The position numbers and the translations under genes were made by a program. From contig NZ_BIFH01000017.1 in the NCBI RefSeq assembly GCF_003967355.1, forward strand, positions 62,001 through 126,000: a stretch of 64,000 nucleotides of DNA, written 5' to 3'. Source of the stretch: Embleya hyalina (GTDB lineage: Bacteria; Actinomycetota; Actinomycetes; Streptomycetales; Streptomycetaceae). Below, piece after piece: positions 1 to 64,000 of this stretch. Within the stretch, counting starts at the first letter, position 1; each line of letters begins with the position of its first letter. The notes beneath the pieces are model-generated. The model ran no database searches, was not told the DNA's origin, and was given only the letters and a program-made list of their open reading frames with translations.

Positions 1-2
1 AA

Positions 3-455
3 CTCGAAGAAAAACTCGGGTTCGCCCTGCCGGCCGAATACCGGGCCTGGCTCGCCGCCACCAACGGTGCCGACTTCCCGGTCGCCGCCCAGCTCATGCC
101 CCGTGGCCTGGACCCGGAGGACGACCTCTACGGCCACCGCACCGGCGGCGACCCGCAGACCGAACTGCTCTACGCCCACGGCTATTGCCGCGACGTGCTC
201 ACCCGGGACTATCTGCCGGTCACCCGACTCACCACCGGAATCGTGGCGATCAAGGTGACCGAGCCCGAATGCGGCTCGCTCTGGTATTGGAGCGAATCGA
301 CGCTCGACACCGACGAGGAATACACCCCCGAATACATCTCGACCCACCTGCTCCGCCGGGTGGCCGATACCTTCGCCCAGTTCCTGGAACTGTGGGAGAT
401 CGACCCGACCTCCCCGTTCCTGGATTCGGCAGATCCGGAACGGACCGCGCCATGA
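3..455 (+). CDS. SUKH (SMI1/KNR4) family protein, 5' end outside window
   Basis: The reading frame is open from the first bases, so the start lies upstream of the window; 150 residues are visible. The N-terminal stretch LPAEYRAWLAATNG is the typical SMI1/KNR4 entry (LP..Y..WL...NG), and a later GSLWYWSE fits the core strand of the fold. SUKH proteins are known mainly as immunity proteins that bind nuclease or other polymorphic toxins in the cytoplasm. The stop overlaps the start of the next gene (ATGA at 452-455), so the two are probably translationally coupled. The pairing with a WHH-type nuclease domain downstream supports an immunity role, but the cognate toxin is not proven. Confidence 0.8.
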   Translation, partial: LEEKLGFALPAEYRAWLAATNGADFPVAAQLMPRGLDPEDDLYGHRTGGDPQTELLYAHGYCRDVLTRDYLPVTRLTTGIVAIKVTEPECGSLWYWSESTLDTDEEYTPEYISTHLLRRVADTFAQFLELWEIDPTSPFLDSADPERTAP

Positions 456-1462
456 CCGATATCGGAGCCGCGGCCGGCGACTCGCCGGCCGCCGAATTCG
501 CGGGTTCGATCGTCGATTTCGGCCGCACGTCGCGCAGTCGGGTCTACCCCGGCGGGGTCTTCGTCGACCTGTACGGATTCCCGGATTTCCTGCCGTACGC
601 GCGGGTGGTGATCGAGGCCGCGCCGATCCCGCCGGGGCTCGGCGTCGACGAGGCCCGGGTCACCGACGTACTCGCGGCCAACCTCGCGGCGGTCGGCACC
701 GGCGATCCGCTCTACCGGGGCCTCGTGGAGACGGCGACCCCGCGCGGCTGGACCTGGCACCACGCGCCGCACGCACGTCGGCTGTACCTGATCCCGGTGG
801 ACGTCAAGAACGCCATGCTCCACCACGGCGGGGTGGCCACGATGACGTCGGTCGACCGGGACCGCACCGGCCTGTGGAGCCCGGTCGAGCAGGCCCGGGT
901 ACCGGTTACGCCGGACGTCGGCCGACCGCTGACCGACGTCGACCTGACCCACCTGGAGGGCAAGTACCTCAAGTACCGACTCCCGGACGCCTACCGGGAG
1001 TTGCTGATCGACAACGGCGGCGGCCCGCCGGCCCGACCGGCGGTGCACCCGCGTCACGGGTTCGTGTTCGACCAGCAGTTCTTCAACCTCTACGGCGCGT
1101 ACGACCCGTACGACCTGCTGGACGTGACGGCCCGGTTCACCGACCGGCTGACCGCCGACTTCCTGGCCGTCGCGTGGGTCCAGGGCGGCGCGCTGGTGCT
1201 CAAGACCCGGGGACGGGACGCCGGTTCGGTCTGGTACTGGGACAACGACGACCGCTACGCCCGACAGGGCGACACCCCGGAGGCGACCGTCGCGCTGCTG
1301 TCCCGGCTCGCCGACGACGTCGGCACGCTGCTGGCCGACGAGTTGGTCCAGGTGCCCGGCGAACTCGACGAGATCGCCCGCGTCGCGGCGGCCGCCGGCC
1401 ACTACCGACCGATCGTCGTCGACCACGCGGGCGCGGGTCTGCCCGCCGACCTGCGTCCCTGA
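452..1462 (+). CDS. WHH-type nuclease domain fused to a SUKH domain
   Basis: A 336-residue cytoplasmic-looking protein without signal peptide or membrane segment. Residues about 15-150 resemble the WHH branch of HNH/EndoVII nucleases found at the ends of polymorphic toxins: a YGFPDFLPYA entry, a D.ARV.DVLAAN segment, then WTWHH and HHGG. The His usually seen between WHH and HTGG (as I recall the family) is replaced in IPVDVKNA. Residues about 165-300 form a SUKH domain (LEGKYLKYRLPDAYRELLIDNGG, then VWYWDND). A toxin-like domain joined to its usual antidote fold in one short polypeptide is unusual; it may be a self-neutralised nuclease, a decoy or a dead relic. ATG at 452 overlaps the upstream stop. 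The family call is by motif memory only. Confidence 0.7.
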   Translation: MTDIGAAAGDSPAAEFAGSIVDFGRTSRSRVYPGGVFVDLYGFPDFLPYARVVIEAAPIPPGLGVDEARVTDVLAANLAAVGTGDPLYRGLVETATPRGWTWHHAPHARRLYLIPVDVKNAMLHHGGVATMTSVDRDRTGLWSPVEQARVPVTPDVGRPLTDVDLTHLEGKYLKYRLPDAYRELLIDNGGGPPARPAVHPRHGFVFDQQFFNLYGAYDPYDLLDVTARFTDRLTADFLAVAWVQGGALVLKTRGRDAGSVWYWDNDDRYARQGDTPEATVALLSRLADDVGTLLADELVQVPGELDEIARVAAAAGHYRPIVVDHAGAGLPADLRP

Positions 1463-1493
1463 CGCGGCATCACGAAGGGAACGGACGAGACCG

Positions 1494-1916
1494 ATGTTCG
1501 ACAATCAGCTGCCGCCCGGCGTCGGTGCGGCGTTGCAACGCCCCGGCCTGGAGCCGATGACGGCGGTGAGCGCGCACACCACGCTCGTGGACCTGCATCC
1601 GGCCGTGACCGCGCTCCTCGACCGCACCGAGCCCGCGATGCGCTCGGTGTTCCACGGGCGTTGCCCGGACGCGGCGTTGTTGTCCGAGGTCGCGGTCGAG
1701 GCGGAGGCGTCGTTGGCCGCCGAGGGTGCGCACGACCCCGACCACGAGGCGGTACTCGGCCGGATGCGGCACCTGCTGCGCGGCGCGGCGCTGGCCGCGA
1801 TCCTGCTGCGCGAGCCGAACGACCCCGCGCACGAGCGGCCGATCCCGCCCTGCTCGTCCTGCGCGCCCGCGCTGGCCGATCTGGGCGTGACCGTCCTGGA
1901 GGTGCCCGCGTCATGA
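1494..1916 (+). CDS. YwqJ-like deaminase-fold protein
   Basis: 140 residues. The pattern LHPAV...F.GRCPDAALLSE followed by PPCSSCAPALADLGV matches the YwqJ-related deaminases: a first zinc/catalytic motif (normally C-A-E or H-A-E) and a PCxxC zinc pair near the C terminus. Here the first motif reads C-P-D, so the general acid/base Glu is replaced by Asp; activity is uncertain. YwqJ relatives occur as toxins or as stand-alone cytoplasmic genes beside SUKH immunity genes, as here. The gene begins 31 bp after the WHH-SUKH gene and its stop overlaps the next start by ATGA, indicating one operon. Confidence 0.7.
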   Translation: MFDNQLPPGVGAALQRPGLEPMTAVSAHTTLVDLHPAVTALLDRTEPAMRSVFHGRCPDAALLSEVAVEAEASLAAEGAHDPDHEAVLGRMRHLLRGAALAAILLREPNDPAHERPIPPCSSCAPALADLGVTVLEVPAS

Positions 1917-2656
1917 GCGACCGTTTCCCCGAGGCGGTGGCCGAGGCCCTGTCGGCCACCGGCTGGCAACCCGGCATCCACATCCCGGAAGAGGAACTGC
2001 TGCGCTGGTACCGGGCGTTGGGCACCGCCGGGATCGACGTCCCGCCGGGCGCGATCAAGGCGCTGTGGGAGTTCGGCGGGATGACGGTGCATCAGTACGG
2101 GCCCGGCGCGGACATGTCCCGGATGCCGTTCCGGATCGACCCGCTGGTCGGGCTGTACGCGGGCGACGTGCTCGCGGCGTACGGCGCGGCGCTGGGCCGG
2201 CCGCTCACCCCGGTCGGCGAATACGACCTGGGACGCGGCCGGTTGGCGATGGATCCGCGCGGCGCGGTCTACCTGTGGTGGGGCGACCTGTGGCACGTGG
2301 CCGACACCTTCGACGGCGCGCTGATCGCGCTGATCGAAGGTCGGCGGCCCACCAGGCTGAACCTGACGCCCGCCCGGGAGCCGCTGCCCCCGAAGCCGAT
2401 CGACGAGCGCGAGGCCCGGGACAGGGCTCGGCGGCACGTGGTCGGCGGCGGCCCGCACGCGCCGATCGACTTCGTGATGACCGAGTTCGAGTACGGCTGG
2501 TTGGTCCAGGCGATCTTCGCCGACCCCGACCCGATGGCCAACGTGGGCGCCGGCCAGTGGATCATCGACCGCCGCAACGGCCGGGTGACCCTGTGGCCGA
2601 GCCTGCCCACCGAAAACGTCCTGGCCCTGTTCCGCGAACGCCACGTGGACGCGTAG
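1913..2656 (+). CDS. SUKH-3 domain protein with YrhB-like C-terminal domain
   Basis: 247 residues. The N-terminal half (about 1-145) has the SUKH-3 layout: GWQPGIHIPEEELLRWYRALG, then FGGMTVHQYGPG, PLTPVGEYDLGRG and VYLWWGD. The C-terminal part (about 160-247), with EYGWLVQAIF and IIDRRNGRVTLWP, resembles YrhB/Imm35-type immunity domains. Two immunity-type domains in tandem suggest protection against more than one toxin, or partnership with the preceding deaminase. ATG at 1913 overlaps the stop of the deaminase gene (ATGA). This is the last gene of the operon; a strong hairpin follows before the convergent DUF6114 gene. The YrhB assignment is less certain than SUKH-3. Confidence 0.75.
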   Translation: MSDRFPEAVAEALSATGWQPGIHIPEEELLRWYRALGTAGIDVPPGAIKALWEFGGMTVHQYGPGADMSRMPFRIDPLVGLYAGDVLAAYGAALGRPLTPVGEYDLGRGRLAMDPRGAVYLWWGDLWHVADTFDGALIALIEGRRPTRLNLTPAREPLPPKPIDEREARDRARRHVVGGGPHAPIDFVMTEFEYGWLVQAIFADPDPMANVGAGQWIIDRRNGRVTLWPSLPTENVLALFRERHVDA

Positions 2657-2681
2657 CACCGGGCGACAACCGGCCCACACG

Positions 2682-2722
2682 CCGATGCGCCCCGGAACCG
2701 CGTGGGTTCCGGGGCGCGTCGG
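2682..2722. terminator. Bidirectional terminator-like hairpin
   Basis: GCGCCCCGGAACC (2687-2699) pairs perfectly with GGTTCCGGGGCGC (2705-2717) around a 5-nt loop, and the stem extends outward to about 18 bp with one wobble. It sits between the convergent SUKH-3 and DUF6114 genes and could end transcription from both sides. There is no T-run. Confidence 0.75.
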
Positions 2723-2761
2723 TGGTTCGGTGCGTCGACCGCTCGTGTCGACCCGACCCGA

Positions 2762-4516
2762 CTACTTCACGTTGACCTTGTTGATGCCGTAGCCGGGGAT
2801 GTGCAACTTCCCGCCCAACTGGGCGTACATCGAACTCTCCACGTTCGTGAAGAACACGACCGGCACGTTGATCGGCGGCGGGCTCTCGGGTGTGAAGGTG
2901 ATCGGGATGATCCCGAAGATGTTCCCCTTGAGGTACTTCACGTACATCGTCGTCGGGATGTCCGCGTCCATCCAGGACTTGCTGCCCTCGTCGGACGAGA
3001 TGACGACGTCCTTGCCGCCCGCCTCCTTCACCGTCATGGACATGTTCCAGATGTCGATGCCCTTGGACACGGTGAACTTGAGCGCGTTCTCCTCGACCCC
3101 GGCGAGCGTTTCGACCTTGACCACGCCCTCGTAGTTCAGCCCGGCCATGGCCAGCAGGCTGGACTTGAGGACCAGGGGGTCCACCGCGACCGGCGGGATC
3201 CCGTTGCCGCTCTTGGCGTTCACGGGACCCTGGACCGGGCACGGAAAGGGCGGCTTGCCGTCCTTCGGCGCCGCCGACGACGACGTGGCCGACGGCTTGG
3301 CCGACGTCGTCGTGGGCTTGGTCGAGGGTTTGCCCGACGCCGAAGCGGAGGGCGTCGACGCGGCCGCCGCCGGCGGCGTGGCCGAAGCCGAGCCGCCCGA
3401 GGCCGCCAACGGTGCGACGGGTGGGACGGGTGCGGCGGGTACCGTCGACGCCGGCGCGGACGACGCCGTCGAGGGCGGCTTGATCCCGGGCAGGCCGAGC
3501 CCCGGCAACCCGGGCAACGTCAACTCGGGCAGTCTCAGCTCCGGCAGCTTCAACTCGGGCAGCTTGAACGCCGGTTCCCCGCTTGCCGGTGCCGTGCTCT
3601 CCGGCGACTTCGAGGTGCCGGCCTTCGCGTCGGCCGTCGGGTTCCGCGCGGCGGTGGGTTGCCCCGCCGCGGACTGCGTCCGCGCCGCCTTGCCGGCGGG
3701 GGTCGAACCCGCCGACGCGGCGGCCGTGATGCTCGGCGCCGCGCTCGACGCGCTCGGCGCGGCCGACGCCGAACCGGCCGACGCGGTGGGACTCGCCGAG
3801 GCGCACGGCCCGTCCGCGTACGGGTTCTCGGGCAGCGAGTCGCCGGGCGACGCACTGGCGATCCCGACCAGCCCGACCACGCCGGCCATCGCGGCCACGA
3901 TCACCGCGAGCGTGACCCTGGGGGCGGCCGTTCCCGCCGCCGTGTCACCGGGCCGGTCGGTCTCCGACCCGGTCGACGCTTCCCCCGAGGCATCGGGGGC
4001 CTTCCCGCTCGACACGTCGGCCGGGAAGCCGTCCTCGACGAGCGTGTCGTCGGAGTCGGCGCGGCCGTCGTGTCCGTCCCCCCGGTCGTCGTCACCGCTG
4101 CGCTCGTCGTGCTCGTCGTCCGACGACTCGTCGTACGTCCACGAGGTCGCGAGCATGCCGCCGACGAGGCCGAACAACATGCCCACGCCGAAGCCGCCGA
4201 ATGTCGCCACGATGAAGGACACGAGCGACACGATGATCACGAAGATCCCGAGGTAGATCCGCGCCGCCGGGGTCAACCAGAGCGCGATTCCACACATGAT
4301 CAGGATGGCGCCGATGAACAGCGCCGAGACGCCGCCGAACTGCGTCAGCCTGACCGTGACGTCACCCGCGCTGACGGATGCGTACGGGGCCCACAGGATG
4401 GGTCCGGCAGCCAGGATGGTGAAGAGTCCGGCCCAGAACGGCCGGGCCGATCGCCACTCCCGAAACGCGCGCCGGCCGCGCACGACCGCATGGGGATGCC
4501 GCTGTTCTGCGGTCAC
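2762..4516 (-). CDS. DUF6114 domain membrane protein with long C-terminal extension
   Basis: 584 residues. The first ~130 residues hold about four hydrophobic segments (FWAGLFTILAAGPILW, GVSALFIGAILIMCGIALWL, IYLGIFVIIVSLVSFIV, GVGMLFGLVGGML), the DUF6114 signature as I know it. An acidic DDEHDERSGDDD linker and a further hydrophobic segment (VTLAVIVAAMAGVVGLVGIAS, near residue 210) follow. Next comes a long Ala/Ser/Pro region containing a repeated LPEL/LPGL pentad (LKLPELKLPELRLPELTLPG), and then a ~180-residue C-terminal globular domain of unknown role, probably outside the membrane. DUF6114 proteins I know are far shorter, so this is a fusion or extension. It lies downstream of the DUF6230 gene, its usual partner. 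Function unknown. Confidence 0.75.
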   Translation of the reverse strand: MTAEQRHPHAVVRGRRAFREWRSARPFWAGLFTILAAGPILWAPYASVSAGDVTVRLTQFGGVSALFIGAILIMCGIALWLTPAARIYLGIFVIIVSLVSFIVATFGGFGVGMLFGLVGGMLATSWTYDESSDDEHDERSGDDDRGDGHDGRADSDDTLVEDGFPADVSSGKAPDASGEASTGSETDRPGDTAAGTAAPRVTLAVIVAAMAGVVGLVGIASASPGDSLPENPYADGPCASASPTASAGSASAAPSASSAAPSITAAASAGSTPAGKAARTQSAAGQPTAARNPTADAKAGTSKSPESTAPASGEPAFKLPELKLPELRLPELTLPGLPGLGLPGIKPPSTASSAPASTVPAAPVPPVAPLAASGGSASATPPAAAASTPSASASGKPSTKPTTTSAKPSATSSSAAPKDGKPPFPCPVQGPVNAKSGNGIPPVAVDPLVLKSSLLAMAGLNYEGVVKVETLAGVEENALKFTVSKGIDIWNMSMTVKEAGGKDVVISSDEGSKSWMDADIPTTMYVKYLKGNIFGIIPITFTPESPPPINVPVVFFTNVESSMYAQLGGKLHIPGYGINKVNVK

Positions 4517-4592
4517 GATTCAACTCCCTGGAATGCCGCCTCGATACGACTGACCGGCTGTGGGCGACGAGGCGCCCACAGCCGACGGAACG

Positions 4593-5216
4593 TCAGAAGC
4601 ACTCCTTGCTACCGCCGCCGACCTCCAGGTGGAGGTCCTTGAGATAGAACCGGCCCGCCTGCACGAGCCAGGCCGACTGCTTGACGTCGGTGAACGTCGC
4701 CTTGTTGGCCTGCTGGCCGAACATCGTCGGGTGGCCGTTGCCGATGGTGGCCGGACCCTTGCCCCCCGAGCCCTTGGCCATGGTCGAGGCGTCGACGCCG
4801 ATGTCGATGTTCTCGAACACCGCGTCGCCGTCCAGCCCGTCCATCGACAGGGTCATGTTGTCGGCCTCGGCCTTGGTGCCCTTGCCGCCGGCCTCGATCC
4901 GGAGCACGATGCCGAACGGCCCCTTGACCGACTGACACAGGTTGGTGATGTCGGCGTGCCCGATCGCGGCGGTCGCGACCGGCACGTCGGCGCCCTTGTT
5001 CCGCTTGAGGAAGTCGCCGAACTGCGAGAAGTCCGTCGCCTCCATCTTGTCGGCGCGGACCTTGAAGTTGCCGCCGCCCACGGTGATGTTCACCGGGACC
5101 ACACCGTTCGCGACACCCGCGAACATGCCCACGGTCATTGCCGCGACCGGCAGGAGCACGATGCCGAATCGCTTCCAGCGGGTCTTGCCGCTACCCGCCT
5201 GAACCTTCTTGTCCAT
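4593..5216 (-). CDS. DUF6230 family exported protein
   Basis: 207 residues beginning MDKKVQAGSGKTRWKRFGIVLLPVAAMTVGMFAGVANG in outline: a basic start and one hydrophobic segment (about 16-36) that acts as signal peptide or anchor. The exported part has a Gly-rich beta-type pattern (VNITVGGGNFKVRADKMEATDFSQFGDF, read in pieces) ending YLKDLHLEVGGG. DUF6230 and DUF6114 genes are paired in Streptomyces, where some were annotated as cholesterol esterases without proof. A purine-rich GGAGGA lies just before the ATG. A copy of the acyl-CoA motif (5425-5440) lies 209 bp upstream, hinting at co-regulation with lipid-type genes. Confidence 0.8.
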   Translation of the reverse strand: MDKKVQAGSGKTRWKRFGIVLLPVAAMTVGMFAGVANGVVPVNITVGGGNFKVRADKMEATDFSQFGDFLKRNKGADVPVATAAIGHADITNLCQSVKGPFGIVLRIEAGGKGTKAEADNMTLSMDGLDGDAVFENIDIGVDASTMAKGSGGKGPATIGNGHPTMFGQQANKATFTDVKQSAWLVQAGRFYLKDLHLEVGGGSKECF

Positions 5217-5424
5217 GGTCCTCCTCGGGACAGAGTCCCCTCCTCATGCGGACCAGGGCCGCACGTGGCGGGGCATGGAGGGAGGGCCTGCCTGTCCCGG
5301 GAGGACCGGCGCGGCCTGGATGGGGAGGTCCGCGTCCGTGCCACCGACCGGCTGCCGGGGCGAATGGGACACGGATCGAGCGGCCCGATCATCTTTCACG
5401 ACCGGGTCGGCACACAAGAGGTTC

Positions 5425-5440
5425 GTTACCGACGAGTAAC
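5425..5440 (+). promoter_or_regulatory. Putative operator, GTTACY-N4-RGTA motif (DUF6230 promoter)
   Basis: GTTACCGACGAGTAAC is the most symmetrical copy of the motif in the window (GTTAC and GTAAC half-sites). It lies upstream of the minus-strand DUF6230/DUF6114 genes. Confidence 0.55.
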
Positions 5441-5607
5441 GCGGTCCGTCCAACGCCGCTCGCCACCGGATCACAGCGCGGCATCGAGACGCACGCCCGC
5501 CGATCCGATTTTGTGGGATAAGTCCGTTAACGGATCACCAGGAGGTCACCAAAAGACACGCAGGGCGAGGGAAATGACCCATAGTCAAAGATGGGTAAAG
5601 ACAGCGC

Positions 5608-5641
5608 CCCGGCCGCTCTCGGAATCGAGAACGGCCGGGGC
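5608..5641 (-). terminator. Terminator hairpin after the thioredoxin-like gene
   Basis: CCCCGGCCG (5608-5616) pairs with CGGCCGGGG (5633-5641), and the stem continues inward as CTCTCG/CGAGAA with one mismatch, giving about 15 bp around a 4-nt loop. It lies about 100 bp past the stop of the minus-strand gene. Confidence 0.75.
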
Positions 5642-5743
5642 TTCATCGACAAAGCGAGCGAGTGCGGCCGGCGCCCGGGACGCGGCCCGGAACGCCGCGC
5701 GGACCGGTGTCCGACGGAGCCGGACCGCGACGCTGACGCAGAC

Positions 5744-6703
5744 TCAGAAAAGCACGCCCGCAAGGGCCATGCGCGCCTTCGGCACCCGGGGGTCGTCGGC
5801 GCCGACGATCTCGAACAGCTCGAGCAGGTGCAACCGCGCCTTGTTCCGCTCGTCGCCCGAGGTCCGCCGTACGGTCTCCACGAGTCGGGCGAACGCCTCG
5901 TCGGCGCGGCCGTCGAGGATGTCCACGTCGGCGGCGAGGGTCTGTACGGCGACGTCGTCCGGGTGCTCGGCGGCGTCCGCCCGGGCCTTGTCCGCGTCCA
6001 CACCCTGGGTGCGCAGCAGGAGTTCGGTGTTGATCAGGCCGAGCTTGGCCTCGGCGTGCGCGGGGTGGTCGGAGAGCACGTTGCGGAACGCCTGGGCCGC
6101 CCCGTCCAGATCGCCGGCCTCCAGCGCCTCGTCGGCGGGCGCGAGCAGCGGGTCGCCGGGGGGCTCCTCCTCGGACTCGGCGTCGTCGGGGGCCTCGGCC
6201 GGCGCGCCGTCGACCACCACGCCGGTCAGCCCGAAGCGCTCCTCGCCGAGCTGGACGAGCTGGTCGAGCACCTGTCGCGCCTGCTGCTCGGGCACCACAC
6301 CCTGGAACAGCGGGGCGAGCTGGCCGCCGAGCACCGCCATCACGGCGGGGATGCCCTGGATCCCGAACTCCTGGGCCAGGCGCGGGTTGGCGTCGACGTC
6401 GATCTTGGCGAGCACGAAGCGGCCGGCATACTCCTCGGCCAACCGCTCCAGGAGCGGGCTCAGCTGCTTGCACGGCTGACACCACTCGGCCCAGAAGTCG
6501 ATCACGACGGGCGCCTGCTGGGAGAGCGCGAGCACATCGGTCTCGAAGGTGGCCTCGGTGACGTCGATGACGACCCGTTGGCCACCGGCCGCGGCGGCGG
6601 GCTTCCCGGCCGGTGCGGCCGCACGCTTGGCGGCATTGTCGGCGGCGGCCTTGACCGCCCCGAGATCGACTACTCCGCGCATGGACATGTTCCGTGGCTG
6701 CAT
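5744..6703 (-). CDS. YbbN-type thioredoxin with TPR-like C-terminal region
   Basis: 319 residues from ATG 6703, preceded by a GGGGGAAG ribosome binding site; longer readings upstream lack support. Residues about 45-150 are a thioredoxin fold with the redox motif WAEWCQPCKQL (C-Q-P-C; thioredoxin proper has CGPC) and the cis-Pro segment GIQGIPAV. The rest is acidic and then helical, with repeat-like segments (ALEAGDLDGAAQAFRNVL) as in E. coli YbbN/CnoX, a co-chaperone. It is therefore likely a cytoplasmic redox or holdase protein rather than a general thioredoxin. It is monocistronic, with its own downstream terminator. Confidence 0.85.
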   Translation of the reverse strand: MQPRNMSMRGVVDLGAVKAAADNAAKRAAAPAGKPAAAAGGQRVVIDVTEATFETDVLALSQQAPVVIDFWAEWCQPCKQLSPLLERLAEEYAGRFVLAKIDVDANPRLAQEFGIQGIPAVMAVLGGQLAPLFQGVVPEQQARQVLDQLVQLGEERFGLTGVVVDGAPAEAPDDAESEEEPPGDPLLAPADEALEAGDLDGAAQAFRNVLSDHPAHAEAKLGLINTELLLRTQGVDADKARADAAEHPDDVAVQTLAADVDILDGRADEAFARLVETVRRTSGDERNKARLHLLELFEIVGADDPRVPKARMALAGVLF

Positions 6704-6878
6704 GTAGACATCTTCCCCCGAGAGCAAGGCGAACGATGCACGGGGCGACCCACCGGCACACGCACGAGTCCCGTCGCGCCCCGGTCCCCGCAGGATGCGG
6801 GCCCCGGGACGGACGACGACCCTTGACGGGTCGTCAGTCGCGATCGTGTGCTCGAATCCCCATCCAGGCACCGCGATT

Positions 6879-6895
6879 CGCTACGGCTCGTAGCG
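6879..6895. promoter_or_regulatory. 7-bp inverted repeat upstream of the thioredoxin-like gene
   Basis: CGCTACG-GCT-CGTAGCG, in the divergent gap between the thioredoxin-like gene (minus) and a TetR gene (plus). It could be an operator or hairpin; no regulator can be assigned. Confidence 0.35.
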
Positions 6896-6980
6896 TAAGG
6901 GGAGCGCCGGGGGGAATGCGACCGTAGGATCCCGAATGGCGGATGTGAGTTGCGCCACCGGTCCGGATCACGCCAGGTAC

Positions 6981-6996
6981 CGTACCAACCGGTAAC
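6981..6996 (-). promoter_or_regulatory. Putative TetR autoregulatory operator
   Basis: Read on the minus strand, GTTACCGGTTGGTACG fits GTTACY-N4-RGTA. On the plus strand it also contains TACC-AACC-GGTA. It ends 10 bp before the GTG start of the TetR gene, where a repressor would block its own expression. Confidence 0.55.
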
Positions 6997-7006
6997 ATGA
7001 CCGCCC

Positions 7007-7669
7007 GTGCACGACGAATCGGCGGAAACGGCGGAACGACGGGCGGTCGGCGCGCCCCCACAGCGCATCGGGCGCCCCCGCAGCACCACTGCGGACGACG
7101 CGATCCTGGCCGCGGCGCGCGCACTCCTGGCCGAGGGCGGCTGGGCGGGGCTGACCATGGGCGACGTCGCCACGCGTGCGGGCGTGGCCAAGACCACGCT
7201 GTACCGCCGCTGGCACTCCAAGCACGACCTGGCCATCGCCGCCGTCGCGGAGATGCTGGGCACGCTGCGCCTGCCGGATCGGGGCCCGGATCTACGCGCG
7301 GACATCGAGGACGTGGTCCGCCGCTTCGCCGCGCTCCTCGGCCGTCCCGAGATGCGCACGGCCCTGATGGGCCTGGTAGCCGACTCCACCAGCGACCCGG
7401 CCCTGCGGCGGCGCATCCGCGAGGAGGTCGTCGACCCCCAAAAACGCCTGGTGGTGGAGGGCCGAGCCCGAGCCGAGGCCAGGGGCGAGATCACCGCCCC
7501 CGGCGACATAGACGTGGACCTGATCTTCGACGTGATCGCCGGCACAGTGGTCCAACACGTCCTGGTAAGCGCCGAACCCGCCTCCGACAACTGGATCCAA
7601 CGCTTCACCACATTCGTGGCAACCGCCCTACTCCCCCACCCCGGACAACCAGCCCACCCACCCGCTTGA
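7007..7669 (+). CDS. TetR/AcrR family transcriptional regulator
   Basis: 220 residues from GTG 7007. Residues about 22-75 form the TetR helix-turn-helix (DDAILAAARALLAEGGWAGL, GDVATRAGVAKTTLYRRWHSK). The C-terminal part is a helical ligand-binding/dimer domain. The gene lies between the thioredoxin-like gene and the convergent icmA gene. A motif directly upstream (6981-6996) is shared with the promoters of ccr, thiolase/mce, meaA, the tandem hydroxyacyl-CoA dehydrogenase and the DUF6230 gene. I therefore infer that this protein may be the local repressor of acyl-CoA metabolism, perhaps sensing an acyl-CoA. The family is clear; the regulon is inference. Confidence 0.85.
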   Translation: MHDESAETAERRAVGAPPQRIGRPRSTTADDAILAAARALLAEGGWAGLTMGDVATRAGVAKTTLYRRWHSKHDLAIAAVAEMLGTLRLPDRGPDLRADIEDVVRRFAALLGRPEMRTALMGLVADSTSDPALRRRIREEVVDPQKRLVVEGRARAEARGEITAPGDIDVDLIFDVIAGTVVQHVLVSAEPASDNWIQRFTTFVATALLPHPGQPAHPPA

Positions 7670-7689
7670 GCCCCTCACCCAAAGCCCGA

Positions 7690-7925
7690 GTCAACTCCCC
7701 CAAAAGCCCACCCAAGCAATTCCAGCCCACCGGTGCTTGAGGCCACCTCGACCGAAGGCCAGGTCAACTCCCACACAAGCCCACCCACGCAATTCCAGCC
7801 CGGCCGGCGTTTGAGGCCAAAGGCACCCCGACCGGCCCAGGTGCGCGCGAGGCCACCTCGACGGGAGCCCAGGCCCTCGACCGAAGGCCGGGTCCCCCAG
7901 CCCGGCCGGCGTTTGAGGCCAAAGG
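7690..7925. repeat. Tandem-repeat array A in a convergent gap
   Basis: Three related units begin CAGCCC at 7723, 7796 and 7898 (spacings 73 and 102 bp). The core of the last two is GGCCGGCGTTTGAGGCC, with short GGCC arms around GGCGTTTGA. Between cores lie repeated pieces such as AAGCCCACCCA and CTCGACCGAAGGCC. The array fills the 271-bp space between the convergent TetR and icmA genes and resembles arrays B and C. Confidence 0.75.
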
Positions 7926-7940
7926 CCGCCCGGACCGGGC

Positions 7941-9629
7941 TCAGAACCGTGCCGGCTCCGTGTACGTGCCCCACTCCTCCCGGAGAACGTCACAGATCTC
8001 CCCGAGCGTCGCCTCGGCCCGAGCCGCCGCCAACATCGGCGGCACCAGATTCCCCGAGCCCCGCGCAACATCCCGCATCGCGGCCAGCGCCGAGTTCACC
8101 GCGGCCTGATCCCGCGCGCCCCGCCGCTTCCCGAGCATCGCCACCTGGTCCCGCTCGACCTCATGGCTGACCCGCATGATCTCCAGGTCGCCCGTTACCG
8201 ACCCCTCGTGGCAGTTGACCCCGACGACCCGCTTGTCGCCCTTCTCCACCGCCCGCTGGTAACGGAACGCCGACTCGGCGATCTCCCCGGTGAACCAGCC
8301 GTCCTCGATGCCGCGCAGGATGCCCGACGTCATCGGCCCGATCGAGTGCGGCGAACTCTCGCCCAACTCGCGGATCTTCGCGAACGTCGCCTCCGCCTCG
8401 GCCTCCAGCCGATCCGTCAGCGCCTCCACGTACCACGACCCGCCCAGCGGGTCGGCCACCGCCGCGACGCCGGTCTCCTCCATCAGCACCTGCTGGGTGC
8501 GCAGCGCGATCTCCGCGGCCTGCGCGCTCGGCAGCGCCAGCGTCTCGTCCAGCGCGTTCGTGTGCAGCGAGTTCGTCCCGCCGAGCACCGCCGCGAGCGC
8601 CTCGACCGCGGTGCGCACCACGTTGTTGTACGGCTGCTGCGCGGTCAGCGACACGCCCGCCGTCTGGGTGTGGAAGCGCAACCACTGCGCCTTCGCGGTC
8701 TTCGCGCCGTACACGTCGCGCATCCACCGCGCCCAGATCCGGCGCGCCGCGCGGAACTTGGCGATCTCCTCGAAGAAGTCCACGTGCGCGTCGAAGAAGA
8801 ACGACAACCCGGGGCCGAAGACGTCCACGTCCATCCCGCGCGACAGCCCGAGTTCCACGTAGCCGAACCCGTTGGCCAGCGTGTACGCCAGCTCCTGCGC
8901 GGCCGTCGCCCCCGCCTCGCGGATGTGGTACCCGGACACCGAGAGCGGCTTGTACGCCGGGATCTTCTCGGCGCAGTACTCCATCAGGTCGCCGATCAGC
9001 CGCAGGTGCGGCTCGGGCGCGAACAGCCACTCCTTCTGCGCGATGTATTCCTTGTAGATGTCGGTCTGCAGCGTGCCGTTGAGCGTGCCGATGTCCACGC
9101 CCTGCCGCTCGGCCGCGACCAGGTACATGCAAAACGCCGGCACCGCCGGCCCGGAGATGGTCATCGACGTGGTCACGTCGCCCAGCGGGATGTCGCGGAA
9201 GAGCACGTCCATGTCGGCCGCCGAGTCCACCGCGACGCCGCAGTGTCCGACCTCGCCCAGCGAACGCTCGTCGTCGCTGTCCCGGCCCATCAGGGTCGGC
9301 ATGTCGAAGGCGACGGACAGCCCGCCGCCGCCGGCCGCCAGGATCATCCGGTAGCGCTCGTTGGTCTGTTCCGCGTTGCCGAAGCCGGCGAACTGGCGGA
9401 TGGTCCACGCCCGGCCCCGGTAGCCGGTCGGGTACAGGCCGCGGGTGTACGGAAACTCGCCCGGCCAACCGATCCGCTCGAAGCCGGCGTAGGGCTGATC
9501 CGCGGGCGGGCCGTAGACCGGCTCGACCTCGAGTTCGGAAAGCGTGGTGCGGCGCATGCCGTCGTTGCGGACCTTGTCGTAGCGGTCCTGCCAGCGCCGC
9601 CGACCCTCTTCGATGTCCTCGGTGTTCAC
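7941..9629 (-). CDS. icmA: Isobutyryl-CoA mutase, large subunit
   Basis: 562 residues from GTG 9629, matching the usual N terminus (NTEDIEEGRRRWQ); an upstream ATG at 9665 is in frame but less likely. The catalytic barrel of adenosylcobalamin-dependent acyl-CoA mutases is complete. With this start the discriminating residues are F80 (TIRQF) and Q198 (YIAQ), the pair known for isobutyryl-CoA mutase, where methylmalonyl-CoA mutase has Tyr and Arg. There is no B12-binding domain, as expected for IcmA; the small subunit IcmB is not in this window. The enzyme interconverts isobutyryl- and n-butyryl-CoA, linking valine breakdown to butyryl-CoA and polyketide starters. A perfect 20-bp palindrome overlaps the probable promoter. 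Confidence 0.93.
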   Translation of the reverse strand: MNTEDIEEGRRRWQDRYDKVRNDGMRRTTLSELEVEPVYGPPADQPYAGFERIGWPGEFPYTRGLYPTGYRGRAWTIRQFAGFGNAEQTNERYRMILAAGGGGLSVAFDMPTLMGRDSDDERSLGEVGHCGVAVDSAADMDVLFRDIPLGDVTTSMTISGPAVPAFCMYLVAAERQGVDIGTLNGTLQTDIYKEYIAQKEWLFAPEPHLRLIGDLMEYCAEKIPAYKPLSVSGYHIREAGATAAQELAYTLANGFGYVELGLSRGMDVDVFGPGLSFFFDAHVDFFEEIAKFRAARRIWARWMRDVYGAKTAKAQWLRFHTQTAGVSLTAQQPYNNVVRTAVEALAAVLGGTNSLHTNALDETLALPSAQAAEIALRTQQVLMEETGVAAVADPLGGSWYVEALTDRLEAEAEATFAKIRELGESSPHSIGPMTSGILRGIEDGWFTGEIAESAFRYQRAVEKGDKRVVGVNCHEGSVTGDLEIMRVSHEVERDQVAMLGKRRGARDQAAVNSALAAMRDVARGSGNLVPPMLAAARAEATLGEICDVLREEWGTYTEPARF

Positions 9630-9685
9630 GTGGCTCCCGTCCGATGCCGTCGTCGTAGGACCCATTCCCGCGCGGCACCAGAAAA

Positions 9686-9705
9686 TTACTAGGACGTCCT
9701 AGTAA
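9686..9705 (-). promoter_or_regulatory. Perfect 20-bp palindrome in the icmA promoter
   Basis: TTACTAGGACGTCCTAGTAA is a perfect palindrome 57 bp upstream of the icmA start. On the minus strand its right arm supplies a plausible -10 (TAGTAA), with TGGACA about 15 bp further upstream as a weak -35. This arrangement fits repressor control of icmA. The palindrome differs in spacing from the GTTACY-N4-RGTA sites although the outer TTACT/AGTAA arms look alike. Confidence 0.65.
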
Positions 9706-9747
9706 ATGTCCACGCCCCCGAAAACATGCCCACGCCCCGGATAACGC

Positions 9748-9778
9748 CGAAGCCCCCGACGAGGTGTCGGGGGCTTCG
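9748..9778 (-). terminator. Terminator hairpin after the DUF3817 genes
   Basis: CGAAGCCCCCGAC (9748-9760) pairs perfectly with GTCGGGGGCTTCG (9766-9778) around a GAGGT loop. This 13-bp stem lies 33 bp beyond the stop of the minus-strand DUF3817 gene. Confidence 0.85.
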
Positions 9779-9810
9779 TGGGCGCGGGCCGCGAGCGCGG
9801 CGGCGACCGG

Positions 9811-10128
9811 TCAGGCGGCGGCCGGCGCCGGGGTCGGCTCGACCAGCTTGTGCTTCATCTTGTAGTCGAAGACGAACGGGCCGAACGGCGGGATCGCGGC
9901 GACGAACGCGAGCAGCGTGGTCTTGTTGTCCCAGGACAGCTTGGTGCGCGCGTCCATCATGGCCAGCAGGTACAGGATGAACAGGACCGCGTGCAGCAGG
10001 CCCAGCGGCATGACGAGGTTGATGTCCGAGATCCGGCTCAGCAGCGAGCCGAAGACGAGCAGGATCAGGAACGAACAACCCTCGGCGATCGAGATCACCT
10101 TGAAGCGGCCGGAGGCGGTGGAAAGCAT
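9811..10128 (-). CDS. DUF3817 family membrane protein
   Basis: 105 residues with three hydrophobic segments (AEGCSFLILLVFGSLL, MPLGLLHAVLFILYLLAMM, TLLAFVAAIPPFGPFVF) and an Ala/Pro tail. The layout A-E-G near the start, PLG.LH.VLF.LY and the final P.GPF.FD are DUF3817 features; the family has no established function. It is the second of two DUF3817 genes in a row (gap 51 bp), downstream of a MarR gene, so the three probably form one operon. A 13-bp stem terminator follows. Confidence 0.85.
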   Translation of the reverse strand: MLSTASGRFKVISIAEGCSFLILLVFGSLLSRISDINLVMPLGLLHAVLFILYLLAMMDARTKLSWDNKTTLLAFVAAIPPFGPFVFDYKMKHKLVEPTPAPAAA

Positions 10129-10179
10129 GGGGGAATCCTCGGGAAGAAGCGGGTACGGAACGGGCTGACCGAGAGCGGC

Positions 10180-10506
10180 TCAGGCGCCGGCGGCGGCGGT
10201 GGCGAGGCCGCGCTCGTGGACCGCCTCGACGGCCTTGCGCTCGGCGAAGAACGACGCGAGCGGAACGGTCCCGGCGAGCATCATCAGCAGCATGCGCTCG
10301 AACTTCCACTTCATCTTGCTGCTGAGGTCGAAGGTGACGACGAGGTAGATCATGTAGAACAGACCGTGTGCCTGGCTGACGTAGAGCGTCGCCTTCTCGC
10401 CCGTGTCGAACCCGTACTTCAGGACCATGCACAGGCACAGGACCAGGAGCATGCACCCGGTGATCCAGGCCATCACTCGGTAGCGGGTCAATACGGCAGG
10501 CTTCAC
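10180..10506 (-). CDS. DUF3817 family membrane protein, second paralogue
   Basis: 108 residues with about three membrane segments (AWITGCMLLVLCLCMVL, AHGLFYMIYLVVTF, LLMMLAGTVPLASFF). The central SQAHGLFYMIYLV and terminal GTVPLASFFAE match the DUF3817 pattern. It differs clearly from its neighbour, so the pair is an old duplication or a heteromer. It starts 67 bp after the MarR gene, which may regulate it. Role unknown. Confidence 0.82.
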   Translation of the reverse strand: MKPAVLTRYRVMAWITGCMLLVLCLCMVLKYGFDTGEKATLYVSQAHGLFYMIYLVVTFDLSSKMKWKFERMLLMMLAGTVPLASFFAERKAVEAVHERGLATAAAGA

Positions 10507-10573
10507 GGCAGCACCTTCGGTAACGGCGGGCTCGACGTCGTCGTCGACCGCTTTTCACAATGGCGCATGCAGC

Positions 10574-11161
10574 TTACGTCGCCGGCACCGGGGTCCCCGA
10601 ATCCGCCCCCTCCCCCGCCGTGCCCCCGTCCTGCGCCTCGTCCTTCGCCTCCGCCTCGACCGCGAAATCGCCGGCGTCCACCCGCAACACCCGCAGCAGG
10701 TCGAACAGCTGGGCGCACTGCTCGGCGGTGTACGCGCCGAGCCCGAACTCGCGCGCGGTCAGGTCCCGGGTGGCCCGCTCGGTGACGTCGCGCCCCTTGT
10801 CCGTGATCACCGCGAGTACGCCCCGGCCGTCGCGCGGGTTCGGCCGACGGGCGACCAACTCGGCCTGCTCCAGGCGGTCGATCGTGTTGGTCACACTCGT
10901 CGGATGCACCATCAGGCGCTCGCCGATCCGGGACAGCGGCAGCGAGCCGGTCCGGCTGAAGGTGAGCAGGACCAGGGCCTCGTAGCGGGCGAAGGTCAGG
11001 CCGTACGGCTTGAGCACCGCGTCGGCACCGGCGAGCAGAATCTGCTGGGCACGCATGATCGAGGTGATGGCGACCATCGGCGGGCACTCGCCCCAGTGCT
11101 CTCGCCAGTGCTCGTCGGCACGCGTGATCGGATCGAAGGGAAGGTTCAGTGGCTTCGGCAC
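10574..11161 (-). CDS. MarR family transcriptional regulator
   Basis: 195 residues from GTG 11161. The winged-helix core (about 45-135) shows GLTFARYEALVLL, LPLSRIGERLMVHPTSVTNTIDRLEQAELVAR and the wing RDGRGVLAVITDKGR. The last ~35 residues are acidic and low-complexity. It is followed by two DUF3817 genes and is divergent from another MarR gene. A variant of the acyl-CoA motif (11180-11195) lies 19 bp upstream of its start. MarR proteins usually repress their own operon, and small lipophilic acids are common effectors; the ligand here is unknown. Confidence 0.85.
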   Translation of the reverse strand: MPKPLNLPFDPITRADEHWREHWGECPPMVAITSIMRAQQILLAGADAVLKPYGLTFARYEALVLLTFSRTGSLPLSRIGERLMVHPTSVTNTIDRLEQAELVARRPNPRDGRGVLAVITDKGRDVTERATRDLTAREFGLGAYTAEQCAQLFDLLRVLRVDAGDFAVEAEAKDEAQDGGTAGEGADSGTPVPAT

Positions 11162-11179
11162 GGGCCGAGCGTAGTGGAG

Positions 11180-11195
11180 GTTACCGATCGGTCAC
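11180..11195 (+). promoter_or_regulatory. Variant GTTACY-N4-RGT site upstream of a MarR gene
   Basis: GTTACCGATCGGTCAC matches the motif except for one base (C for A) in the right arm, and contains the palindrome ACCGATCGGT. It is close to the start of the minus-strand MarR gene. Confidence 0.4.
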
Positions 11196-11260
11196 GTGGC
11201 CGTCTCACAGAGTGCGGTACGCGCCACGCCGACGACGTGCGGCAACCAAAGGGTCATTCA

Positions 11261-11270
11261 AGTTTCAACT
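11261..11270 (+). promoter_or_regulatory. Possible MarR operator in the divergent promoter
   Basis: AGTT-TC-AACT lies in an AT-richer stretch just upstream of a TATTCT -10-like hexamer (11279-11284) and the ATG at 11291. The position suits autoregulation by the plus-strand MarR protein. Confidence 0.4.
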
Positions 11271-11290
11271 AACTCCGGTATTCTTGGTCC

Positions 11291-11791
11291 ATGACCGATG
11301 CCGAGCCCAGATGGCTGAGCGATGAAGACCAGCACGTCTGGCGCCAGATCATCGCCGTGATCAACATGCTGCCGGCGCGGCTGGAGCGCGAACTCCAGCG
11401 CACGCACGGCCTGTCCCTGCACGACTACCAGATCCTGGTCCAGATCTCGGAGCACCCGCGGCAGGAGGTGCGGCTGAGCGATCTGGCCGAGGCCACCCAG
11501 CAGTCCAAGAGCCGGCTCTCGCACCAGATGACGCGGATGGAGAACGCCGGCCTGGTCGCGCGCCGCAACTGTCCGACGGACCGCCGCGGGGCATACGCGG
11601 TGCTCACCGAGGAGGGCTGGGACGCGCTCCGGGCCGCCGCGCCCACCCATGTCGAGAGCGTCCGCGAACACCTGATGGACGTGATGACGCCCGCCCAGAA
11701 ACAAGTCGTCGGCGAAGCCTTCGGCGCGGTAGCCGCCAAGCTGCGCCCGGCCGCCCGCGCCACGGTCTGCCCCTCCACGGAGGAATGCTGA
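11291..11791 (+). CDS. MarR family transcriptional regulator
   Basis: 166 residues. The winged-helix domain spans about residues 35-125: GLSLHDYQILVQISEHP, then VRLSDLAEATQQSKSRLSHQ as recognition helix region, and the wing CPTDRRGAYAVLTEEG. It is divergent from another MarR gene over a 129-bp promoter region and convergent with meaB across repeat array B. There is no structural gene in the same transcript, so it acts on itself or on distant targets. The family assignment is clear; ligand and targets are unknown. Confidence 0.87.
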   Translation: MTDAEPRWLSDEDQHVWRQIIAVINMLPARLERELQRTHGLSLHDYQILVQISEHPRQEVRLSDLAEATQQSKSRLSHQMTRMENAGLVARRNCPTDRRGAYAVLTEEGWDALRAAAPTHVESVREHLMDVMTPAQKQVVGEAFGAVAAKLRPAARATVCPSTEEC

Positions 11792-11839
11792 CCCGGCGAC
11801 CCCGGGTCCACCCAAGAACAACGCCACCCACGGCCCCGG

Positions 11840-12440
11840 TCCGGCCCACCGTCCTCAATCGCCGGACGGGCTGACACCTGTCGACCCGGTCCGGCCCACC
11901 GTCCTCAAACGCCGGACGGGCTGGATTTGCTTCGGTCTGGGGCGCAGGCTGCGGTTCGCTTTGCCGCAGCTTGAGCCCAAGAGCCAAGCAAATCCAGCCC
12001 GTCCGGCGTTTGAGGACGGCAGGCCGACTCGGGCCCACGAGGCGAGCAGCCAGACCGCAGCCCACACAACGAACCGAACCAACCCCAGCCCGTCCGGCGT
12101 TTGAGGACGGCGAGCCGGACCGGGCCCACGAGGCGAGCAGTCAGACCGCAGCCCACACACCGGGCCGAACCAACCCCAGCCCGTCCGGCGTTTGAGGACG
12201 GCGGGCCGACCCGGGCCCACCACGCGAACAGCCGGACCGCAGCCCACACAACGAACCGAACCAACCCCAGCCCGTCCGGCGTTTGAGGACGGCAAGCCGA
12301 CTCGGGCCCACCACGCGAACAGCCGGACCGCAGCCCACACACCGGGCCGAGTCAACTCCAGCCCGTCCGGCGTTTGAGGACGGCCGGCCGGCCCGGGCGC
12401 CCACCACGCGAACAGCCGGCGCGCAAGGCGGCTTCGGGCC
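11840..12440. repeat. Tandem-repeat array B (91-bp period) in a convergent gap
   Basis: Five direct units begin CAGCCCGTCC at 11995, 12086, 12177, 12268 and 12359, exactly 91 bp apart, with the last unit degenerating. Two inverted copies of the core precede them (about 11850 and 11900). Each core holds CCGTCC and GGACGG arms around a 9-nt loop (GTCCGGCGTTTGAGGAC region), able to form a hairpin. Units differ by point changes and alternate between two spacer versions (ACAACGAACCGAACC and ACACCGGGCCGAACC). The array occupies most of the 659 bp between a MarR gene and meaB. No gene is seen here. Confidence 0.88.
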
Positions 12441-12450
12441 GCTGCGCGAA

Positions 12451-13401
12451 CTAGGCTCCCAGCCCCGCGATCAGCTCGTCCGCCGCCGCATACGGGTCCA
12501 AGGACCCGGAAAGCACCTGGTCCGCCAGCGACTCCAGCCGCCGCCCACCCCGCAGGTCGCCGATCCGAGCCCGCAGCGCGGTGACCGCGATCGCCTCCAC
12601 CTCGTCCGCCACCCGCCGCCGTCGCCGCAGCCGCAGTTCGCCGCCCGCCTCCATCCAGGCCCGGTGCTTCTCCAGCGCCTCGACCACCTCGTCCACGCCC
12701 TCCCCGCGCGAGGCCACGGTCTTGACGATCGGCGGACGCCAGTCCCCCGGCCCCCGCGCCTCGCCGAGCGAGAGCATGTGGCCGAGTTCGCGCGCGGTGG
12801 TCGCCGCACCGTCCCGGTCCGCCTTGTTGACCACGTACAGGTCGCCGATCTCCAGGATCCCGGCCTTGGCCGCCTGGATCCCGTCGCCCATGCCGGGCGC
12901 CAACAGCACCACGGTGCTGTCCGCCATCGAGGCGATCTCCACCTCCGACTGGCCGACCCCCACCGTCTCCACGATCACCACGTCGCACCCCGCCGCGTCC
13001 AGCACGCGCAGCGCCTGCGGGGTGGACCAGGCCAACCCGCCGAGGTGCCCACGCGAGGCCATCGAGCGGATGTACACGCCCGGGTCGGTCGCATGGTCCT
13101 GCATCCGCACCCGGTCACCGAGCAGCGCGCCGCCCGAGAACGGCGAGGACGGGTCCACCGCGAGCACGCCGACCCGCCGACCCAGCCGGCGGTACGCGCT
13201 CACCAGCGCGGTCGTGGAGGTCGACTTGCCCACCCCGGGCGAGCCGGTCAGCCCGATCACGTAGGCGTTGCCGGTCAGCGGCGCGAGCGCGGCCATCACC
13301 TCGCGCAACCGCGGCGAGGCGTCCTCGACCATCGAGATCAGCCGGGCCACCGCCCGCGGCTTGCCCTCCCGGGCCTGGGCCACCAACGTCGCGACATCCA
13401 T
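12451..13401 (-). CDS. meaB: MeaB/ArgK-type GTPase chaperone of B12 mutases
   Basis: 316 residues from ATG 13401, preceded by GAGG at good spacing; an ATG at 13413 would add MRSG. G1 motif GSPGVGKS, a second motif region DPSSPFSGGALLGDR, and NKAD as G4 are all present, with the family-typical VETVGVGQSE. MeaB loads and protects adenosylcobalamin-dependent mutases by GTP-driven gating. Within the window it could serve IcmA or MeaA. It lies upstream of array B and downstream of the thiolase gene (186 bp gap), both on the minus strand, so co-transcription with the thiolase is possible. Confidence 0.92.
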   Translation of the reverse strand: MDVATLVAQAREGKPRAVARLISMVEDASPRLREVMAALAPLTGNAYVIGLTGSPGVGKSTSTTALVSAYRRLGRRVGVLAVDPSSPFSGGALLGDRVRMQDHATDPGVYIRSMASRGHLGGLAWSTPQALRVLDAAGCDVVIVETVGVGQSEVEIASMADSTVVLLAPGMGDGIQAAKAGILEIGDLYVVNKADRDGAATTARELGHMLSLGEARGPGDWRPPIVKTVASRGEGVDEVVEALEKHRAWMEAGGELRLRRRRRVADEVEAIAVTALRARIGDLRGGRRLESLADQVLSGSLDPYAAADELIAGLGA

Positions 13402-13587
13402 CCCCGACCTCATGCGCCACCGCTTCCCTGCTCGGATATGCCGAAACGACCCCGCAGTCGGCGAGCCGTCGCACCGCAGTGCGCGCCCCGCGACTGCGAG
13501 ATCGTTTCAGGTGGATCGATCACACGGAACCGTACGGTCGCTCAGCCGTACGTTCCGAACCGGTTCACACGTGTGGACCGAACCGGC

Positions 13588-14775
13588 TCAGGCGCCCGGG
13601 ACGGTGAGGATCAGCGCGTCGCCCTGGCCACCGCCACCGCACAGCGCCGCCGCACCGGTACCGCCGCCGCGGCGCTTGAGCTCCAGCGCCAGGTGCAGCA
13701 CCACGCGGGCGCCGGACATGCCGATCGGGTGGCCGAGCGCGATCGCGCCGCCGTTGACGTTGACCTTGTCCGTGCTCACCCCGAGGTCGCGCATCGACTG
13801 CACGGCCACCGCCGCGAACGCCTCGTTGATCTCGATCAGGTCGAGGTCGTCGACGGTCAGGCCCTGCTTGCCGAGCGCGTGCTTGATCGCGTTCGAGGGC
13901 TGCGACTGGAGCGAGTTGTCCGGGCCCGCCACATTGCCGTGCGCGCCGATCTCGGCCAGCCACTCCAGGCCCAGTTCCTCGGCCTTGGCCTTGCTCATCA
14001 CCACGACCGCGGCGGCGCCGTCGGAGATCTGCGAGGACGTACCCGCGGTGATCGTGCCGTCCTTGCTGAACGCCGGACGCAGCTTGCCCAGCGACTCGGC
14101 GGTGGTGTCCGGGCGGATGCCCTCGTCGGCGGCGAACACGACCGGCTCGCCCCGGCGCTGCGGAATCTCCACCGGCACGATCTCGGCGTCGAAGATCCCG
14201 TTCTTCGCGGCGGCCGCGGCGCGCTGGTGGGACAACGCGCCCACCGCGTCCTGCTCCTCGCGCGAGATGTCCAGCTTCGTGTTGTGGTGCTCGGTCGACT
14301 CGCCCATCGGGATGTTGTCGAACGCGTCGGTGAGGCCGTCGTAGGCCATCGCGTCGAGCATCTCGACCGCGCCGTACTTGAAGCCCTCGCGCGACTTGGG
14401 CAGCAGGTGCGGGGCGTTGGTCATGGACTCCATGCCGCCCGCGACCACGATGTCGAACTCGCCCGCGCGGATCAGCTGGTCGGCCAGCGCGATCGCGTCC
14501 AGGCCGGAGAGACAGACTTTGTTGACGGTGAGCGAGGGCACGTTCATCGGGATGCCGGCCTTGACCGACGCCTGTCGGGCGGGCATCTGCCCGGCGCCCG
14601 CCTGAAGCACCTGGCCCATGATCACGTACTGGACCTGGTCCCCGGTGACGCCCGCGCGCTCGAGCGCGGACTTGATCGCGATGGCGCCGAGGTCGGTGCC
14701 GGAGAAGCCCTTGAGGGAGCCGAGCAGTCGACCCATGGGGGTACGGGCCCCGGCGACGATGACAGAACCGGCCAT
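13588..14775 (-). CDS. Acetyl-CoA C-acetyltransferase (thiolase)
   Basis: 395 residues from ATG 14775, which has GGAGG in front; the frame is open further upstream without support. Catalytic residues are visible: nucleophile Cys in [14 protein letters not shown], His in [11 protein letters not shown], and the second Cys in [11 protein letters not shown]. The reaction condenses two acetyl-CoA to acetoacetyl-CoA, or cleaves it. With the hydroxybutyryl-CoA dehydrogenases and ccr in the window it would be the entry to the ethylmalonyl-CoA route and to butyryl-CoA. It shares a divergent promoter region with mce, where a GTTACY-N4-RGTA site lies. Confidence 0.92.
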
Positions 14776-14987
14776 GAGGGTGGCCTCCACAACTTTATGG
14801 TCGGGGTGCCATCGCCAGGCGGGCCGGGCGACGTGCGGCATCCCCGCGACGGACGTGAAGTTGTTCCGGAACCTACCCGGAAGGACGCCGAACGGTGCAG
14901 GGGGCCCCGATGTGACGGAACCCACCCTCACGCCCGGCACGAATCGGGTGTTCCCTCGCCCATAGTCTCGTGACGAAGGGTCGGGTA

Positions 14988-15003
14988 TCTACTCGCAGGT
15001 AAC
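14988..15003 (-). promoter_or_regulatory. Putative operator between thiolase and mce genes
   Basis: On the minus strand GTTACCTGCGAGTAGA fits GTTACY-N4-RGTA. It ends 28 bp before the mce start and is 213 bp upstream of the thiolase start, so it could control both divergent genes. Confidence 0.55.
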
Positions 15004-15031
15004 CCGCAATTCTCGACGGCCTCGGGAGGCC

Positions 15032-15472
15032 ATGGTGCTCACGCGTATCGATCACATCGGCATCGCCTGTCACAACCTCGACGAGACGGTGGACTTCTAC
15101 ACAACGACCTACGGATTCGAGGTGTTCCACACCGAGATCAACGAGGAGCAGGGCGTCCGCGAGGCGATGCTCAAGATCAACGAGACCTCGGACGGCGGCG
15201 CGTCCTACCTCCAGCTCCTGGAGCCGATCCGCGAGGACTCCGCGGTCGGCAAGTGGCTGGCCAAGAACGGCGAGGGCGTGCACCACATCGCGTTCGGCAC
15301 CGCCGACGTGGACGGGGACGCGGCGGCGATCGGAGCCAAGGGCGTCCGGGTGCTGTACGACGAGCCGCGGCGTGGTTCGATGGGTTCGCGCATCACGTTC
15401 CTGCACCCCAAGGACTGTCACGGCGTGCTCACCGAACTGGTGACCTCGGCCGCGCCCGACGCGGAGCACTGA
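15032..15472 (+). CDS. mce: Methylmalonyl/ethylmalonyl-CoA epimerase
   Basis: 146 residues of the vicinal-oxygen-chelate fold: LTRIDHIGIACHNLDETVDFY at the start, YLQLLEP mid-chain, HHIAFGTADVD and LTELV at the end. Metal ligands expected in this family (His in the first strand, Gln in LQLLEP, His in HHIAF, Glu in LTELV) are all present. It interconverts the S and R forms of methylmalonyl-CoA and probably ethylmalonyl-CoA, which links Ccr products to the B12 mutases. It is followed after 336 bp by ccr on the same strand. Confidence 0.92.
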   Translation: MVLTRIDHIGIACHNLDETVDFYTTTYGFEVFHTEINEEQGVREAMLKINETSDGGASYLQLLEPIREDSAVGKWLAKNGEGVHHIAFGTADVDGDAAAIGAKGVRVLYDEPRRGSMGSRITFLHPKDCHGVLTELVTSAAPDAEH

Positions 15473-15700
15473 ACCACCGGGCCCGGCGTCGACCACCGGG
15501 CCCGGCATTCGGCCCGCGACATCACGCGGCCACTCGCGACAACACGCGACCACGCGTGACAACGCGTGACCAAGCAAGACAGCGCGCCGGCCCGCGGCAT
15601 CCCGCGGCGGCGCCCGCCCGGCCGCGCCATCCCGCGGAACCGGCGGCTCGTCAACAGACGGATCGTCAAAGCACCGGACGAGTTCCTGTGACTTCGCCCC

Positions 15701-15729
15701 TTGTCGCTTTTATGCCGAACGCCTAGCGT
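15701..15729 (+). promoter_or_regulatory. Probable sigma70-type promoter of ccr
   Basis: TTGTCG (15701-15706) and TAGCGT (15724-15729) are 17 bp apart, a good fit to vegetative actinomycete promoters. The predicted start point falls inside the adjoining GTTACY-N4-RGTA site. Confidence 0.6.
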
Positions 15730-15743
15730 TACCAGCGAGTAAG
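15728..15743 (+). promoter_or_regulatory. Putative operator overlapping the ccr start point
   Basis: GTTACCAGCGAGTAAG fits GTTACY-N4-RGTA and abuts the -10 hexamer, where bound repressor would block initiation. Confidence 0.6.
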
Positions 15744-15808
15744 TTCAGCGAAGCTCGGCAATCCCTCATGTTTCTCATGCTTCAACCGCCGACCCATGGA
15801 GGCCGACG

Positions 15809-17146
15809 ATGAAGGAGATCCTCGACGCCATCCTCGCGGGGGACACCCCCAAGGAGGCGTACGCAGCGCTCCCGCTTCCCGACTCGTACCGCGCCGTCAC
15901 CGTCCACAAGGACGAGGAGACGATGTTCGAGGGCATGGAATCGCGGGACAAGGATCCGCGTCAGTCGCTGCACGTCGATGACGTGCCGCTGCCCGAACTC
16001 GGCCCCGGCGAAGCCCTCGTCGCCGTGATGGCCAGTGCGATCAACTACAACACCGTGTGGACCTCGCTCTTCGAGCCGGTCTCCACGTTCCGCTTCCTGG
16101 AGAAGTACGGCCGCGCGTCGGACCTGTCCAAGCGGCACGATCTGCCGTACCACGTGGTCGGCTCCGACCTCGCGGGCGTGGTCCTGCGCACCGGCGCGGG
16201 CGTCAACGCCTGGAAGCCCGGCGACGAGGTGGTCGCGCACTGCCTGTCCGTCGAGTTGGAGAGCCCCGACGGGCACGCCGACACCATGCTCGACCCGGAG
16301 CAGCGCATCTGGGGCTTCGAGACGAACTTCGGCGGCCTCGCCCAGATCGCCCTGGTCAAGAGCAACCAGCTGATGCCGAAGCCGGCGCACCTGTCGTGGG
16401 AAGAGGCCGCCTCGCCGGGCCTGGTCAACTCGACGGCGTACCGCCAGCTCGTCTCGCGCAACGGCGCGGGCATGAAGCAGGGCGACAACGTGCTGATCTG
16501 GGGCGCCTCCGGCGGCCTGGGCTCGTACGCGACGCAGTTCGCCCTGGCCGGCGGCGCGACGCCGATCTGTGTGGTGTCCTCCGAGGACAAGGCGCAGTTG
16601 TGCCGGGACATGGGCGCCGAGCTGGTGATCGACCGGCGGGCCGAGGACTTCCGCTTCTGGAAGGACGAGCACACCCAGGACACCCGCGAGTGGAACCGCT
16701 TCGGCAAGCGCATCCGCGAACTCACCGGCGGCGAGGACGTGGACATCGTCTTCGAGCACCCGGGCCGCGAGACGTTCGGTGCCTCGGTCTACGTCACCCG
16801 CAAGGGCGGCACCATCGTGACCTGCGCCTCGACGTCGGGCTACATGCACGAGTACGACAACCGCTATCTGTGGATGAGCCTGAAGCGGATCGTCGGCTCG
16901 CACTTCGCCAACTATCGAGAGGCGTGGGAGGCCAACCGGCTCGTGGCGAAGGGTAGGATTCACCCGACGTTGTCGCGCACCTACGCTCTGGAAGAGACCG
17001 GCCAGGCGGCCCGGGACGTCCACCGGAACCTGCACCAGGGCAAGGTGGGCGTACTGTGTCTCGCACCGGAGGAGGGCCTGGGGGTTCGGGACGTCGAGAT
17101 GCGCGCGCGGCATATCGACGCCATCAACCGCTTTCGTAACGTCTGA
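15809..17146 (+). CDS. ccr: Crotonyl-CoA carboxylase/reductase
   Basis: 445 residues, the usual length. It is an MDR-type reductase with the NADPH site WGASGGLGSYATQ (about 231-243). The residues described for CO2 binding in this family are all at their expected numbers: N81 (INYN), F170 and E171 (WGFE) and H365 (VGSH). The enzyme reductively carboxylates crotonyl-CoA to ethylmalonyl-CoA with NADPH, or reduces it to butyryl-CoA without CO2. It feeds polyketide extender units and the ethylmalonyl-CoA pathway with mce and meaA. Its promoter and operator are described separately. The next gene is scy. Confidence 0.95.
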   Translation: MKEILDAILAGDTPKEAYAALPLPDSYRAVTVHKDEETMFEGMESRDKDPRQSLHVDDVPLPELGPGEALVAVMASAINYNTVWTSLFEPVSTFRFLEKYGRASDLSKRHDLPYHVVGSDLAGVVLRTGAGVNAWKPGDEVVAHCLSVELESPDGHADTMLDPEQRIWGFETNFGGLAQIALVKSNQLMPKPAHLSWEEAASPGLVNSTAYRQLVSRNGAGMKQGDNVLIWGASGGLGSYATQFALAGGATPICVVSSEDKAQLCRDMGAELVIDRRAEDFRFWKDEHTQDTREWNRFGKRIRELTGGEDVDIVFEHPGRETFGASVYVTRKGGTIVTCASTSGYMHEYDNRYLWMSLKRIVGSHFANYREAWEANRLVAKGRIHPTLSRTYALEETGQAARDVHRNLHQGKVGVLCLAPEEGLGVRDVEMRARHIDAINRFRNV

Positions 17147-17284
17147 CGGCGGTCCCTGGATCTGAGACCATTCTCCCTGGTAGTCAATGCGGTACGGGCG
17201 GTTCCGGATGGTTTTCGGGGTCGTTTCGTCACCAACCGGTCGGAAACGGCCGATTTGCAGTACTGAAACGTACGCGGCCAGGGG

Positions 17285-20200
17285 ATGGAGTGGGACCCCA
17301 CAGTGCGGGGCTACGACCGCTACCAAGTCGACGAGCACCTCGAACAGCTCGACGACGAGATCAAGCGGCTGAAGAAGGAGCGCGACGACACCGTCGCCCA
17401 CGCGGAGGACCTCGGCTATCAGGTCGAGGTTCTCCGCGCGAAGCTGCATGACCTTCGCCGCCAGCTCGCCACACCCCGATTCGACAGCATCGGCGGCCAG
17501 GCCGAGCAGATGTTGCGCAACGCGCAGCTGCAGGCCGACCAGGTCCGCGCCGACGCCGAGCGCGAGTTGCAGGAGTCGCGCGCGACCACCCAGCGCCTGC
17601 TGCAGGAGGCCGCCGCCCGCTCCGCCCGGCTCGAGGCCGACTGGCAGGCCGAGGTCATGGAGCGCCGCCGGCGCCTCGACGAGGAGCTGACCCAGGCCCG
17701 ACAGGCCACCGAGGCCCGGGTCAACGAGAACGTCGCCTGGGCCGAGCAGTTGCGCGCCCAGGCCGAGGAGCGGGCCCGCCAACTCCTGGACAACGCCCGC
17801 ACCGAGGCCGAGCGGGTGGCCGCCGCCGCCCGCGAGCAGGCGGCCGGCACGAACGAGAGCACGCGCGCCGAGGTCGAGTCGCTGCTGTCGCGTGCGCAGG
17901 GCGACGCGGACCGGGTGATCGCCGAGGCCAAGGCCCGGGCGAGCGCGGCCGTGGACCAGTCCGAGCAGTTGCGCACCGAGACCCGCACCCGCGCGGAGAG
18001 CCTGGTCGGCGACGCCCGGGTGGAGGCCGCCCGGATCATCGGCGAGGCTCGGTCCGAGGCCGAGCGGGTCACCGGCGAGGCCGGCGCCCGGGCCCAGGGC
18101 GCGTCCGAGAACACCGCGAAACTGCTCGAATCCGCCCAGTTCGAGATCGAGCGGCTGCGGGCCGAGGCGGCCGGCGAGGCGGACCGCCGCCAGGCGGAGG
18201 CCCAGCGGCTGCTCCAGGGCGCCGAGGCCGAGGCGGGTGAGAAGCTCGGCAAGGCCGCGACCGACGCCGAGGCGCATCTGGCCAAGGCCCGCGCGGAGGC
18301 GGACAAGCTCACCGCCGAGGCCCGCGGCGCCGCCGAGCGGCTGCGCGCCGAGGCGATCACCGAGGCGGACCGGCTGCGCGACGAGGCCCGTGCCGAGGCC
18401 GAGGCGCTACGTACCGACACGCGCGCCGAGTTGGACACCGCCCGCGAGGAAACCCTGGCCCGGGTCGACGAGTTGGAGGCCGGGGCGCGCGCGGAGATCG
18501 AGCGCCGCCGGCAGGAGGTGGACCGACTGCGGGCCGAGGCGCAGCAGTTGCTCACCAACGCCGAGTCCGGCGCGGCCGAGCGCCTGGAGACCGCCGCGCG
18601 GGCCGCCGACGACCTGATGGCCAAGTCCCGGTCCGAGGCCGAGCGGGTACAGAGCGAGGCCCGCACCGAGGCCGACGAGCTGCGCGCCCGGGCCCAGGCC
18701 GACGCCGAGGCGGTCGAGACGCGCACCCGCGCGTCGAGCGACCGGCTGGCGAACGAGGCGCGCGAATACGCCGAGCAGGTGCGCGCCCAGGCCGGCGAGA
18801 GCGCCGAGGAACTGCTCGAGGCGGCCCGCGCCGACTCGGGCAAGCTGCGCGAGAAGGCGGTCGCCGACACGCACCGGCTGCGTGAGATGACCAACCGCCA
18901 ACAGGCGGAGGCCGCCGAGGAGTTGGAACGCGCCCGGATCGAGGCGCAGACCCTGCGCAGCGAGGCCGCGGCCGCGGCCGAGCAGCTGCGCGAGGAGTCC
19001 GCGGCGCAGGCGGCGGAGCGGGTCGAGGCGGCCCGTGCCGAAGCCGAGCGGGTGCGTACCGAGGCCGCCGAGAACGCCGGTCGTTCGCACGCCGAGGCCG
19101 AGGAGCTGGTGGCCAAGGCCCGGGCGGAGGCGCAGAAGGCGGACGCCGACGCGACCCGCGCCGCCCAGGAGCTGATCCGCTCCGCCGAGCAGGCCGCGGC
19201 CGAACTGCGCGATCAGGCCCGGGCGCGGGCCGAGGCGATGGGCGCCGAGGCGGAGCGGCAGGCCGCCGAGCTGCGGACCCGGACCGAGGAACTGCGGGCC
19301 CGGGCCGAGCAGTCCGCCGGCGACGCCGAGGCCGCGCTGGACCGGGCCCGGGCCGACGCCGAGGCCACGATGGAGCGCGCTCGCGCCGAGGCGGGCGCCC
19401 GCACCCAGTCGGCCGCGGTCAAGGCCGACGAACTGATCGGCAAGGCCCGGGAAGAGGCCGAGAAGGTCCGCACCGACTCGCGCCGCGAGGCCGACAAGGC
19501 CCTCACCGACGCGCGTACCGAGGCGGAGAAGACCCTCGGGGACTCGCGCGAGGAGGCCGACCAGATGCGTTCGGCCGCGCGTCGCGACGCGTCCTCGATG
19601 CGCGAGGAAGCGGAGACCGAGACCCGCACACTGCGCGAACGGACGGAGAGCGAGACCCGCGCGCTGCGCGAGGAGACCGAGCACACCGCGCGATCCCTGC
19701 GCGAGAGTTCGGAGAACGCGGCGGCGACCCTGCGCGAGGAGAGCACCGAGCAGGCCCGCGCCCGGCTGGCCGCGGCCGAAGCGGACGCGACCCGGATGCG
19801 CACCGAGGCGGCGGCCGCGGCCCAGGCACTGCGCGAGAAGACCACCGAGACCGCCCGCTCGGTCCTGGAGCAGGCCGACGAGGAGGCCGAGCGCATGCGC
19901 ACGGAGGCCGAGACGGCCGCCCGCACGCTGCGCGAGGAGACCACCGAGACCGCGCGTTCGGTCCTGGAGCAGGCCGACGCCGAGGCCGAGCGCATGCGCA
20001 CCGAGGCGGAGGGCGCCGCGCACACGCTGCGTACCGAGACCGCCGCGACCGTGCGCGCCGCGCTGGACAAGGCCGAGAAGGACGCCGCGCGGATGCGGGC
20101 CGAGGGCGAGGAGACCGCGCTCGGCATCCTGGAGCAGGCCGACGGCGAGGCGCGCGCGCTGCGCCAGGAGGCCGCCGCCGCGCTGGCCGCGGCCAAGGCC

Positions 20201-22009
20201 GACGCGGACACGATGCGCACCCAGGGCGAGACCGACGCGGACCGGGCCCGGTCCGAGGCGCAGACCGCCGCCCGCGCGCTGTTGGAGCGCGCCGAACGGG
20301 ATGCCGAGCAGGTGCGCGCCGACGCCGAGCACGCGGCCGGGACGCTGCGTCGGGAGGCCGCCGAGGCGCTGGAGGCGGCGCGTACCGAGGCGCAGCGCCT
20401 GCACACCGAGGCGACCTCGACGCTGGCCTCGGCGAACGCCGACGCGACCACGCTGCGCGAGGAGGCCGCCGCCGCGCTGGAGGCGGCGACCGCGGAGGCG
20501 GAGCGGCTGCGCGACGAGGCCGAGACGGCCGCGCTGAGCCGGCTGGAGCAGGCCGACACCGACGCCACGCGGCTGCGCGAGGAGGCCGAGGCCGAGGCGA
20601 CGCGGCTGCGTACCCAGGGCGCCCAGGCGCTGGAGGAGGCCCGCGACGAGGCGGCCGAGTTGCGCGATCGCACCAAGGCGCGGGCGCGCGAGTTGCTGGA
20701 GAAGGCCGAGGCGCGGGGCACCGACCTGCTGGACAGCGCCACCACCCAGGCCCGGCTGGCGAAGGAGGACGCGGCCCGCGCGGTCGCCGAGGCACAGGCC
20801 GAGGCCGAGGCGGTACGCGCCGCGGTGGTGGGCATCGAGGACGCCGCCCGGGAGGAGTCGGACCGGCTCACCGCGCTCGCCGAACGCGACCTGGCCAAGG
20901 CCCGCGACGACGCGGAGACCACGCTGGTCCGGGCCCGCGCGGAGGCCGACGCCACGGTCACCGCCGCGCGCAAGCACGCCGACCGGATGAAGTCCGACTC
21001 CGACCGCGAGGCCGAGAAGACCCGTACGGCCGGCCGCGAGGCGGCGAACAAGGAGCTGCGCGAGGCCGAGGAGGCCGCGACGCAACTGCGCGAGCAGGCC
21101 CGCGCCGAGCTGGAGCGGGCCACGAACGACGCCGAGGAGTTGCTGGTTCGGGCCAAGGGTCGGGCCACCGAGATCGTCGGCACCGCCGAGCGCAAGGCCG
21201 AGAAGCGCGTCGCCGAGGCGACCGAGGCGGCGAATCTGCTGATCGCCGAGGCCGAGGCGGAGGACGAACGACTGCGCGCCGAGGCGACCGCGGTGATAGA
21301 GAAGGCGCGCCAGGACTCCGACGCGATGATCGGCGAGACCCGGCGCGACACCACCGCCACGCGCGAACGTTCCGACCGCGAGGCCGAGCAGGTCGTCGAA
21401 CGCGCGCGTCGGCAGGCCGCGGAGGGTCTGAAGCAGGCGGGCAAGCGGGTCGACGACCTGGTGGCCGCCGCGGAGGAACAGGTGAGCGAGGCCCGCGTGG
21501 ACGCCGAGAAGATGAAGGTGGTCGCGGCCGAGGAAGCCGAGCGGATTCGCGACAAGGCCGGTTCCGAGGCGGATAGGGTACGTATTGCCGCGGTGAAGAA
21601 GGCCGAGGCGCTGCTCTCGGAAGCGGAACAGCGGCTCGCCGACGCCCAGAAGGGCGCGGACGACCTGCGGGCGAAGGTGGCCGAACAGGTGGCCGCCGCC
21701 CAGCGGGAGGCGCAGGCGGTCCGTCGCAAGACCGCCGCGGACGCCGAGAAGGTTCTCGACGAGGCGCGGAAGGAGGCGGAGCGACTGCGCACCGAGGCGC
21801 GCAAGGAAGCCGACCGTCATCGCGCCGACGGACAGCGCAAACTCGACGAGTTGAACCGCAGACGCAAGGACATCACCGCCGAGATGTCGCGCGTGCAGGG
21901 CGTGTTGGACGCGCTCGCCGCGCCCGCGGGCCTCGCGGCCGGCAAGGGCAACTCCTCGTCGGGCAAGGGCTCCGCGACGAAGGGCTCCGGTTCGTCGTCA
22001 TCCGATTGA
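17285..22009 (+). CDS. scy: Scy, polar-growth coiled-coil scaffold
   Basis: 1574 residues, almost all coiled coil. Residues 1-60 resemble a DivIVA-type tip domain (RGYDRYQVDEHLEQLDDEIKRLKKE). Then follow about 1,450 residues of Ala/Glu/Arg-rich helix with periodic EAEA.R.R.EA units that also make the DNA internally repetitive, and a Ser/Gly/Lys tail. Scy in S. coelicolor organises the hyphal tip polarisome with DivIVA and FilP; I recall it as about 1,330 residues, so this copy is longer, probably by extra coiled-coil repeats. filP follows at 110 bp, as expected. The opposite strand carries very long open frames that are only composition shadows. Confidence 0.93.
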   Translation: MEWDPTVRGYDRYQVDEHLEQLDDEIKRLKKERDDTVAHAEDLGYQVEVLRAKLHDLRRQLATPRFDSIGGQAEQMLRNAQLQADQVRADAERELQESRATTQRLLQEAAARSARLEADWQAEVMERRRRLDEELTQARQATEARVNENVAWAEQLRAQAEERARQLLDNARTEAERVAAAAREQAAGTNESTRAEVESLLSRAQGDADRVIAEAKARASAAVDQSEQLRTETRTRAESLVGDARVEAARIIGEARSEAERVTGEAGARAQGASENTAKLLESAQFEIERLRAEAAGEADRRQAEAQRLLQGAEAEAGEKLGKAATDAEAHLAKARAEADKLTAEARGAAERLRAEAITEADRLRDEARAEAEALRTDTRAELDTAREETLARVDELEAGARAEIERRRQEVDRLRAEAQQLLTNAESGAAERLETAARAADDLMAKSRSEAERVQSEARTEADELRARAQADAEAVETRTRASSDRLANEAREYAEQVRAQAGESAEELLEAARADSGKLREKAVADTHRLREMTNRQQAEAAEELERARIEAQTLRSEAAAAAEQLREESAAQAAERVEAARAEAERVRTEAAENAGRSHAEAEELVAKARAEAQKADADATRAAQELIRSAEQAAAELRDQARARAEAMGAEAERQAAELRTRTEELRARAEQSAGDAEAALDRARADAEATMERARAEAGARTQSAAVKADELIGKAREEAEKVRTDSRREADKALTDARTEAEKTLGDSREEADQMRSAARRDASSMREEAETETRTLRERTESETRALREETEHTARSLRESSENAAATLREESTEQARARLAAAEADATRMRTEAAAAAQALREKTTETARSVLEQADEEAERMRTEAETAARTLREETTETARSVLEQADAEAERMRTEAEGAAHTLRTETAATVRAALDKAEKDAARMRAEGEETALGILEQADGEARALRQEAAAALAAAKADADTMRTQGETDADRARSEAQTAARALLERAERDAEQVRADAEHAAGTLRREAAEALEAARTEAQRLHTEATSTLASANADATTLREEAAAALEAATAEAERLRDEAETAALSRLEQADTDATRLREEAEAEATRLRTQGAQALEEARDEAAELRDRTKARARELLEKAEARGTDLLDSATTQARLAKEDAARAVAEAQAEAEAVRAAVVGIEDAAREESDRLTALAERDLAKARDDAETTLVRARAEADATVTAARKHADRMKSDSDREAEKTRTAGREAANKELREAEEAATQLREQARAELERATNDAEELLVRAKGRATEIVGTAERKAEKRVAEATEAANLLIAEAEAEDERLRAEATAVIEKARQDSDAMIGETRRDTTATRERSDREAEQVVERARRQAAEGLKQAGKRVDDLVAAAEEQVSEARVDAEKMKVVAAEEAERIRDKAGSEADRVRIAAVKKAEALLSEAEQRLADAQKGADDLRAKVAEQVAAAQREAQAVRRKTAADAEKVLDEARKEAERLRTEARKEADRHRADGQRKLDELNRRRKDITAEMSRVQGVLDALAAPAGLAAGKGNSSSGKGSATKGSGSSSSD

Positions 22010-22118
22010 GCGATGCCGGCCGGTTCTTATCCCCCGGTCAGGTCGATGCCCCGCCCGATTCGTGCCAGGATTCCACCCGTCACCTCATTCACCGCACCGG
22101 TCATACGACAGGAACCCC

Positions 22119-23060
22119 ATGAGCGACACTAACTCTCCGCACGGCTTCGACATCGTCCGCCGAGGGTACGAGCGTTCGCAGGTTGACGACCGCATCACGA
22201 AGCTCGTCTCGGATCGTGACAGCGCGCTCGCGAGGATCTCGGCGCTGGAGAAGCGGATCGAGGAACTGCACCTCGAGAGCCAGAACGCGCAGGCCCAACT
22301 CGCCGACGCCGAACCGTCCTACGCGGGCCTCGGCGCACGGGTGGAGAAGATCCTCCGCCTCGCCGAGGAAGAGGCCAAGGACCTGCGCGAGGAGGCCCGC
22401 CGCGCCGCCGATCAGCACCGCGAGTTGGCCGAGGCCGCCGCACAGCAGGTCCGTTCCGACGCCGAACAGTACGGCAAGGAGCGCAAGGCCAAGGCCGAGG
22501 ACGAGGGTTCGCGGATCCTCGACAAGGCCAAGAGCGACGCCGCGCAGCTGCGTGGCGAGGCGGCCAAGGACGCGTCGGCCAAGCGCGAGGAGGCCGAGGC
22601 CCTCTTCGAGGAGACCCGGGCCAAGGCCGCCCAGGCCGCCGCCGACTTCGAGACCAACCTGGCCAAGCGCCGCGAGCAGTCCGAGCGCGACCTGGCGGCC
22701 CGTCAGGCCAAGGCCGAGAAGCGGCTGTCCGAGGTCGAGCACCGGGCCGAACAGCTGCGCCTGGAGGCCGAGAAGCTGCGTACCGACGCCGAGCGCCGCT
22801 CGCGTCAGACGATCGAGACGGCGCAGCGCCAGGCCGACGACATCGTGGCCGACGCGCGGGCCAAGGCCGACCGGATCCGCTCGGAGTCCGAGCGCGAGCT
22901 GGCCGCGCTGACCCACCGCCGCGACAGCATCAACGCGCAGCTGACCAACGTGCGCGAGATGCTGGCCACGCTCACCGGCGCGGCCGTCGCCGCCGCGGGT
23001 GTCAGCATCGATGACGACGACGACAAGATGCCGGGTGTGCCGGCTCAGCAGAGCCGCTGA
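22119..23060 (+). CDS. filP: FilP, intermediate-filament-like coiled-coil protein
   Basis: 313 residues from ATG 22119 (AGGAA upstream). An N-terminal HGFDIVRRGYERSQVDDRITKL segment parallels that of Scy, followed by a continuous Ala/Glu/Arg/Lys coiled coil to about residue 270 and a short tail with DDDDDK. FilP forms cytoplasmic filaments that give hyphal stiffness and binds Scy and DivIVA. The size matches the S. coelicolor protein. A very strong intrinsic terminator follows, so scy-filP forms a closed unit. Confidence 0.93.
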   Translation: MSDTNSPHGFDIVRRGYERSQVDDRITKLVSDRDSALARISALEKRIEELHLESQNAQAQLADAEPSYAGLGARVEKILRLAEEEAKDLREEARRAADQHRELAEAAAQQVRSDAEQYGKERKAKAEDEGSRILDKAKSDAAQLRGEAAKDASAKREEAEALFEETRAKAAQAAADFETNLAKRREQSERDLAARQAKAEKRLSEVEHRAEQLRLEAEKLRTDAERRSRQTIETAQRQADDIVADARAKADRIRSESERELAALTHRRDSINAQLTNVREMLATLTGAAVAAAGVSIDDDDDKMPGVPAQQSR

Positions 23061-23105
23061 CGCGCCTCGGCGGGGCATCGGCAACTGGTATTTCGGCCGG
23101 CTTCG

Positions 23106-23162
23106 GCGGCCGGGCGGCGGGCGGGTTCCATGGGGACCCGTCCGCCGCCCGGCCGCATTTTT
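23106..23162 (+). terminator. Strong intrinsic terminator after filP
   Basis: A 21-bp GC-rich stem (23106-23126 with 23136-23156, one G-T wobble) closes a 9-nt loop and is followed by ATTTTT. It is the clearest factor-independent terminator on the plus strand of the window. Confidence 0.93.
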
Positions 23163-23248
23163 CATGACGTGATCCCGGACGCGTCGGCGGGGGCACATCC
23201 GGATCCGGGCCGCCGACGGCCCGGGCAGGGGACGAGGAGTACGGGGCC

Positions 23249-24955
23249 ATGGGTCGACTGGGCAACATCCGACCGCGCCGCAGACCGGGGAAACCGACAC
23301 CGGCCGGGGACGGGGCATCCACGGGAGCACCGTCGACCGCGCCGAGCGGGGACGCCGGGTCCACCGGGACGCCTTCGGCCGCGCCGAGCGGCGACGCGGC
23401 GCCCACCGGGGCGCCTCCGGCACCTCCGGCGGACGGGGACACGACGGCCTGCGGACCCGCCCCGGGCGGCGCGCCCACCGGGAGCACGGTGGGCGAGGCG
23501 ACCCCGGGCGGGAGCGGTGGCGGCGGCACGGCCGACGGGGCCACGGCACCGCGCGGGGGCGGTGGCGCGGGCACGGCGGCCGACGCGACGGCGTCCGGGG
23601 ACGCCGGGGACGCGGCCGATACGACGACTGGCGCGGGGCGTACCGGCGGCACCGTCGACACTGCGGCGGCGCCGGCCTTTGTCGGTGGGTCGGTCGGCGA
23701 CCGGGCCGCCGACACCGGCGCGGACGCGGCCCCCGCCCGGGTGCCCACCCAGGTCGCGACGGCCGAACCCGGTCCGGCGGCACCCCCGAGCGGCACGCCG
23801 AACGGCACGCCGACCGCCCCGGACCCGGCGGCGGCCCCCGGCGTACCCTCCCCCGACGACGCCAAGGCCCCCAACCGGGTCCAGCCGTGGACCGGCGTCG
23901 GCTCACGGTTCGGCGAGCCGGGTCGTCCGCTGCACCGTTCCTCGCCGTTCTACATCGGCTTCATCGGCGGACTCGGCCTGATCACCGCGTGGTTCCTGGC
24001 CCAGGCCGTGATGGGCATCCAGCACGTCCTGATCATCATCCTGATCTCGTTCTTCCTGGCCGCGGGGCTGAACCCGTTCGTCGAACGCCTCGAAAAGCGC
24101 GGCATGCCCCGACGCTGGGCGGTGTGCACCGTCGCGTTCGGGTTCGTCCTCGTCGCCGCGGCCTTCGTCACCGCGATCGCCCAGCCGCTGGTCGAACAGA
24201 CGTCGAGCCTGATCAACTCGATCCCCGACAGCCTCACCGAGTTGCGGAACAACGAGAGATTCCGGCAACTGGACGAGAAGTACGACCTGGTGAACCGGGC
24301 CAAGGACTGGGCCGCCAACGCCAACACGGCGGAGAACCTGGCGGGCGGGTTGTGGGGCTTCGGCAAGATGGTGCTGACGTCGGTGTTCGACACGCTCACC
24401 GTGATCGTCCTCACCCTGTACTTCCTGGGCGCGCTGCCCAGCATCAAGGAGCACCTGTACAACCTGTTCCCGAGGTCGCGCCGGGCCCGGGTGCGGCTGC
24501 TCGGCGACGAGATCCTGTCCGGGATCGGCGGCTACGTGAACGGCGCGCTGATCGTGGCCACCTGCGCGGGCCTGTCCTCTTTCATCTTCCTGATGATCCT
24601 GGGCAACGACTACGCGCTGCCGCTGGCCCTGGTGATCGCGATCACCGACCTGATCCCGATGATCGGCGCCACGGTGGGCGCGGCGGTGGTGTCGGTCGTG
24701 GTCTTCTTCGACTCCCCCGGCAAGGCGCTCACCTGCGTGATCTTCTTCCTGGCCTACCAGCAGTTCGAGAACTACCTGATCTACCCGCGCGTGATGAACC
24801 GCGCGGTGAACGTGCCGCCGGCGATCACCGTGATCGCGGCGCTGGTGGGCGGCGCGCTGCTCGGGGTGACCGGGGCGCTGCTCGCGATTCCGATCGCGGC
24901 GGCCGTTCTGCTCATACTGCGCGAAGTGGTCACGCCCCGCCAGAATCAGGCCTGA
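23249..24955 (+). CDS. AI-2E family transporter with long disordered N terminus
   Basis: 568 residues. The first ~215 are a Gly/Ala/Pro/Thr-rich, probably disordered cytoplasmic tail with APSGD-like repeats. The remaining ~350 residues are the AI-2E/PerM membrane domain: paired N-terminal segments (YIGFIGGLGLITAWFL, VLIIILISFFLAAGLNPFVERLEKRG), an amphipathic middle, and C-terminal segments ending ALVGGALLGVTGALLAIPIAAAVLLI. The LNPFV.R and Q.EN.LIYPRVM motifs are typical. Family members export peptides, ions or small molecules; the name does not prove autoinducer transport. A GAGGAG ribosome site lies 12 nt before the ATG. Confidence 0.88.
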   Translation: MGRLGNIRPRRRPGKPTPAGDGASTGAPSTAPSGDAGSTGTPSAAPSGDAAPTGAPPAPPADGDTTACGPAPGGAPTGSTVGEATPGGSGGGGTADGATAPRGGGGAGTAADATASGDAGDAADTTTGAGRTGGTVDTAAAPAFVGGSVGDRAADTGADAAPARVPTQVATAEPGPAAPPSGTPNGTPTAPDPAAAPGVPSPDDAKAPNRVQPWTGVGSRFGEPGRPLHRSSPFYIGFIGGLGLITAWFLAQAVMGIQHVLIIILISFFLAAGLNPFVERLEKRGMPRRWAVCTVAFGFVLVAAAFVTAIAQPLVEQTSSLINSIPDSLTELRNNERFRQLDEKYDLVNRAKDWAANANTAENLAGGLWGFGKMVLTSVFDTLTVIVLTLYFLGALPSIKEHLYNLFPRSRRARVRLLGDEILSGIGGYVNGALIVATCAGLSSFIFLMILGNDYALPLALVIAITDLIPMIGATVGAAVVSVVVFFDSPGKALTCVIFFLAYQQFENYLIYPRVMNRAVNVPPAITVIAALVGGALLGVTGALLAIPIAAAVLLILREVVTPRQNQA

Positions 24956-25129
24956 GTTTGTCAATCATCCTCCGGGATGACATCACGGGACTTCCCTCGA
25001 ACCCATGTCCCCAACCCATGCCCGTCGTACGGCGGCCGTCGGCAGCGCACGTTCGGGCCTAAGCTCGTAGCCCGGTCGGCTCACGCACCGACACCATCCC
25101 CCGAAGTCTTCCTGGGAGCGCGGCAACAG

Positions 25130-26230
25130 ATGATCGAAGCAAGAGGGCTCACCAAACGCTACGGAAACAAGCTGGCGGTGGATCAGCTTTCCTTCCAGGT
25201 GCGTCCGGGCTCGGTGACCGGCTTCCTCGGCCCCAACGGGGCCGGCAAATCGACCACCATGCGGATGATCCTCGGGCTGGACACGCCGACCGGGGGCAAC
25301 GTCACGGTCAACGGCCGCCCGTACGACCACGTCCAGGCCCCGCTGCGGGAGATGGGCGCGCTTTTGGACGCCAAGGCGATGCACGGTGGCCGGACCGCGT
25401 ACAACCACCTGCTGTGTCTCGCGCAGAGCAACGGCATCCCGAACCGTCGGGTCGACGAGGTGCTCGGGATGGTCGGCCTGACCCAGGTGGCCAAGAAGCG
25501 CGCGGGGGGCTTCTCGCTCGGCATGGGCCAGCGGCTCGGCATCGCCTCGGCGCTGCTCGGGGACCCCGGAATCCTGATGTTCGACGAGCCGGTCAACGGG
25601 CTCGACCCCGAGGGCATCCTGTGGATCCGCAACCTGATGAAGCAGTTGGCCTCGGAGGGCCGCACCGTCTTCGTCTCCAGTCACCTGATGAGCGAGATGG
25701 AGGTGACCGCGGACCACCTGATCGTGATCGGTCAGGGCCGGATGATCGCCGACACCTCGATGCGCGACTTCATCGAGACGAACTCCCAGTCGTTCACCGT
25801 GGTGCGCTCGCCGCAGGCGGAGAAGCTCAACGCGCTGCTCCAGGCCAAGGGCGCCACGGTCACGCCCGACCAGGCGGTGGCCGGCTCGTTCCGGGTGCAC
25901 GAGTTGTCCCCCGTGGTGATCGGTGACCTCGCCGCCGAACACGGCATCGCGCTGCACGAGTTGTCGCCGCGCTTCGACTCGCTCGAAGAGGTCTACATGC
26001 GGATGACCCAGCACAGCGTGGAGTACCGCGCGGGCCTGCCGGGCGGTCCGCCGCCGGGCTGGGGTCCGCCCGGGGCGGCGCCGCCGCCCGGATACCCGCA
26101 GCAGGGCGGCCCGCAGTTCGCCGGTCCGCCGCCCGGGTACGCGCAGCAGGGCGCGCCCGGCGCCCCGTGGGGCGCGCCCGCCGGTGCCCCGTCCCCGTCC
26201 ATGCCGCGATCCAACGGAAGCGAGGGCTGA
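25130..26230 (+). CDS. ABC transporter ATP-binding protein
   Basis: 366 residues from ATG 25130. Walker A GPNGAGKST (about residues 34-42), signature FSLGMGQRLGIAS, Walker B ILMFDEPVNGLDPEG and the switch His in VFVSSHLMSE are intact. The last ~65 residues are a Gly/Pro/Gln tail (PPPGYPQQGG type). The ATPase pairs with the permease gene 3 bp downstream and probably powers a small export system of the kind often linked to lantibiotic or drug immunity; the substrate is unknown. Confidence 0.9.
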   Translation: MIEARGLTKRYGNKLAVDQLSFQVRPGSVTGFLGPNGAGKSTTMRMILGLDTPTGGNVTVNGRPYDHVQAPLREMGALLDAKAMHGGRTAYNHLLCLAQSNGIPNRRVDEVLGMVGLTQVAKKRAGGFSLGMGQRLGIASALLGDPGILMFDEPVNGLDPEGILWIRNLMKQLASEGRTVFVSSHLMSEMEVTADHLIVIGQGRMIADTSMRDFIETNSQSFTVVRSPQAEKLNALLQAKGATVTPDQAVAGSFRVHELSPVVIGDLAAEHGIALHELSPRFDSLEEVYMRMTQHSVEYRAGLPGGPPPGWGPPGAAPPPGYPQQGGPQFAGPPPGYAQQGAPGAPWGAPAGAPSPSMPRSNGSEG

Positions 26231-26233
26231 GCG

Positions 26234-27223
26234 ATGGCACAGAACACTCCGCCCCCGATGCCCCAGGGCCCGCCGCACCTGCCCCCGCAGGGCCAACCGG
26301 CCCCGACGCACCAGCACATGCAGGCACAGCAGGAGCCGGTTCGGCAGCCGCCCGCGCAGCACATACAGGCGCAGCAGCTGCCCGGGCAGCAGTTCCCGCC
26401 GCCCGGACAGCAGTTCCCGTCACCCGGACAGCAGGCGGGCCGGCCCGCGCACGTCGGCGGCCACATCGGCGGCGGCAACGCGGGCTTCGGCCGGGTGCTG
26501 CTGTCCGAGTGGACCAAGATCCGCACGGTCCGCTCGACCGTGTGGACCCTGATCGTGATGGTCGCGCTGATCCTGGGTCTGGGCCTGCTGATCGCCGGGC
26601 TGGCCAACCCGAAGCCCAAGGACGACTACGTCAGCATCTCGCTGATCGGCGTGATCATCGCCCAGCTCGCCGCCGCGACGCTGGGCGTGCTGACCATCTC
26701 CGCCGAGTACACGACGGGCATGATCCGCACCACGCTGACCGCGTACCCGCGCCGCATCCAGGTGCTGGTCGCCAAGGGCGTGGTGTTCGCGGGCCTGATG
26801 TTCGTGGTGGGTCTGGTCACCATCGGGCTGACCGCGGTGCTCGGCAAGGCGATGTTCACCTCGCGGATCGGTGATTCCACCGCCGAGGTGGAGATGTTCC
26901 GCAGTGTCGTCGGCAGTTCGCTCTACCTGGCCGTGATCGGCCTGTTCGGGCTCGGGCTCGGGGTGCTGCTCCGGCACTCGGCGGGCGCGATCACCGCGCT
27001 GATGGGCGCCATCCTGCTGCCGATGATCATCGGGCCGTTCCTGCCGCAGTCGGTCGGCGAGAAGGTCATGCAGTACTCGCCGATGTTCGCGCTGGGCAAG
27101 CTGATCGGCGGCGGTGACGGGGACGGCGGTCCGGGACCGTGGCCCTCGCTGTTGCTGATCGCGGTCTACGCGGCGATCGTGCTGATCGCCGGCGGGATCC
27201 GGCTGCGCTCGCGCGACGTGTGA
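26234..27223 (+). CDS. ABC transporter permease (ABC-2 type)
   Basis: 329 residues. The N-terminal ~75 residues are Pro/Gln/His-rich and mirror the tail of the ATPase. About six membrane segments follow, starting after LLSEWTKIRTVRSTVWTL, a signature of ABC-2 permeases, and including LIVMVALILGLGLLIAGL and ALMGAILLPMIIGPFL. The STVWTL and EYTTGMIRTTL motifs are typical of actinomycete ABC-2 partners. The two genes form a tight operon ended by a hairpin at 27278-27321. Confidence 0.9.
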   Translation: MAQNTPPPMPQGPPHLPPQGQPAPTHQHMQAQQEPVRQPPAQHIQAQQLPGQQFPPPGQQFPSPGQQAGRPAHVGGHIGGGNAGFGRVLLSEWTKIRTVRSTVWTLIVMVALILGLGLLIAGLANPKPKDDYVSISLIGVIIAQLAAATLGVLTISAEYTTGMIRTTLTAYPRRIQVLVAKGVVFAGLMFVVGLVTIGLTAVLGKAMFTSRIGDSTAEVEMFRSVVGSSLYLAVIGLFGLGLGVLLRHSAGAITALMGAILLPMIIGPFLPQSVGEKVMQYSPMFALGKLIGGGDGDGGPGPWPSLLLIAVYAAIVLIAGGIRLRSRDV

Positions 27224-27277
27224 TCGGGTCGGTTGGGGCATTTGCCTGACCGATCGTCAAAAAAGTTGCTCCGTATA

Positions 27278-27321
27278 CCGAAAAGGTCTCACCCGACATG
27301 TGCCGGGCGGGGCCTTTTCGG
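27278..27321 (+). terminator. Hairpin after the ABC transporter operon
   Basis: CCGAAAAGG (27278-27286) pairs with CCTTTTCGG (27313-27321), with an inner CCCG/CGGG stem. It lies 55 bp past the permease stop. No T-run follows. Confidence 0.65.
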
Positions 27322-27392
27322 CCGTTTTCGGGGCGACTCGCGTAGCTTCGGAAACCACATCAAAAGAGGGTCCGACGATATGCTCACGTCTC

Positions 27393-29351
27393 ATGTATGG
27401 GCAGGGGGATCCAGGAACACCCGACGCGGCGGACGCGGCACCCGTACGCGTTCCGGAACCCGTTCACCGGAGCCGGCGCTCGGTCGGCGGACCGGCCGCG
27501 GGGTTCGGTTCCGCGGCGGCCGTCTTCGCGTTCGCGGGGATCGCGACCGCCATCGTCCTGCTGGGCGACACCGACACGCTCTGGGAGTCGGCCCTCGCGG
27601 GCACGCTGCTGACCGCCGCCGTCGCGCTGTCCTCGATCGCCGCGTGGTTGCGGCATCGGGTCGCCGAGCAGCGCATCGCCCGACTCCGTGAGTTGACCGT
27701 ACGTCAGGCCGCGGAGAGCGCCCGCCTGGAGGCCGAACGCGCCCGGCTCGAGGCGGAGCACACCGAGCTGTCGCGCGGGCGGGCGGCGCTCGCCGACGAG
27801 GAAACGCTGATGCGCGGCCGGGTGCACGACGTGTTCGTCAACCTGTCGATGCGCACGCTGACCCTGGTCGAGCGCCAACTGGACCTGATCGAGAAGCTGG
27901 AACACGGCGAGGACGAACCCCAGCGCCTGCAGGACCTGTTCCGGCTCGACCACCTGGCCACCCGGATGCGCCGCAACAGCGAGAACCTGCTGGTCCTCGC
28001 GGACGCGGACGAACGGCGCGGCCGGCGACCGGCGATCCCGCTCCTGGACGTGGTCCGCGCCGGTGTCTCGGAGATCGAGCGCTACGAGCGGATCGACGTC
28101 GGCCACGTACCGCGCGCCGACGTGCTCGGGCGTGCCGCCGACGACGTGGGCCACCTGCTGGCCGAACTCCTGGAGAACGCCGCCGCCTACTCGGCGCCGG
28201 AGTCGCGCGTGGAGATCGGCGGCTGGACGCTGGAGAACGGCGAGGTCGTGTTGTCGGTGGACGACAACGGGATCGGCGTACCGGCGGACCGGCTCACCGA
28301 GTTGAACTCGCAGATCGAGCGGGACAGCACCGAGGAGGAGGCGGCCGGCGGCGCCGGCGGCCTGGGCGTGTTCGTGGTCGGCCGGCTGGCCCGACGGCAC
28401 GGGATCCGGGTGCAGTTGCGGCCCCGCCCGCAGGGCGGCCTGAGCGCGGTCGTGGTGATCCCCGCCTCGGCCTTCCACGGCCTGGGGCCCTCGCCCGCCG
28501 AGTTCTCCGCCGAGCGCGACCGCGAGCAGGAGCGCGAGCGGGACCGGATGGCCATTCCCGGGGTGACTCCGGGCGCCAGGGCGATCCCGCCCGGCGCGGC
28601 CCGGCTCGCGCTGCCCTCGACCGAGGCGCCCGCGCCGGCCGGCGCCGCGGCGACCGCGGCCGCCCCCGCCGTCGAACGTCCCCGGTCCGCGACCGCCGCG
28701 CCGCGCGGGCCGATCGTGCCCCGCGAGGACGCCGCGCCGCCCGTCAAGACGCCCAAGGGCCTGCCCAAGCGCACCCCGGCGGCCAATCCCCCCGCCCCGG
28801 AGGTACCGGCGGCGAAACTGGTCGCGCCGGGCGCGCTGTTCGAGGCGACCGGGTCCACGCCGCGCCCCGAGGTCACGCCGCCCGCCCGCCGCGCGAACCC
28901 GGCACCGGTGGCGAACGCGACGGCGGCGCCGAGGACCGCCGCGGGCAAGAGCACGGCGGCACGGACCACGGCGGCGAAGAGCGCGACGGCGAAGACCACC
29001 GCCGCGAAGCCGCCCGTCGAGCCTCGGCCGGCGATCGGCGGGGACGGCACGGGTCCCGCGGCCTCCGCGGTCGGTCGTACCCGACGCGGTCTGCCCAAGC
29101 GGCTGACGGCGGGCGACGACAGCGGCGCGTTCGTGATCCCGCCCGCCGCGGACCCCGCCCGGGACGCCGCGACGCTCTCGGCCGCCGAACTGCGGCGGCG
29201 GCTGACGGGCTTTCAGGAGGGCCTGGAGGCGGCCCGCCGGGAGGACGAACCGACCGGTCCGATCCGCCCGTCCGGGCCGATCGTGTCGACCGACGAAGAA
29301 CCCGCCTTCCCGCCGGAAGTGCGGGAGGAGACAGGAGGTGGAGACCGGTGA
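27393..29351 (+). CDS. cvnA: CvnA, conservon sensor-kinase-like protein
   Basis: 652 residues from ATG 27393. The frame is open from 27300, but that GTG lies inside the preceding hairpin. Two membrane segments (AAAVFAFAGIATAIVLLG; LAGTLLTAAVALSSIAAWL) precede a helical region (FVNLSMRTLTLVERQLDLIEKLE) that replaces a His box. An ATPase domain follows with N box (ELLENAAAYSAP) and G box (DDNGIGVP). The last ~280 residues are Ala/Pro/Lys-rich. The stop overlaps the start of cvnB (GTGA). CvnA-D proteins form a membrane-associated, G-protein-like complex in Streptomyces; the signal is unknown. Confidence 0.88.
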   Translation: MYGQGDPGTPDAADAAPVRVPEPVHRSRRSVGGPAAGFGSAAAVFAFAGIATAIVLLGDTDTLWESALAGTLLTAAVALSSIAAWLRHRVAEQRIARLRELTVRQAAESARLEAERARLEAEHTELSRGRAALADEETLMRGRVHDVFVNLSMRTLTLVERQLDLIEKLEHGEDEPQRLQDLFRLDHLATRMRRNSENLLVLADADERRGRRPAIPLLDVVRAGVSEIERYERIDVGHVPRADVLGRAADDVGHLLAELLENAAAYSAPESRVEIGGWTLENGEVVLSVDDNGIGVPADRLTELNSQIERDSTEEEAAGGAGGLGVFVVGRLARRHGIRVQLRPRPQGGLSAVVVIPASAFHGLGPSPAEFSAERDREQERERDRMAIPGVTPGARAIPPGAARLALPSTEAPAPAGAAATAAAPAVERPRSATAAPRGPIVPREDAAPPVKTPKGLPKRTPAANPPAPEVPAAKLVAPGALFEATGSTPRPEVTPPARRANPAPVANATAAPRTAAGKSTAARTTAAKSATAKTTAAKPPVEPRPAIGGDGTGPAASAVGRTRRGLPKRLTAGDDSGAFVIPPAADPARDAATLSAAELRRRLTGFQEGLEAARREDEPTGPIRPSGPIVSTDEEPAFPPEVREETGGGDR

Positions 29352-29803
29352 CCGGATCGAATGGCACCACGGCTCGCGATGTCGACTGGCTGGTGGCCGG
29401 CCTCGCCGGGGACGTCCCGGGGGTCCGCGAGGTCGTCCTGGTCTCCTCCGACGGCCTGATGCTGGCCAGCGCGCGCGGCCCTGAGGCGGCCGGCGCCGCC
29501 GGTGACGCCGAGGAGCAGCTCGGCGCGATCGTCAGCGGCCTGGTGGCCCTGGCCGAGGGCACCTCGCGGGTGCTCGACATGGGCGCGGTCCGCCAGGAGA
29601 TCGTCACGATGGCCGAGGGCTACGTCGTGGCGATGTCGATCAGCGACGGCTCCTGCCTGGGCGTGCACGCGGGCGGGTCCGCCGATCTGGGCGTGATCGC
29701 CTACCAGATGACCTCGTTCGTTCGGCGCGCCGGCCACGTCCTGACGCCGGCCCTGCGCGCACAGATGCACCAGGACCGTGGAGGTGGTCGCGTTGGCTCC
29801 TGA
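29348..29803 (+). CDS. cvnB: CvnB, roadblock/LC7 domain protein
   Basis: 151 residues from GTG 29348, preceded by GGAGGTGGAG. The roadblock/LC7 fold is visible as DWLVAGLAGDVPGVREVVLVSSDGLMLA, then IVSGLVALAEG and SCLGVHAGGSADLGVIAYQM. In conservons such proteins act as GTPase regulators and link CvnA to the GTPase CvnD. The gene overlaps both neighbours. Confidence 0.92.
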   Translation: MTGSNGTTARDVDWLVAGLAGDVPGVREVVLVSSDGLMLASARGPEAAGAAGDAEEQLGAIVSGLVALAEGTSRVLDMGAVRQEIVTMAEGYVVAMSISDGSCLGVHAGGSADLGVIAYQMTSFVRRAGHVLTPALRAQMHQDRGGGRVGS

Positions 29804-30197
29804 CGGCGGTTATTCCGACTACGACGACGCAGGGGGTTTTCCGGCCCGTCCCGAACCGGGCGGTCGCACCTCGCGCGTGCGTCCCTACACGCTGACCCGC
29901 GGCCGGACCCGTTACGGCCACGTGCTGCTGGTCGAGACGCTGGTCACCACCCTGGACTGCCCGCAGGACGAGACCGGCGACATGCCCGAGGTGGCCCGCA
30001 TCGTGCACCTGTGCCGCGGCGTGCGGTCGGTGGCGGAGGTGGCGGCGATCCTGCACATGCCGCTCGGCGTGGTCCGGGTGTTGATCAGCGACCTGGCCTC
30101 GCAGGGCCGCATCAGTGTGTACCAGGCCGAGCACGAGGCCGGCCGACCCGATCGTGCGCTGCTGGAGAGGGTGCTCGGTGGACTACGCAAGATTTGA
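29778..30197 (+). CDS. cvnC: CvnC, DUF742 protein
   Basis: 139 residues if begun at GTG 29778; a TTG at 29793 has a better-spaced GGAGG and may be the true start (134 residues). DUF742 features are the VRPYTLTRGRTR block and the winged-helix-like C terminus (EVAAILHMPLGVVRVLISDLASQGRISV). The third conservon protein, of unknown biochemical role. It overlaps cvnB at the 5' end and cvnD by 20 bp at the 3' end, so translation of the set is coupled. Confidence 0.88.
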   Translation: MEVVALAPDGGYSDYDDAGGFPARPEPGGRTSRVRPYTLTRGRTRYGHVLLVETLVTTLDCPQDETGDMPEVARIVHLCRGVRSVAEVAAILHMPLGVVRVLISDLASQGRISVYQAEHEAGRPDRALLERVLGGLRKI

Positions 30198-30831
30198 TCT
30201 CGGCGGTGTCGGCGGCCTCGGCGACGAGGTCCCGGCCATCCCGATGCCGGCCGCGGGCGCGGCCGGTCGGCGGATCGGCGAGGGGCCGCCGATCACCTCG
30301 ACCAAGATCGTGGTCGCGGGCGGTTTCGGCGTCGGCAAGACCACCCTGGTCGCCGCCGTGTCGGAGATCCCGCCGCTGACCACCGAGTCGGTCATGACGG
30401 TGATGAGCGAGGACGTCGACGACCTGTCCGGCCTGCCGGAGAAGCGCACCACCACGGTCGCGATGGACTTCGGCCGGATCACCCTGGAAGCCGACCTGGT
30501 GCTCTACCTGTTCGGCACCCCGGGGCAGAACCGGTTCTGGTTCATGTGGGACGACCTGGTGCGCGGCGCGGTGGGCGCGATCGTCCTGGTGGACACCCGC
30601 CGGCTCGAGGACAGCTTCCCGGCGGTGGACTACTTCGAGCGGTCCGGGATCCCGTTCGTGGTCGCGGTCAACCTCTTCGACGGCGCGCCGCGCTATCCGG
30701 AGGAGGACCTGCGCGACGCGTTGTCGATCGGCCCGCGCACGCCGATGACCGAATGCGACGCGCGCGACCGGGAGAGCGCGGTGAACGCGCTGGCCGAGTT
30801 GGTCGTGCACGCCATGGACCTGACGCCGTAG
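30178..30831 (+). CDS. cvnD: CvnD, conservon small GTPase
   Basis: 217 residues from GTG 30178 (GGAGAGG upstream, inside cvnC). G1 is GGFGVGKTT, followed by the switch region TVAMDFGRI, then the LYLFGTPGQNRFWFMWDDL motif (G3), and VNLFDG in place of the usual NKxD. It belongs to the conservon GTPase branch related to MglA/Arf-like proteins. It probably cycles GTP under control of CvnB and signals at the membrane. Confidence 0.92.
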   Translation: MDYARFDLGGVGGLGDEVPAIPMPAAGAAGRRIGEGPPITSTKIVVAGGFGVGKTTLVAAVSEIPPLTTESVMTVMSEDVDDLSGLPEKRTTTVAMDFGRITLEADLVLYLFGTPGQNRFWFMWDDLVRGAVGAIVLVDTRRLEDSFPAVDYFERSGIPFVVAVNLFDGAPRYPEEDLRDALSIGPRTPMTECDARDRESAVNALAELVVHAMDLTP

Positions 30832-30846
30832 CGAGGGGGGACACCC

Positions 30847-31326
30847 GTGGAGCCGTCGCCCGACGTCACCCTGCGCCCGATCGGGCGGGTGTACGCCCCA
30901 CGCGTGGAGCTCGTGGACGATCACTGGGGGAACGTGTGCTCGGTGATCCGCCTGGACGGCGAACGTTTCGGTCCCGAGGCGCTGTTCGGGCTGAGCGACT
31001 TCTCCCACCTGGAGGTGGTCTTCCACTTCCACCGGGTCCCGGACACCGCCGTCGAGACCGGCACCCGCCGGCCGCGCGGCAATCCGGCCTGGCCGCTCGT
31101 CGGCATCTTCGCCCAGCGCGGCAAGAACCGTCCGAACCGCCTCGCCGTCTCCCGCTGTTCGCTGGAGCGGGTGGACGGCCTGGACGTCCACGTGCGCGGC
31201 CTCGACGCGGTCGACGGCACGCCGGTGCTCGATCTCAAGCCCTATCTGGCCGAGTTCGGCCCGCGCGGCGATCTTCGTCAACCGCCGTGGTCGAGCGAGT
31301 CGATGACCGACTACTACGCCGACTGA
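30847..31326 (+). CDS. TsaA/TrmO-like tRNA methyltransferase family protein
   Basis: 159 residues from GTG 30847 (GAGGGGG upstream). The signature RPNRLAVSRCSLERVDG and the pattern GLDAVDGTPVLDLKPYL near the C terminus are diagnostic of the TsaA/TrmO/YaeB family. E. coli TrmO methylates t6A37 of tRNA using S-adenosylmethionine; actinomycete paralogues such as this shorter one may have other substrates. It follows cvnD by 15 bp and may be read from the same transcript, with no known functional link. Confidence 0.85.
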   Translation: MEPSPDVTLRPIGRVYAPRVELVDDHWGNVCSVIRLDGERFGPEALFGLSDFSHLEVVFHFHRVPDTAVETGTRRPRGNPAWPLVGIFAQRGKNRPNRLAVSRCSLERVDGLDVHVRGLDAVDGTPVLDLKPYLAEFGPRGDLRQPPWSSESMTDYYAD

Positions 31327-31378
31327 GGGTGGCGGACCCGGGCCCGCCGGGTCGAACGGCGGTGTCCGGTCGCGGTCG

Positions 31379-32779
31379 TCAGGCCCGCCGGGTGGCCCAC
31401 CGGTAGCGGTAGGTGTGCCAGGGCCAGTTGGTGGTCACCCGCCCGTCGGCGCCCTTGTACCAGCTCGTACAGCCCGCCCCGAACACGGTGCCCGCCACAC
31501 CCGCCGCGAGCGCCCTTCGGTCCGCCTCGTACTCGGCCGCGCCCACCTCGTGGACCCGCCCGTCGCGGATCCTCCGGACCACGTACTCCACCTGACTCTC
31601 GATCATGTAGATGATCGAGTTGTGGCCCAGGTTCGTCCCCGGCCCGTACAGCAGGAACAGGTTCGGGAAGCGTGGCACGGCCATCCCCAGTCGGGCCGCC
31701 GCCCCCTCCCGCCACACGTCGTGCAGTCGCACGCCGTCGCGCCCGACGATCTCCATCGGGCGCAGGAATTCGGTGGCCAGGAACCCCGTGCCGTGGATCA
31801 GCGTGTCCACGGGGTAGTCCCGCGCGGCGGTGCGCGGTCCGCTCGGGGTGATCCCGGTGATCGGATCGGTGACCAGTTCCACGTTGTCCCGGGTCAGCGT
31901 CGGGTAGAAGTCGGCCGAGATCAGGATGCGTTTGCAGCCGATCGGGAAGTCCGGGGTCAGCCGGGCCCGCAGCGCCGGATCGGCGATCTGCGCGGCCAGG
32001 TGCCGGCGTGCCGTGTGCCGGGCCAGGCGGGCGCCGAGGTTGCCGCGCACCGCCCAGTAGACCGCGGTCTCGCCGTGCAGATAGGTCGCCGCGCGCACCG
32101 CCGTCCGGGCCGGCGGGATCCGGCGGAAGACCCGGTGCGCGATTCGCCCGTAGGCCCGGTCCGGCTTGGGCACCACCCAGTTCGCGGACCGCTGGAAGAC
32201 GTACAGCCGGCGCACCCGCGCGGCGATGCGCGGCACGAACTGCACCGCGCTGGGCCCGGTGCCGATCACCGCGACGGTGCGACCGTTCAGGTCGTGGTCG
32301 TGCCGCCACCGCGAGGAGTGGAAAGCGGTGCCGGCGAACGAGTCCAGGCCGGGCAGGTCCGGATAGCGCGGCCGGTTGAGCTGGCCCACGGCCGAGACCA
32401 GCACCCGGGCGGTCGCCGACCCGCGCGAGGTCTCGATCCGCCACGACTCGGCGGACGCGTCCCAGCGCGCCGCGTACACCTCGGTACCGGGTTCCAGGTG
32501 GGCCCGGATCCCGAACTCCCGGGCGCACTCGTGCAGATAGCGCAGGATCTCGTGTTGCTCGGGGAACACCCGCGACCAGTCGGCCCGTTGCGCGAACGAG
32601 TAGGAGTACAACATGGACGGGATGTCGCAACCCGCGCCCGGATAGGTGTTGTCGCGCCAGACGCCGCCGATGTCGTCGGCCTTCTCGTAGACGGTGAAGT
32701 CCTCGATGCCCGCGCGGCGCAGCCGGATCGCCATGCAGATCCCGGCGAACCCGGCTCCGATGATCGCCGTCCCCGGCAT
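31379..32779 (-). CDS. Baeyer-Villiger-type flavin monooxygenase
   Basis: 466 residues from ATG 32779 (AGGGGGG upstream). FAD site IIGAGFAG (residues 6-13), BVMO-type fingerprint FAGTAFHSSRW (148-158), and NADPH site VIGTGPSAVQ (171-180) are in order. The fingerprint suggests a ketone-to-ester monooxygenase, or a related N-oxide-forming enzyme; the substrate is unknown. It is convergent with the TrmO-like gene and stands alone. It may belong with the TetR/SDR genes further along the minus strand, but a DUF397 gene lies between. Confidence 0.88.
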   Translation of the reverse strand: MPGTAIIGAGFAGICMAIRLRRAGIEDFTVYEKADDIGGVWRDNTYPGAGCDIPSMLYSYSFAQRADWSRVFPEQHEILRYLHECAREFGIRAHLEPGTEVYAARWDASAESWRIETSRGSATARVLVSAVGQLNRPRYPDLPGLDSFAGTAFHSSRWRHDHDLNGRTVAVIGTGPSAVQFVPRIAARVRRLYVFQRSANWVVPKPDRAYGRIAHRVFRRIPPARTAVRAATYLHGETAVYWAVRGNLGARLARHTARRHLAAQIADPALRARLTPDFPIGCKRILISADFYPTLTRDNVELVTDPITGITPSGPRTAARDYPVDTLIHGTGFLATEFLRPMEIVGRDGVRLHDVWREGAAARLGMAVPRFPNLFLLYGPGTNLGHNSIIYMIESQVEYVVRRIRDGRVHEVGAAEYEADRRALAAGVAGTVFGAGCTSWYKGADGRVTTNWPWHTYRYRWATRRA

Positions 32780-32972
32780 CGCGAACCCCCCTGGCGTCAG
32801 GGCCGATACGGCCGAATCGGGTCGAACGCGTCGGGCGGGTCGAGGCGGTGGCGCAGGTCGTCCGCCCGCCGCCGCGCCCGCTCCGGTCGGCCCCCTCCAT
32901 GGTGGCCGGGTCGACGGCGTCGCGTACATGGTCGCCGGCCGGAAGATGGGCGCCCGGCCGCACATGGCGGGC

Positions 32973-33179
32973 CTAGGGGCGCTTCAGCACCCGGATCATC
33001 GCGCTCCAGGCCGAGGCGTCGTAGGTCTGCACCGGGCCGTTCTCGACCTTGTCGTCCCGGACGGCGACCGCCGTACCGAGCACGAGGGTCGCGAGACACA
33101 TCGCCTCGCCGGAGTGGCTCGACGTACGCCACCCGCCGCCGGCGGTGGTCGCGATCGTGTCGTGATTGCGCTGGGTCAC
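32973..33179 (-). CDS. DUF397 protein
   Basis: 68 residues from GTG 33179. The pattern GGGWRTSSHSGEAMCLATLVLG, VAVRDDK and a final SAWSAMIRVLK is DUF397. Such small proteins normally sit next to an XRE-type regulator with which they act as an antitoxin-like or signalling pair in actinomycetes; none is present here, so this copy looks orphaned. A longer in-frame extension (to 33347) lacks family similarity. Confidence 0.75.
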   Translation of the reverse strand: MTQRNHDTIATTAGGGWRTSSHSGEAMCLATLVLGTAVAVRDDKVENGPVQTYDASAWSAMIRVLKRP

Positions 33180-33471
33180 TTCGGTCCACCCGTCCCGTTG
33201 GGGAACAACTCGTCCGCTGCACCCGGGATTTCGGCCGCTTCGACCGGCCGATCGAGGAACCGTCGGCGGGACACCATCGGGTTCCGGCCGGTGCGCGACC
33301 GTGCGCGGAGGAGCCCGAGCACCCGCGGTCCCGAATGTCGACGTCAAGCCCGGAGCAGTGCCGGCTCGACTCCGTCGGCGAGGCCGTCCACCCAGTTAGA
33401 CAAGCTTGAACGCGGGTGTCAAGGCACCCCGGAGGCGGCCCTCGTGGACCCGCGCCGCGCCGGCCGCCCTC

Positions 33472-34086
33472 TCAGCCGCTCAGGCCGGCGCTGATCAGCC
33501 AGATGTGTTCGCAGGTCGCGGCGGCCTCCGGCACCTTCTCCGGGGATTCCCGCGAAGCGTGATAGAAGGTGCGTTCGATCATCCAGCACAGGGCGCGCGC
33601 CATCGCCGAGGCCTGCTCCGGTTCGCTGCCGGCCGGGACGCCGGCGCGTTCCAGCACCGCGGTGATCGCCTCGATGAACAAGTCGGCGGTGTGGTTCCAC
33701 AGTTCACCGATCTCGGGCACGGTCAACGACAGGTCGATCGCCGTGCGCATGACCGTGCCGTGCGCGTTCCACAGTTCCACCGTGCGCCGCATGGCCGTCG
33801 CGACGGCCGGTCGCGGCTCGTCGTGCCGCGCGGTGGCCCGCGAGCGCTCCCACAGGTGCTCGACGGTCCGGGCCACGAGTGCCGTGACCACTTCCTGCTT
33901 GGACCCGAAGTAGAAGTAGAGCGCGCCGCGGGTGATGCCGGCGCCCTGGGCGATGTCCCCGACGGTCATGGCGTCGTAGCCCTTGTCCGCCAGCAGGGCC
34001 TCGCAGGTGTCCAGGATGGCCCGCTCCCGGAGGTCGCCCTTGCGTTCCGTGGTGCGCCTGCTCCGCGCGGGGTGGTGGCCGGACAT
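33472..34086 (-). CDS. TetR family regulator
   Basis: 204 residues from ATG 34086. The helix-turn-helix is at about residues 22-68 (AILDTCEALLADKGYDAMTV, DIAQGAGITRGALYFYFGSKQEV). The C-terminal domain ends with a Met/Trp/Cys-containing helix. Its start overlaps the stop of the SDR gene (TGATG), so the regulator is translated with the enzyme it probably controls. Effector unknown. Confidence 0.88.
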   Translation of the reverse strand: MSGHHPARSRRTTERKGDLRERAILDTCEALLADKGYDAMTVGDIAQGAGITRGALYFYFGSKQEVVTALVARTVEHLWERSRATARHDEPRPAVATAMRRTVELWNAHGTVMRTAIDLSLTVPEIGELWNHTADLFIEAITAVLERAGVPAGSEPEQASAMARALCWMIERTFYHASRESPEKVPEAAATCEHIWLISAGLSG

Positions 34087-34934
34087 CAGAGCTGAGCACC
34101 CTCGGCGAAGTCGGTCGTCCGGGAAAGCGTCTCCCACGCGCGGATGTCCTCGTCCACGGCCGAGCGGGCGGCGGTGACCAGGCGCAACGCGTCCGAGCCC
34201 AGGACGAGGTGGGCCGGCGGCCGGTCGACCGAGGCGATGTGGACGACGGCGTCCCCGGCCCGGGCCGGGTCGCCCAGCTGGTTCCCGCTCGCCTTCCGCC
34301 GCGCCTCCCGGATGGGCTCGAACAGCTCGTCGTAGTCGTCGACGGTCCGTTCGGCCCGGGTCATGGACCGGCCGGCCCAGTCGGTACGGAAGGAGCCCGG
34401 CTCGATCGCCGTCACGTGGATCCCGAACTGCGCCACTTCCTTGCCCAGCGCTTCGAGGATGCCTTCGAGGGCGAACTTGCTGCCGCAGTAGGCGGACATA
34501 CCGGGCACGGCCATGAGCCCGCCCATGGAGGTGACGGCCATCAGACGACCCCGACGGCGCCGACGCATATGCGGCAGCGCGGCCTGCAGGGTGGCCATCG
34601 CCCCGAACACGTTGACCTCGAACTGCCGCCGCACCTCGTCCAGCGGAGTCTCCTCGAAGGTCCCCTCCAGACCGTAGCCGGCGTTGGCGACGACGACGTC
34701 CAGGGGCCCGACGCCGCGCTCCACCTCGTCGATCACCCGGGAAACCGCCCGATCGTCGGTCACCTCCAGGAGGCGACCGTGAGCACGACCGGGTTCGAGC
34801 GCTTCGAAGCCCTGCCGGTCCCCCTCGGAGCGCACCGTGCCGACAACGGTGTGACCGGCCCCCAGGGCGGCCTCCGCGATCGCCCGCCCAAGCCCCGATC
34901 CGACACCGGTGACAAGCCAAGTCCGCTTCTGCAC
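34086..34934 (-). CDS. Short-chain dehydrogenase/reductase (SDR)
   Basis: 282 residues from GTG 34934 with AGGAGG upstream. Cofactor motif TGVGSGLG (start of chain), NAG in VVANAGYG, catalytic Ser in VTSMGG and Tyr-Lys in YCGSKFALEG are all present. It is a classical SDR of the kind that acts on ketones, alcohols or sugars; the substrate is not predictable. First gene of a two-gene unit with a TetR regulator, and divergent from the cassette at 35389. Confidence 0.9.
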   Translation of the reverse strand: MQKRTWLVTGVGSGLGRAIAEAALGAGHTVVGTVRSEGDRQGFEALEPGRAHGRLLEVTDDRAVSRVIDEVERGVGPLDVVVANAGYGLEGTFEETPLDEVRRQFEVNVFGAMATLQAALPHMRRRRRGRLMAVTSMGGLMAVPGMSAYCGSKFALEGILEALGKEVAQFGIHVTAIEPGSFRTDWAGRSMTRAERTVDDYDELFEPIREARRKASGNQLGDPARAGDAVVHIASVDRPPAHLVLGSDALRLVTAARSAVDEDIRAWETLSRTTDFAEGAQL

Positions 34935-35388
34935 GACCCCTCCTGAACACGTCCGCTTCGGGAGCCGAGCGACTCCCCGGACACAAAGTCTACACAGCGT
35001 CGATTTTTCTCCGCGTGGTGCAGATTTTGGCCGGACCGGTCGGGACCCCCTCGGGTGCGGCGTCGAGGGCGGCGCCGCGCGAGGGCCCGATCGGGGCCGG
35101 AGGACGGCCCGGCGATCGGCGGGCTTTGCCACGCGTTTCGCGGAACCCGTGATTCCGCACAATGTGTCGACCCGCCGACGACCGCTTATCGGAATTGGTG
35201 ATTCCAGGACTCCTCGGCATTGCTCCGCCACTACCCCGGTTCGGGTTGTGCAGTTCACCGGTCGATCCATAACCTGTTTCGCGCCCCTCCGCCCGACGGC
35301 GCCGTCGAACACTCGACCGACATACCTTCCGTGCGAATTGTCGGATTTACCCGACAATCCCGCAAAAGGCCCGTAGGAGAACACCGGA
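34935..35388. other. Divergent promoter region between SDR and accessory cassette
   Basis: 454 bp without a convincing gene. It is less GC-rich than the surroundings in its right half (35150-35388). On the minus strand TAGACT near 34990 could be a -10 for the SDR-TetR unit. The right end carries the inverted repeat at 35337-35358 and a ribosome binding site before 35389. Confidence 0.6.
35337..35358 (+). promoter_or_regulatory. Perfect 8-bp inverted repeat upstream of the hydrolase cassette
   Basis: ATTGTCGG-ATTTAC-CCGACAAT lies 30 bp before the first ATG of the cassette and just before its ribosome site. It could be an operator or a leader hairpin. Confidence 0.5.
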
Positions 35389-35823
35389 ATGTCCGAGCAG
35401 GAAATCGCCGACACGGCCATAAATCGAGTCCTGTCGCCGGAGTATTTTCGCACCGATCCGACGAGCGGCGCCCCGAAGAGCAGCATCATCCCGCCGGCGG
35501 AGCCCTCCCATGCCACCTTGGCGGCGCCCTCGGATTCCTCCTTCCGGGTCAAAATCGAAGAGCTGGCCCCGGCCGCCGCCAAGGCGGTCTCGGTGGCCGT
35601 GGAACTGAGAAGTCTGGGCGCCGACATAAACCACGGCCCTCCGGCCGGAACACCGGGGTTCACGACCGGTTTCCAGCTGGGCGAGCTGAGCCGAGAGTGG
35701 GGTGGTGCGATCGCCCATCTCGCCGACCGGGCGCAGGCGGGGGCCGACCGGATCTACCGCACGCGAACCAAGTACGCCCAGACCGAGACGAACGTCGCCA
35801 CCGACTTCACGACGGGGTCGTGA
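35389..35823 (+). CDS. Hypothetical protein of the hydrolase cassette
   Basis: 144 residues from ATG 35389 (AGGAGA 8-14 nt upstream). I do not recognise a family with confidence. The C-terminal ~65 residues (FTTGFQLGELSREWGGAIAH, AGADRIYRTRTKYAQTE) look helical and recall EspC/WXG100-like small proteins, which often precede a larger effector-type protein. No signal peptide. Its stop is overlapped by the next gene, so it is likely a partner or chaperone of the hydrolase. Confidence 0.65.
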   Translation: MSEQEIADTAINRVLSPEYFRTDPTSGAPKSSIIPPAEPSHATLAAPSDSSFRVKIEELAPAAAKAVSVAVELRSLGADINHGPPAGTPGFTTGFQLGELSREWGGAIAHLADRAQAGADRIYRTRTKYAQTETNVATDFTTGS

Positions 35824-35825
35824 CC

Positions 35826-37511
35826 ATGGTCGGCTTCACCGAGCTCAGGGCCGCGAACTTCGAGAGCTGGCGGGAATCCGCCCGCACCTGGCGGACCACC
35901 GCCGGCAAACTCGCCGAACTGGAGAACACGTTCCGGACCGGGGTCAACGACGGTGTGGAGGCGGCCGGATGGAAGGGGCGGGCGGCCGGAACAGCCGATC
36001 AGGACCTCGAAGTGACGGTTCGACAGATCGCCGTCTCGGCAAGCCAGGCGCAGACCATCGGTATCGCGGCGGAACGTGCGGCATCCGAACTCCCCGCGAT
36101 TCAAACCATGTTCCGCGCGGCCATCCAGGAGGCCGAGACCTCGGGTCTTCGGATCGTGGAAAACCCGGGCGGATACACCGTGCAGGCCGCCGCGCCGGCC
36201 GGAGCGGCCGGCAATCCCACTCCGGCGGACGCGGCAAGGCAGCAGAGCGCCATCGACGGCTTCGTGGCCCGATTCGACGCACTGCTTCGCCAGGCGAGCG
36301 AGGCCGACGCCAAATTCGCCGCGACGCTGGCCACGCTGATGCCGGGCGACGTCGCGGAAACCCGGCTCGACGCGTGGCAGAACAGCGTCGAGGACACCCG
36401 GCGCGTGGCCGGCCTGTACGGCGTGGGCCCGGTCCCGACACTGGATCCCGCCCAGACCGCGAACTGGTGGCGCGGCCTGTCCGACGAACAGCGGGCCCTG
36501 TATCTGGCCGCGTACCCGCGCCGACTCGGCAGCATGGACGGCCTCCCGGCAGCCGTCCGCGACACGGCCAACCGCACCGCCCTGGACCAACGCCTGACCG
36601 AACTCGCACCGGCACTGGCCGGCGGCAAATCCCCCGACCACGACAAACGCGAGTGGGAAAACCTCACGGAGATCAAGAAGCAGTTGGTGGCCGGTTACAC
36701 CCGCCCGCCCGGGAGGGAATTGTTACTGCTGAAGTTCGGTGACAAATTTCTCGACGGACAGGTGATCATGTCCGTCGGCGATCCGGACAAGGCGAAGCAC
36801 GTCGCTGTGCTGGTCCCCGGGACCGGCACCACGGTGGCCGGCAACCTCGAGGGCGGGATCACCCGGGCGGACCGGATCCGGGATACCGCGGTGGGTTTGA
36901 CGGACGGGAAAAGCGGGGTGGCGTCGGTCTTCTGGCTCGACTACGACGCACCGGAGAAAAAGGGGATCGGCAGCATGGCCGGATGGGCGCGATCCGAAGA
37001 AGGGGCTCCACGGTTGGACTCCTTCGTCGGTGGCGTCCGCGCCCAGGGCAACGATCATCACATCACGGTCATCGGCCACAGTTACGGAACCGCACTCGTC
37101 GGCGACGCGGCAAAGACCGGTGGACTGGCAGCCGACGACATCGTGGCCCTGGGCAGTCCCGGAATGCACGTCAAGCGCGCGGAGGACCTGAAAATCGACC
37201 CGGGCCACGTGTGGGCGGACCGCTCACCGGCAAAGCTCGACGAAGACCAGGCCGTCGTCGACCTGGGAAGCGCAAAACACGGCACCGACAAGGAACCGAG
37301 CATATTCGGCATAGTCGCCGACGCTTTCGTCGGCAGCGACGACCGAGTCAGTCCGACGGACGAGGCTTTCGGCGGGAAACGCCTGAAAGGCGATGCCGAC
37401 GGCCACAGCGGATACTGGGACACCGGCGGCGAGAGTCTCCTCAACCAGGGCAAGATCGTGGCGGGTATGTACAACGATCCGAATCCGCTGAACCGACCGC
37501 ACGTCAAGTAG
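35826..37511 (+). CDS. Alpha/beta hydrolase (DUF1023 type) with helical N terminus
   Basis: 561 residues from ATG 35826; GTG 35820, overlapping the preceding stop as GTGA, is an alternative. The N-terminal ~300 residues are helical and resemble ESX/WXG-type partner regions (FESWRESARTWRTTAGKLAEL, AAGWKGRAA). The C-terminal domain has the serine hydrolase elbow VIGHSYGTAL (Ser near residue 419), after VLVPGTGTTV and a VFWLDYDAP strand, and a late GHSGYW His. The gene contains a TTA codon at 36723-36725 and ATA codons, which are rare in this genome type. This suggests bldA-dependent translation and possibly acquired DNA. Substrate unknown. Confidence 0.82.
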   Translation: MVGFTELRAANFESWRESARTWRTTAGKLAELENTFRTGVNDGVEAAGWKGRAAGTADQDLEVTVRQIAVSASQAQTIGIAAERAASELPAIQTMFRAAIQEAETSGLRIVENPGGYTVQAAAPAGAAGNPTPADAARQQSAIDGFVARFDALLRQASEADAKFAATLATLMPGDVAETRLDAWQNSVEDTRRVAGLYGVGPVPTLDPAQTANWWRGLSDEQRALYLAAYPRRLGSMDGLPAAVRDTANRTALDQRLTELAPALAGGKSPDHDKREWENLTEIKKQLVAGYTRPPGRELLLLKFGDKFLDGQVIMSVGDPDKAKHVAVLVPGTGTTVAGNLEGGITRADRIRDTAVGLTDGKSGVASVFWLDYDAPEKKGIGSMAGWARSEEGAPRLDSFVGGVRAQGNDHHITVIGHSYGTALVGDAAKTGGLAADDIVALGSPGMHVKRAEDLKIDPGHVWADRSPAKLDEDQAVVDLGSAKHGTDKEPSIFGIVADAFVGSDDRVSPTDEAFGGKRLKGDADGHSGYWDTGGESLLNQGKIVAGMYNDPNPLNRPHVK

Positions 37512-37521
37512 GGCGCACATC

Positions 37522-38091
37522 GTGATCGAACGCCGCCTGTCCGGTATATTCGCGGCTCTGTCCGCGGTGTTGGTATTGAGTCTGGCTTCGGGATGTGGAG
37601 ATTCCGTGAAAAAGCAGGAGGTCAAGACCCCCGAAATGTCCGAGGATCAGGCCAGAGCCACCGCAGAGGAATACACGCGGCTGGTCATCGCGGGCATCAA
37701 GGCCCCCGCTGTCGATCGTGCGCCATCGTTCAACGTATCCCCGTGCGGAGAGGTGATGAGCGGGAAGGATTCCGTCGAAAAGACCTTCACCGCGCTGCGG
37801 ATCCAAAACGTCACGGTGCCGTCACGGCAGCAGGAGTCGGTATTCCGGCAGGCCCGCACCACCATCGAAGGAATGGGATTCCGGATCCGGAAATTCGAGA
37901 CGGCGACAGCCGCGGGAAAAGGTGCGGGCAACTTGACGGCGATGAAGCCCGCGGACGGATTCTCGATCATCTTGCAGACGACGGCATCGGCGGAGGAAGT
38001 GATGATCATGGTTTCCAGTCCGTGCCTGGAGCGGCCGAAGGCATCGGGGGGCGGCAGCCATCCGGAGCCGCCCGCCGGTCGAACCTCGTAG
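37522..38091 (+). CDS. Putative lipoprotein
   Basis: 189 residues from GTG 37522. A basic start, a hydrophobic core and the lipobox LASGC (Cys25) predict a membrane-anchored lipoprotein. The mature part is helical then beta-like, with two cysteines (SPCGEVM and SSPCLER) that could pair outside the cell. No family recognised. It follows the hydrolase by 10 bp, so the cassette joins a small helical protein, a hydrolase and a surface lipoprotein. Confidence 0.78.
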   Translation: MIERRLSGIFAALSAVLVLSLASGCGDSVKKQEVKTPEMSEDQARATAEEYTRLVIAGIKAPAVDRAPSFNVSPCGEVMSGKDSVEKTFTALRIQNVTVPSRQQESVFRQARTTIEGMGFRIRKFETATAAGKGAGNLTAMKPADGFSIILQTTASAEEVMIMVSSPCLERPKASGGGSHPEPPAGRTS

Positions 38092-38133
38092 GCGTGGCGC
38101 GCCGGCGGGCGAGGCCCCGGGCCCCGACCTCCG

Positions 38134-38793
38134 TCAGAACAACTTCAGCTTGTCGTCCTCGGTGCCCCGCAGCGCGTTGTAGTCCAGCGTCACGCACGTG
38201 ATGCCCCGGTCGACCGCCAGGACCCTCGCCTGGGGCTTGATCTCCTGGGCCGCGAAGACGCCCTTGACCGGGGCGATCAGCGTGTCCCGGTTGAGGAGTT
38301 CGAGGTAGCGGGTGAGTTGTTCGACGCCGTCGATCTCGCCCCGGCGCTTGATCTCCACCGCCACCGTGGTGCCGTCCGCGTCCCGGCACAGGATGTCCAC
38401 CGGGCCGATCGGGGTGGGGTATTCGCGGCGGATCAGCGTCCAGCCCGCGCCGAGCGCGTCGAGGCGGTCGGCCAGCAGTTCCTGGAGGTGCGCCTCGACG
38501 CCGTCCTTGACCAGGCCGGGGTCGACACCCAACTCGTGCGAGGTGTCGTGGAGGACTTCCTCGATCGTGATGATCAGCTTCTCGCCGCCCTTGTTGATCA
38601 CCGTCCACACGCCGTCCCCCTCCTTGAGGGTGCACGGCGGACTCATCCAGTTCAGCGGCTTGTACGCGCGGTCGTCGGCGTGAATGGACACGCTCCCGTC
38701 CGACTTGACCAGAATGAGCCGGGGGGCGGACGGCAGGTGGGCGGTGAGTCGCCCGACGTAGTCCACGGAGCAACGGGCGATGACGAGACGCAT
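38134..38793 (-). CDS. nucS: NucS/EndoMS mismatch endonuclease
   Basis: 219 residues. The C-terminal RecB-like nuclease core shows GPVDILCRD and [24 protein letters not shown], giving the Asp, Glu and Lys of the active site. The N-terminal DNA-binding domain is present ([29 protein letters not shown]). The extreme C terminus KLKLF fits a sliding-clamp binding tail. NucS carries out non-canonical mismatch repair in actinobacteria that lack MutS/MutL, cutting both strands at mismatches. Its position near the atp region is conserved in Streptomyces as far as I recall. Confidence 0.95.
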
Positions 38794-39256
38794 GCCCCGA
38801 CGCTATCGCCTCCGAAGCACCTCCCCCGGCCATGCCCCCGCTCCGGCCGAAGCCCGTGTGACGCACCTCATGTGCCGACCTTCGACCATGTCGGCCACCA
38901 CGCGTGGTCCACCGCCGCGGACGCGGTGCGCACGATCGAACGGGGAAACGACCGTGCGGGCGGGACGACGCATTGCGCGTGATGGACCCGGGCGGGAGCC
39001 CGGAGGGCGGCCCGACCCGCGTCGGGTGCCGGCGCCCGGCGACCGCCCGCCTCTCGAACGGTGTTCACCTCCGGTTCGCTCTGGAGCTATGCGTAGGCGA
39101 TGACCTACGGTGAGTCCGGAGACGGTGCGGGCCGAGCGGATGCGCGTTCGGGACGTGTCGTGGGCTATGCACGGGTGCCACCAGCCACTGCCACGTACGA
39201 GACACGACCCGAACCGCCGGGCGAACTTGCGTACGTCCCGGCCGGAAGGAGCACCG
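38794..39256. other. Divergent intergenic region upstream of nucS
   Basis: 463 bp without a convincing gene. It contains an inverted repeat CGTAGG-CGATGA-CCTACG at 39092-39109 that may be an operator or hairpin for the plus-strand gene. The other short open frames look like composition shadows. Confidence 0.55.
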
Positions 39257-39649
39257 ATGTCGCTCGATGTGCCTCCGAAGCTGTTGGAGCAGGCCGAACA
39301 GGGTGAGGTCGACGAGGCGGAGTTCGTCGACTGTGTGCGTGACTCGCTGCCCTACGCCTGGAACCTCGTCGCCACCCTGGCGACACAACTGCGGGTGGAT
39401 GGCGGCGCGTTCGCGGACAACCAGGTACCGCCCGCCACCGAGACCGAGCGCGGCCAACTGCTGCGCGCCCTGGCCTCGGACGCGATCCGCGGCTCGATGG
39501 AACGGCACTTCGGGGTCAAACTCGCGTTCCAGAACTGCCACCGGGTCGCGGTCTTCCCGATCGAGGGCCTGGACGCGGACCGGTACGCGAAGTTCACCTC
39601 GATCCGCGGCCAGTTGCTCAACCAGTCACCGACCCTGCGCGACTGCTGA
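39257..39649 (+). CDS. SCO5389-like conserved protein
   Basis: 130 residues from ATG 39257, which has AAGGAG at good spacing; in-frame starts further upstream lack a site. The sequence (MSLDVPPKLLEQAEQGEVDE, RDSLPYAWNLVATLATQL, LNQSPTLRDC) looks like a conserved Streptomyces family found next to nucS. It is probably cytoplasmic and globular with an acidic start. No catalytic motif is visible and the function is unknown. Confidence 0.8.
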   Translation: MSLDVPPKLLEQAEQGEVDEAEFVDCVRDSLPYAWNLVATLATQLRVDGGAFADNQVPPATETERGQLLRALASDAIRGSMERHFGVKLAFQNCHRVAVFPIEGLDADRYAKFTSIRGQLLNQSPTLRDC

Positions 39650-39799
39650 TCCCGCATCGACACCCTTCGCCGGCGCGGGCGGGCCCCACGGCGCGCCCGC
39701 GCCGGCGCATTCCCACCCGGCGCCCGAGCCCACGAACCGGCCGCCGCCGGCACCGCACCCGTCGGCCACCCCTCCCTCTCCCCCGCGAGGAGTCGTCCC

Positions 39800-41341
39800 A
39801 TGGGCATCACCCTGCCGCTGCACCGCTGGGCCCAGCAAACCCCCGACCGTGAAGCCGTCGTCGACGGCGCCGGGTGGACCACGTTCCGCGACCTCCGCGA
39901 GCGGGTGGCCAGGCTCGCGGGCGCGCTGCGCGGCCTCGGCGTCCGCCCCGACGACCGGGTCGCCGTCCTCGCCCTGAACTCCGCCCGCTACCTGGAGTGC
40001 CTGAGCGCCGTCCCCTGGGCCGGCGGCGTACTGAACCCGGTCAACATCCGTTGGAGCCCGGCCGAGATCGCCTTCTCCCTCGACGACTCGCGGACCGGCG
40101 TGCTGATCGTCGACGACACCTTCGCCGCCCTGGTCCCCGCGCTGCGCGCGGCCTCGTCGAGTCTGCGCGTGGTGGTGCACATGGGCGATCCGCCGGCCGA
40201 TTCCGACATGCACGGCTACGAGGATCTGATCGCCGCGACCGCCCCGATCCCCGACGCGCACCGGGGCGGCGACGATCTGGCGGGCGTGTTCTACACCGGC
40301 GGCACCACCGGCTTCCCCAAGGGCGTGATGCTCTCCCACGACAACCTGCTCGCCTCCGCCATGGGCGGCCTGGTCGCCACCGCCGCCTATCGGATCACCC
40401 CGAACGCCCGCGTGCTGCACGCCGCCCCGCTGTTCCACATCGCCGGGTTCGGGGTGTCGCTGATGACCTCGATCGTCGGCATCCCCCAGGTGGTACTGCC
40501 GGCCTTCGACGCCGACCGGGCCGCCGCGATCATCGCGCGGGAGCGGATCACCGAGGTCTTCCTCGCCCCGACCATGCTCCGGATGATGCTGGACCACCCG
40601 AAGTTCGCCGACCACGATCTGTCCTCACTGCGCATGTTGACCTACGGCGCCTCGCCGATCACCAGCGCGCTCCTGGACCGGGTCCTGGCCGCCCTGCCGG
40701 GCGTCGCCCTGGTGCAGGCGTACGGGCAGACCGAACTCTCGCCGCTGGCGACCCTGTTGCTGCCCGAGGACCACCTGGACGGCAACCCGGCGAAGCTGCG
40801 CTCGGCGGGCCGCCCCTGCCTGCACGCCGACGTACGCGTGGTCGGACCGGACGGGAACGAACTGCCGCGCGGCGACGTCGGCGAGATCGTCGCGCGCGGG
40901 AACCACGTGATGACGGGCTACTGGAACCGGCCCGAGGAGAACGAACAGGCCCTGCGCGACGGGTGGATGCACACCGGCGACCTCGGCTTCATGGACGCCG
41001 ACGGCTACCTCACCGTGGTCGACCGGCTCAAGGACATGATCGTCACCGGCGCGGAGAACGTGTACAGCGCCGAGGTGGAGAATGCCATCAACGCCCATCC
41101 GGACGTGGCCTGTTGCGCGGTGATCGCACTGCCCGACCCCCGGTGGGGCGAGCGGGTGCACGCCGTCGTGGTGCCGCACCCGAACCACGAACTGACCGCC
41201 GAGCGGCTCCGGGCCCACGTCAAGACGCTGATCGCCGGGTACAAGGCGCCCAGAAGCGTCGAGTTCGTCGACGCGCTCCCCCTGACGGCGGCCGGCAAGG
41301 TCCGCAAATCCGTGCTGCGCGAAAGAACCGGCCGGTGGTGA
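39800..41341 (+). CDS. Acyl-CoA synthetase (AMP-dependent ligase)
   Basis: 513 residues. Adenylation motifs are in order: YTGGTTGFPKGVMLSH (P-loop), AYGQTELSP, MHTGDLGFMDADGYLTVVDRLKD and the catalytic Lys in PLTAAGKVRK near the C terminus. It activates a fatty or short-chain carboxylic acid to acyl-CoA through an acyl-AMP. Length and motifs suggest a medium/long-chain enzyme but the substrate is open. It starts 150 bp after the SCO5389-like gene and is probably separate. Confidence 0.92.
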   Translation: MGITLPLHRWAQQTPDREAVVDGAGWTTFRDLRERVARLAGALRGLGVRPDDRVAVLALNSARYLECLSAVPWAGGVLNPVNIRWSPAEIAFSLDDSRTGVLIVDDTFAALVPALRAASSSLRVVVHMGDPPADSDMHGYEDLIAATAPIPDAHRGGDDLAGVFYTGGTTGFPKGVMLSHDNLLASAMGGLVATAAYRITPNARVLHAAPLFHIAGFGVSLMTSIVGIPQVVLPAFDADRAAAIIARERITEVFLAPTMLRMMLDHPKFADHDLSSLRMLTYGASPITSALLDRVLAALPGVALVQAYGQTELSPLATLLLPEDHLDGNPAKLRSAGRPCLHADVRVVGPDGNELPRGDVGEIVARGNHVMTGYWNRPEENEQALRDGWMHTGDLGFMDADGYLTVVDRLKDMIVTGAENVYSAEVENAINAHPDVACCAVIALPDPRWGERVHAVVVPHPNHELTAERLRAHVKTLIAGYKAPRSVEFVDALPLTAAGKVRKSVLRERTGRW

Positions 41342-41668
41342 ATCCGACCGGGAGGACCTTCGCGCCGCCGGACCCGGCCGCGGGCGAGGAGTCGGCGCAC
41401 CATCCGACCCACGACGCCGAGCACGTACGCGAGGCGGCGGCCCGCGCCCGGGTCGGCGACGCGTGACGGGCCGGCACCTCGACGAGGGATCGCCGCCGGC
41501 GCGACGGCCGTGATCGGCGGAGTCGGCGCGATCGGGCCGGCCGACGACACGGGTCGCGGCCCGGGCGCCTCGGTGTTCGCCATCCCCGGGCGGCTCGGCC
41601 CGGGGATCACCCCGACCTCTCGAACGCGCTCTCGACAAACCTTCGCCCAACCGGCACGATCGCGCGTT
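41342..41668. other. Intergenic region after the acyl-CoA synthetase gene
   Basis: 327 bp of very GC-rich sequence in which I see no gene, terminator or motif worth naming. Confidence 0.5.
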
Positions 41669-42112
41669 ATGACGTTCACCCGGGGGATCGTGACGTACGC
41701 GGCCATCACGACCTTGTTCGCCGAAGCGGTGGCCGCGGTCCTCGGCTGCGGCGTGGTTGCGCCGATCCTGGTCCTGAAGACCCTGGACGACCGCGGCACC
41801 GACAACCGCGCGCTGGTCGGCGCGGTCGGCATCGGCTTCTTCGCGCTGCTCGGCCTGGTCGTCGCCATCTGGTCGGTCTGGGCCGCGCTCAACCTGCGCG
41901 ACCGACTGCGTACCGGAGCCCGCTCCCGGGCCGGCCTGATCGGCTCGGCCGGCCTGCACGTGGCCGTCTCCGCCGCCGCGCTGCTCGTTCCGCTCGTCCT
42001 CGCGGTGACCGTGCCCGCGCTCGCCCTCCTGGGCACCGCCACCGCCGCCACCCGCCCCGCGCGGAGCGCCCGGATGCCCGCCGTCGACGAGGCCGCTACC
42101 GCCGCCGGGTGA
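41669..42112 (+). CDS. Small integral membrane protein
   Basis: 147 residues from ATG 41669. Three or four hydrophobic segments (GIVTYAAITTLFAEAVAAVLGCG, ALVGAVGIGFFALLGLVVAIWSVWAAL, GLHVAVSAAALLVPLVLAVTVPALALLG) suggest a compact membrane protein with a short basic tail. No family recognised. Its 3' end overlaps the 3' end of the convergent gene by 17 bp. Confidence 0.65.
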   Translation: MTFTRGIVTYAAITTLFAEAVAAVLGCGVVAPILVLKTLDDRGTDNRALVGAVGIGFFALLGLVVAIWSVWAALNLRDRLRTGARSRAGLIGSAGLHVAVSAAALLVPLVLAVTVPALALLGTATAATRPARSARMPAVDEAATAAG

Positions 42113-42395
42113 TCCGCCGCTGCCCCCGGCTGTTCCAGCACGGCCGGTGCCAGTGCCGACGCTCCTCGACCCGCCCGTCGGCCGACCACGCCACCACGTG
42201 CGGCACGCCCGGCGCGATCTCGTGGTCGCACCCCGGGCACCGATAGGTCTTGGTCGCCGCCTGACCGCTGATCGGGCGCACCAGCCACTCCCCGTCGGCC
42301 CCCGACTCGCGCTCCTCGAAGCCGAGGCCGGGATCGCGGGGCTCGCCCCGGTCGACGGACCGGGAGCGGCTGGTTGGCTTGTTACGACGCGGCAC
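42096..42395 (-). CDS. Small Cys-rich, probably zinc-binding protein
   Basis: 99 residues from GTG 42395. The core TYRCPGCDHEIAPGVPHVVAW followed by RRHWHRPCW gives a CxxC and a HxxC pair, a likely zinc knuckle, with basic ends. Similar proteins in Streptomyces are annotated as ATP/GTP-binding without evidence I can see. An alternative ATG at 42425 lies inside the terminator hairpin of the upstream gene. If GTG 42395 is right, the mRNA may be leaderless or start within the terminator. Confidence 0.7.
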   Translation of the reverse strand: MPRRNKPTSRSRSVDRGEPRDPGLGFEERESGADGEWLVRPISGQAATKTYRCPGCDHEIAPGVPHVVAWSADGRVEERRHWHRPCWNSRGQRRITRRR

Positions 42396-42397
42396 AC

Positions 42398-42437
42398 AAA
42401 AAGGGTACGGGTGCACGCGCCGCATGCGCCCGTACCC
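42398..42437 (-). terminator. Intrinsic terminator of the tandem hydroxyacyl-CoA dehydrogenase gene
   Basis: On the minus strand GGGTACGGG (42429-42437) pairs with CCCGTACCC (42403-42411), the stem continues with GC pairs and a wobble, and TTTTT follows (42398-42402). It lies 60 bp past the stop at 42497. Confidence 0.9.
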
Positions 42438-42496
42438 CTCTCGTACTACTTACCTCCACCCGGCGCGGTACGACCGCCCGCCCGTCCGGCGACCGC

Positions 42497-44272
42497 CTAC
42501 CGCTTCGCGTAGTCCCGGAAGCCCCGCCCGGTCTTGCGTCCGAGATAGCCCGCCGTGACCAGGTGTTCGAGCAGCGGCACCGGCGACCAGCCCGGCTCGC
42601 GGAACTCCGCGAACAACACCTTCTGGATGGCCAGCGAGACGTCGAGCCCGACCACGTCGAGCAGTTCGAACGGGCCCATCGGATAACCCGCGCCGAGCTT
42701 GATCGCGGTGTCGATGTCGTCGGCGCCGGCGTAGTTGGCCTGAAGCATCCGCACCGCGTCGTTCAGGTACGGGAACAGCAGCGCGTTGACGATGAAACCC
42801 GCCCGGTCCCCGCAGTCCACCGCATGCTTGCGGGTGCGTCGACACACCTCGTGGATGGTCGCCACCACGTCGTCCGAGGTGGCCACCGTCCGCACCACCT
42901 CGACCAGCTTCATCACCGGCGCCGGGTTGAAGAAGTGCATGCCGACCACGTCGGCGGGCCGCGAGGTGGCCACCGCGCAATCGATCACCGGCAGCGAGGA
43001 GGTGGTGGTGGCCAGGATCGCGCCGGGCTTGCAGATCTCGTCGAAGTTCTCGAACAGGGCCTGCTTCACCGACAGTTCCTCGACCACCGCCTCCACCACG
43101 AGGTCGGCGAAGGCGAGATCGTCGAGCCGGGTGGTACCGGTCACCCGGGTCAGCGCCTCGGCCTTGGCCTCCTCGGTCAGCCGACCGCGCTGGATCTGCT
43201 TGTCCAGCGAGCGGACCAGCGCCCCGCGCACCCGCTCGACCTTCTCCTCGCTGCGCGCCACGTAGACCACGTCGTAGCCGGACTTGGCGAACACCTCGAC
43301 GATGCCCGTGGCCATCGTCCCGGTGCCGACCACGCCCACCGCGTGCACCTCGCGCGGGGTGCCGGCGACCGTCGCGGCCCCGCCCGGCTCGGCCACCACG
43401 ACCGGCGATCCGGCCTGCTCGTAGGTGTAGAAGCCGCGACCGCTCTTGCGCCCGAGCAGCCCCGCGGTACGCATCTGCTTGAGGATCGGCGCGGGCGCGT
43501 GCAGGCGATCGCGCGACTGGCGATACATCTGCTCCAGGATCTCGTACGCCGTGTCGATCCCGACCAGGTCGAGCACCGCGAGCGGGCCCATCGGCAGGCC
43601 GCAGCCGAAGCGCATGGCCGCGTCGATGTCCTCGCGCGTCGCGTACTTCTGCTCGTACATCGAGGCCGCGTGGTTGAGGTAGGCGAACAACAGCCCGTTG
43701 GCGATGAACCCGGCCCGGTCGCCGGCCACCACCGGCGACTTGCCGAGGCGTTCGGCGAGCGCGACCACGTCGGCGAGCACGTCGGGCTCGGTGACCACGG
43801 TGCGGACCACCTCGACCAGCTTCATCACCGGCGCGGGGTTGAAGAAGTGCAGCCCGACCACGCGCGAGGAGCGGGTGGTGGCCACCGACAACTCGGTGAC
43901 CGACAGCGAGGAGGTGTTGGTGGCCAGGATCGTCTCCGGGCCGCAGATCTTGTCGAGCTCGGCGAAGAGCGCCTGCTTGTGTGCCAGCTGCTCGGGTATC
44001 GCCTCCAGGACGAGGTCGGCCGAGGCCACCGAGGTCAGGTCGGTACCGAGGGTGACCCGCTCGAAGATGTCGTGCTGCTGCTCTTCCGTGAGCTTTCCGC
44101 GCGCGGCGGCGCGGGCGGTCGACTCGGCGATCCGGGCCCGGCCGCGCGCGACGGCCTCGGCGGAGACGTCCACGCCCACGACGGTCAGTCCGGCCCGGGC
44201 CAGGACCTCGACGATGCCGGCGCCCATGGTGCCCAGGCCGACCACGCCGACCGTGCTGATGTCACGGCTCAT
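42497..44272 (-). CDS. Tandem-duplicated 3-hydroxyacyl-CoA dehydrogenase
   Basis: 591 residues made of two complete 3-hydroxybutyryl-CoA dehydrogenase units, about 1-290 and 310-591. Each has a Rossmann motif (GLGTMGAG; GTGTMATG), the HFFNPAPVMKLVEVV block with the active-site His, and a C-terminal PMGP..LLD...GLD helix with GRKSGRGFY/GRKTGRGF. The enzyme oxidises 3-hydroxyacyl-CoA or reduces acetoacetyl-CoA and would feed ccr through crotonyl-CoA. The pattern of a fused pair is known in Streptomyces. It starts 54 bp downstream of a GTTACY-N4-RGTA site and ends at an intrinsic terminator. Confidence 0.9.
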   Translation of the reverse strand: MSRDISTVGVVGLGTMGAGIVEVLARAGLTVVGVDVSAEAVARGRARIAESTARAAARGKLTEEQQHDIFERVTLGTDLTSVASADLVLEAIPEQLAHKQALFAELDKICGPETILATNTSSLSVTELSVATTRSSRVVGLHFFNPAPVMKLVEVVRTVVTEPDVLADVVALAERLGKSPVVAGDRAGFIANGLLFAYLNHAASMYEQKYATREDIDAAMRFGCGLPMGPLAVLDLVGIDTAYEILEQMYRQSRDRLHAPAPILKQMRTAGLLGRKSGRGFYTYEQAGSPVVVAEPGGAATVAGTPREVHAVGVVGTGTMATGIVEVFAKSGYDVVYVARSEEKVERVRGALVRSLDKQIQRGRLTEEAKAEALTRVTGTTRLDDLAFADLVVEAVVEELSVKQALFENFDEICKPGAILATTTSSLPVIDCAVATSRPADVVGMHFFNPAPVMKLVEVVRTVATSDDVVATIHEVCRRTRKHAVDCGDRAGFIVNALLFPYLNDAVRMLQANYAGADDIDTAIKLGAGYPMGPFELLDVVGLDVSLAIQKVLFAEFREPGWSPVPLLEHLVTAGYLGRKTGRGFRDYAKR

Positions 44273-44648
44273 CTGCTGTGCTCCTCGCTGCTGAAATGGC
44301 GTCTCCCGACCGGGAGTACGCCTTGGTTACTGCGAAGTAGTACCGCGGGTTTCCAGGGAGTATCGCAGTCCCTGTCGAACAGGCACAGGCCGGTGGGATG
44401 TGCCGTTCGCCTCGATCCGTCCCGAACGTGTGTTCGGATATTCGCTCTCGTGTTCGACGCATGACGCCGTGGGTACCGATATCCACCCGGTCGGATCGAA
44501 AACAATCAGGCGTGAAGGATTACCAACACATGCCTTCACGCGTTGTGCTGTCGTGTGGGCGCCCTGTCGCCCACACCACCGCCCTCGCCGGCGTCGTCCG
44601 GCGGAACCGGCCGGTCGGCATCGGCCACGACACGACGAGGAGGACGCG
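44273..44648. other. Divergent promoter region, dehydrogenase/LLM oxidoreductase
   Basis: 376 bp without a gene. It holds the putative operator at 44326-44341 on the dehydrogenase side and a GAGGAGGACG ribosome site directly before ATG 44649 on the other. The middle is less GC-rich, as expected for a promoter. Confidence 0.65.
44326..44341 (+). promoter_or_regulatory. Putative operator upstream of the tandem hydroxyacyl-CoA dehydrogenase
   Basis: GTTACTGCGAAGTAGT fits GTTACY-N4-RGTA and lies 54-69 bp upstream of the minus-strand start, where a promoter is expected. Confidence 0.55.
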
Positions 44649-45665
44649 ATGAGGTTGGGCATCTTCCTGCTGGCGGCGCAATTCGACGCGGGCGACCACG
44701 GTGCGGTGCTCACCGCCGCCATGGACGCGGGAATCGCCGCGGAGGAGGCCGGATTCGACGAGGCGTGGATCGCCGAACACCATTTCGTGCCGTATGGGTT
44801 GTGCCCGTCGGCGGTCACCTTCGCTTCCATGCTACTGGGGCGTACCCATCGGATCGGGGTGGGTACGGCCATCAGCGTCCTGTCCAACCAGCATCCGGTC
44901 GCCCTCGGCGAGCAGACCGCGCTGTTGGACCAGCTGTCCGGGGGGCGCTTCACCCTCGGCGTGGGGCGCGGCGGACCGTGGGTGGACCTGGAGGTCTTCG
45001 GCACCGGGCTGCGGCGGCACGACGAGGCGTTCCCGGAGTCGCTGGACCTGCTGATGCGCTGGCTGACCCACCAGCGGGTGGGCGCGGAGGGGGAGCACTT
45101 CTCCTTCCGCAAGGTGCCGGTGGTGCCCCGTCCGCGCACCTACCCGCACCCTCCGGTGATCGTCGCGTGCACCTCCCGGGAGACCGCGTCGCTCGCCGCG
45201 CGGCACGGGCTGCCGATGCTCCTGGGGATGCACGCGGACGACGCGGAGAAGGCGGCGATGGTCCGCACCTACGAGTGTGCGGCGTCCGCCTGCGGGCGGG
45301 ACCCGAAGGCGGTCGAGCACGCCGCGGCGGCGGTCGCGTACGTCGCGGACAGCCGGCGCGACGCGGTCGAGGTATTGCGGCGCGCGATGCCCAAGTGGCT
45401 GCGCCGGGGCCTGTCGGCGCACGTGACGGTGGACGGCCGGCAGCGCCACATGCGCGACCCGGACGAGTACACCGACTTCCTGTGTCGCATCCACCCGGTC
45501 GGCGCGCCGTCCGACTGCGTCCGCCGCCTCTCCCGCACCGCCGAGCGCACCGGAATCAACCGTTTCCTGCTGTTCGCGGAGGGCGCCGGAGTGGGCGCGG
45601 CGACCCTGGAGAACGTGGCCCGCCTCGGCAAGGAGGTGCTTCCGGCCCTGCGTGAAGCACCATGA
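44649..45665 (+). CDS. Luciferase-like (LLM class) flavin oxidoreductase
   Basis: 338 residues from ATG 44649 (GGAGG upstream). The bacterial-luciferase fold is visible as MRLGIFLLAAQFDAGDH, AEEAGFDEAWIAEHHF, RIGVGTAISVLSNQHPVALGEQTALLDQLSGGRFTLGVGRG and the conserved VVPRP...P.VIVA block. Members use FMNH2 or coenzyme F420 to oxidise small molecules; the cofactor cannot be told here. It is divergent from the hydroxyacyl-CoA dehydrogenase, so the operator at 44326 may affect it too. Confidence 0.88.
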   Translation: MRLGIFLLAAQFDAGDHGAVLTAAMDAGIAAEEAGFDEAWIAEHHFVPYGLCPSAVTFASMLLGRTHRIGVGTAISVLSNQHPVALGEQTALLDQLSGGRFTLGVGRGGPWVDLEVFGTGLRRHDEAFPESLDLLMRWLTHQRVGAEGEHFSFRKVPVVPRPRTYPHPPVIVACTSRETASLAARHGLPMLLGMHADDAEKAAMVRTYECAASACGRDPKAVEHAAAAVAYVADSRRDAVEVLRRAMPKWLRRGLSAHVTVDGRQRHMRDPDEYTDFLCRIHPVGAPSDCVRRLSRTAERTGINRFLLFAEGAGVGAATLENVARLGKEVLPALREAP

Positions 45666-45789
45666 CCCGCGTCCGGGCCGCCGCCCCGGCCGGGCGCGAG
45701 TCGGGCACACCGACCGGCGTGCCCGACACCCACGATCCGAGGACCCGCGATCCGAGGACCCGTGCCCGCGCCGTCCCGCGCGGTCGTGG

Positions 45790-48177
45790 TCAACCGCCGA
45801 CCGGAAGCTTCACGTCACCGGCGGGGGACTCCGGGGTCGTCGAGGTCGGCGACGGTGCGCGCGTGGAGGATGGAGCACTCGTCGGGGCCGAACTCGTGCT
45901 CTGTGAGGCCGAGTTGGCCGGGGTCGACGAGCGCGGCGCGGTGGCCGGGGCGCTCGTGCTCGGCGCCGTCGTCTCGCGGGCCGTCGTGGCGACCGAGGAC
46001 GTCGCCCCAGCGGCCCCCGGCTTGCGGCTGCCCGTCGGGGGCGGCGGCTTGTCCCGGTCCACCTTGGGGTCGGCCTCCGGCCCCCGGTTCGGGGTGTTCG
46101 GGTCGTACGTCGCCGAGCCCGTCGAACCCACCGGATTGCGATGATCGCCCCGGTCCGGCGAGTCGGAACCCATCGCGACCACGGCCGCCAGGGTGACCAC
46201 CAGGACCACCGCCGCACCGGCCGTCATCAACACGCCGCGCCGACCGATCCCGCCCCGCTCGGCCCCGGCCGCACCTTCCTGGCCGGCCGCCGCCACCGCC
46301 GCCCGATCGCCCCCGGCCAGCGCCAATACCCGTCGGTCCGCGGCCAATCCGCGTTTGTCCGAGGCGACGTCGCGCATCCGGGTGGCCGCGACCGCCTCCT
46401 CGCGCGCGCCCTCCGGATCGCCCGTGCACAGCGCCAGTATCGCCAACTCGTGCCGGAACCAGGCGTGTTCCGCCGCCGCCGAGGCACCCGCCTCGCGCGC
46501 CGAGGCCAGGCCCAGGTCCAGTACCTCGCCCCACGTGTCCCAGCGCGCCGAGGCGCCGAACGCGGGCGCCGACGCCCGGGCCAGCGCCCGTGCCGAACCG
46601 GCCTTGCCCAGTCGCTCGGACTCGCGCAGGCAGGCCAGGATGGTGTCCGCCTCGCGGGCGATCTCGGCCGGGGTCACCGACGGGTGGGAGACCCACCAGG
46701 TGAAGTGCTGTATGGCCGCCACCGCCCACGAGGACGGCCCGCGCACGATCGAGGCGACCGCCTCGGCGGTACCTCCGGTGAGCCGATACCGGCCGAACTC
46801 ATGGGCGGCGAGCCCGGCTTCGACCAGTTCGTCGGCGGCGCCCACGGCGTCCACCGCACCGGTCAGGGCCGGCAGGTGTACCGGGTCCGGGAGTTCACCG
46901 TCCAGCGCGGAGGCCAGCCGCAACACCTGCTGGGCCGACGCGGACACCAGCGGCACCAGGCGCGGTACGAACTGCCGCGGTTCGCCGGGCGAGGGCAACT
47001 CGCCGAAGCCGTCCGCCGCGCCGTCGTCGAGCAGCCCGTATCGGCCTCTCTCGCGCCGCGCCAGCAGCGCCCCCGCCTGGACGAACCGCCCCGGGTGCCC
47101 GCCCACCTGGAACCACAGGGCGGAGGCCCAGGACAGCTCCTCGTCGTCGAGTTCGCGCCCGGCGACCCGGCGCAGCAGATCGAGGGACGCCTCCTGCGGC
47201 AGTCCGCGCAGGGTGATCTCGTGCAGCGGCGAGTCCCGGCGGGCGATCGGGTCGACCAGCTCGGGTCCGGCCACCAGGAAAGCGCATTCCGGCGCGATAC
47301 GCAGAAGTTCGGCCACGTCCTCCTGGCCGATGTCCAGGTCGTCGATCACCACCAGGGCGGCCACGTCGACGAGGATCCGGGCCAGTTGCGCACGTGTCGG
47401 TCGGTAGGCGGGTCCGCCGAAGCACGCGTCGTGCAACTGCTGGAGCAGGTCGTCCAGACCGCGCCGACGCCCGTCGAGCAGGATCACCCCGTCCGGCGCG
47501 TGCGCGGGATCGAGCGCGGCGAGCCGGCGCAGCAGCGTGGTCCGCCCGCTGGAGGCGGGGCCGCCGATCCGGACCGACGTACCGCGTTGCAGCAGCCCGG
47601 TGAGTTCGGCGATCTCGGCGCCCCGGCCCAGCGGTTCGGGGCCGGTCGAGGGCACCGAGCCGGGCAGCCTGGACGGGCGCGGCGGCCGGGCGCCGGCGGG
47701 CACCGGCGCGACGTCGGTGCCGTCCGCGCCGCCGAAGGTCAGGAGCAGGTCGCCCGCGTACAGCCGGAGCACGCTCGGCCCGGGTTCGTCGGTGCCGGAC
47801 CGCCCGCTCGGCGCCGGGTCCGACCGGTCGTCGTCGATCCGGATCGACTCGCTCCGCCCCGAAGGCGGCCCGCCCGACCCGTCCGCCCCGAACCCGGGAG
47901 CGCTCACACCCGGCTTCGCGGCATCGAAGCCCGCCGCGACCGCGCCGGAGCGGTCCGTGCCGAACCCGCCCGAATCGTCCGAGTCCGCCCGGGGCGGCGA
48001 GGCGCCGCGCTCCGGACGCGGCCCGAACAACTCGTCCAGATAGGCGTCGTCACCCCAGGAATCGCTCCGCGAGTCGCCCCCGGAGACCTCCCGGTCGTCG
48101 GCCGACGGCCGCGGCGGTTCGTCCTCGAAGTGCCGCTCCCCGTCCTCTTCCGGCCGTTGCCTGCCGCCGCCGTTCAT
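45790..48177 (-). CDS. Large single-pass ATPase-like protein
   Basis: 795 residues from ATG 48177 (GGGAGT upstream). The first ~190 residues are acidic and disordered (DDREVSGGDSRSD, SWGDDAYLDELFGP). An AAA/STAND-like NTPase domain follows: a P-loop-type GGPASSGRTTLLRRL near 205-218, in which Arg replaces the usual Lys, and a Walker B-like ALVVIDDLD. A helical repeat region and one membrane segment (about 647-670, MTAGAAVVLVVTLAAVVAMG) lead to a ~125-residue Ser/Thr/Pro-rich outer tail. The ATP-binding name used for relatives should be treated with caution because of the Arg. It may be a membrane-linked signalling protein. Confidence 0.75.
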   Translation of the reverse strand: MNGGGRQRPEEDGERHFEDEPPRPSADDREVSGGDSRSDSWGDDAYLDELFGPRPERGASPPRADSDDSGGFGTDRSGAVAAGFDAAKPGVSAPGFGADGSGGPPSGRSESIRIDDDRSDPAPSGRSGTDEPGPSVLRLYAGDLLLTFGGADGTDVAPVPAGARPPRPSRLPGSVPSTGPEPLGRGAEIAELTGLLQRGTSVRIGGPASSGRTTLLRRLAALDPAHAPDGVILLDGRRRGLDDLLQQLHDACFGGPAYRPTRAQLARILVDVAALVVIDDLDIGQEDVAELLRIAPECAFLVAGPELVDPIARRDSPLHEITLRGLPQEASLDLLRRVAGRELDDEELSWASALWFQVGGHPGRFVQAGALLARRERGRYGLLDDGAADGFGELPSPGEPRQFVPRLVPLVSASAQQVLRLASALDGELPDPVHLPALTGAVDAVGAADELVEAGLAAHEFGRYRLTGGTAEAVASIVRGPSSWAVAAIQHFTWWVSHPSVTPAEIAREADTILACLRESERLGKAGSARALARASAPAFGASARWDTWGEVLDLGLASAREAGASAAAEHAWFRHELAILALCTGDPEGAREEAVAATRMRDVASDKRGLAADRRVLALAGGDRAAVAAAGQEGAAGAERGGIGRRGVLMTAGAAVVLVVTLAAVVAMGSDSPDRGDHRNPVGSTGSATYDPNTPNRGPEADPKVDRDKPPPPTGSRKPGAAGATSSVATTARETTAPSTSAPATAPRSSTPANSASQSTSSAPTSAPSSTRAPSPTSTTPESPAGDVKLPVGG

Positions 48178-48617
48178 GCCACTCCCTGTGCTCCCCGTCG
48201 TGGTTCCTCGACGCACCGGTGCGACCTGGGACGAGTCCGGGCACCCGGGGGCGGAAACCGGTGATCAGTGTGCCGGGCGCGGCCGGCGCACCGATACCCG
48301 GCGCCGGGTTCGTGACAAGATCGTTGAGCACCGACGCGGGCCGCCCCGAGGCGGCCGAGCATGGGCATCGTGTGTCCCCGCCGTACCACGTTCCACCTTG
48401 CCACCTCCCGCCGTCGAGCGGACCGTCTCCGGGCCGACCTTCGCTCCCTCTTCACAACAACAACGCGCGCGTCCGCAACTGGTCACGGGGCCGGCGCGGG
48501 CGGGTGACCGGGGGCCGGTGAGGTTGCCGAAAAGTCGGTCTACGCCCGGCGAGTCACCCTATGGTGCAGATGTGGCGCCACAACTGCCAGGCACACAGGG
48601 GGAACAGGGGGACATAT
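48178..48617. other. Divergent intergenic region between ATPase-like and secreted protein genes
   Basis: 440 bp without a convincing gene. AGGGGGA before ATG 48618 is the only clear site on the right. No operator motif from the acyl-CoA set is seen. Confidence 0.55.
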
Positions 48618-51600
48618 ATGTCCGGTTCCATACACTCGCGACACGCGGGACGGCAGGTGCGCCGGGGACGAACCCGGTTTGCGTGCGCCGTCGCGCTGTT
48701 CGCCTCCTTGGCACTGTCGATACCCTCGGCTGGCGCATCGCCGGCCGCGACCACGAGTACGTCGAGCACCTCCACCACGCGCCCACCCGGCCCCGAACTC
48801 TTCGGCTCCTCGCCGACCGCGCGCGACGCGACGGCCCGAGCCGCCGCCGTACCGCCGAAGTTCGCCGACGAATCGGTGCTGACCGGGCTGTCCCAGCCGA
48901 TCGACGTGGCCTTCGCCAGGGACGGCCGGGTCTTCGTCGCCGAGAAGTCCGGCGTCGTCAAGGTGTTCGACTCGCTCACCGACACCACACCCACGGTGTT
49001 CACCGATCTGCGGGCGCAGGTGCACAACTTCTGGGATCGCGGCCTGCTCGGCCTGGCCCTGGCCCCGAACTTCCCCACCGACCCGTCGGTTTACGTGATG
49101 TACGCGCACGACGCGCGTCCCGGCGGCTCCGCGCCCTACTGGGGCACCGCCACCGGCGCCGACGACGGTTGTCCCGACCCGCCCGGCGCCCAGGCGAAGG
49201 GTTGTCTGATCACCGGGCGGATCGCCAAGCTGACCGCGACCGGGAACACCGCCGGTCCCGAGCAGGTGTTGGTCGAGGGCTGGTGCCAGCAGTTCCCGTC
49301 GCACTCGGTCGGCTCGCTCGCGTTCGGCCCGGACGGCTACCTGTACGCGTCCGCGGGGGACGGGGCGAGCTTCGACTGGGCGGACTACGGGCAGACCCCG
49401 GCGAGCGGCGCGATCCCGGGCAAGGAGCCGATCCCGGCGAATCCGTGCGCCGACGGCACCGCGGCGGTGGGCACCGTACTGACCGCGCCGGGCGCCGAGG
49501 GCGGCGCGCTGCGGGCCCAGGACTTCCGCACCACGGGCGACCCGTTCGCGCTCAACGGCAGCATCATCCGGATCGACCCCGCCACCGGCGCGGGCGCGCC
49601 CGGCAACCCGCTCGCGGGCAACGCCGACGCCAACGCCCGCAGACTGGTGGCAGCCGGCCTGCGCAACCCGTTCCGGTTCGGCTTCCGGCCGGGCACCAAC
49701 GAGGTATGGGTCGGCGACGTCGGCTGGAGCACGTGGGAGGAGATCGACCGGCTGACCCCGTCGAGCACGGCCGTGGCCAACTTCGGCTGGCCCTGCTACG
49801 AGGGCTCGGCCCGCCAGGGCGGCTACGCGTCGATCGGCCTGAACCTGTGCACCAACCTGTACGCGGAGGGCGCGGGCGCGGTCAAGGCGCCCTACTACGC
49901 GTACCAGCACGGCGCCGTGGTGGCACCGGGCGACGGTTGCGCGACCGGCAACGGCTCGGCGATCTCCGGGGTGACCTTCTACGGCGGACAGCGCTACCCC
50001 GCCGCGTACCGCGACGCGATGTTCTTCGCCGACCACAGTCGGCGCTGTATCTGGAGCATGCGCGCGGGCGCCGACGGCCTCCCGGACCCGGCCACCCGCC
50101 AGGCGTTCGTCACCAACACCAATCCGGTGCAGCTGACCACCGGCCCCGAGGGCGACGTGTACTACGTCGGCTTCGAGGACGGCGCGATCCACCGGGTCCG
50201 CTACACCGGCGGCGCGCCCACCGCGGTCGCCTCGGCCACGCCGACCACCGGCGGCACCCCGCTGACCGTGGCCTTCACCGGTTCCGCCTCCACCGACCCG
50301 GATCCGGGCGAGACTCTCACGTACGCCTGGGACCTCGACGGCGACGGCGCGTTCGACGACTCGACCACGGCGAACCCGTCGTACACGTACACCGTGCCCG
50401 GCACCTATCACGCCAGGTTGCGCGTGACCGACCCGGTCGGGCTGACCGGCGACTCCGCCCCGATCACCGTCACCGCGGGCAACTCGCCGCCGGTACCGGT
50501 GATCGACTCCCCGGCGTCGACGCTGACCTGGAAGGTGGGCGACCCGATCACGTTCGCCGGGCACGCGACCGACCCCCAGGACGGCGCGATTCCCGGCAGC
50601 GGCCTGAACTGGCGGATCGTCATGCACCACTGCACCACGCCGACCAACTGCCACGAGCACCAGATCACCGCGCAGGGCGGCGCCTCCGGCACCTTCACCG
50701 CGGTCGACCACGAGTATCCGTCCTGGCTGGAACTGCGCTTGACCGCAACCGACTCCGGCGGCCTGACCGGGACCACGAGCGTGCGCCTGGATCCGCGGAC
50801 GGTGGACATCACCCTCGCCTCGAACCCGCCCGGTCTGGCCCTGGGCCTGTTCTCGTCCCAGCGCCCGGCACCGTTCACCGGCACGGTGATCGTCGGCGGC
50901 ACGTCGTCGATCGCGGCGCCTTCGCCGCAGACGCTGAACGGCAAACGCTACGAGTTCGCGTCCTGGTCCGACGGCGGCGCGGCGGCACACAACATCACCG
51001 CACCCGCGACGCCGCTCACCCTGACCGCCACGTTCCGCGAGGTCGACGGGCCGGTACCCGGGCTGGTGGCGCAATACGGCTTCAACGCGTCGAGCGGCAC
51101 GATCCTGGTCGACGACGCCGGACAGGGCAACAACGGCACCGTCGCCGGTGCCGCGTGGGTACCCGGCCGCACCGGCAACGCGCTGTCCTTCAACGGGACT
51201 TCATCGATGGTGACGGTGCCGCACAGCGCCCGCCTGTCGCTCACCGCGGGCATGACCCTGGAGGCCTGGGTCAAACCCACCGCGATCACCGGCTGGCGCT
51301 CGATCCTCCTCAAGGAGCGCGGCGGCGGCCTGTCCTACGCCCTGTACGCGAACGGCACCGCCGCGCCCAACACATCCATCAACACCACAGGCACCAACAA
51401 CGACACCTACGCGGACGGCACGGCACCGCTGCCCACCGGCACCTGGACCCACCTCACCGCCACCTACGACGGCACCACCCTGCGCCTGTACGTCAACGGC
51501 ACCCAGGTCCGGGCCACCCCACACACCGGCCCGATCATCGACGCCGGCGGCGCCCTCAGGATCGGCGGAAACACCGTCTGGGGCGAATACTTCGCAGGCC

Positions 51601-51680
51601 TGATCGACGACATCCGCATCTACGACCGAGCCCTCACCCCCACGGAGATCACCACCGACATGACCACCCCGATCCCCTAG
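48618..51680 (+). CDS. Secreted PQQ-type sugar dehydrogenase with PKD and LamG domains
   Basis: 1020 residues from ATG 48618. A signal peptide (RRGRTRFACAVALFASLALSIPSAGAS) is followed by a Ser/Thr linker. A glucose/sorbosone dehydrogenase beta-propeller covers about 70-520 (LSQPIDVAFARDGRVFVAEK, RGLLGLALAPNFP, LAFGPDGYLYASAGDG, RNPFRFGFRPGTNEVWVGDVG). A PKD domain follows near 540-620 (ASTDPDPGETLTYAWDLDGDG), then Ig-like segments, and a C-terminal LamG/concanavalin domain (about 810-1010; LEAWVKPTAITGWRSILLKE, WTHLTATYDGTTLRLYVNGT). It probably oxidises an extracellular sugar or binds polysaccharide. It looks accessory to the surrounding core genes. Confidence 0.88.
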   Translation: MSGSIHSRHAGRQVRRGRTRFACAVALFASLALSIPSAGASPAATTSTSSTSTTRPPGPELFGSSPTARDATARAAAVPPKFADESVLTGLSQPIDVAFARDGRVFVAEKSGVVKVFDSLTDTTPTVFTDLRAQVHNFWDRGLLGLALAPNFPTDPSVYVMYAHDARPGGSAPYWGTATGADDGCPDPPGAQAKGCLITGRIAKLTATGNTAGPEQVLVEGWCQQFPSHSVGSLAFGPDGYLYASAGDGASFDWADYGQTPASGAIPGKEPIPANPCADGTAAVGTVLTAPGAEGGALRAQDFRTTGDPFALNGSIIRIDPATGAGAPGNPLAGNADANARRLVAAGLRNPFRFGFRPGTNEVWVGDVGWSTWEEIDRLTPSSTAVANFGWPCYEGSARQGGYASIGLNLCTNLYAEGAGAVKAPYYAYQHGAVVAPGDGCATGNGSAISGVTFYGGQRYPAAYRDAMFFADHSRRCIWSMRAGADGLPDPATRQAFVTNTNPVQLTTGPEGDVYYVGFEDGAIHRVRYTGGAPTAVASATPTTGGTPLTVAFTGSASTDPDPGETLTYAWDLDGDGAFDDSTTANPSYTYTVPGTYHARLRVTDPVGLTGDSAPITVTAGNSPPVPVIDSPASTLTWKVGDPITFAGHATDPQDGAIPGSGLNWRIVMHHCTTPTNCHEHQITAQGGASGTFTAVDHEYPSWLELRLTATDSGGLTGTTSVRLDPRTVDITLASNPPGLALGLFSSQRPAPFTGTVIVGGTSSIAAPSPQTLNGKRYEFASWSDGGAAAHNITAPATPLTLTATFREVDGPVPGLVAQYGFNASSGTILVDDAGQGNNGTVAGAAWVPGRTGNALSFNGTSSMVTVPHSARLSLTAGMTLEAWVKPTAITGWRSILLKERGGGLSYALYANGTAAPNTSINTTGTNNDTYADGTAPLPTGTWTHLTATYDGTTLRLYVNGTQVRATPHTGPIIDAGGALRIGGNTVWGEYFAGLIDDIRIYDRALTPTEITTDMTTPIP

Positions 51681-51689
51681 CCCAAACCC

Positions 51690-52265
51690 TTCGAGCGCCG
51701 GACGAGCCGACAACGAGCCCATCCGGCGCTCGAAGACACCAAGCCACCGGATCCACACCCGCCTCAAGCCCAAACCCGACCAACCCAGCCCGTCCGCCGT
51801 TCGAGGACGCCAAGCCACACCGAATCCAAGCCCGCCCCAAGCCCGAACCCAACCAAATCAGCCCGTCCGGCGTTTGAGGACGGCGACCCAACCTCGGCCC
51901 ACACCCGCCCCAAGCCCGAACCCGACCAACCCAGCCCGTCCGGCGTTCGAGGACGCCAAGCCACACCGAATCCACGCCCGCCTCAATCCCGAACCCGACC
52001 AAATCAGCCCGTCCGGCGTTTGAGGACGGCGACCCAACCTCGGCCCACGCCCGCCCCAGGCCCGAACCCGACCAACCCAGCCCGTCCGGCGTTTGAGGAC
52101 GGCGACCCAACCTCGGCCCACGCCCGCCTCAAGCCCAAACCCGACCTAATCAGCCCGTCCGGCGTTTGAGGACGGCGACCCAACCTCGGCCCACGCCCGC
52201 CTCAAGCCCAAACCCGACCTAATCAGCCCGTCCGGCGTTTGAGGACGGCGAGCCGACCTCGGCCC
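51690..52265. repeat. Tandem-repeat array C (73-bp period) in a convergent gap
   Basis: Seven units begin CAGCCCGTCC at 51786, 51859, 51932, 52005, 52078, 52151 and 52224, exactly 73 bp apart, after one degenerate unit near 51715. The core is the same CCGTCC/GGACGG hairpin as array B; the spacer is CTCGGCCCACGCCCGCCTCAAG-like and unrelated to that of array B. One alternate form carries GTTCGAGGACGCC and spoils the stem. It fills the 612 bp between the secreted-protein gene and meaA. Confidence 0.88.
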
Positions 52266-52292
52266 ACGACACCACCGAGGCCGACCGCTACA

Positions 52293-54329
52293 TCAGGCGG
52301 ACAGCCCGTTCGCCTCCCGAATCACCGACACGATCCGCCCCATGATCTCCGTGATCCCGAAGTCCTTCGGCGTGAACACGGCCGCCACCCCCTGCGCCGA
52401 CAACGACGCCGCGTCCGCGGCCGGAATGATCCCGCCCACCACCACCGGCACATCACCGATCCCCGCGTCGCGCATGCGCGAGAGCACGTCGGGGATCAGC
52501 TCCAGATGCGACCCCGACAGGATGGACAGCCCCACACAGTGCACGTCCTCCTCCACCGCGGCCGCGACAATCTGCGCCGGCGTCAGCCGAATCCCCTGGT
52601 ACACCACCTCGAACCCGACATCGCGCGCCCGAACCGCGATCTGCTCGGCCCCGTTCGAGTGCCCGTCGAGCCCCGGCTTCCCGACCAACAAGCGCAGCCG
52701 CCCGCCCAGTTCCTCCCCGGTCCGGCGCACCGCCCCCCGCACCTCGGCGAGCCCGGCGCCGTCCTGCACGCCGACCACCCCGGACACCCCGGTCGGCGCC
52801 CGATACTCGCCGAACTCCTCGCGCAGCGCCTGCGACCACTCCCCCGTGGTCACCCCCGCCCGCACACACGCCAGCGTGGCCGGCATCAGGTTGACCGCGT
52901 CGGCGGCCTTCCACGACCGGGCGTCATCGCGCAGCCGCGTCATCGCCGCCGCCACCGCCTCCGGATCGCGGGCCGCCCGCCACGCGCCGACCTTCTCGAT
53001 CGCCGAGCGCTCGGCGTCGGGGTCGGCACTCATGATCGCCGCGTCCAGGTCCGCGGTGAGCGGGTTCTCCTCGGTGGTCTCGAACCGGTTCACCCCGACC
53101 ACCACCTCCTCGCCCGCCTCGATCCGGGCCCGCCGGGCCGCGTGCGAGCCGACGAGCTGCGACTTCATGTAGCCCGACTCGATCGCCGCGACCGCGCCGC
53201 CCATCGCCTGCACCCGGTCGATCTCCTCGCGCGCGCCCGCCACCAGGTCCGCGACCTTGGCCTCGATCACATGCGAGCCGGTGAAGATGTCGCCGTACTC
53301 CAGCAGGTCCGACTCGTAGGCCAACACCTGCTGGATCCGCAACGACCACTGCTGGTCCCACGGCCGGGGCAGCCCCAGCGCCTCGTTCCAGGCCGGCAGC
53401 TGTACCGCCCGGGCCCGGGCGTCCTTGGACAGCGTCACGGCCAACATCTCCAGCACTATGCGCTGGACGTTGTTCTCCGGCTGTGCCTCGGTCAGCCCGA
53501 GCGAGTTGACCTGTACGCCGTAGCGGAACCGGCGCTGCCGGGCGTCGCGCACGCCGTAGCGCTCCAGGGTGAGCTCGTCCCACAGCTGCACGAACGCCCG
53601 CATCTTGCACATCTCCTCGACGAAGCGCACTCCGGCGTTGACGAAGAAGGAGATGCGCTGGACCACGTCGCCCATGCGCTCCGGCGGCACCTGCCCGGAG
53701 TCGCGGACCGCGTCGAGCACGGCGATCGCGGTGCACATCGCGTAGGCGATCTCCTGCACCGGCGTCGCGCCGGCCTCCTGGAGGTGGTAGCTGCAGATGT
53801 TGGTCGGATTCCACTTGGGCAGGTGCGAGACGGTGTAGGCGACCGTGTCGGTGATCAGCTTCAGCGAGGGGCCGGGCGGGAAGACATAGGTCCCGCGCGA
53901 GAGGTATTCCTTGATGATGTCGTTCTGCGTGGTGCCCGTGAGCTTGGCGACGTCGGCGCCCTGCTCCTCCGCGACCACCTGATACAGCGCGAGCAGCCAC
54001 AGCGCGGTCGCGTTGATCGTCATCGAGGTGTTCATGCCCTCGACGGGGATGCCGTCCAGGAGTTCGCGCATGTCGCCGATGTGCGAGATCGGTACGCCGA
54101 CCTTGCCCACCTCGCCGCGGGAGAGTTCGTGGTCGGGATCGTAGCCGGTCTGCGTGGGCAGGTCGAAGGCCACGGACAGGCCGGTCTGGCCCTTGGCCAG
54201 GTTGCGGCGGTACAGCGCGTTGGACGCGCCGGCCGAGGAGTGACCGGCGTAGGTGCGCATGACCCAGGGGCGATCGCGCTCGACCGGGGTCGGCTGCGAG
54301 GGCTGAGCTGAGGGCGTCTGGCTCGCCAC
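52293..54329 (-). CDS. meaA: MeaA-type B12-dependent mutase (ethylmalonyl-CoA mutase)
   Basis: 678 residues from GTG 54329, preceded by GGAGG; the longer in-frame N terminus has no support. The catalytic barrel begins RPWVMRTYAGHSSAGASNALYRRNL, a MeaA/Ecm hallmark, and keeps Arg in EYLSRGTYVF, where IcmA has Gln198, as needed for a free carboxylate. The C-terminal B12 domain has DGHSNG (DxHxxG), SIL and VVVGGI. The enzyme probably converts ethylmalonyl-CoA to methylsuccinyl-CoA after ccr and mce. A GTTACY-N4-RGTA site lies 109 bp upstream. Confidence 0.92.
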   Translation of the reverse strand: MASQTPSAQPSQPTPVERDRPWVMRTYAGHSSAGASNALYRRNLAKGQTGLSVAFDLPTQTGYDPDHELSRGEVGKVGVPISHIGDMRELLDGIPVEGMNTSMTINATALWLLALYQVVAEEQGADVAKLTGTTQNDIIKEYLSRGTYVFPPGPSLKLITDTVAYTVSHLPKWNPTNICSYHLQEAGATPVQEIAYAMCTAIAVLDAVRDSGQVPPERMGDVVQRISFFVNAGVRFVEEMCKMRAFVQLWDELTLERYGVRDARQRRFRYGVQVNSLGLTEAQPENNVQRIVLEMLAVTLSKDARARAVQLPAWNEALGLPRPWDQQWSLRIQQVLAYESDLLEYGDIFTGSHVIEAKVADLVAGAREEIDRVQAMGGAVAAIESGYMKSQLVGSHAARRARIEAGEEVVVGVNRFETTEENPLTADLDAAIMSADPDAERSAIEKVGAWRAARDPEAVAAAMTRLRDDARSWKAADAVNLMPATLACVRAGVTTGEWSQALREEFGEYRAPTGVSGVVGVQDGAGLAEVRGAVRRTGEELGGRLRLLVGKPGLDGHSNGAEQIAVRARDVGFEVVYQGIRLTPAQIVAAAVEEDVHCVGLSILSGSHLELIPDVLSRMRDAGIGDVPVVVGGIIPAADAASLSAQGVAAVFTPKDFGITEIMGRIVSVIREANGLSA

Positions 54330-54437
54330 GGAATACCTCCGGAGGTTCCGGACCGACCGGATCTCGGCGACTACCGGCCTGGGCAACCCCGCTGGTCCGC
54401 TGTCACCGCGCCTGGTTCGGCCCTGCTTACCACGGAG

Positions 54438-54453
54438 TGTACTGACGGGTAAC
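54438..54453 (-). promoter_or_regulatory. Putative operator upstream of meaA
   Basis: On the minus strand GTTACCCGTCAGTACA fits GTTACY-N4-RGTA, about 110-125 bp before the meaA GTG. The gap to the next gene (54544) is otherwise empty. Confidence 0.55.
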
Positions 54454-54543
54454 CGCTCCGGACAGGTGTGATCGACCACAGCCCGCAAGTCGTTTCCCGG
54501 CCTGCCTGACAGTGTGTCGGCGCCCGTCGACGCACCGTCCCGA

Positions 54544-54849
54544 TCAGGCCGCGGTCGGTTGGCGGAGGGTGAGGATTCGGTGCAATCGCGTCAGCACCAG
54601 GACCCGGTGCACGTCGGGATTGACCCCGATCAGCACCAGTCGGCGCTCGCGTCGGCCCGCGCGTCGATGCGCGCCGACGATCAGACCCAGGCCGGTGGTG
54701 TCCAGCGCGGGCACGTGGGTGAGGTTGAGAATCAGGTCGCCGTCGCCGTGGTCCAGCGCGCCGTGCAGCGCCAACCGGACGTCGGCGGTGGACCGCACGT
54801 CGAGCACACCTTCCAGGTGCAGCTCACGCGGGTCGCCCCAAACGCGCAT
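54544..54849 (-). CDS. STAS domain anti-sigma-factor antagonist
   Basis: 101 residues. The STAS core (LEGVLDVRSTADVRLAL, DLILNLTHVPALDTTGLGLIVGAHR) has the phosphoacceptor position in D-T-T-G, i.e. Thr rather than Ser. Such proteins bind anti-sigma kinases and are switched off by phosphorylation. No partner kinase is nearby, so its pathway is unknown. It lies on the same strand as meaA but with its own gap on either side. Confidence 0.85.
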   Translation of the reverse strand: MRVWGDPRELHLEGVLDVRSTADVRLALHGALDHGDGDLILNLTHVPALDTTGLGLIVGAHRRAGRRERRLVLIGVNPDVHRVLVLTRLHRILTLRQPTAA

Positions 54850-54971
54850 CGTCTCCTCCTGGGGAGTCCGTCCGTTTCGATGACGGTTCGACTCCCCAGC
54901 AGAACACCCAAAACCCGATAATCCTCACTCATCACAGTGGACTTCACTCGTACCGGTGACGATTGATCGGA

Positions 54972-54992
54972 TGATGCGCCGATTGCGCATCA
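54972..54992 (-). terminator. Hairpin after the single 3-hydroxybutyryl-CoA dehydrogenase gene
   Basis: TGATGCGC and GCGCATCA form a perfect 8-bp stem around a 5-nt loop, 30 bp past the stop at 55022 on the minus strand. No long T-run follows. Confidence 0.55.
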
Positions 54993-55021
54993 CCCGTCAC
55001 GCGGTCCGTCGCACCACCCGC

Positions 55022-55870
55022 TCAGTAGGCGTAGAAGCCCCTGCCGGACTTCCGGCCCAGGTCGCCCGCGGCCACCATGCGGTTCAGCAGCTCCGGCGGC
55101 GCGAACTTCTCGTCCTTGGTCTCGGTGTAGATGTTGCTCGTCGCGTTGCGCATGATGTCCACGCCGGTGAGGTCCGCGGTGGCCAACGGGCCCATCGCGT
55201 GGCCGAAACCGAGTCGGCAGGCGATGTCGATGTCCTCGGCGGTGGCCACACCGGCCTCGTACAGCCTGACCGCCTCGACGGTGAGCGCGGTGATCAACCG
55301 GGTGGTCACGAAACCGGCCACGTCCCGGTTGACCACGATGCAGGTCTTGCCCATCTCCTCGGCCAACTCCCGCGCGGCGGCCAGCGTCCGGTCCGAGGTC
55401 TTGAACCCGCGGACCAGTTCGCACAACGTCATCAGCGGCACCGGCGAGAAGAAGTGCATGCCGACCACGGCCTCCGGACGGCCGGTGACCGCGGCGATCT
55501 CGGTGATCGGGATCGCCGAGGTGTTGGTCGCGAGCACCGCGTCGGCCTTGCAGATGCGGTCCAGTTCGCGGAAGACGCCCTGCTTGATCTCGACCTTCTC
55601 GAACACCGCCTCGACCACGACGTCCGCGTCCGCCACCGCGTCCAGGTCGATGGTGGTGGTGATCCGGGCCAGCGCCGCCGAGGCGTCCTCGGCGGACAGC
55701 GTGCCCTTGGCCGTGAACTTCCCGAACGAGGCCTCGATCCCGCTCAGACCCCGGGCCAGCGCGGCGTCGGTGACATCGCGCAGCACGACGGTGTGCCCCG
55801 CCCGTGCGGCGACCTGGGCGATGCCCGATCCCATCAATCCGGCCCCGACGACGGCGATCTTCTTGGTCAC
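55022..55870 (-). CDS. 3-hydroxybutyryl-CoA dehydrogenase
   Basis: 282 residues from GTG 55870 (GGAGAGG upstream). It has a Rossmann motif VVGAGLMGSG, NTSAIPITEI, MHFFSPVPLMTLCELV with the active-site His, and the C-terminal GFGHAMGPLATADLTGVD and GRKSGRGFYAY. It catalyses NAD(P)-dependent interconversion of 3-hydroxybutyryl-CoA and acetoacetyl-CoA, supplying crotonyl-CoA for ccr. It is a single-domain relative of the tandem enzyme at 42497-44272. It follows murA by 112 bp on the same strand. Confidence 0.92.
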   Translation of the reverse strand: MTKKIAVVGAGLMGSGIAQVAARAGHTVVLRDVTDAALARGLSGIEASFGKFTAKGTLSAEDASAALARITTTIDLDAVADADVVVEAVFEKVEIKQGVFRELDRICKADAVLATNTSAIPITEIAAVTGRPEAVVGMHFFSPVPLMTLCELVRGFKTSDRTLAAARELAEEMGKTCIVVNRDVAGFVTTRLITALTVEAVRLYEAGVATAEDIDIACRLGFGHAMGPLATADLTGVDIMRNATSNIYTETKDEKFAPPELLNRMVAAGDLGRKSGRGFYAY

Positions 55871-55982
55871 TGCGCAACCTCTCCGGTACACGATCCCGAG
55901 CCGGCGTCCGCACCCGAACGCCCTTCGCCCGGAGCGTAGCCGCAGCGGCCTCGGGATCCACGCACCCCCACCTGACGGGCCG

Positions 55983-57263
55983 TCAGAAACGCGAGGTACT
56001 CTCCGGCTCCGGCTCCCGGAAGATCTTCGCGCCGAGCGACTGGAGCTGTACCTCCAGGCCGGTGTAGCCGCGGTCGATGTGGTGCACCCCGCTCACCGTG
56101 GTGTCCCCGTCGGCCACCAGACCGGCCAGCACCAGACCCGCGCCGGCGCGGATGTCGGCGGTCAACACCGGGGCGCCGGACAGCTGTTCCACCCCGCGCA
56201 CGATCGCGTGGTGCCCGTCGGTGCGGATCGACGCGCCGAGCCGGAGCAGTTCCTGGAGGAACACGAACCGGGCCTCGAAGAGGTTCTCGGTGATCATCGC
56301 CGAGCCCTCGGCGATCGAGTTCATCGCCGCGAAGAACGGCTGCATGTCGGTCGCGAACCCCGGGTACGGCAGCGTCACCACGTCCACCGCCTTCGGCCGC
56401 CGGTCCATCACCACCCGGAAGCCGTCCCGCACGTGCGAGACCTCGGCGCCGGCGAGGGTCAGCTTGTCGAGCGCGATCTCCAGATGTTCCGGATGCGCGT
56501 TGCGCACCGTCACATCGCCCAGCGTCATCGCCGCCGCGACCGCGAACGTGCAGGCCACGATCCGGTCCGGGACGGTGCGGTGGCGCACCGGCTTGAGCCC
56601 GTCGACGCCCTCGATCTCCAGGGTGGACGAGCCCGCGCCCTCGATCCGCGCGCCCATCTCGGTGAGCATCGCGCAGATGTCCACGATCTCCGGCTCGCGG
56701 GCCGCGTTGTCGATCACCGTGCGCCCCTCGGCCAGGACCGCGGCCATCAGGATGTTCTCGGTCGCGCCGACGCTGGGGAAGTCCAGCCAGACGGTGGTGC
56801 CCTTCAATCCCTTCGGCGCCTTGGCGATCAGCACGCCGTGCGAGTTCTCCACGGTCGCGCCGAGCTTGACCAGGCCCTCGATGTGCATGTCCAGACCGCG
56901 CGAGCCGATCGCGTCCCCACCCGGGTAGGCGACGTGCACCTCGCCGCAGCGCGCGAGCAGCGGCCCGAGCACGCAGATCGAGGCCCGCATGCTGCGCACC
57001 AGGTCGTAGTCCGCCTCGAAGCGCGGCGCGGCCGGCACGTCGATCCGCACCGTCCCGGTGGTCTCGCCCTCGACCTCACAGCCCAGGCGCCGCAGCAACT
57101 CGCTCATGATCTCGACGTCGAGGATCCGGGGAGCCTCCTCGAGCACCGTGGTGCCCTCCGCGAGCAACGCGGCCGCCATCAATTTCAGCGCGCTGTTCTT
57201 CGCGCCCGTGATCCGCACCTCGCCGGCGAGCCGCTGACCACCTGTCACCCGGAACCTGTCCAT
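55983..57263 (-). CDS. murA: UDP-N-acetylglucosamine 1-carboxyvinyltransferase (MurA)
   Basis: 426 residues from ATG 57263. The EPSP-synthase-like two-domain fold is clear: [50 protein letters not shown]. At residue 117, in [10 protein letters not shown], the usual active-site Cys (Cys115 of E. coli) is Asp. The same change gives natural fosfomycin resistance in Mycobacterium and Chlamydia MurA. The enzyme makes the first committed step of peptidoglycan synthesis in the cytoplasm. Its neighbourhood (PduO-type transferase, DUF2550, atp operon) matches the Mycobacterium order as I recall it. Confidence 0.95.
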
Positions 57264-57351
57264 CGGAGAATCGTACTGATTCCGGGAGCCACCCACGGAC
57301 GCCGGCAAGCCGGGCCGAAGCCCGACGCCGGCGCGCCGTTAGGGTGCGTGC

Positions 57352-57924
57352 ATGGTCAACCTCACCCGGATCTACACCCGCACCGGCGACGACGGCACCA
57401 CCGCCCTCGGCGACATGTCGCGCACGGCCAAGACCGACCCGCGGCTCGCGGCCTACGCCGACGTGGACGAGACGAACGCGGTGATCGGCGTCGCGCTCTC
57501 GCTCGGCAACCTCGACGAGGACGTCGTCACGCTGCTCACCCGCGTCCAGAACGACCTGTTCGACCTGGGCGCCGACCTGTCCACCCCGGTGGTCGAGGAC
57601 CCGAAGTATCCACCGCTGCGGGTCGAGCAGAGCTACATCGACGCCCTGGAGGCGGCCTGCGACGCGTACAACGAGAACCTGGAGAAGCTGCGCAGCTTCA
57701 TCCTCAACGGCGGCACCCCGGGCGCGGCCCTGCTGCACCAGGCCCGCACCGTCGCACGCCGCGCCGAGCGCACCGCGTGGGCGGCCCTGGAGGTGCACGG
57801 CGACTCGATGAACCCGCTGACGGTGAAGTACCTCAACCGCCTGTCCGACCTGCTGTTCATCCTGGCCAGGCACGCCAACCGTGAGGTCGGCGACGTGCTG
57901 TGGGTACCCGGCGCCAACCGCTGA
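57352..57924 (+). CDS. PduO-type cob(I)alamin adenosyltransferase
   Basis: 190 residues. The N-terminal TRIYTRTGDDGTTALGDMSR binds ATP, and the C-terminal SFILNGGTPGAALLHQARTVARRAERTAW is the PduO/MMAB signature with the conserved Arg and Glu. It transfers the adenosyl group from ATP to cob(I)alamin to make coenzyme B12, the cofactor of IcmA and MeaA in this window. It is divergent from murA and convergent with the DUF2550 gene across 16 bp. Confidence 0.93.
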   Translation: MVNLTRIYTRTGDDGTTALGDMSRTAKTDPRLAAYADVDETNAVIGVALSLGNLDEDVVTLLTRVQNDLFDLGADLSTPVVEDPKYPPLRVEQSYIDALEAACDAYNENLEKLRSFILNGGTPGAALLHQARTVARRAERTAWAALEVHGDSMNPLTVKYLNRLSDLLFILARHANREVGDVLWVPGANR

Positions 57925-57940
57925 ACCGGCCGGCGGCGCG

Positions 57941-58516
57941 CTACGCGACGTTGACCCGTTGTCCCGGCGGCGCCGCTTCCAGCCAAGCCAGGAAACCGGT
58001 CAACGCGTCGTCGCTGAGGGCCAGTTCGATCCGGTCGCCGGCGTGTTCGCAGACCAGGATCACCGCGCCGGCGAGCAGCGCCAACTCCTCCTGGCCGGCC
58101 GGCTCCCGCCGACCGATCACATGGATGCCCGCGCGCTGCAACACCCGGCGCGGGCGCGGCGCGTAGCTGAACACCCGGAACCACTCGATCCGGTCGCCGC
58201 TGTAGCGGGCGATCCCGAAGACCCAGCCCTTGCCGTGGTCCGGATCGGCCGACGGCGCCGCCGGATCGCCGTCCGCCGGTGCCTTCCCGGCACCCTCCGG
58301 GGACGACGACGCGGCGCCTCCCGGAGTCTGTCCGGGGGACGCCGCGGCGGTGGATCCGGCTTCGCCCGCCGGGGATACCGGTGGGCGCGTGCGCAACGAA
58401 CAGTCGAAGGTGCCGCCCGGTCGCTGGATCAGTCGACGACGCAACGCGAACGCCGCGACACCGACGACCAACACCACGACGACGGCCGACACCACGCTCA
58501 GCACGACGAGGACCAT
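57941..58516 (-). CDS. DUF2550 membrane protein
   Basis: 191 residues from ATG 58516 (GGAGG upstream). One N-terminal membrane segment (VLVVLSVVSAVVVVLVVGVAAFAL) is followed by RPGGTFDCSLR and, after a ~60-residue Ala/Gly/Pro insertion, KGWVFGIARYSGDRIEWFRVFSYAPRPRR. This is the DUF2550 pattern. It lies directly after atpC on the minus strand, the usual place, and may be transcribed with the atp operon. Function unknown; the long insertion is unusual. Confidence 0.88.
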   Translation of the reverse strand: MVLVVLSVVSAVVVVLVVGVAAFALRRRLIQRPGGTFDCSLRTRPPVSPAGEAGSTAAASPGQTPGGAASSSPEGAGKAPADGDPAAPSADPDHGKGWVFGIARYSGDRIEWFRVFSYAPRPRRVLQRAGIHVIGRREPAGQEELALLAGAVILVCEHAGDRIELALSDDALTGFLAWLEAAPPGQRVNVA

Positions 58517-58595
58517 CCCGATCGACCTCCTCGTTCGCGCGTTGAGCAGTGGTCCCGGCCGTGTGTCGGTCCGGGCTCGGGTGCCGCTACCGGAT

Positions 58596-58967
58596 CTAGC
58601 GCCGCTGGGCGGCGAGCAGACGCGTTTCCGCGCGCCGCTCGGCGCCCGCGTCCTTCGCCGCGCCGGCGCGCTCGAGTGCCCGCTCCGCGCGGGCGACATC
58701 GATCTCGTCGGCCAGCTCGGTGATCTCGGCGAGCAGCGAGAGGTTGTTGTCCGCGAACGAGATGAACCCGCCGTGGACGGCCGCGATGACGACCGAACCG
58801 TCGGCCTGACGGATCGTCACCGGGCCGGATTCGAGCACTCCGAGGACCGGCTGGTGACCGGCCTGGATGCCGATGTCACCGTCCGCGGTGCGTGCGATGA
58901 CGATGGTGGCCTCGCCGGACCACACCTTGCGGTCGGCCGCGACCAGCTCGACGTGCAGCTCAGCCAA
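58596..58967 (-). CDS. atpC: ATP synthase F1 epsilon subunit
   Basis: 123 residues starting at TTG 58967 with AGGAG 5 nt upstream. The N-terminal beta-sandwich (ELHVELVAADRKVWSGEA, IGIQAGHQPVLGVLESGPV) and C-terminal helical hairpin (ELADEIDVARAERALERAG) are complete. It is the central-stalk inhibitory subunit of F1. Unlike the other atp genes it is separated from its upstream neighbour by 207 bp that hold two hairpins. Confidence 0.95.
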   Translation of the reverse strand: MAELHVELVAADRKVWSGEATIVIARTADGDIGIQAGHQPVLGVLESGPVTIRQADGSVVIAAVHGGFISFADNNLSLLAEITELADEIDVARAERALERAGAAKDAGAERRAETRLLAAQRR

Positions 58968-58987
58968 CGTGGCTCCTCATGTCGGGT

Positions 58988-59007
58988 CGAAGACACGCGG
59001 GTCTTCG
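58988..59007 (-). promoter_or_regulatory. Hairpin just upstream of the atpC ribosome site
   Basis: CGAAGAC-ACGCGG-GTCTTCG, a 7-bp perfect stem about 20 nt before the TTG start of atpC. It could affect translation or protect a processed mRNA end. Confidence 0.5.
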
Positions 59008-59126
59008 CCTCCGCCCTCGAGGGGCGGGTGGTGTCCAAGGATAGTGGCCCGGACGGGCCTGGCTCCAACCGGCTCGAACGCCGGCGGGTTTCCGATGCCG
59101 GCGCGCGGCGTGTACCGGGAACCGAC

Positions 59127-59160
59127 ACGAGGGGCGGACCCGTGCGGGACCGCCCCTCGT
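59127..59160 (-). terminator. Hairpin in the atpD-atpC gap, attenuator-like
   Basis: ACGAGGGGCGG (59127-59137) pairs perfectly with CCGCCCCTCGT (59150-59160), an 11-bp GC-rich stem beginning 14 nt after the atpD stop. No T-run, so it may be a partial terminator or an mRNA stability element. Confidence 0.6.
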
Positions 59161-59174
59161 CGATCAGGCGATCG

Positions 59175-61537
<2,363 letters not shown>

Positions 61538-61557
61538 TGGTCAGGGTTCTCCGTTCT

Positions 61558-63201
<1,644 letters not shown>

Positions 63202-63346
63202 CTGGTGTCCCTGCTCTCCTAGGTGGTGGGGTTAACGGTCCGCTGTCCGTCGCTTGTCGTACGGAACCGCGGTGCTGCTGTGGGGGTCGCCGGTCCGGTC
63301 CGGGGGTTTTCCCGGATGGTCGACGACACCCCTGTCGTCCGGTGTC

Positions 63347-64000
63347 TCAACCGGCGAGCCGTCGGCCCGCCTCTTCGAGACGTGTGGTCACGGTGCCGTC
63401 GATGACGTCGTCACCGATCTCCACGCGGACCCCGCCGATGACGTCGGCATCGATTTCCACGTTGAGGTGGATCTCGCGGCCGTACATCCGGCCCAGCGCC
63501 GCGGCCAGACGGGTGCGCTGCTCCTCGGTGAGGGGCAGGGCGACCGTGACCAACGCGACCATGCGACGCCGGCGATCGGCGGCGAGGCGCGCGTACGACT
63601 CGAGCCCGTGTTCAAGGTTACGGCTGCGCGGGTGTGCGACAAGCCTGGCGACCAGTCGCCGGGTGACGGGCTGGGCCCGACCCTCCAGCAGACCGGAGAC
63701 CAGCTCCGCCTTGCGCTCGTTCGCCACGCCCGGGTCGGTCAGGGTCGAACGCAGTTCGCGCTCGCCCGCCACGATCCGGCCGAAGCGGAAGAGCTCGTCC
63801 TCCAGCTCGTCGAGCCTGCCGTCCCGCTCTGCGGCGATCAGCTCGGCGGACACCGAGAGTTCGGCGATCGTGTCGACCAGGTCGGTCGGCCGCGACCAGC
63901 GCGTACGCACGAGTCCGCCGAGCAGGTCCGCCGCGGTTCCGGAGATCTGACCGGACAGAAGCTCTGCCAGGAAGGCCGCGCGGGCCTCCCCGGAACGCGT
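63347..64000 (-). CDS. atpH: ATP synthase delta subunit, N-terminal part outside window
   Basis: 217 C-terminal residues are visible; the frame stays open to base 64000, so the start is beyond the window. GTG 63910 is internal, because the frame upstream of it (AAFLAELLSGQISGTAADLL) is still AtpH. The C-terminal pattern ALGRMYGREIHLNVEIDADVIGGVRVEIGDDVIDGTV is diagnostic of the delta subunit, the peripheral stalk link. It is long, as in actinomycetes. Confidence 0.95.
   Translation of the reverse strand, partial: TRSGEARAAFLAELLSGQISGTAADLLGGLVRTRWSRPTDLVDTIAELSVSAELIAAERDGRLDELEDELFRFGRIVAGERELRSTLTDPGVANERKAELVSGLLEGRAQPVTRRLVARLVAHPRSRNLEHGLESYARLAADRRRRMVALVTVALPLTEEQRTRLAAALGRMYGREIHLNVEIDADVIGGVRVEIGDDVIDGTVTTRLEEAGRRLAG

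Follow-up and report, generated by a model that had tools for sequence, protein, structure and literature searches.

REPINs are inverted pairs of short palindromes that act as one hairpin unit. The MIRU/VNTR minisatellites of actinobacteria are intergenic tandem units of 40-100 bp whose copy number changes. According to a survey of REPs, these are 20-40-bp dispersed palindromic repeats that lie mostly in convergent and unidirectional gaps 3' of genes and commonly form head-to-head dimers (PMC3733652). It distinguishes a CGTC-tagged superfamily of REPs, reportedly without a dedicated transposase, in which stems measure 8-9 bp and loops 4-5 bases and a CCA tail is usual; neither the word Streptomyces nor the word Actinobacteria occurs in its main text (PMC3733652). 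Stenotrophomonas is reported to have clusters in which the segments between repeats are unrelated to those of other clusters (PMC2817692).

The repeat studied here occurs in a stretch of 64,000 nucleotides (the window) and its nearest known kind is REP/BIME, of which we class it as a variant and not as a member of a named REP class. It is likewise a short dispersed extragenic repeat with 3'-end placement and head-to-head dimers, and its arrays, like those reported for the Stenotrophomonas BIMEs, for the most part have unrelated inter-repeat segments in different clusters. It differs in having a 4-bp stem and a 9-nt loop. BIMEs alternate in orientation, and head-to-tail dimers are reported as absent or rare in most REP genomes, whereas the arrays of the window's genus are nearly all same-orientation: neighbouring cores had the same versus opposite orientation in 111 versus 4 cases in the window's own genome (G000) and in 114 versus 5 in a congener (G002). 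In fetched loci of two genomes from other genera the counts were 13 versus 10 (G126) and 11 versus 6 (G362). Most copies in the window's genus lie in same-orientation arrays with locus-specific spacers.

The inverted-pair hairpin is shared with REPIN-RAYT systems, but Y1_Tnp (PF01797) was absent from all four genus genomes. Among 30 relatives, the domain showed no association with copy number, being present in 7 of 15 copy-rich and 6 of 15 zero-copy genomes. A RAYT/Y1 transposase was thus rejected as the mover. The letters CGTC are found in the core as in CGTC REPs, but the stem (GTCC/GGAC) has 4 bp, the loop 9 nt and there is no such tail. The tandem units are like those of MIRU/VNTR loci, although here different loci mainly have the core in common, most spacers being locus-specific. 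A literature search that included core strings did not recognise the element; it left most subscription journals outside its coverage, so the term 'undescribed' is not established.

Layout of the array

The intergenic gap at 51681-52292 (612 bp) lies between two genes that are convergent according to a codon-usage caller made for this analysis, which supplied all gene calls in place of an annotation. TRF reported a tandem array at 51753-52268 with period 73, 7.1 copies and 86% matches. The TRF score of the gap was 727; dinucleotide-preserving shuffles gave any row in only 10 of 200 cases, the best scoring 67. The features of the gap, its neighbouring genes and the other core-bearing sites of the window are as follows.

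48561-51680, + strand: left gene, with GSDH, PKD and Laminin_G_3 domains (Pfam)
51687-51703, - strand, and 51721-51737, + strand: decayed head-to-head pair, long hairpin; offset 34; 4 and 3 mismatches to the core
51712-52268, + strand: tandem array, one decayed unit and seven cores at a 73-bp step (TRF, pattern search, unit identity matrix)
51785-51857, + strand: unit 1, sub-type A, with two mismatches in its core (51792-51808)
51858-51930, + strand: unit 2, sub-type B; core 51865-51881, exact
51931-52003, + strand: unit 3, sub-type A, with one mismatch in its core (51938-51954)
52004-52222, + strand: units 4-6, all of sub-type B, their cores exact and starting at 52011, 52084 and 52157
52223-52268, + strand: last core (52230-52246) and unit-like sequence behind it
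52293-54488, - strand: right convergent gene, methylmalonyl-CoA-mutase-like, with B12-binding domain (Pfam)
11851-12417: second array with the same core; - cores at 11851 and 11901, then five + cores at 91-bp steps (TRF, pattern search)
7649-7920, + strand: third site, with the core variant GGCCGGCGTTTGAGGCC (7802, 7904) beside a 73-bp TRF row

A pattern search placed cores at 51792, 51865, 51938, 52011, 52084, 52157 and 52230, every step being exactly 73. Together with TRF this confirms the seven units at constant step proposed by an earlier, sequence-only reading of this DNA. To these we add an eighth, decayed + core at 51721, which lies 71 bp (about one step) upstream of the first regular core and faces the decayed - core at 51687. 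The decayed pair (51687-51737) sits directly 3' of the left gene's stop codon. Two unit sub-types, which the earlier reading took to alternate, do exist, but their order is A B A B B B B, with A at units 1 and 3 only. The two A units were identical at 68/73 positions, B units 2 and 4 at 71/73 and units 5 and 6 at 72/73, compared with 55-59/73 between A and B (units 1-6). Because of the identities within sub-types, the (AB)(AB) pattern looks like a 146-bp block duplication followed by single-unit duplication. A coding repeat was rejected, since 73 is not a multiple of 3.

The array at 11851-12417 occupies another convergent gap, and its + part spans 11994-12417. As had been claimed, it carries the same core with an unrelated spacer: no spacer match to the 73-bp array was found at E 1e-3. 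The site at 7649-7920 is a third convergent gap, where GGCCGGCGTTTGAGGCC represents a compensated T-A to G-C change in the stem.

The core and its head-to-head form

The core measures 17-23 nt, and copies from G000 and G002 gave the consensus CAGCCCGTCCGGCGNTTGAGGAC. They were located by the 17-mer part of the core, so conservation within it is partly circular; the CAGCCC extension beyond the 17-mer, outside the search pattern, is also conserved. The core stem consists of four pairs, GTCC/GGAC, around a 9-nt loop. Pairing was assessed on 79 distinct 21-mers from genus loci only, chance loop matches included. The third pair covaries (T-A or G-C), with 61 of 79 copies paired versus 38.9 expected. 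The first, second and fourth pairs were near expectation (58, 58 and 53 versus 58.4, 53.0 and 52.4), and two outer pairs were unconserved (23 and 18 of 79 versus 24.7 and 20.6). Since these outer pairs beyond GTCC/GGAC are unconserved across the family, GAGGACGCC, previously read as a broken right arm, is no broken arm and represents the usual state. A GGCC/GGCC sub-family comprises 15 copies, including those at 7802 and 7904 in the window.

Head-to-head pairs at an offset of 28-40 numbered 18 in fetched loci: three in G000, three in G002, five in G126, whose loci were partly chosen for their pairs, and seven in G362. Pairs in the opposite order at this offset were absent from the fetched loci of all four genomes. 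G126 belongs to another genus and consists of one 9.7-Mb contig; among 100 of its places that were listed, 19 head-to-head pairs with start offsets of 33-35 were identified by eye. Four of five examined pairs formed a perfect 50-bp palindrome and one was a base longer. The RNA fold of the 50-mer palindrome had a z of -12. That of the decayed pair 51687/51721 reached -33.7 kcal/mol on the + strand and -42.4 kcal/mol on the - strand (z -8.3 and -7.6). RNA structure was unremarkable in single 73-bp units (z 0.0, -0.3, -2.0 and -0.7) and in a single 91-bp unit (z 1.1 and -0.4). The head-to-head pair is probably the basic form of the element, and half of such a hairpin pair is the presumed origin of the array.

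On reading the sequence behind the hairpin at 51689-51735, no T-run longer than three was found on either strand. A canonical intrinsic terminator was thus rejected: the GC hairpin is present and the U-run is absent on both strands.

Larger arrangements were also seen in G126. Loci L184-L188 are composites with inverted cores about 377 bp apart, recurring at several loci, and within L184-L186 there are long inverted repeats but no gene was called.

Gene context and distribution

Of the 39 clusters in the own genome, 23 lay in convergent gaps and two had an undetermined context. The convergent share was 22 of 32 in G002, versus 19 of 143 among background gaps, which include the window's three core-bearing gaps. 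The count omits four of 43 own-genome clusters whose best core had 2 mismatches (none of 32 in G002), and counts gaps with two clusters each (L091, L121 and L155) twice. The G002 clusters were drawn from 100 listed places of 156 and the loci of the two genomes overlap by orthology, hence these are non-independent samples. Only one cluster in each genome (of 39 and 32) occupied a divergent gap, and none of 75 in the two genomes was called inside a gene. In G362, 20 loci picked from single listed cores comprised 9 convergent, 11 tandem and no divergent gaps. The 21 loci of G126 comprised 10 convergent, 10 tandem and no divergent gaps, with one locus called inside a gene. Array and pair loci of other genomes were divergent in 1 of 20 cases. 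This placement in convergent and tandem gaps, and the avoidance of divergent ones, indicates that the element is a gene-3'-end repeat. A fixed core orientation relative to the upstream gene was rejected for tandem gaps (13 of 22, p 0.5).

The window contains no tRNA genes. They were also rejected as a cause of odd contexts, as scanning 19 loci returned one tRNA-Arg (L117) and two doubtful tRNA-Leu (L150). The latter are ARAGORN calls at 9038-9186 of L150, which overlap each other and a core array with a step of about 65 bp. They are probably false and could mislead annotation.

The own genome contains 99 exact 17-mers. With up to 2 mismatches allowed, the 21-mer matched it at 82 places and a reversed control pattern at none. 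The exact core was found in 163 of 345 family genomes and in 4 of 17 genera. It is absent from the other 182 genomes, indicating that it has no essential function. The richest family genomes carry 308, 290, 235 and 179 exact copies, and genus g9 alone ranges from 0 to 308 exact cores per genome. In a set made up of the own genome and 60 relatives, 13 genomes carry the core, none of them among the 24 from outside the family. Named plasmid records with a core-region match came from Streptomyces (nine), Embleya (two) and Gemmobacter (one). The Gemmobacter match lies inside an aldehyde dehydrogenase gene and is probably due to chance. The linear replicon of Embleya sp. NBC_00896 holds the core region at at least 40 places. 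Spread by phage was rejected, as phage records gave no match and viral contigs gave one contig with one match.

Array turnover, strand bias and possible explanations

The G002 mutase is 98% identical to that beside the focal array and the surrounding sequence aligns at up to 95.8%. Core and core orientation agree in the orthologous array, but its steps are 99, 99 and 78 bp and its spacers showed no similarity to those of the focal array at E 1e-3. Behind the last core, 37 of the first 41 bases match the G002 right flank. Elsewhere in the genus, G001 has cores at this site, and G003 lacks them even with 4 mismatches allowed. Among 80 named loci around the mutase, a core was present anywhere in only 3. 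Across 23 orthologous locus pairs, three had a single core on one side. Spacer sequence was shared in 14 of the remaining 20 (at least two cores on both sides) and not in six, among them the focal array; four of the 20 are uninformative on spacers, as L108/L150, L091 and L121 span inter-cluster DNA and L116 is almost spacerless. The window's 91-bp array shares spacer sequence with its ortholog (83% over 60 bases).

The best match to the focal spacer elsewhere in fetched own-genome loci had E 0.001 over 33 bases, and that in fetched G002 loci E 4e-4. The fetched own-genome loci hold 94 of the 99 exact cores, five lying outside, and nowhere else in them does the identical 73-bp unit occur; local amplification thus stands for the loci covered. 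Common spacer sequence at E<1e-3 was found in 18 of 276 own-genome array pairs. A unit of about 80 bp (the core plus about 55 bp, often with GGCCGGAGGCC) is common to L118, L122, L107, L115 and L121 of the own genome. Thus, units can also disperse. The unrelated steps and spacers at the G002 ortholog support a sequence of events, judged from alignments, in which the core would have spread before being amplified locally. The earlier reading had proposed this order, with amplification of whatever flanked the core. Its dispersal and local origin hold, but the flank is not simply arbitrary, as spacers share a strong A>T and C>G strand bias. In some other arrays the units are themselves dispersed.

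Polar array growth is weakly indicated. Of 41 decided arrays, 29 had more of their core mismatches in the upstream half (p 0.01), in a set that includes background matches at 4-5 mismatches and non-independent orthologous arrays. Adjacent-unit identity was flat (30 versus 24).

Of 49 arrays read in core orientation, 48 had A>T and 47 had C>G in their spacers. The mean A-T skew of the spacers was 0.61 in G000 and 0.72 in G002, and their composition A 0.25, C 0.53, G 0.17 and T 0.05. By comparison, the A-T skew of 12 core-free convergent gaps was within 0.3 of zero in 11 and 0.53 in one; absolute skews of G000 arrays differed from those of these gaps with a Mann-Whitney p of about 5e-5. The flanks of 19 single cores showed little of the strand bias. 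In 15 arrays of other genomes, two of them from the window's genus, A>T held in 13 and C>G in 10. In G002 (dnaA at C1:3332795), orientation follows the replichore in 26 of 32 clusters, including 19 of 22 convergent ones, and in 23 of 27 clusters with at least three cores. The exact cores of G362 (41 + and 43 -), mostly single, are mixed on both sides of dnaA as judged by eye. Replichore orientation was thus rejected as a general rule: the polarity of the G002 arrays is absent in G362 and does not extend to the whole family.

The explanation we favour, with moderate confidence, is a REP/BIME-like element without RAYT that expanded locally and possibly acts at transcript ends, a role suggested by its placement and composition. 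A hairpin pair would have lodged 3' of the left gene, and one half of it, with adjoining DNA, would have been tandemly duplicated. Replication slippage or unequal exchange is the presumed route because of the 146-bp AB duplication and the near-identical neighbouring units. Less certainly, the elements may be kept or tolerated at convergent gene ends. There the hairpins, together with the intervening stretches rich in C and A and poor in G and T, could assist in ending or trimming transcripts, most likely with Rho, so that less read-through would reach the facing gene. In being rich in C and poor in G, the strand resembles a Rho-loading sequence. REPs are stated to facilitate Rho-dependent termination (PMC2817692). 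Several results argue against this explanation: single units are not unusually structured, the T-run is lacking, orientation in tandem gaps is variable, copies are patchy and only the third stem pair clearly covaries. The site itself is unconserved, G003 being coreless at up to 4 mismatches and only the 3 of 80 mutase loci having a core. Against Rho in particular, bicyclomycin reportedly has no effect on colony growth of S. lividans (PMC3765725), and the exact core is missing from over half of the family genomes searched. A stronger form of this idea is rather improbable in our judgement. Polar, replication-oriented arrays without a known mobilizer would, through their A/C-rich spacers and hairpins, be one-way insulators (Rho traps) that stop head-on transcripts of the lagging strand before a facing leading-strand gene, with selection keeping orientation and composition and not spacer sequence.

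A purely selfish or neutral REP-like sequence is a serious, if tentative, alternative and is compatible with the amplification part of the favoured explanation. Such a sequence would be spread by an unidentified mobilizer, survive at gene 3' ends, where an insertion is least damaging, and grow by slippage with no benefit to the host. The very uneven copy number within genus g9, the recurring G126 composites and the turnover of units at fixed loci all fit this account. It fits less well with the persistence of the core while spacers turn over, although loci were found by their cores and lost cores are invisible. Nor does neutral copying alone predict the spacer strand bias, which is largely missing from the 19 single-core flanks. 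That bias could instead reflect mutation and not selection, a doubtful but possible account that concerns composition only and is compatible with the others. Lasting single-strand exposure, at a fork or in an R-loop, would deaminate C and A and leave that strand G/T-rich, which would account for the A/C-rich strand as well as for array orientation following replication. The observed direction of skew is the one that deamination of the other strand should give, and the replichore-matched G002 arrays agree with it. However, 11 of the 12 core-free convergent gaps have an A-T skew within 0.3 of zero, and the replichore bias is absent from G362, where most copies are single.

By analogy with E. coli BIME-2, the arrays in convergent gaps might serve as binding sites for gyrase or a nucleoid protein and take up positive supercoils. 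BIME-2 binds gyrase (PMC2817692), and both the concentration in convergent gaps and the asymmetric core with its conserved CAGCCC extension outside the searched 17-mer would suit a topological element. The many relatives without the element do not, and we consider this role unlikely. Regular repeats with spacers also recall a CRISPR-like array, which is excluded for practical purposes: the spacers are near-identical, repeated and not unique, and Rfam gave no match at gathering score in the window. Known RNA families were rejected too, as the Rfam scan of 11 loci of unusual gene context likewise gave none at that score.

If the REP/BIME-like explanation is right, Streptomyces-type bacteria would harbour a family of REP type that has burst in particular lineages, with exact copies ranging from 0 to 308. 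The family would spread without the transposase thought to spread REPs, in hosts that the available text of the REP survey does not name (PMC3733652). As the arrays turn over between close relatives, they would provide a natural test of short-repeat spread without RAYT. They would also test how convergent transcription is handled where Rho inhibition is reportedly harmless. Tandem repeats also occur in the window within a called gene at 17285-22009 (1574 residues), which has 33- and 99-bp repeats and perhaps encodes a coiled-coil protein.
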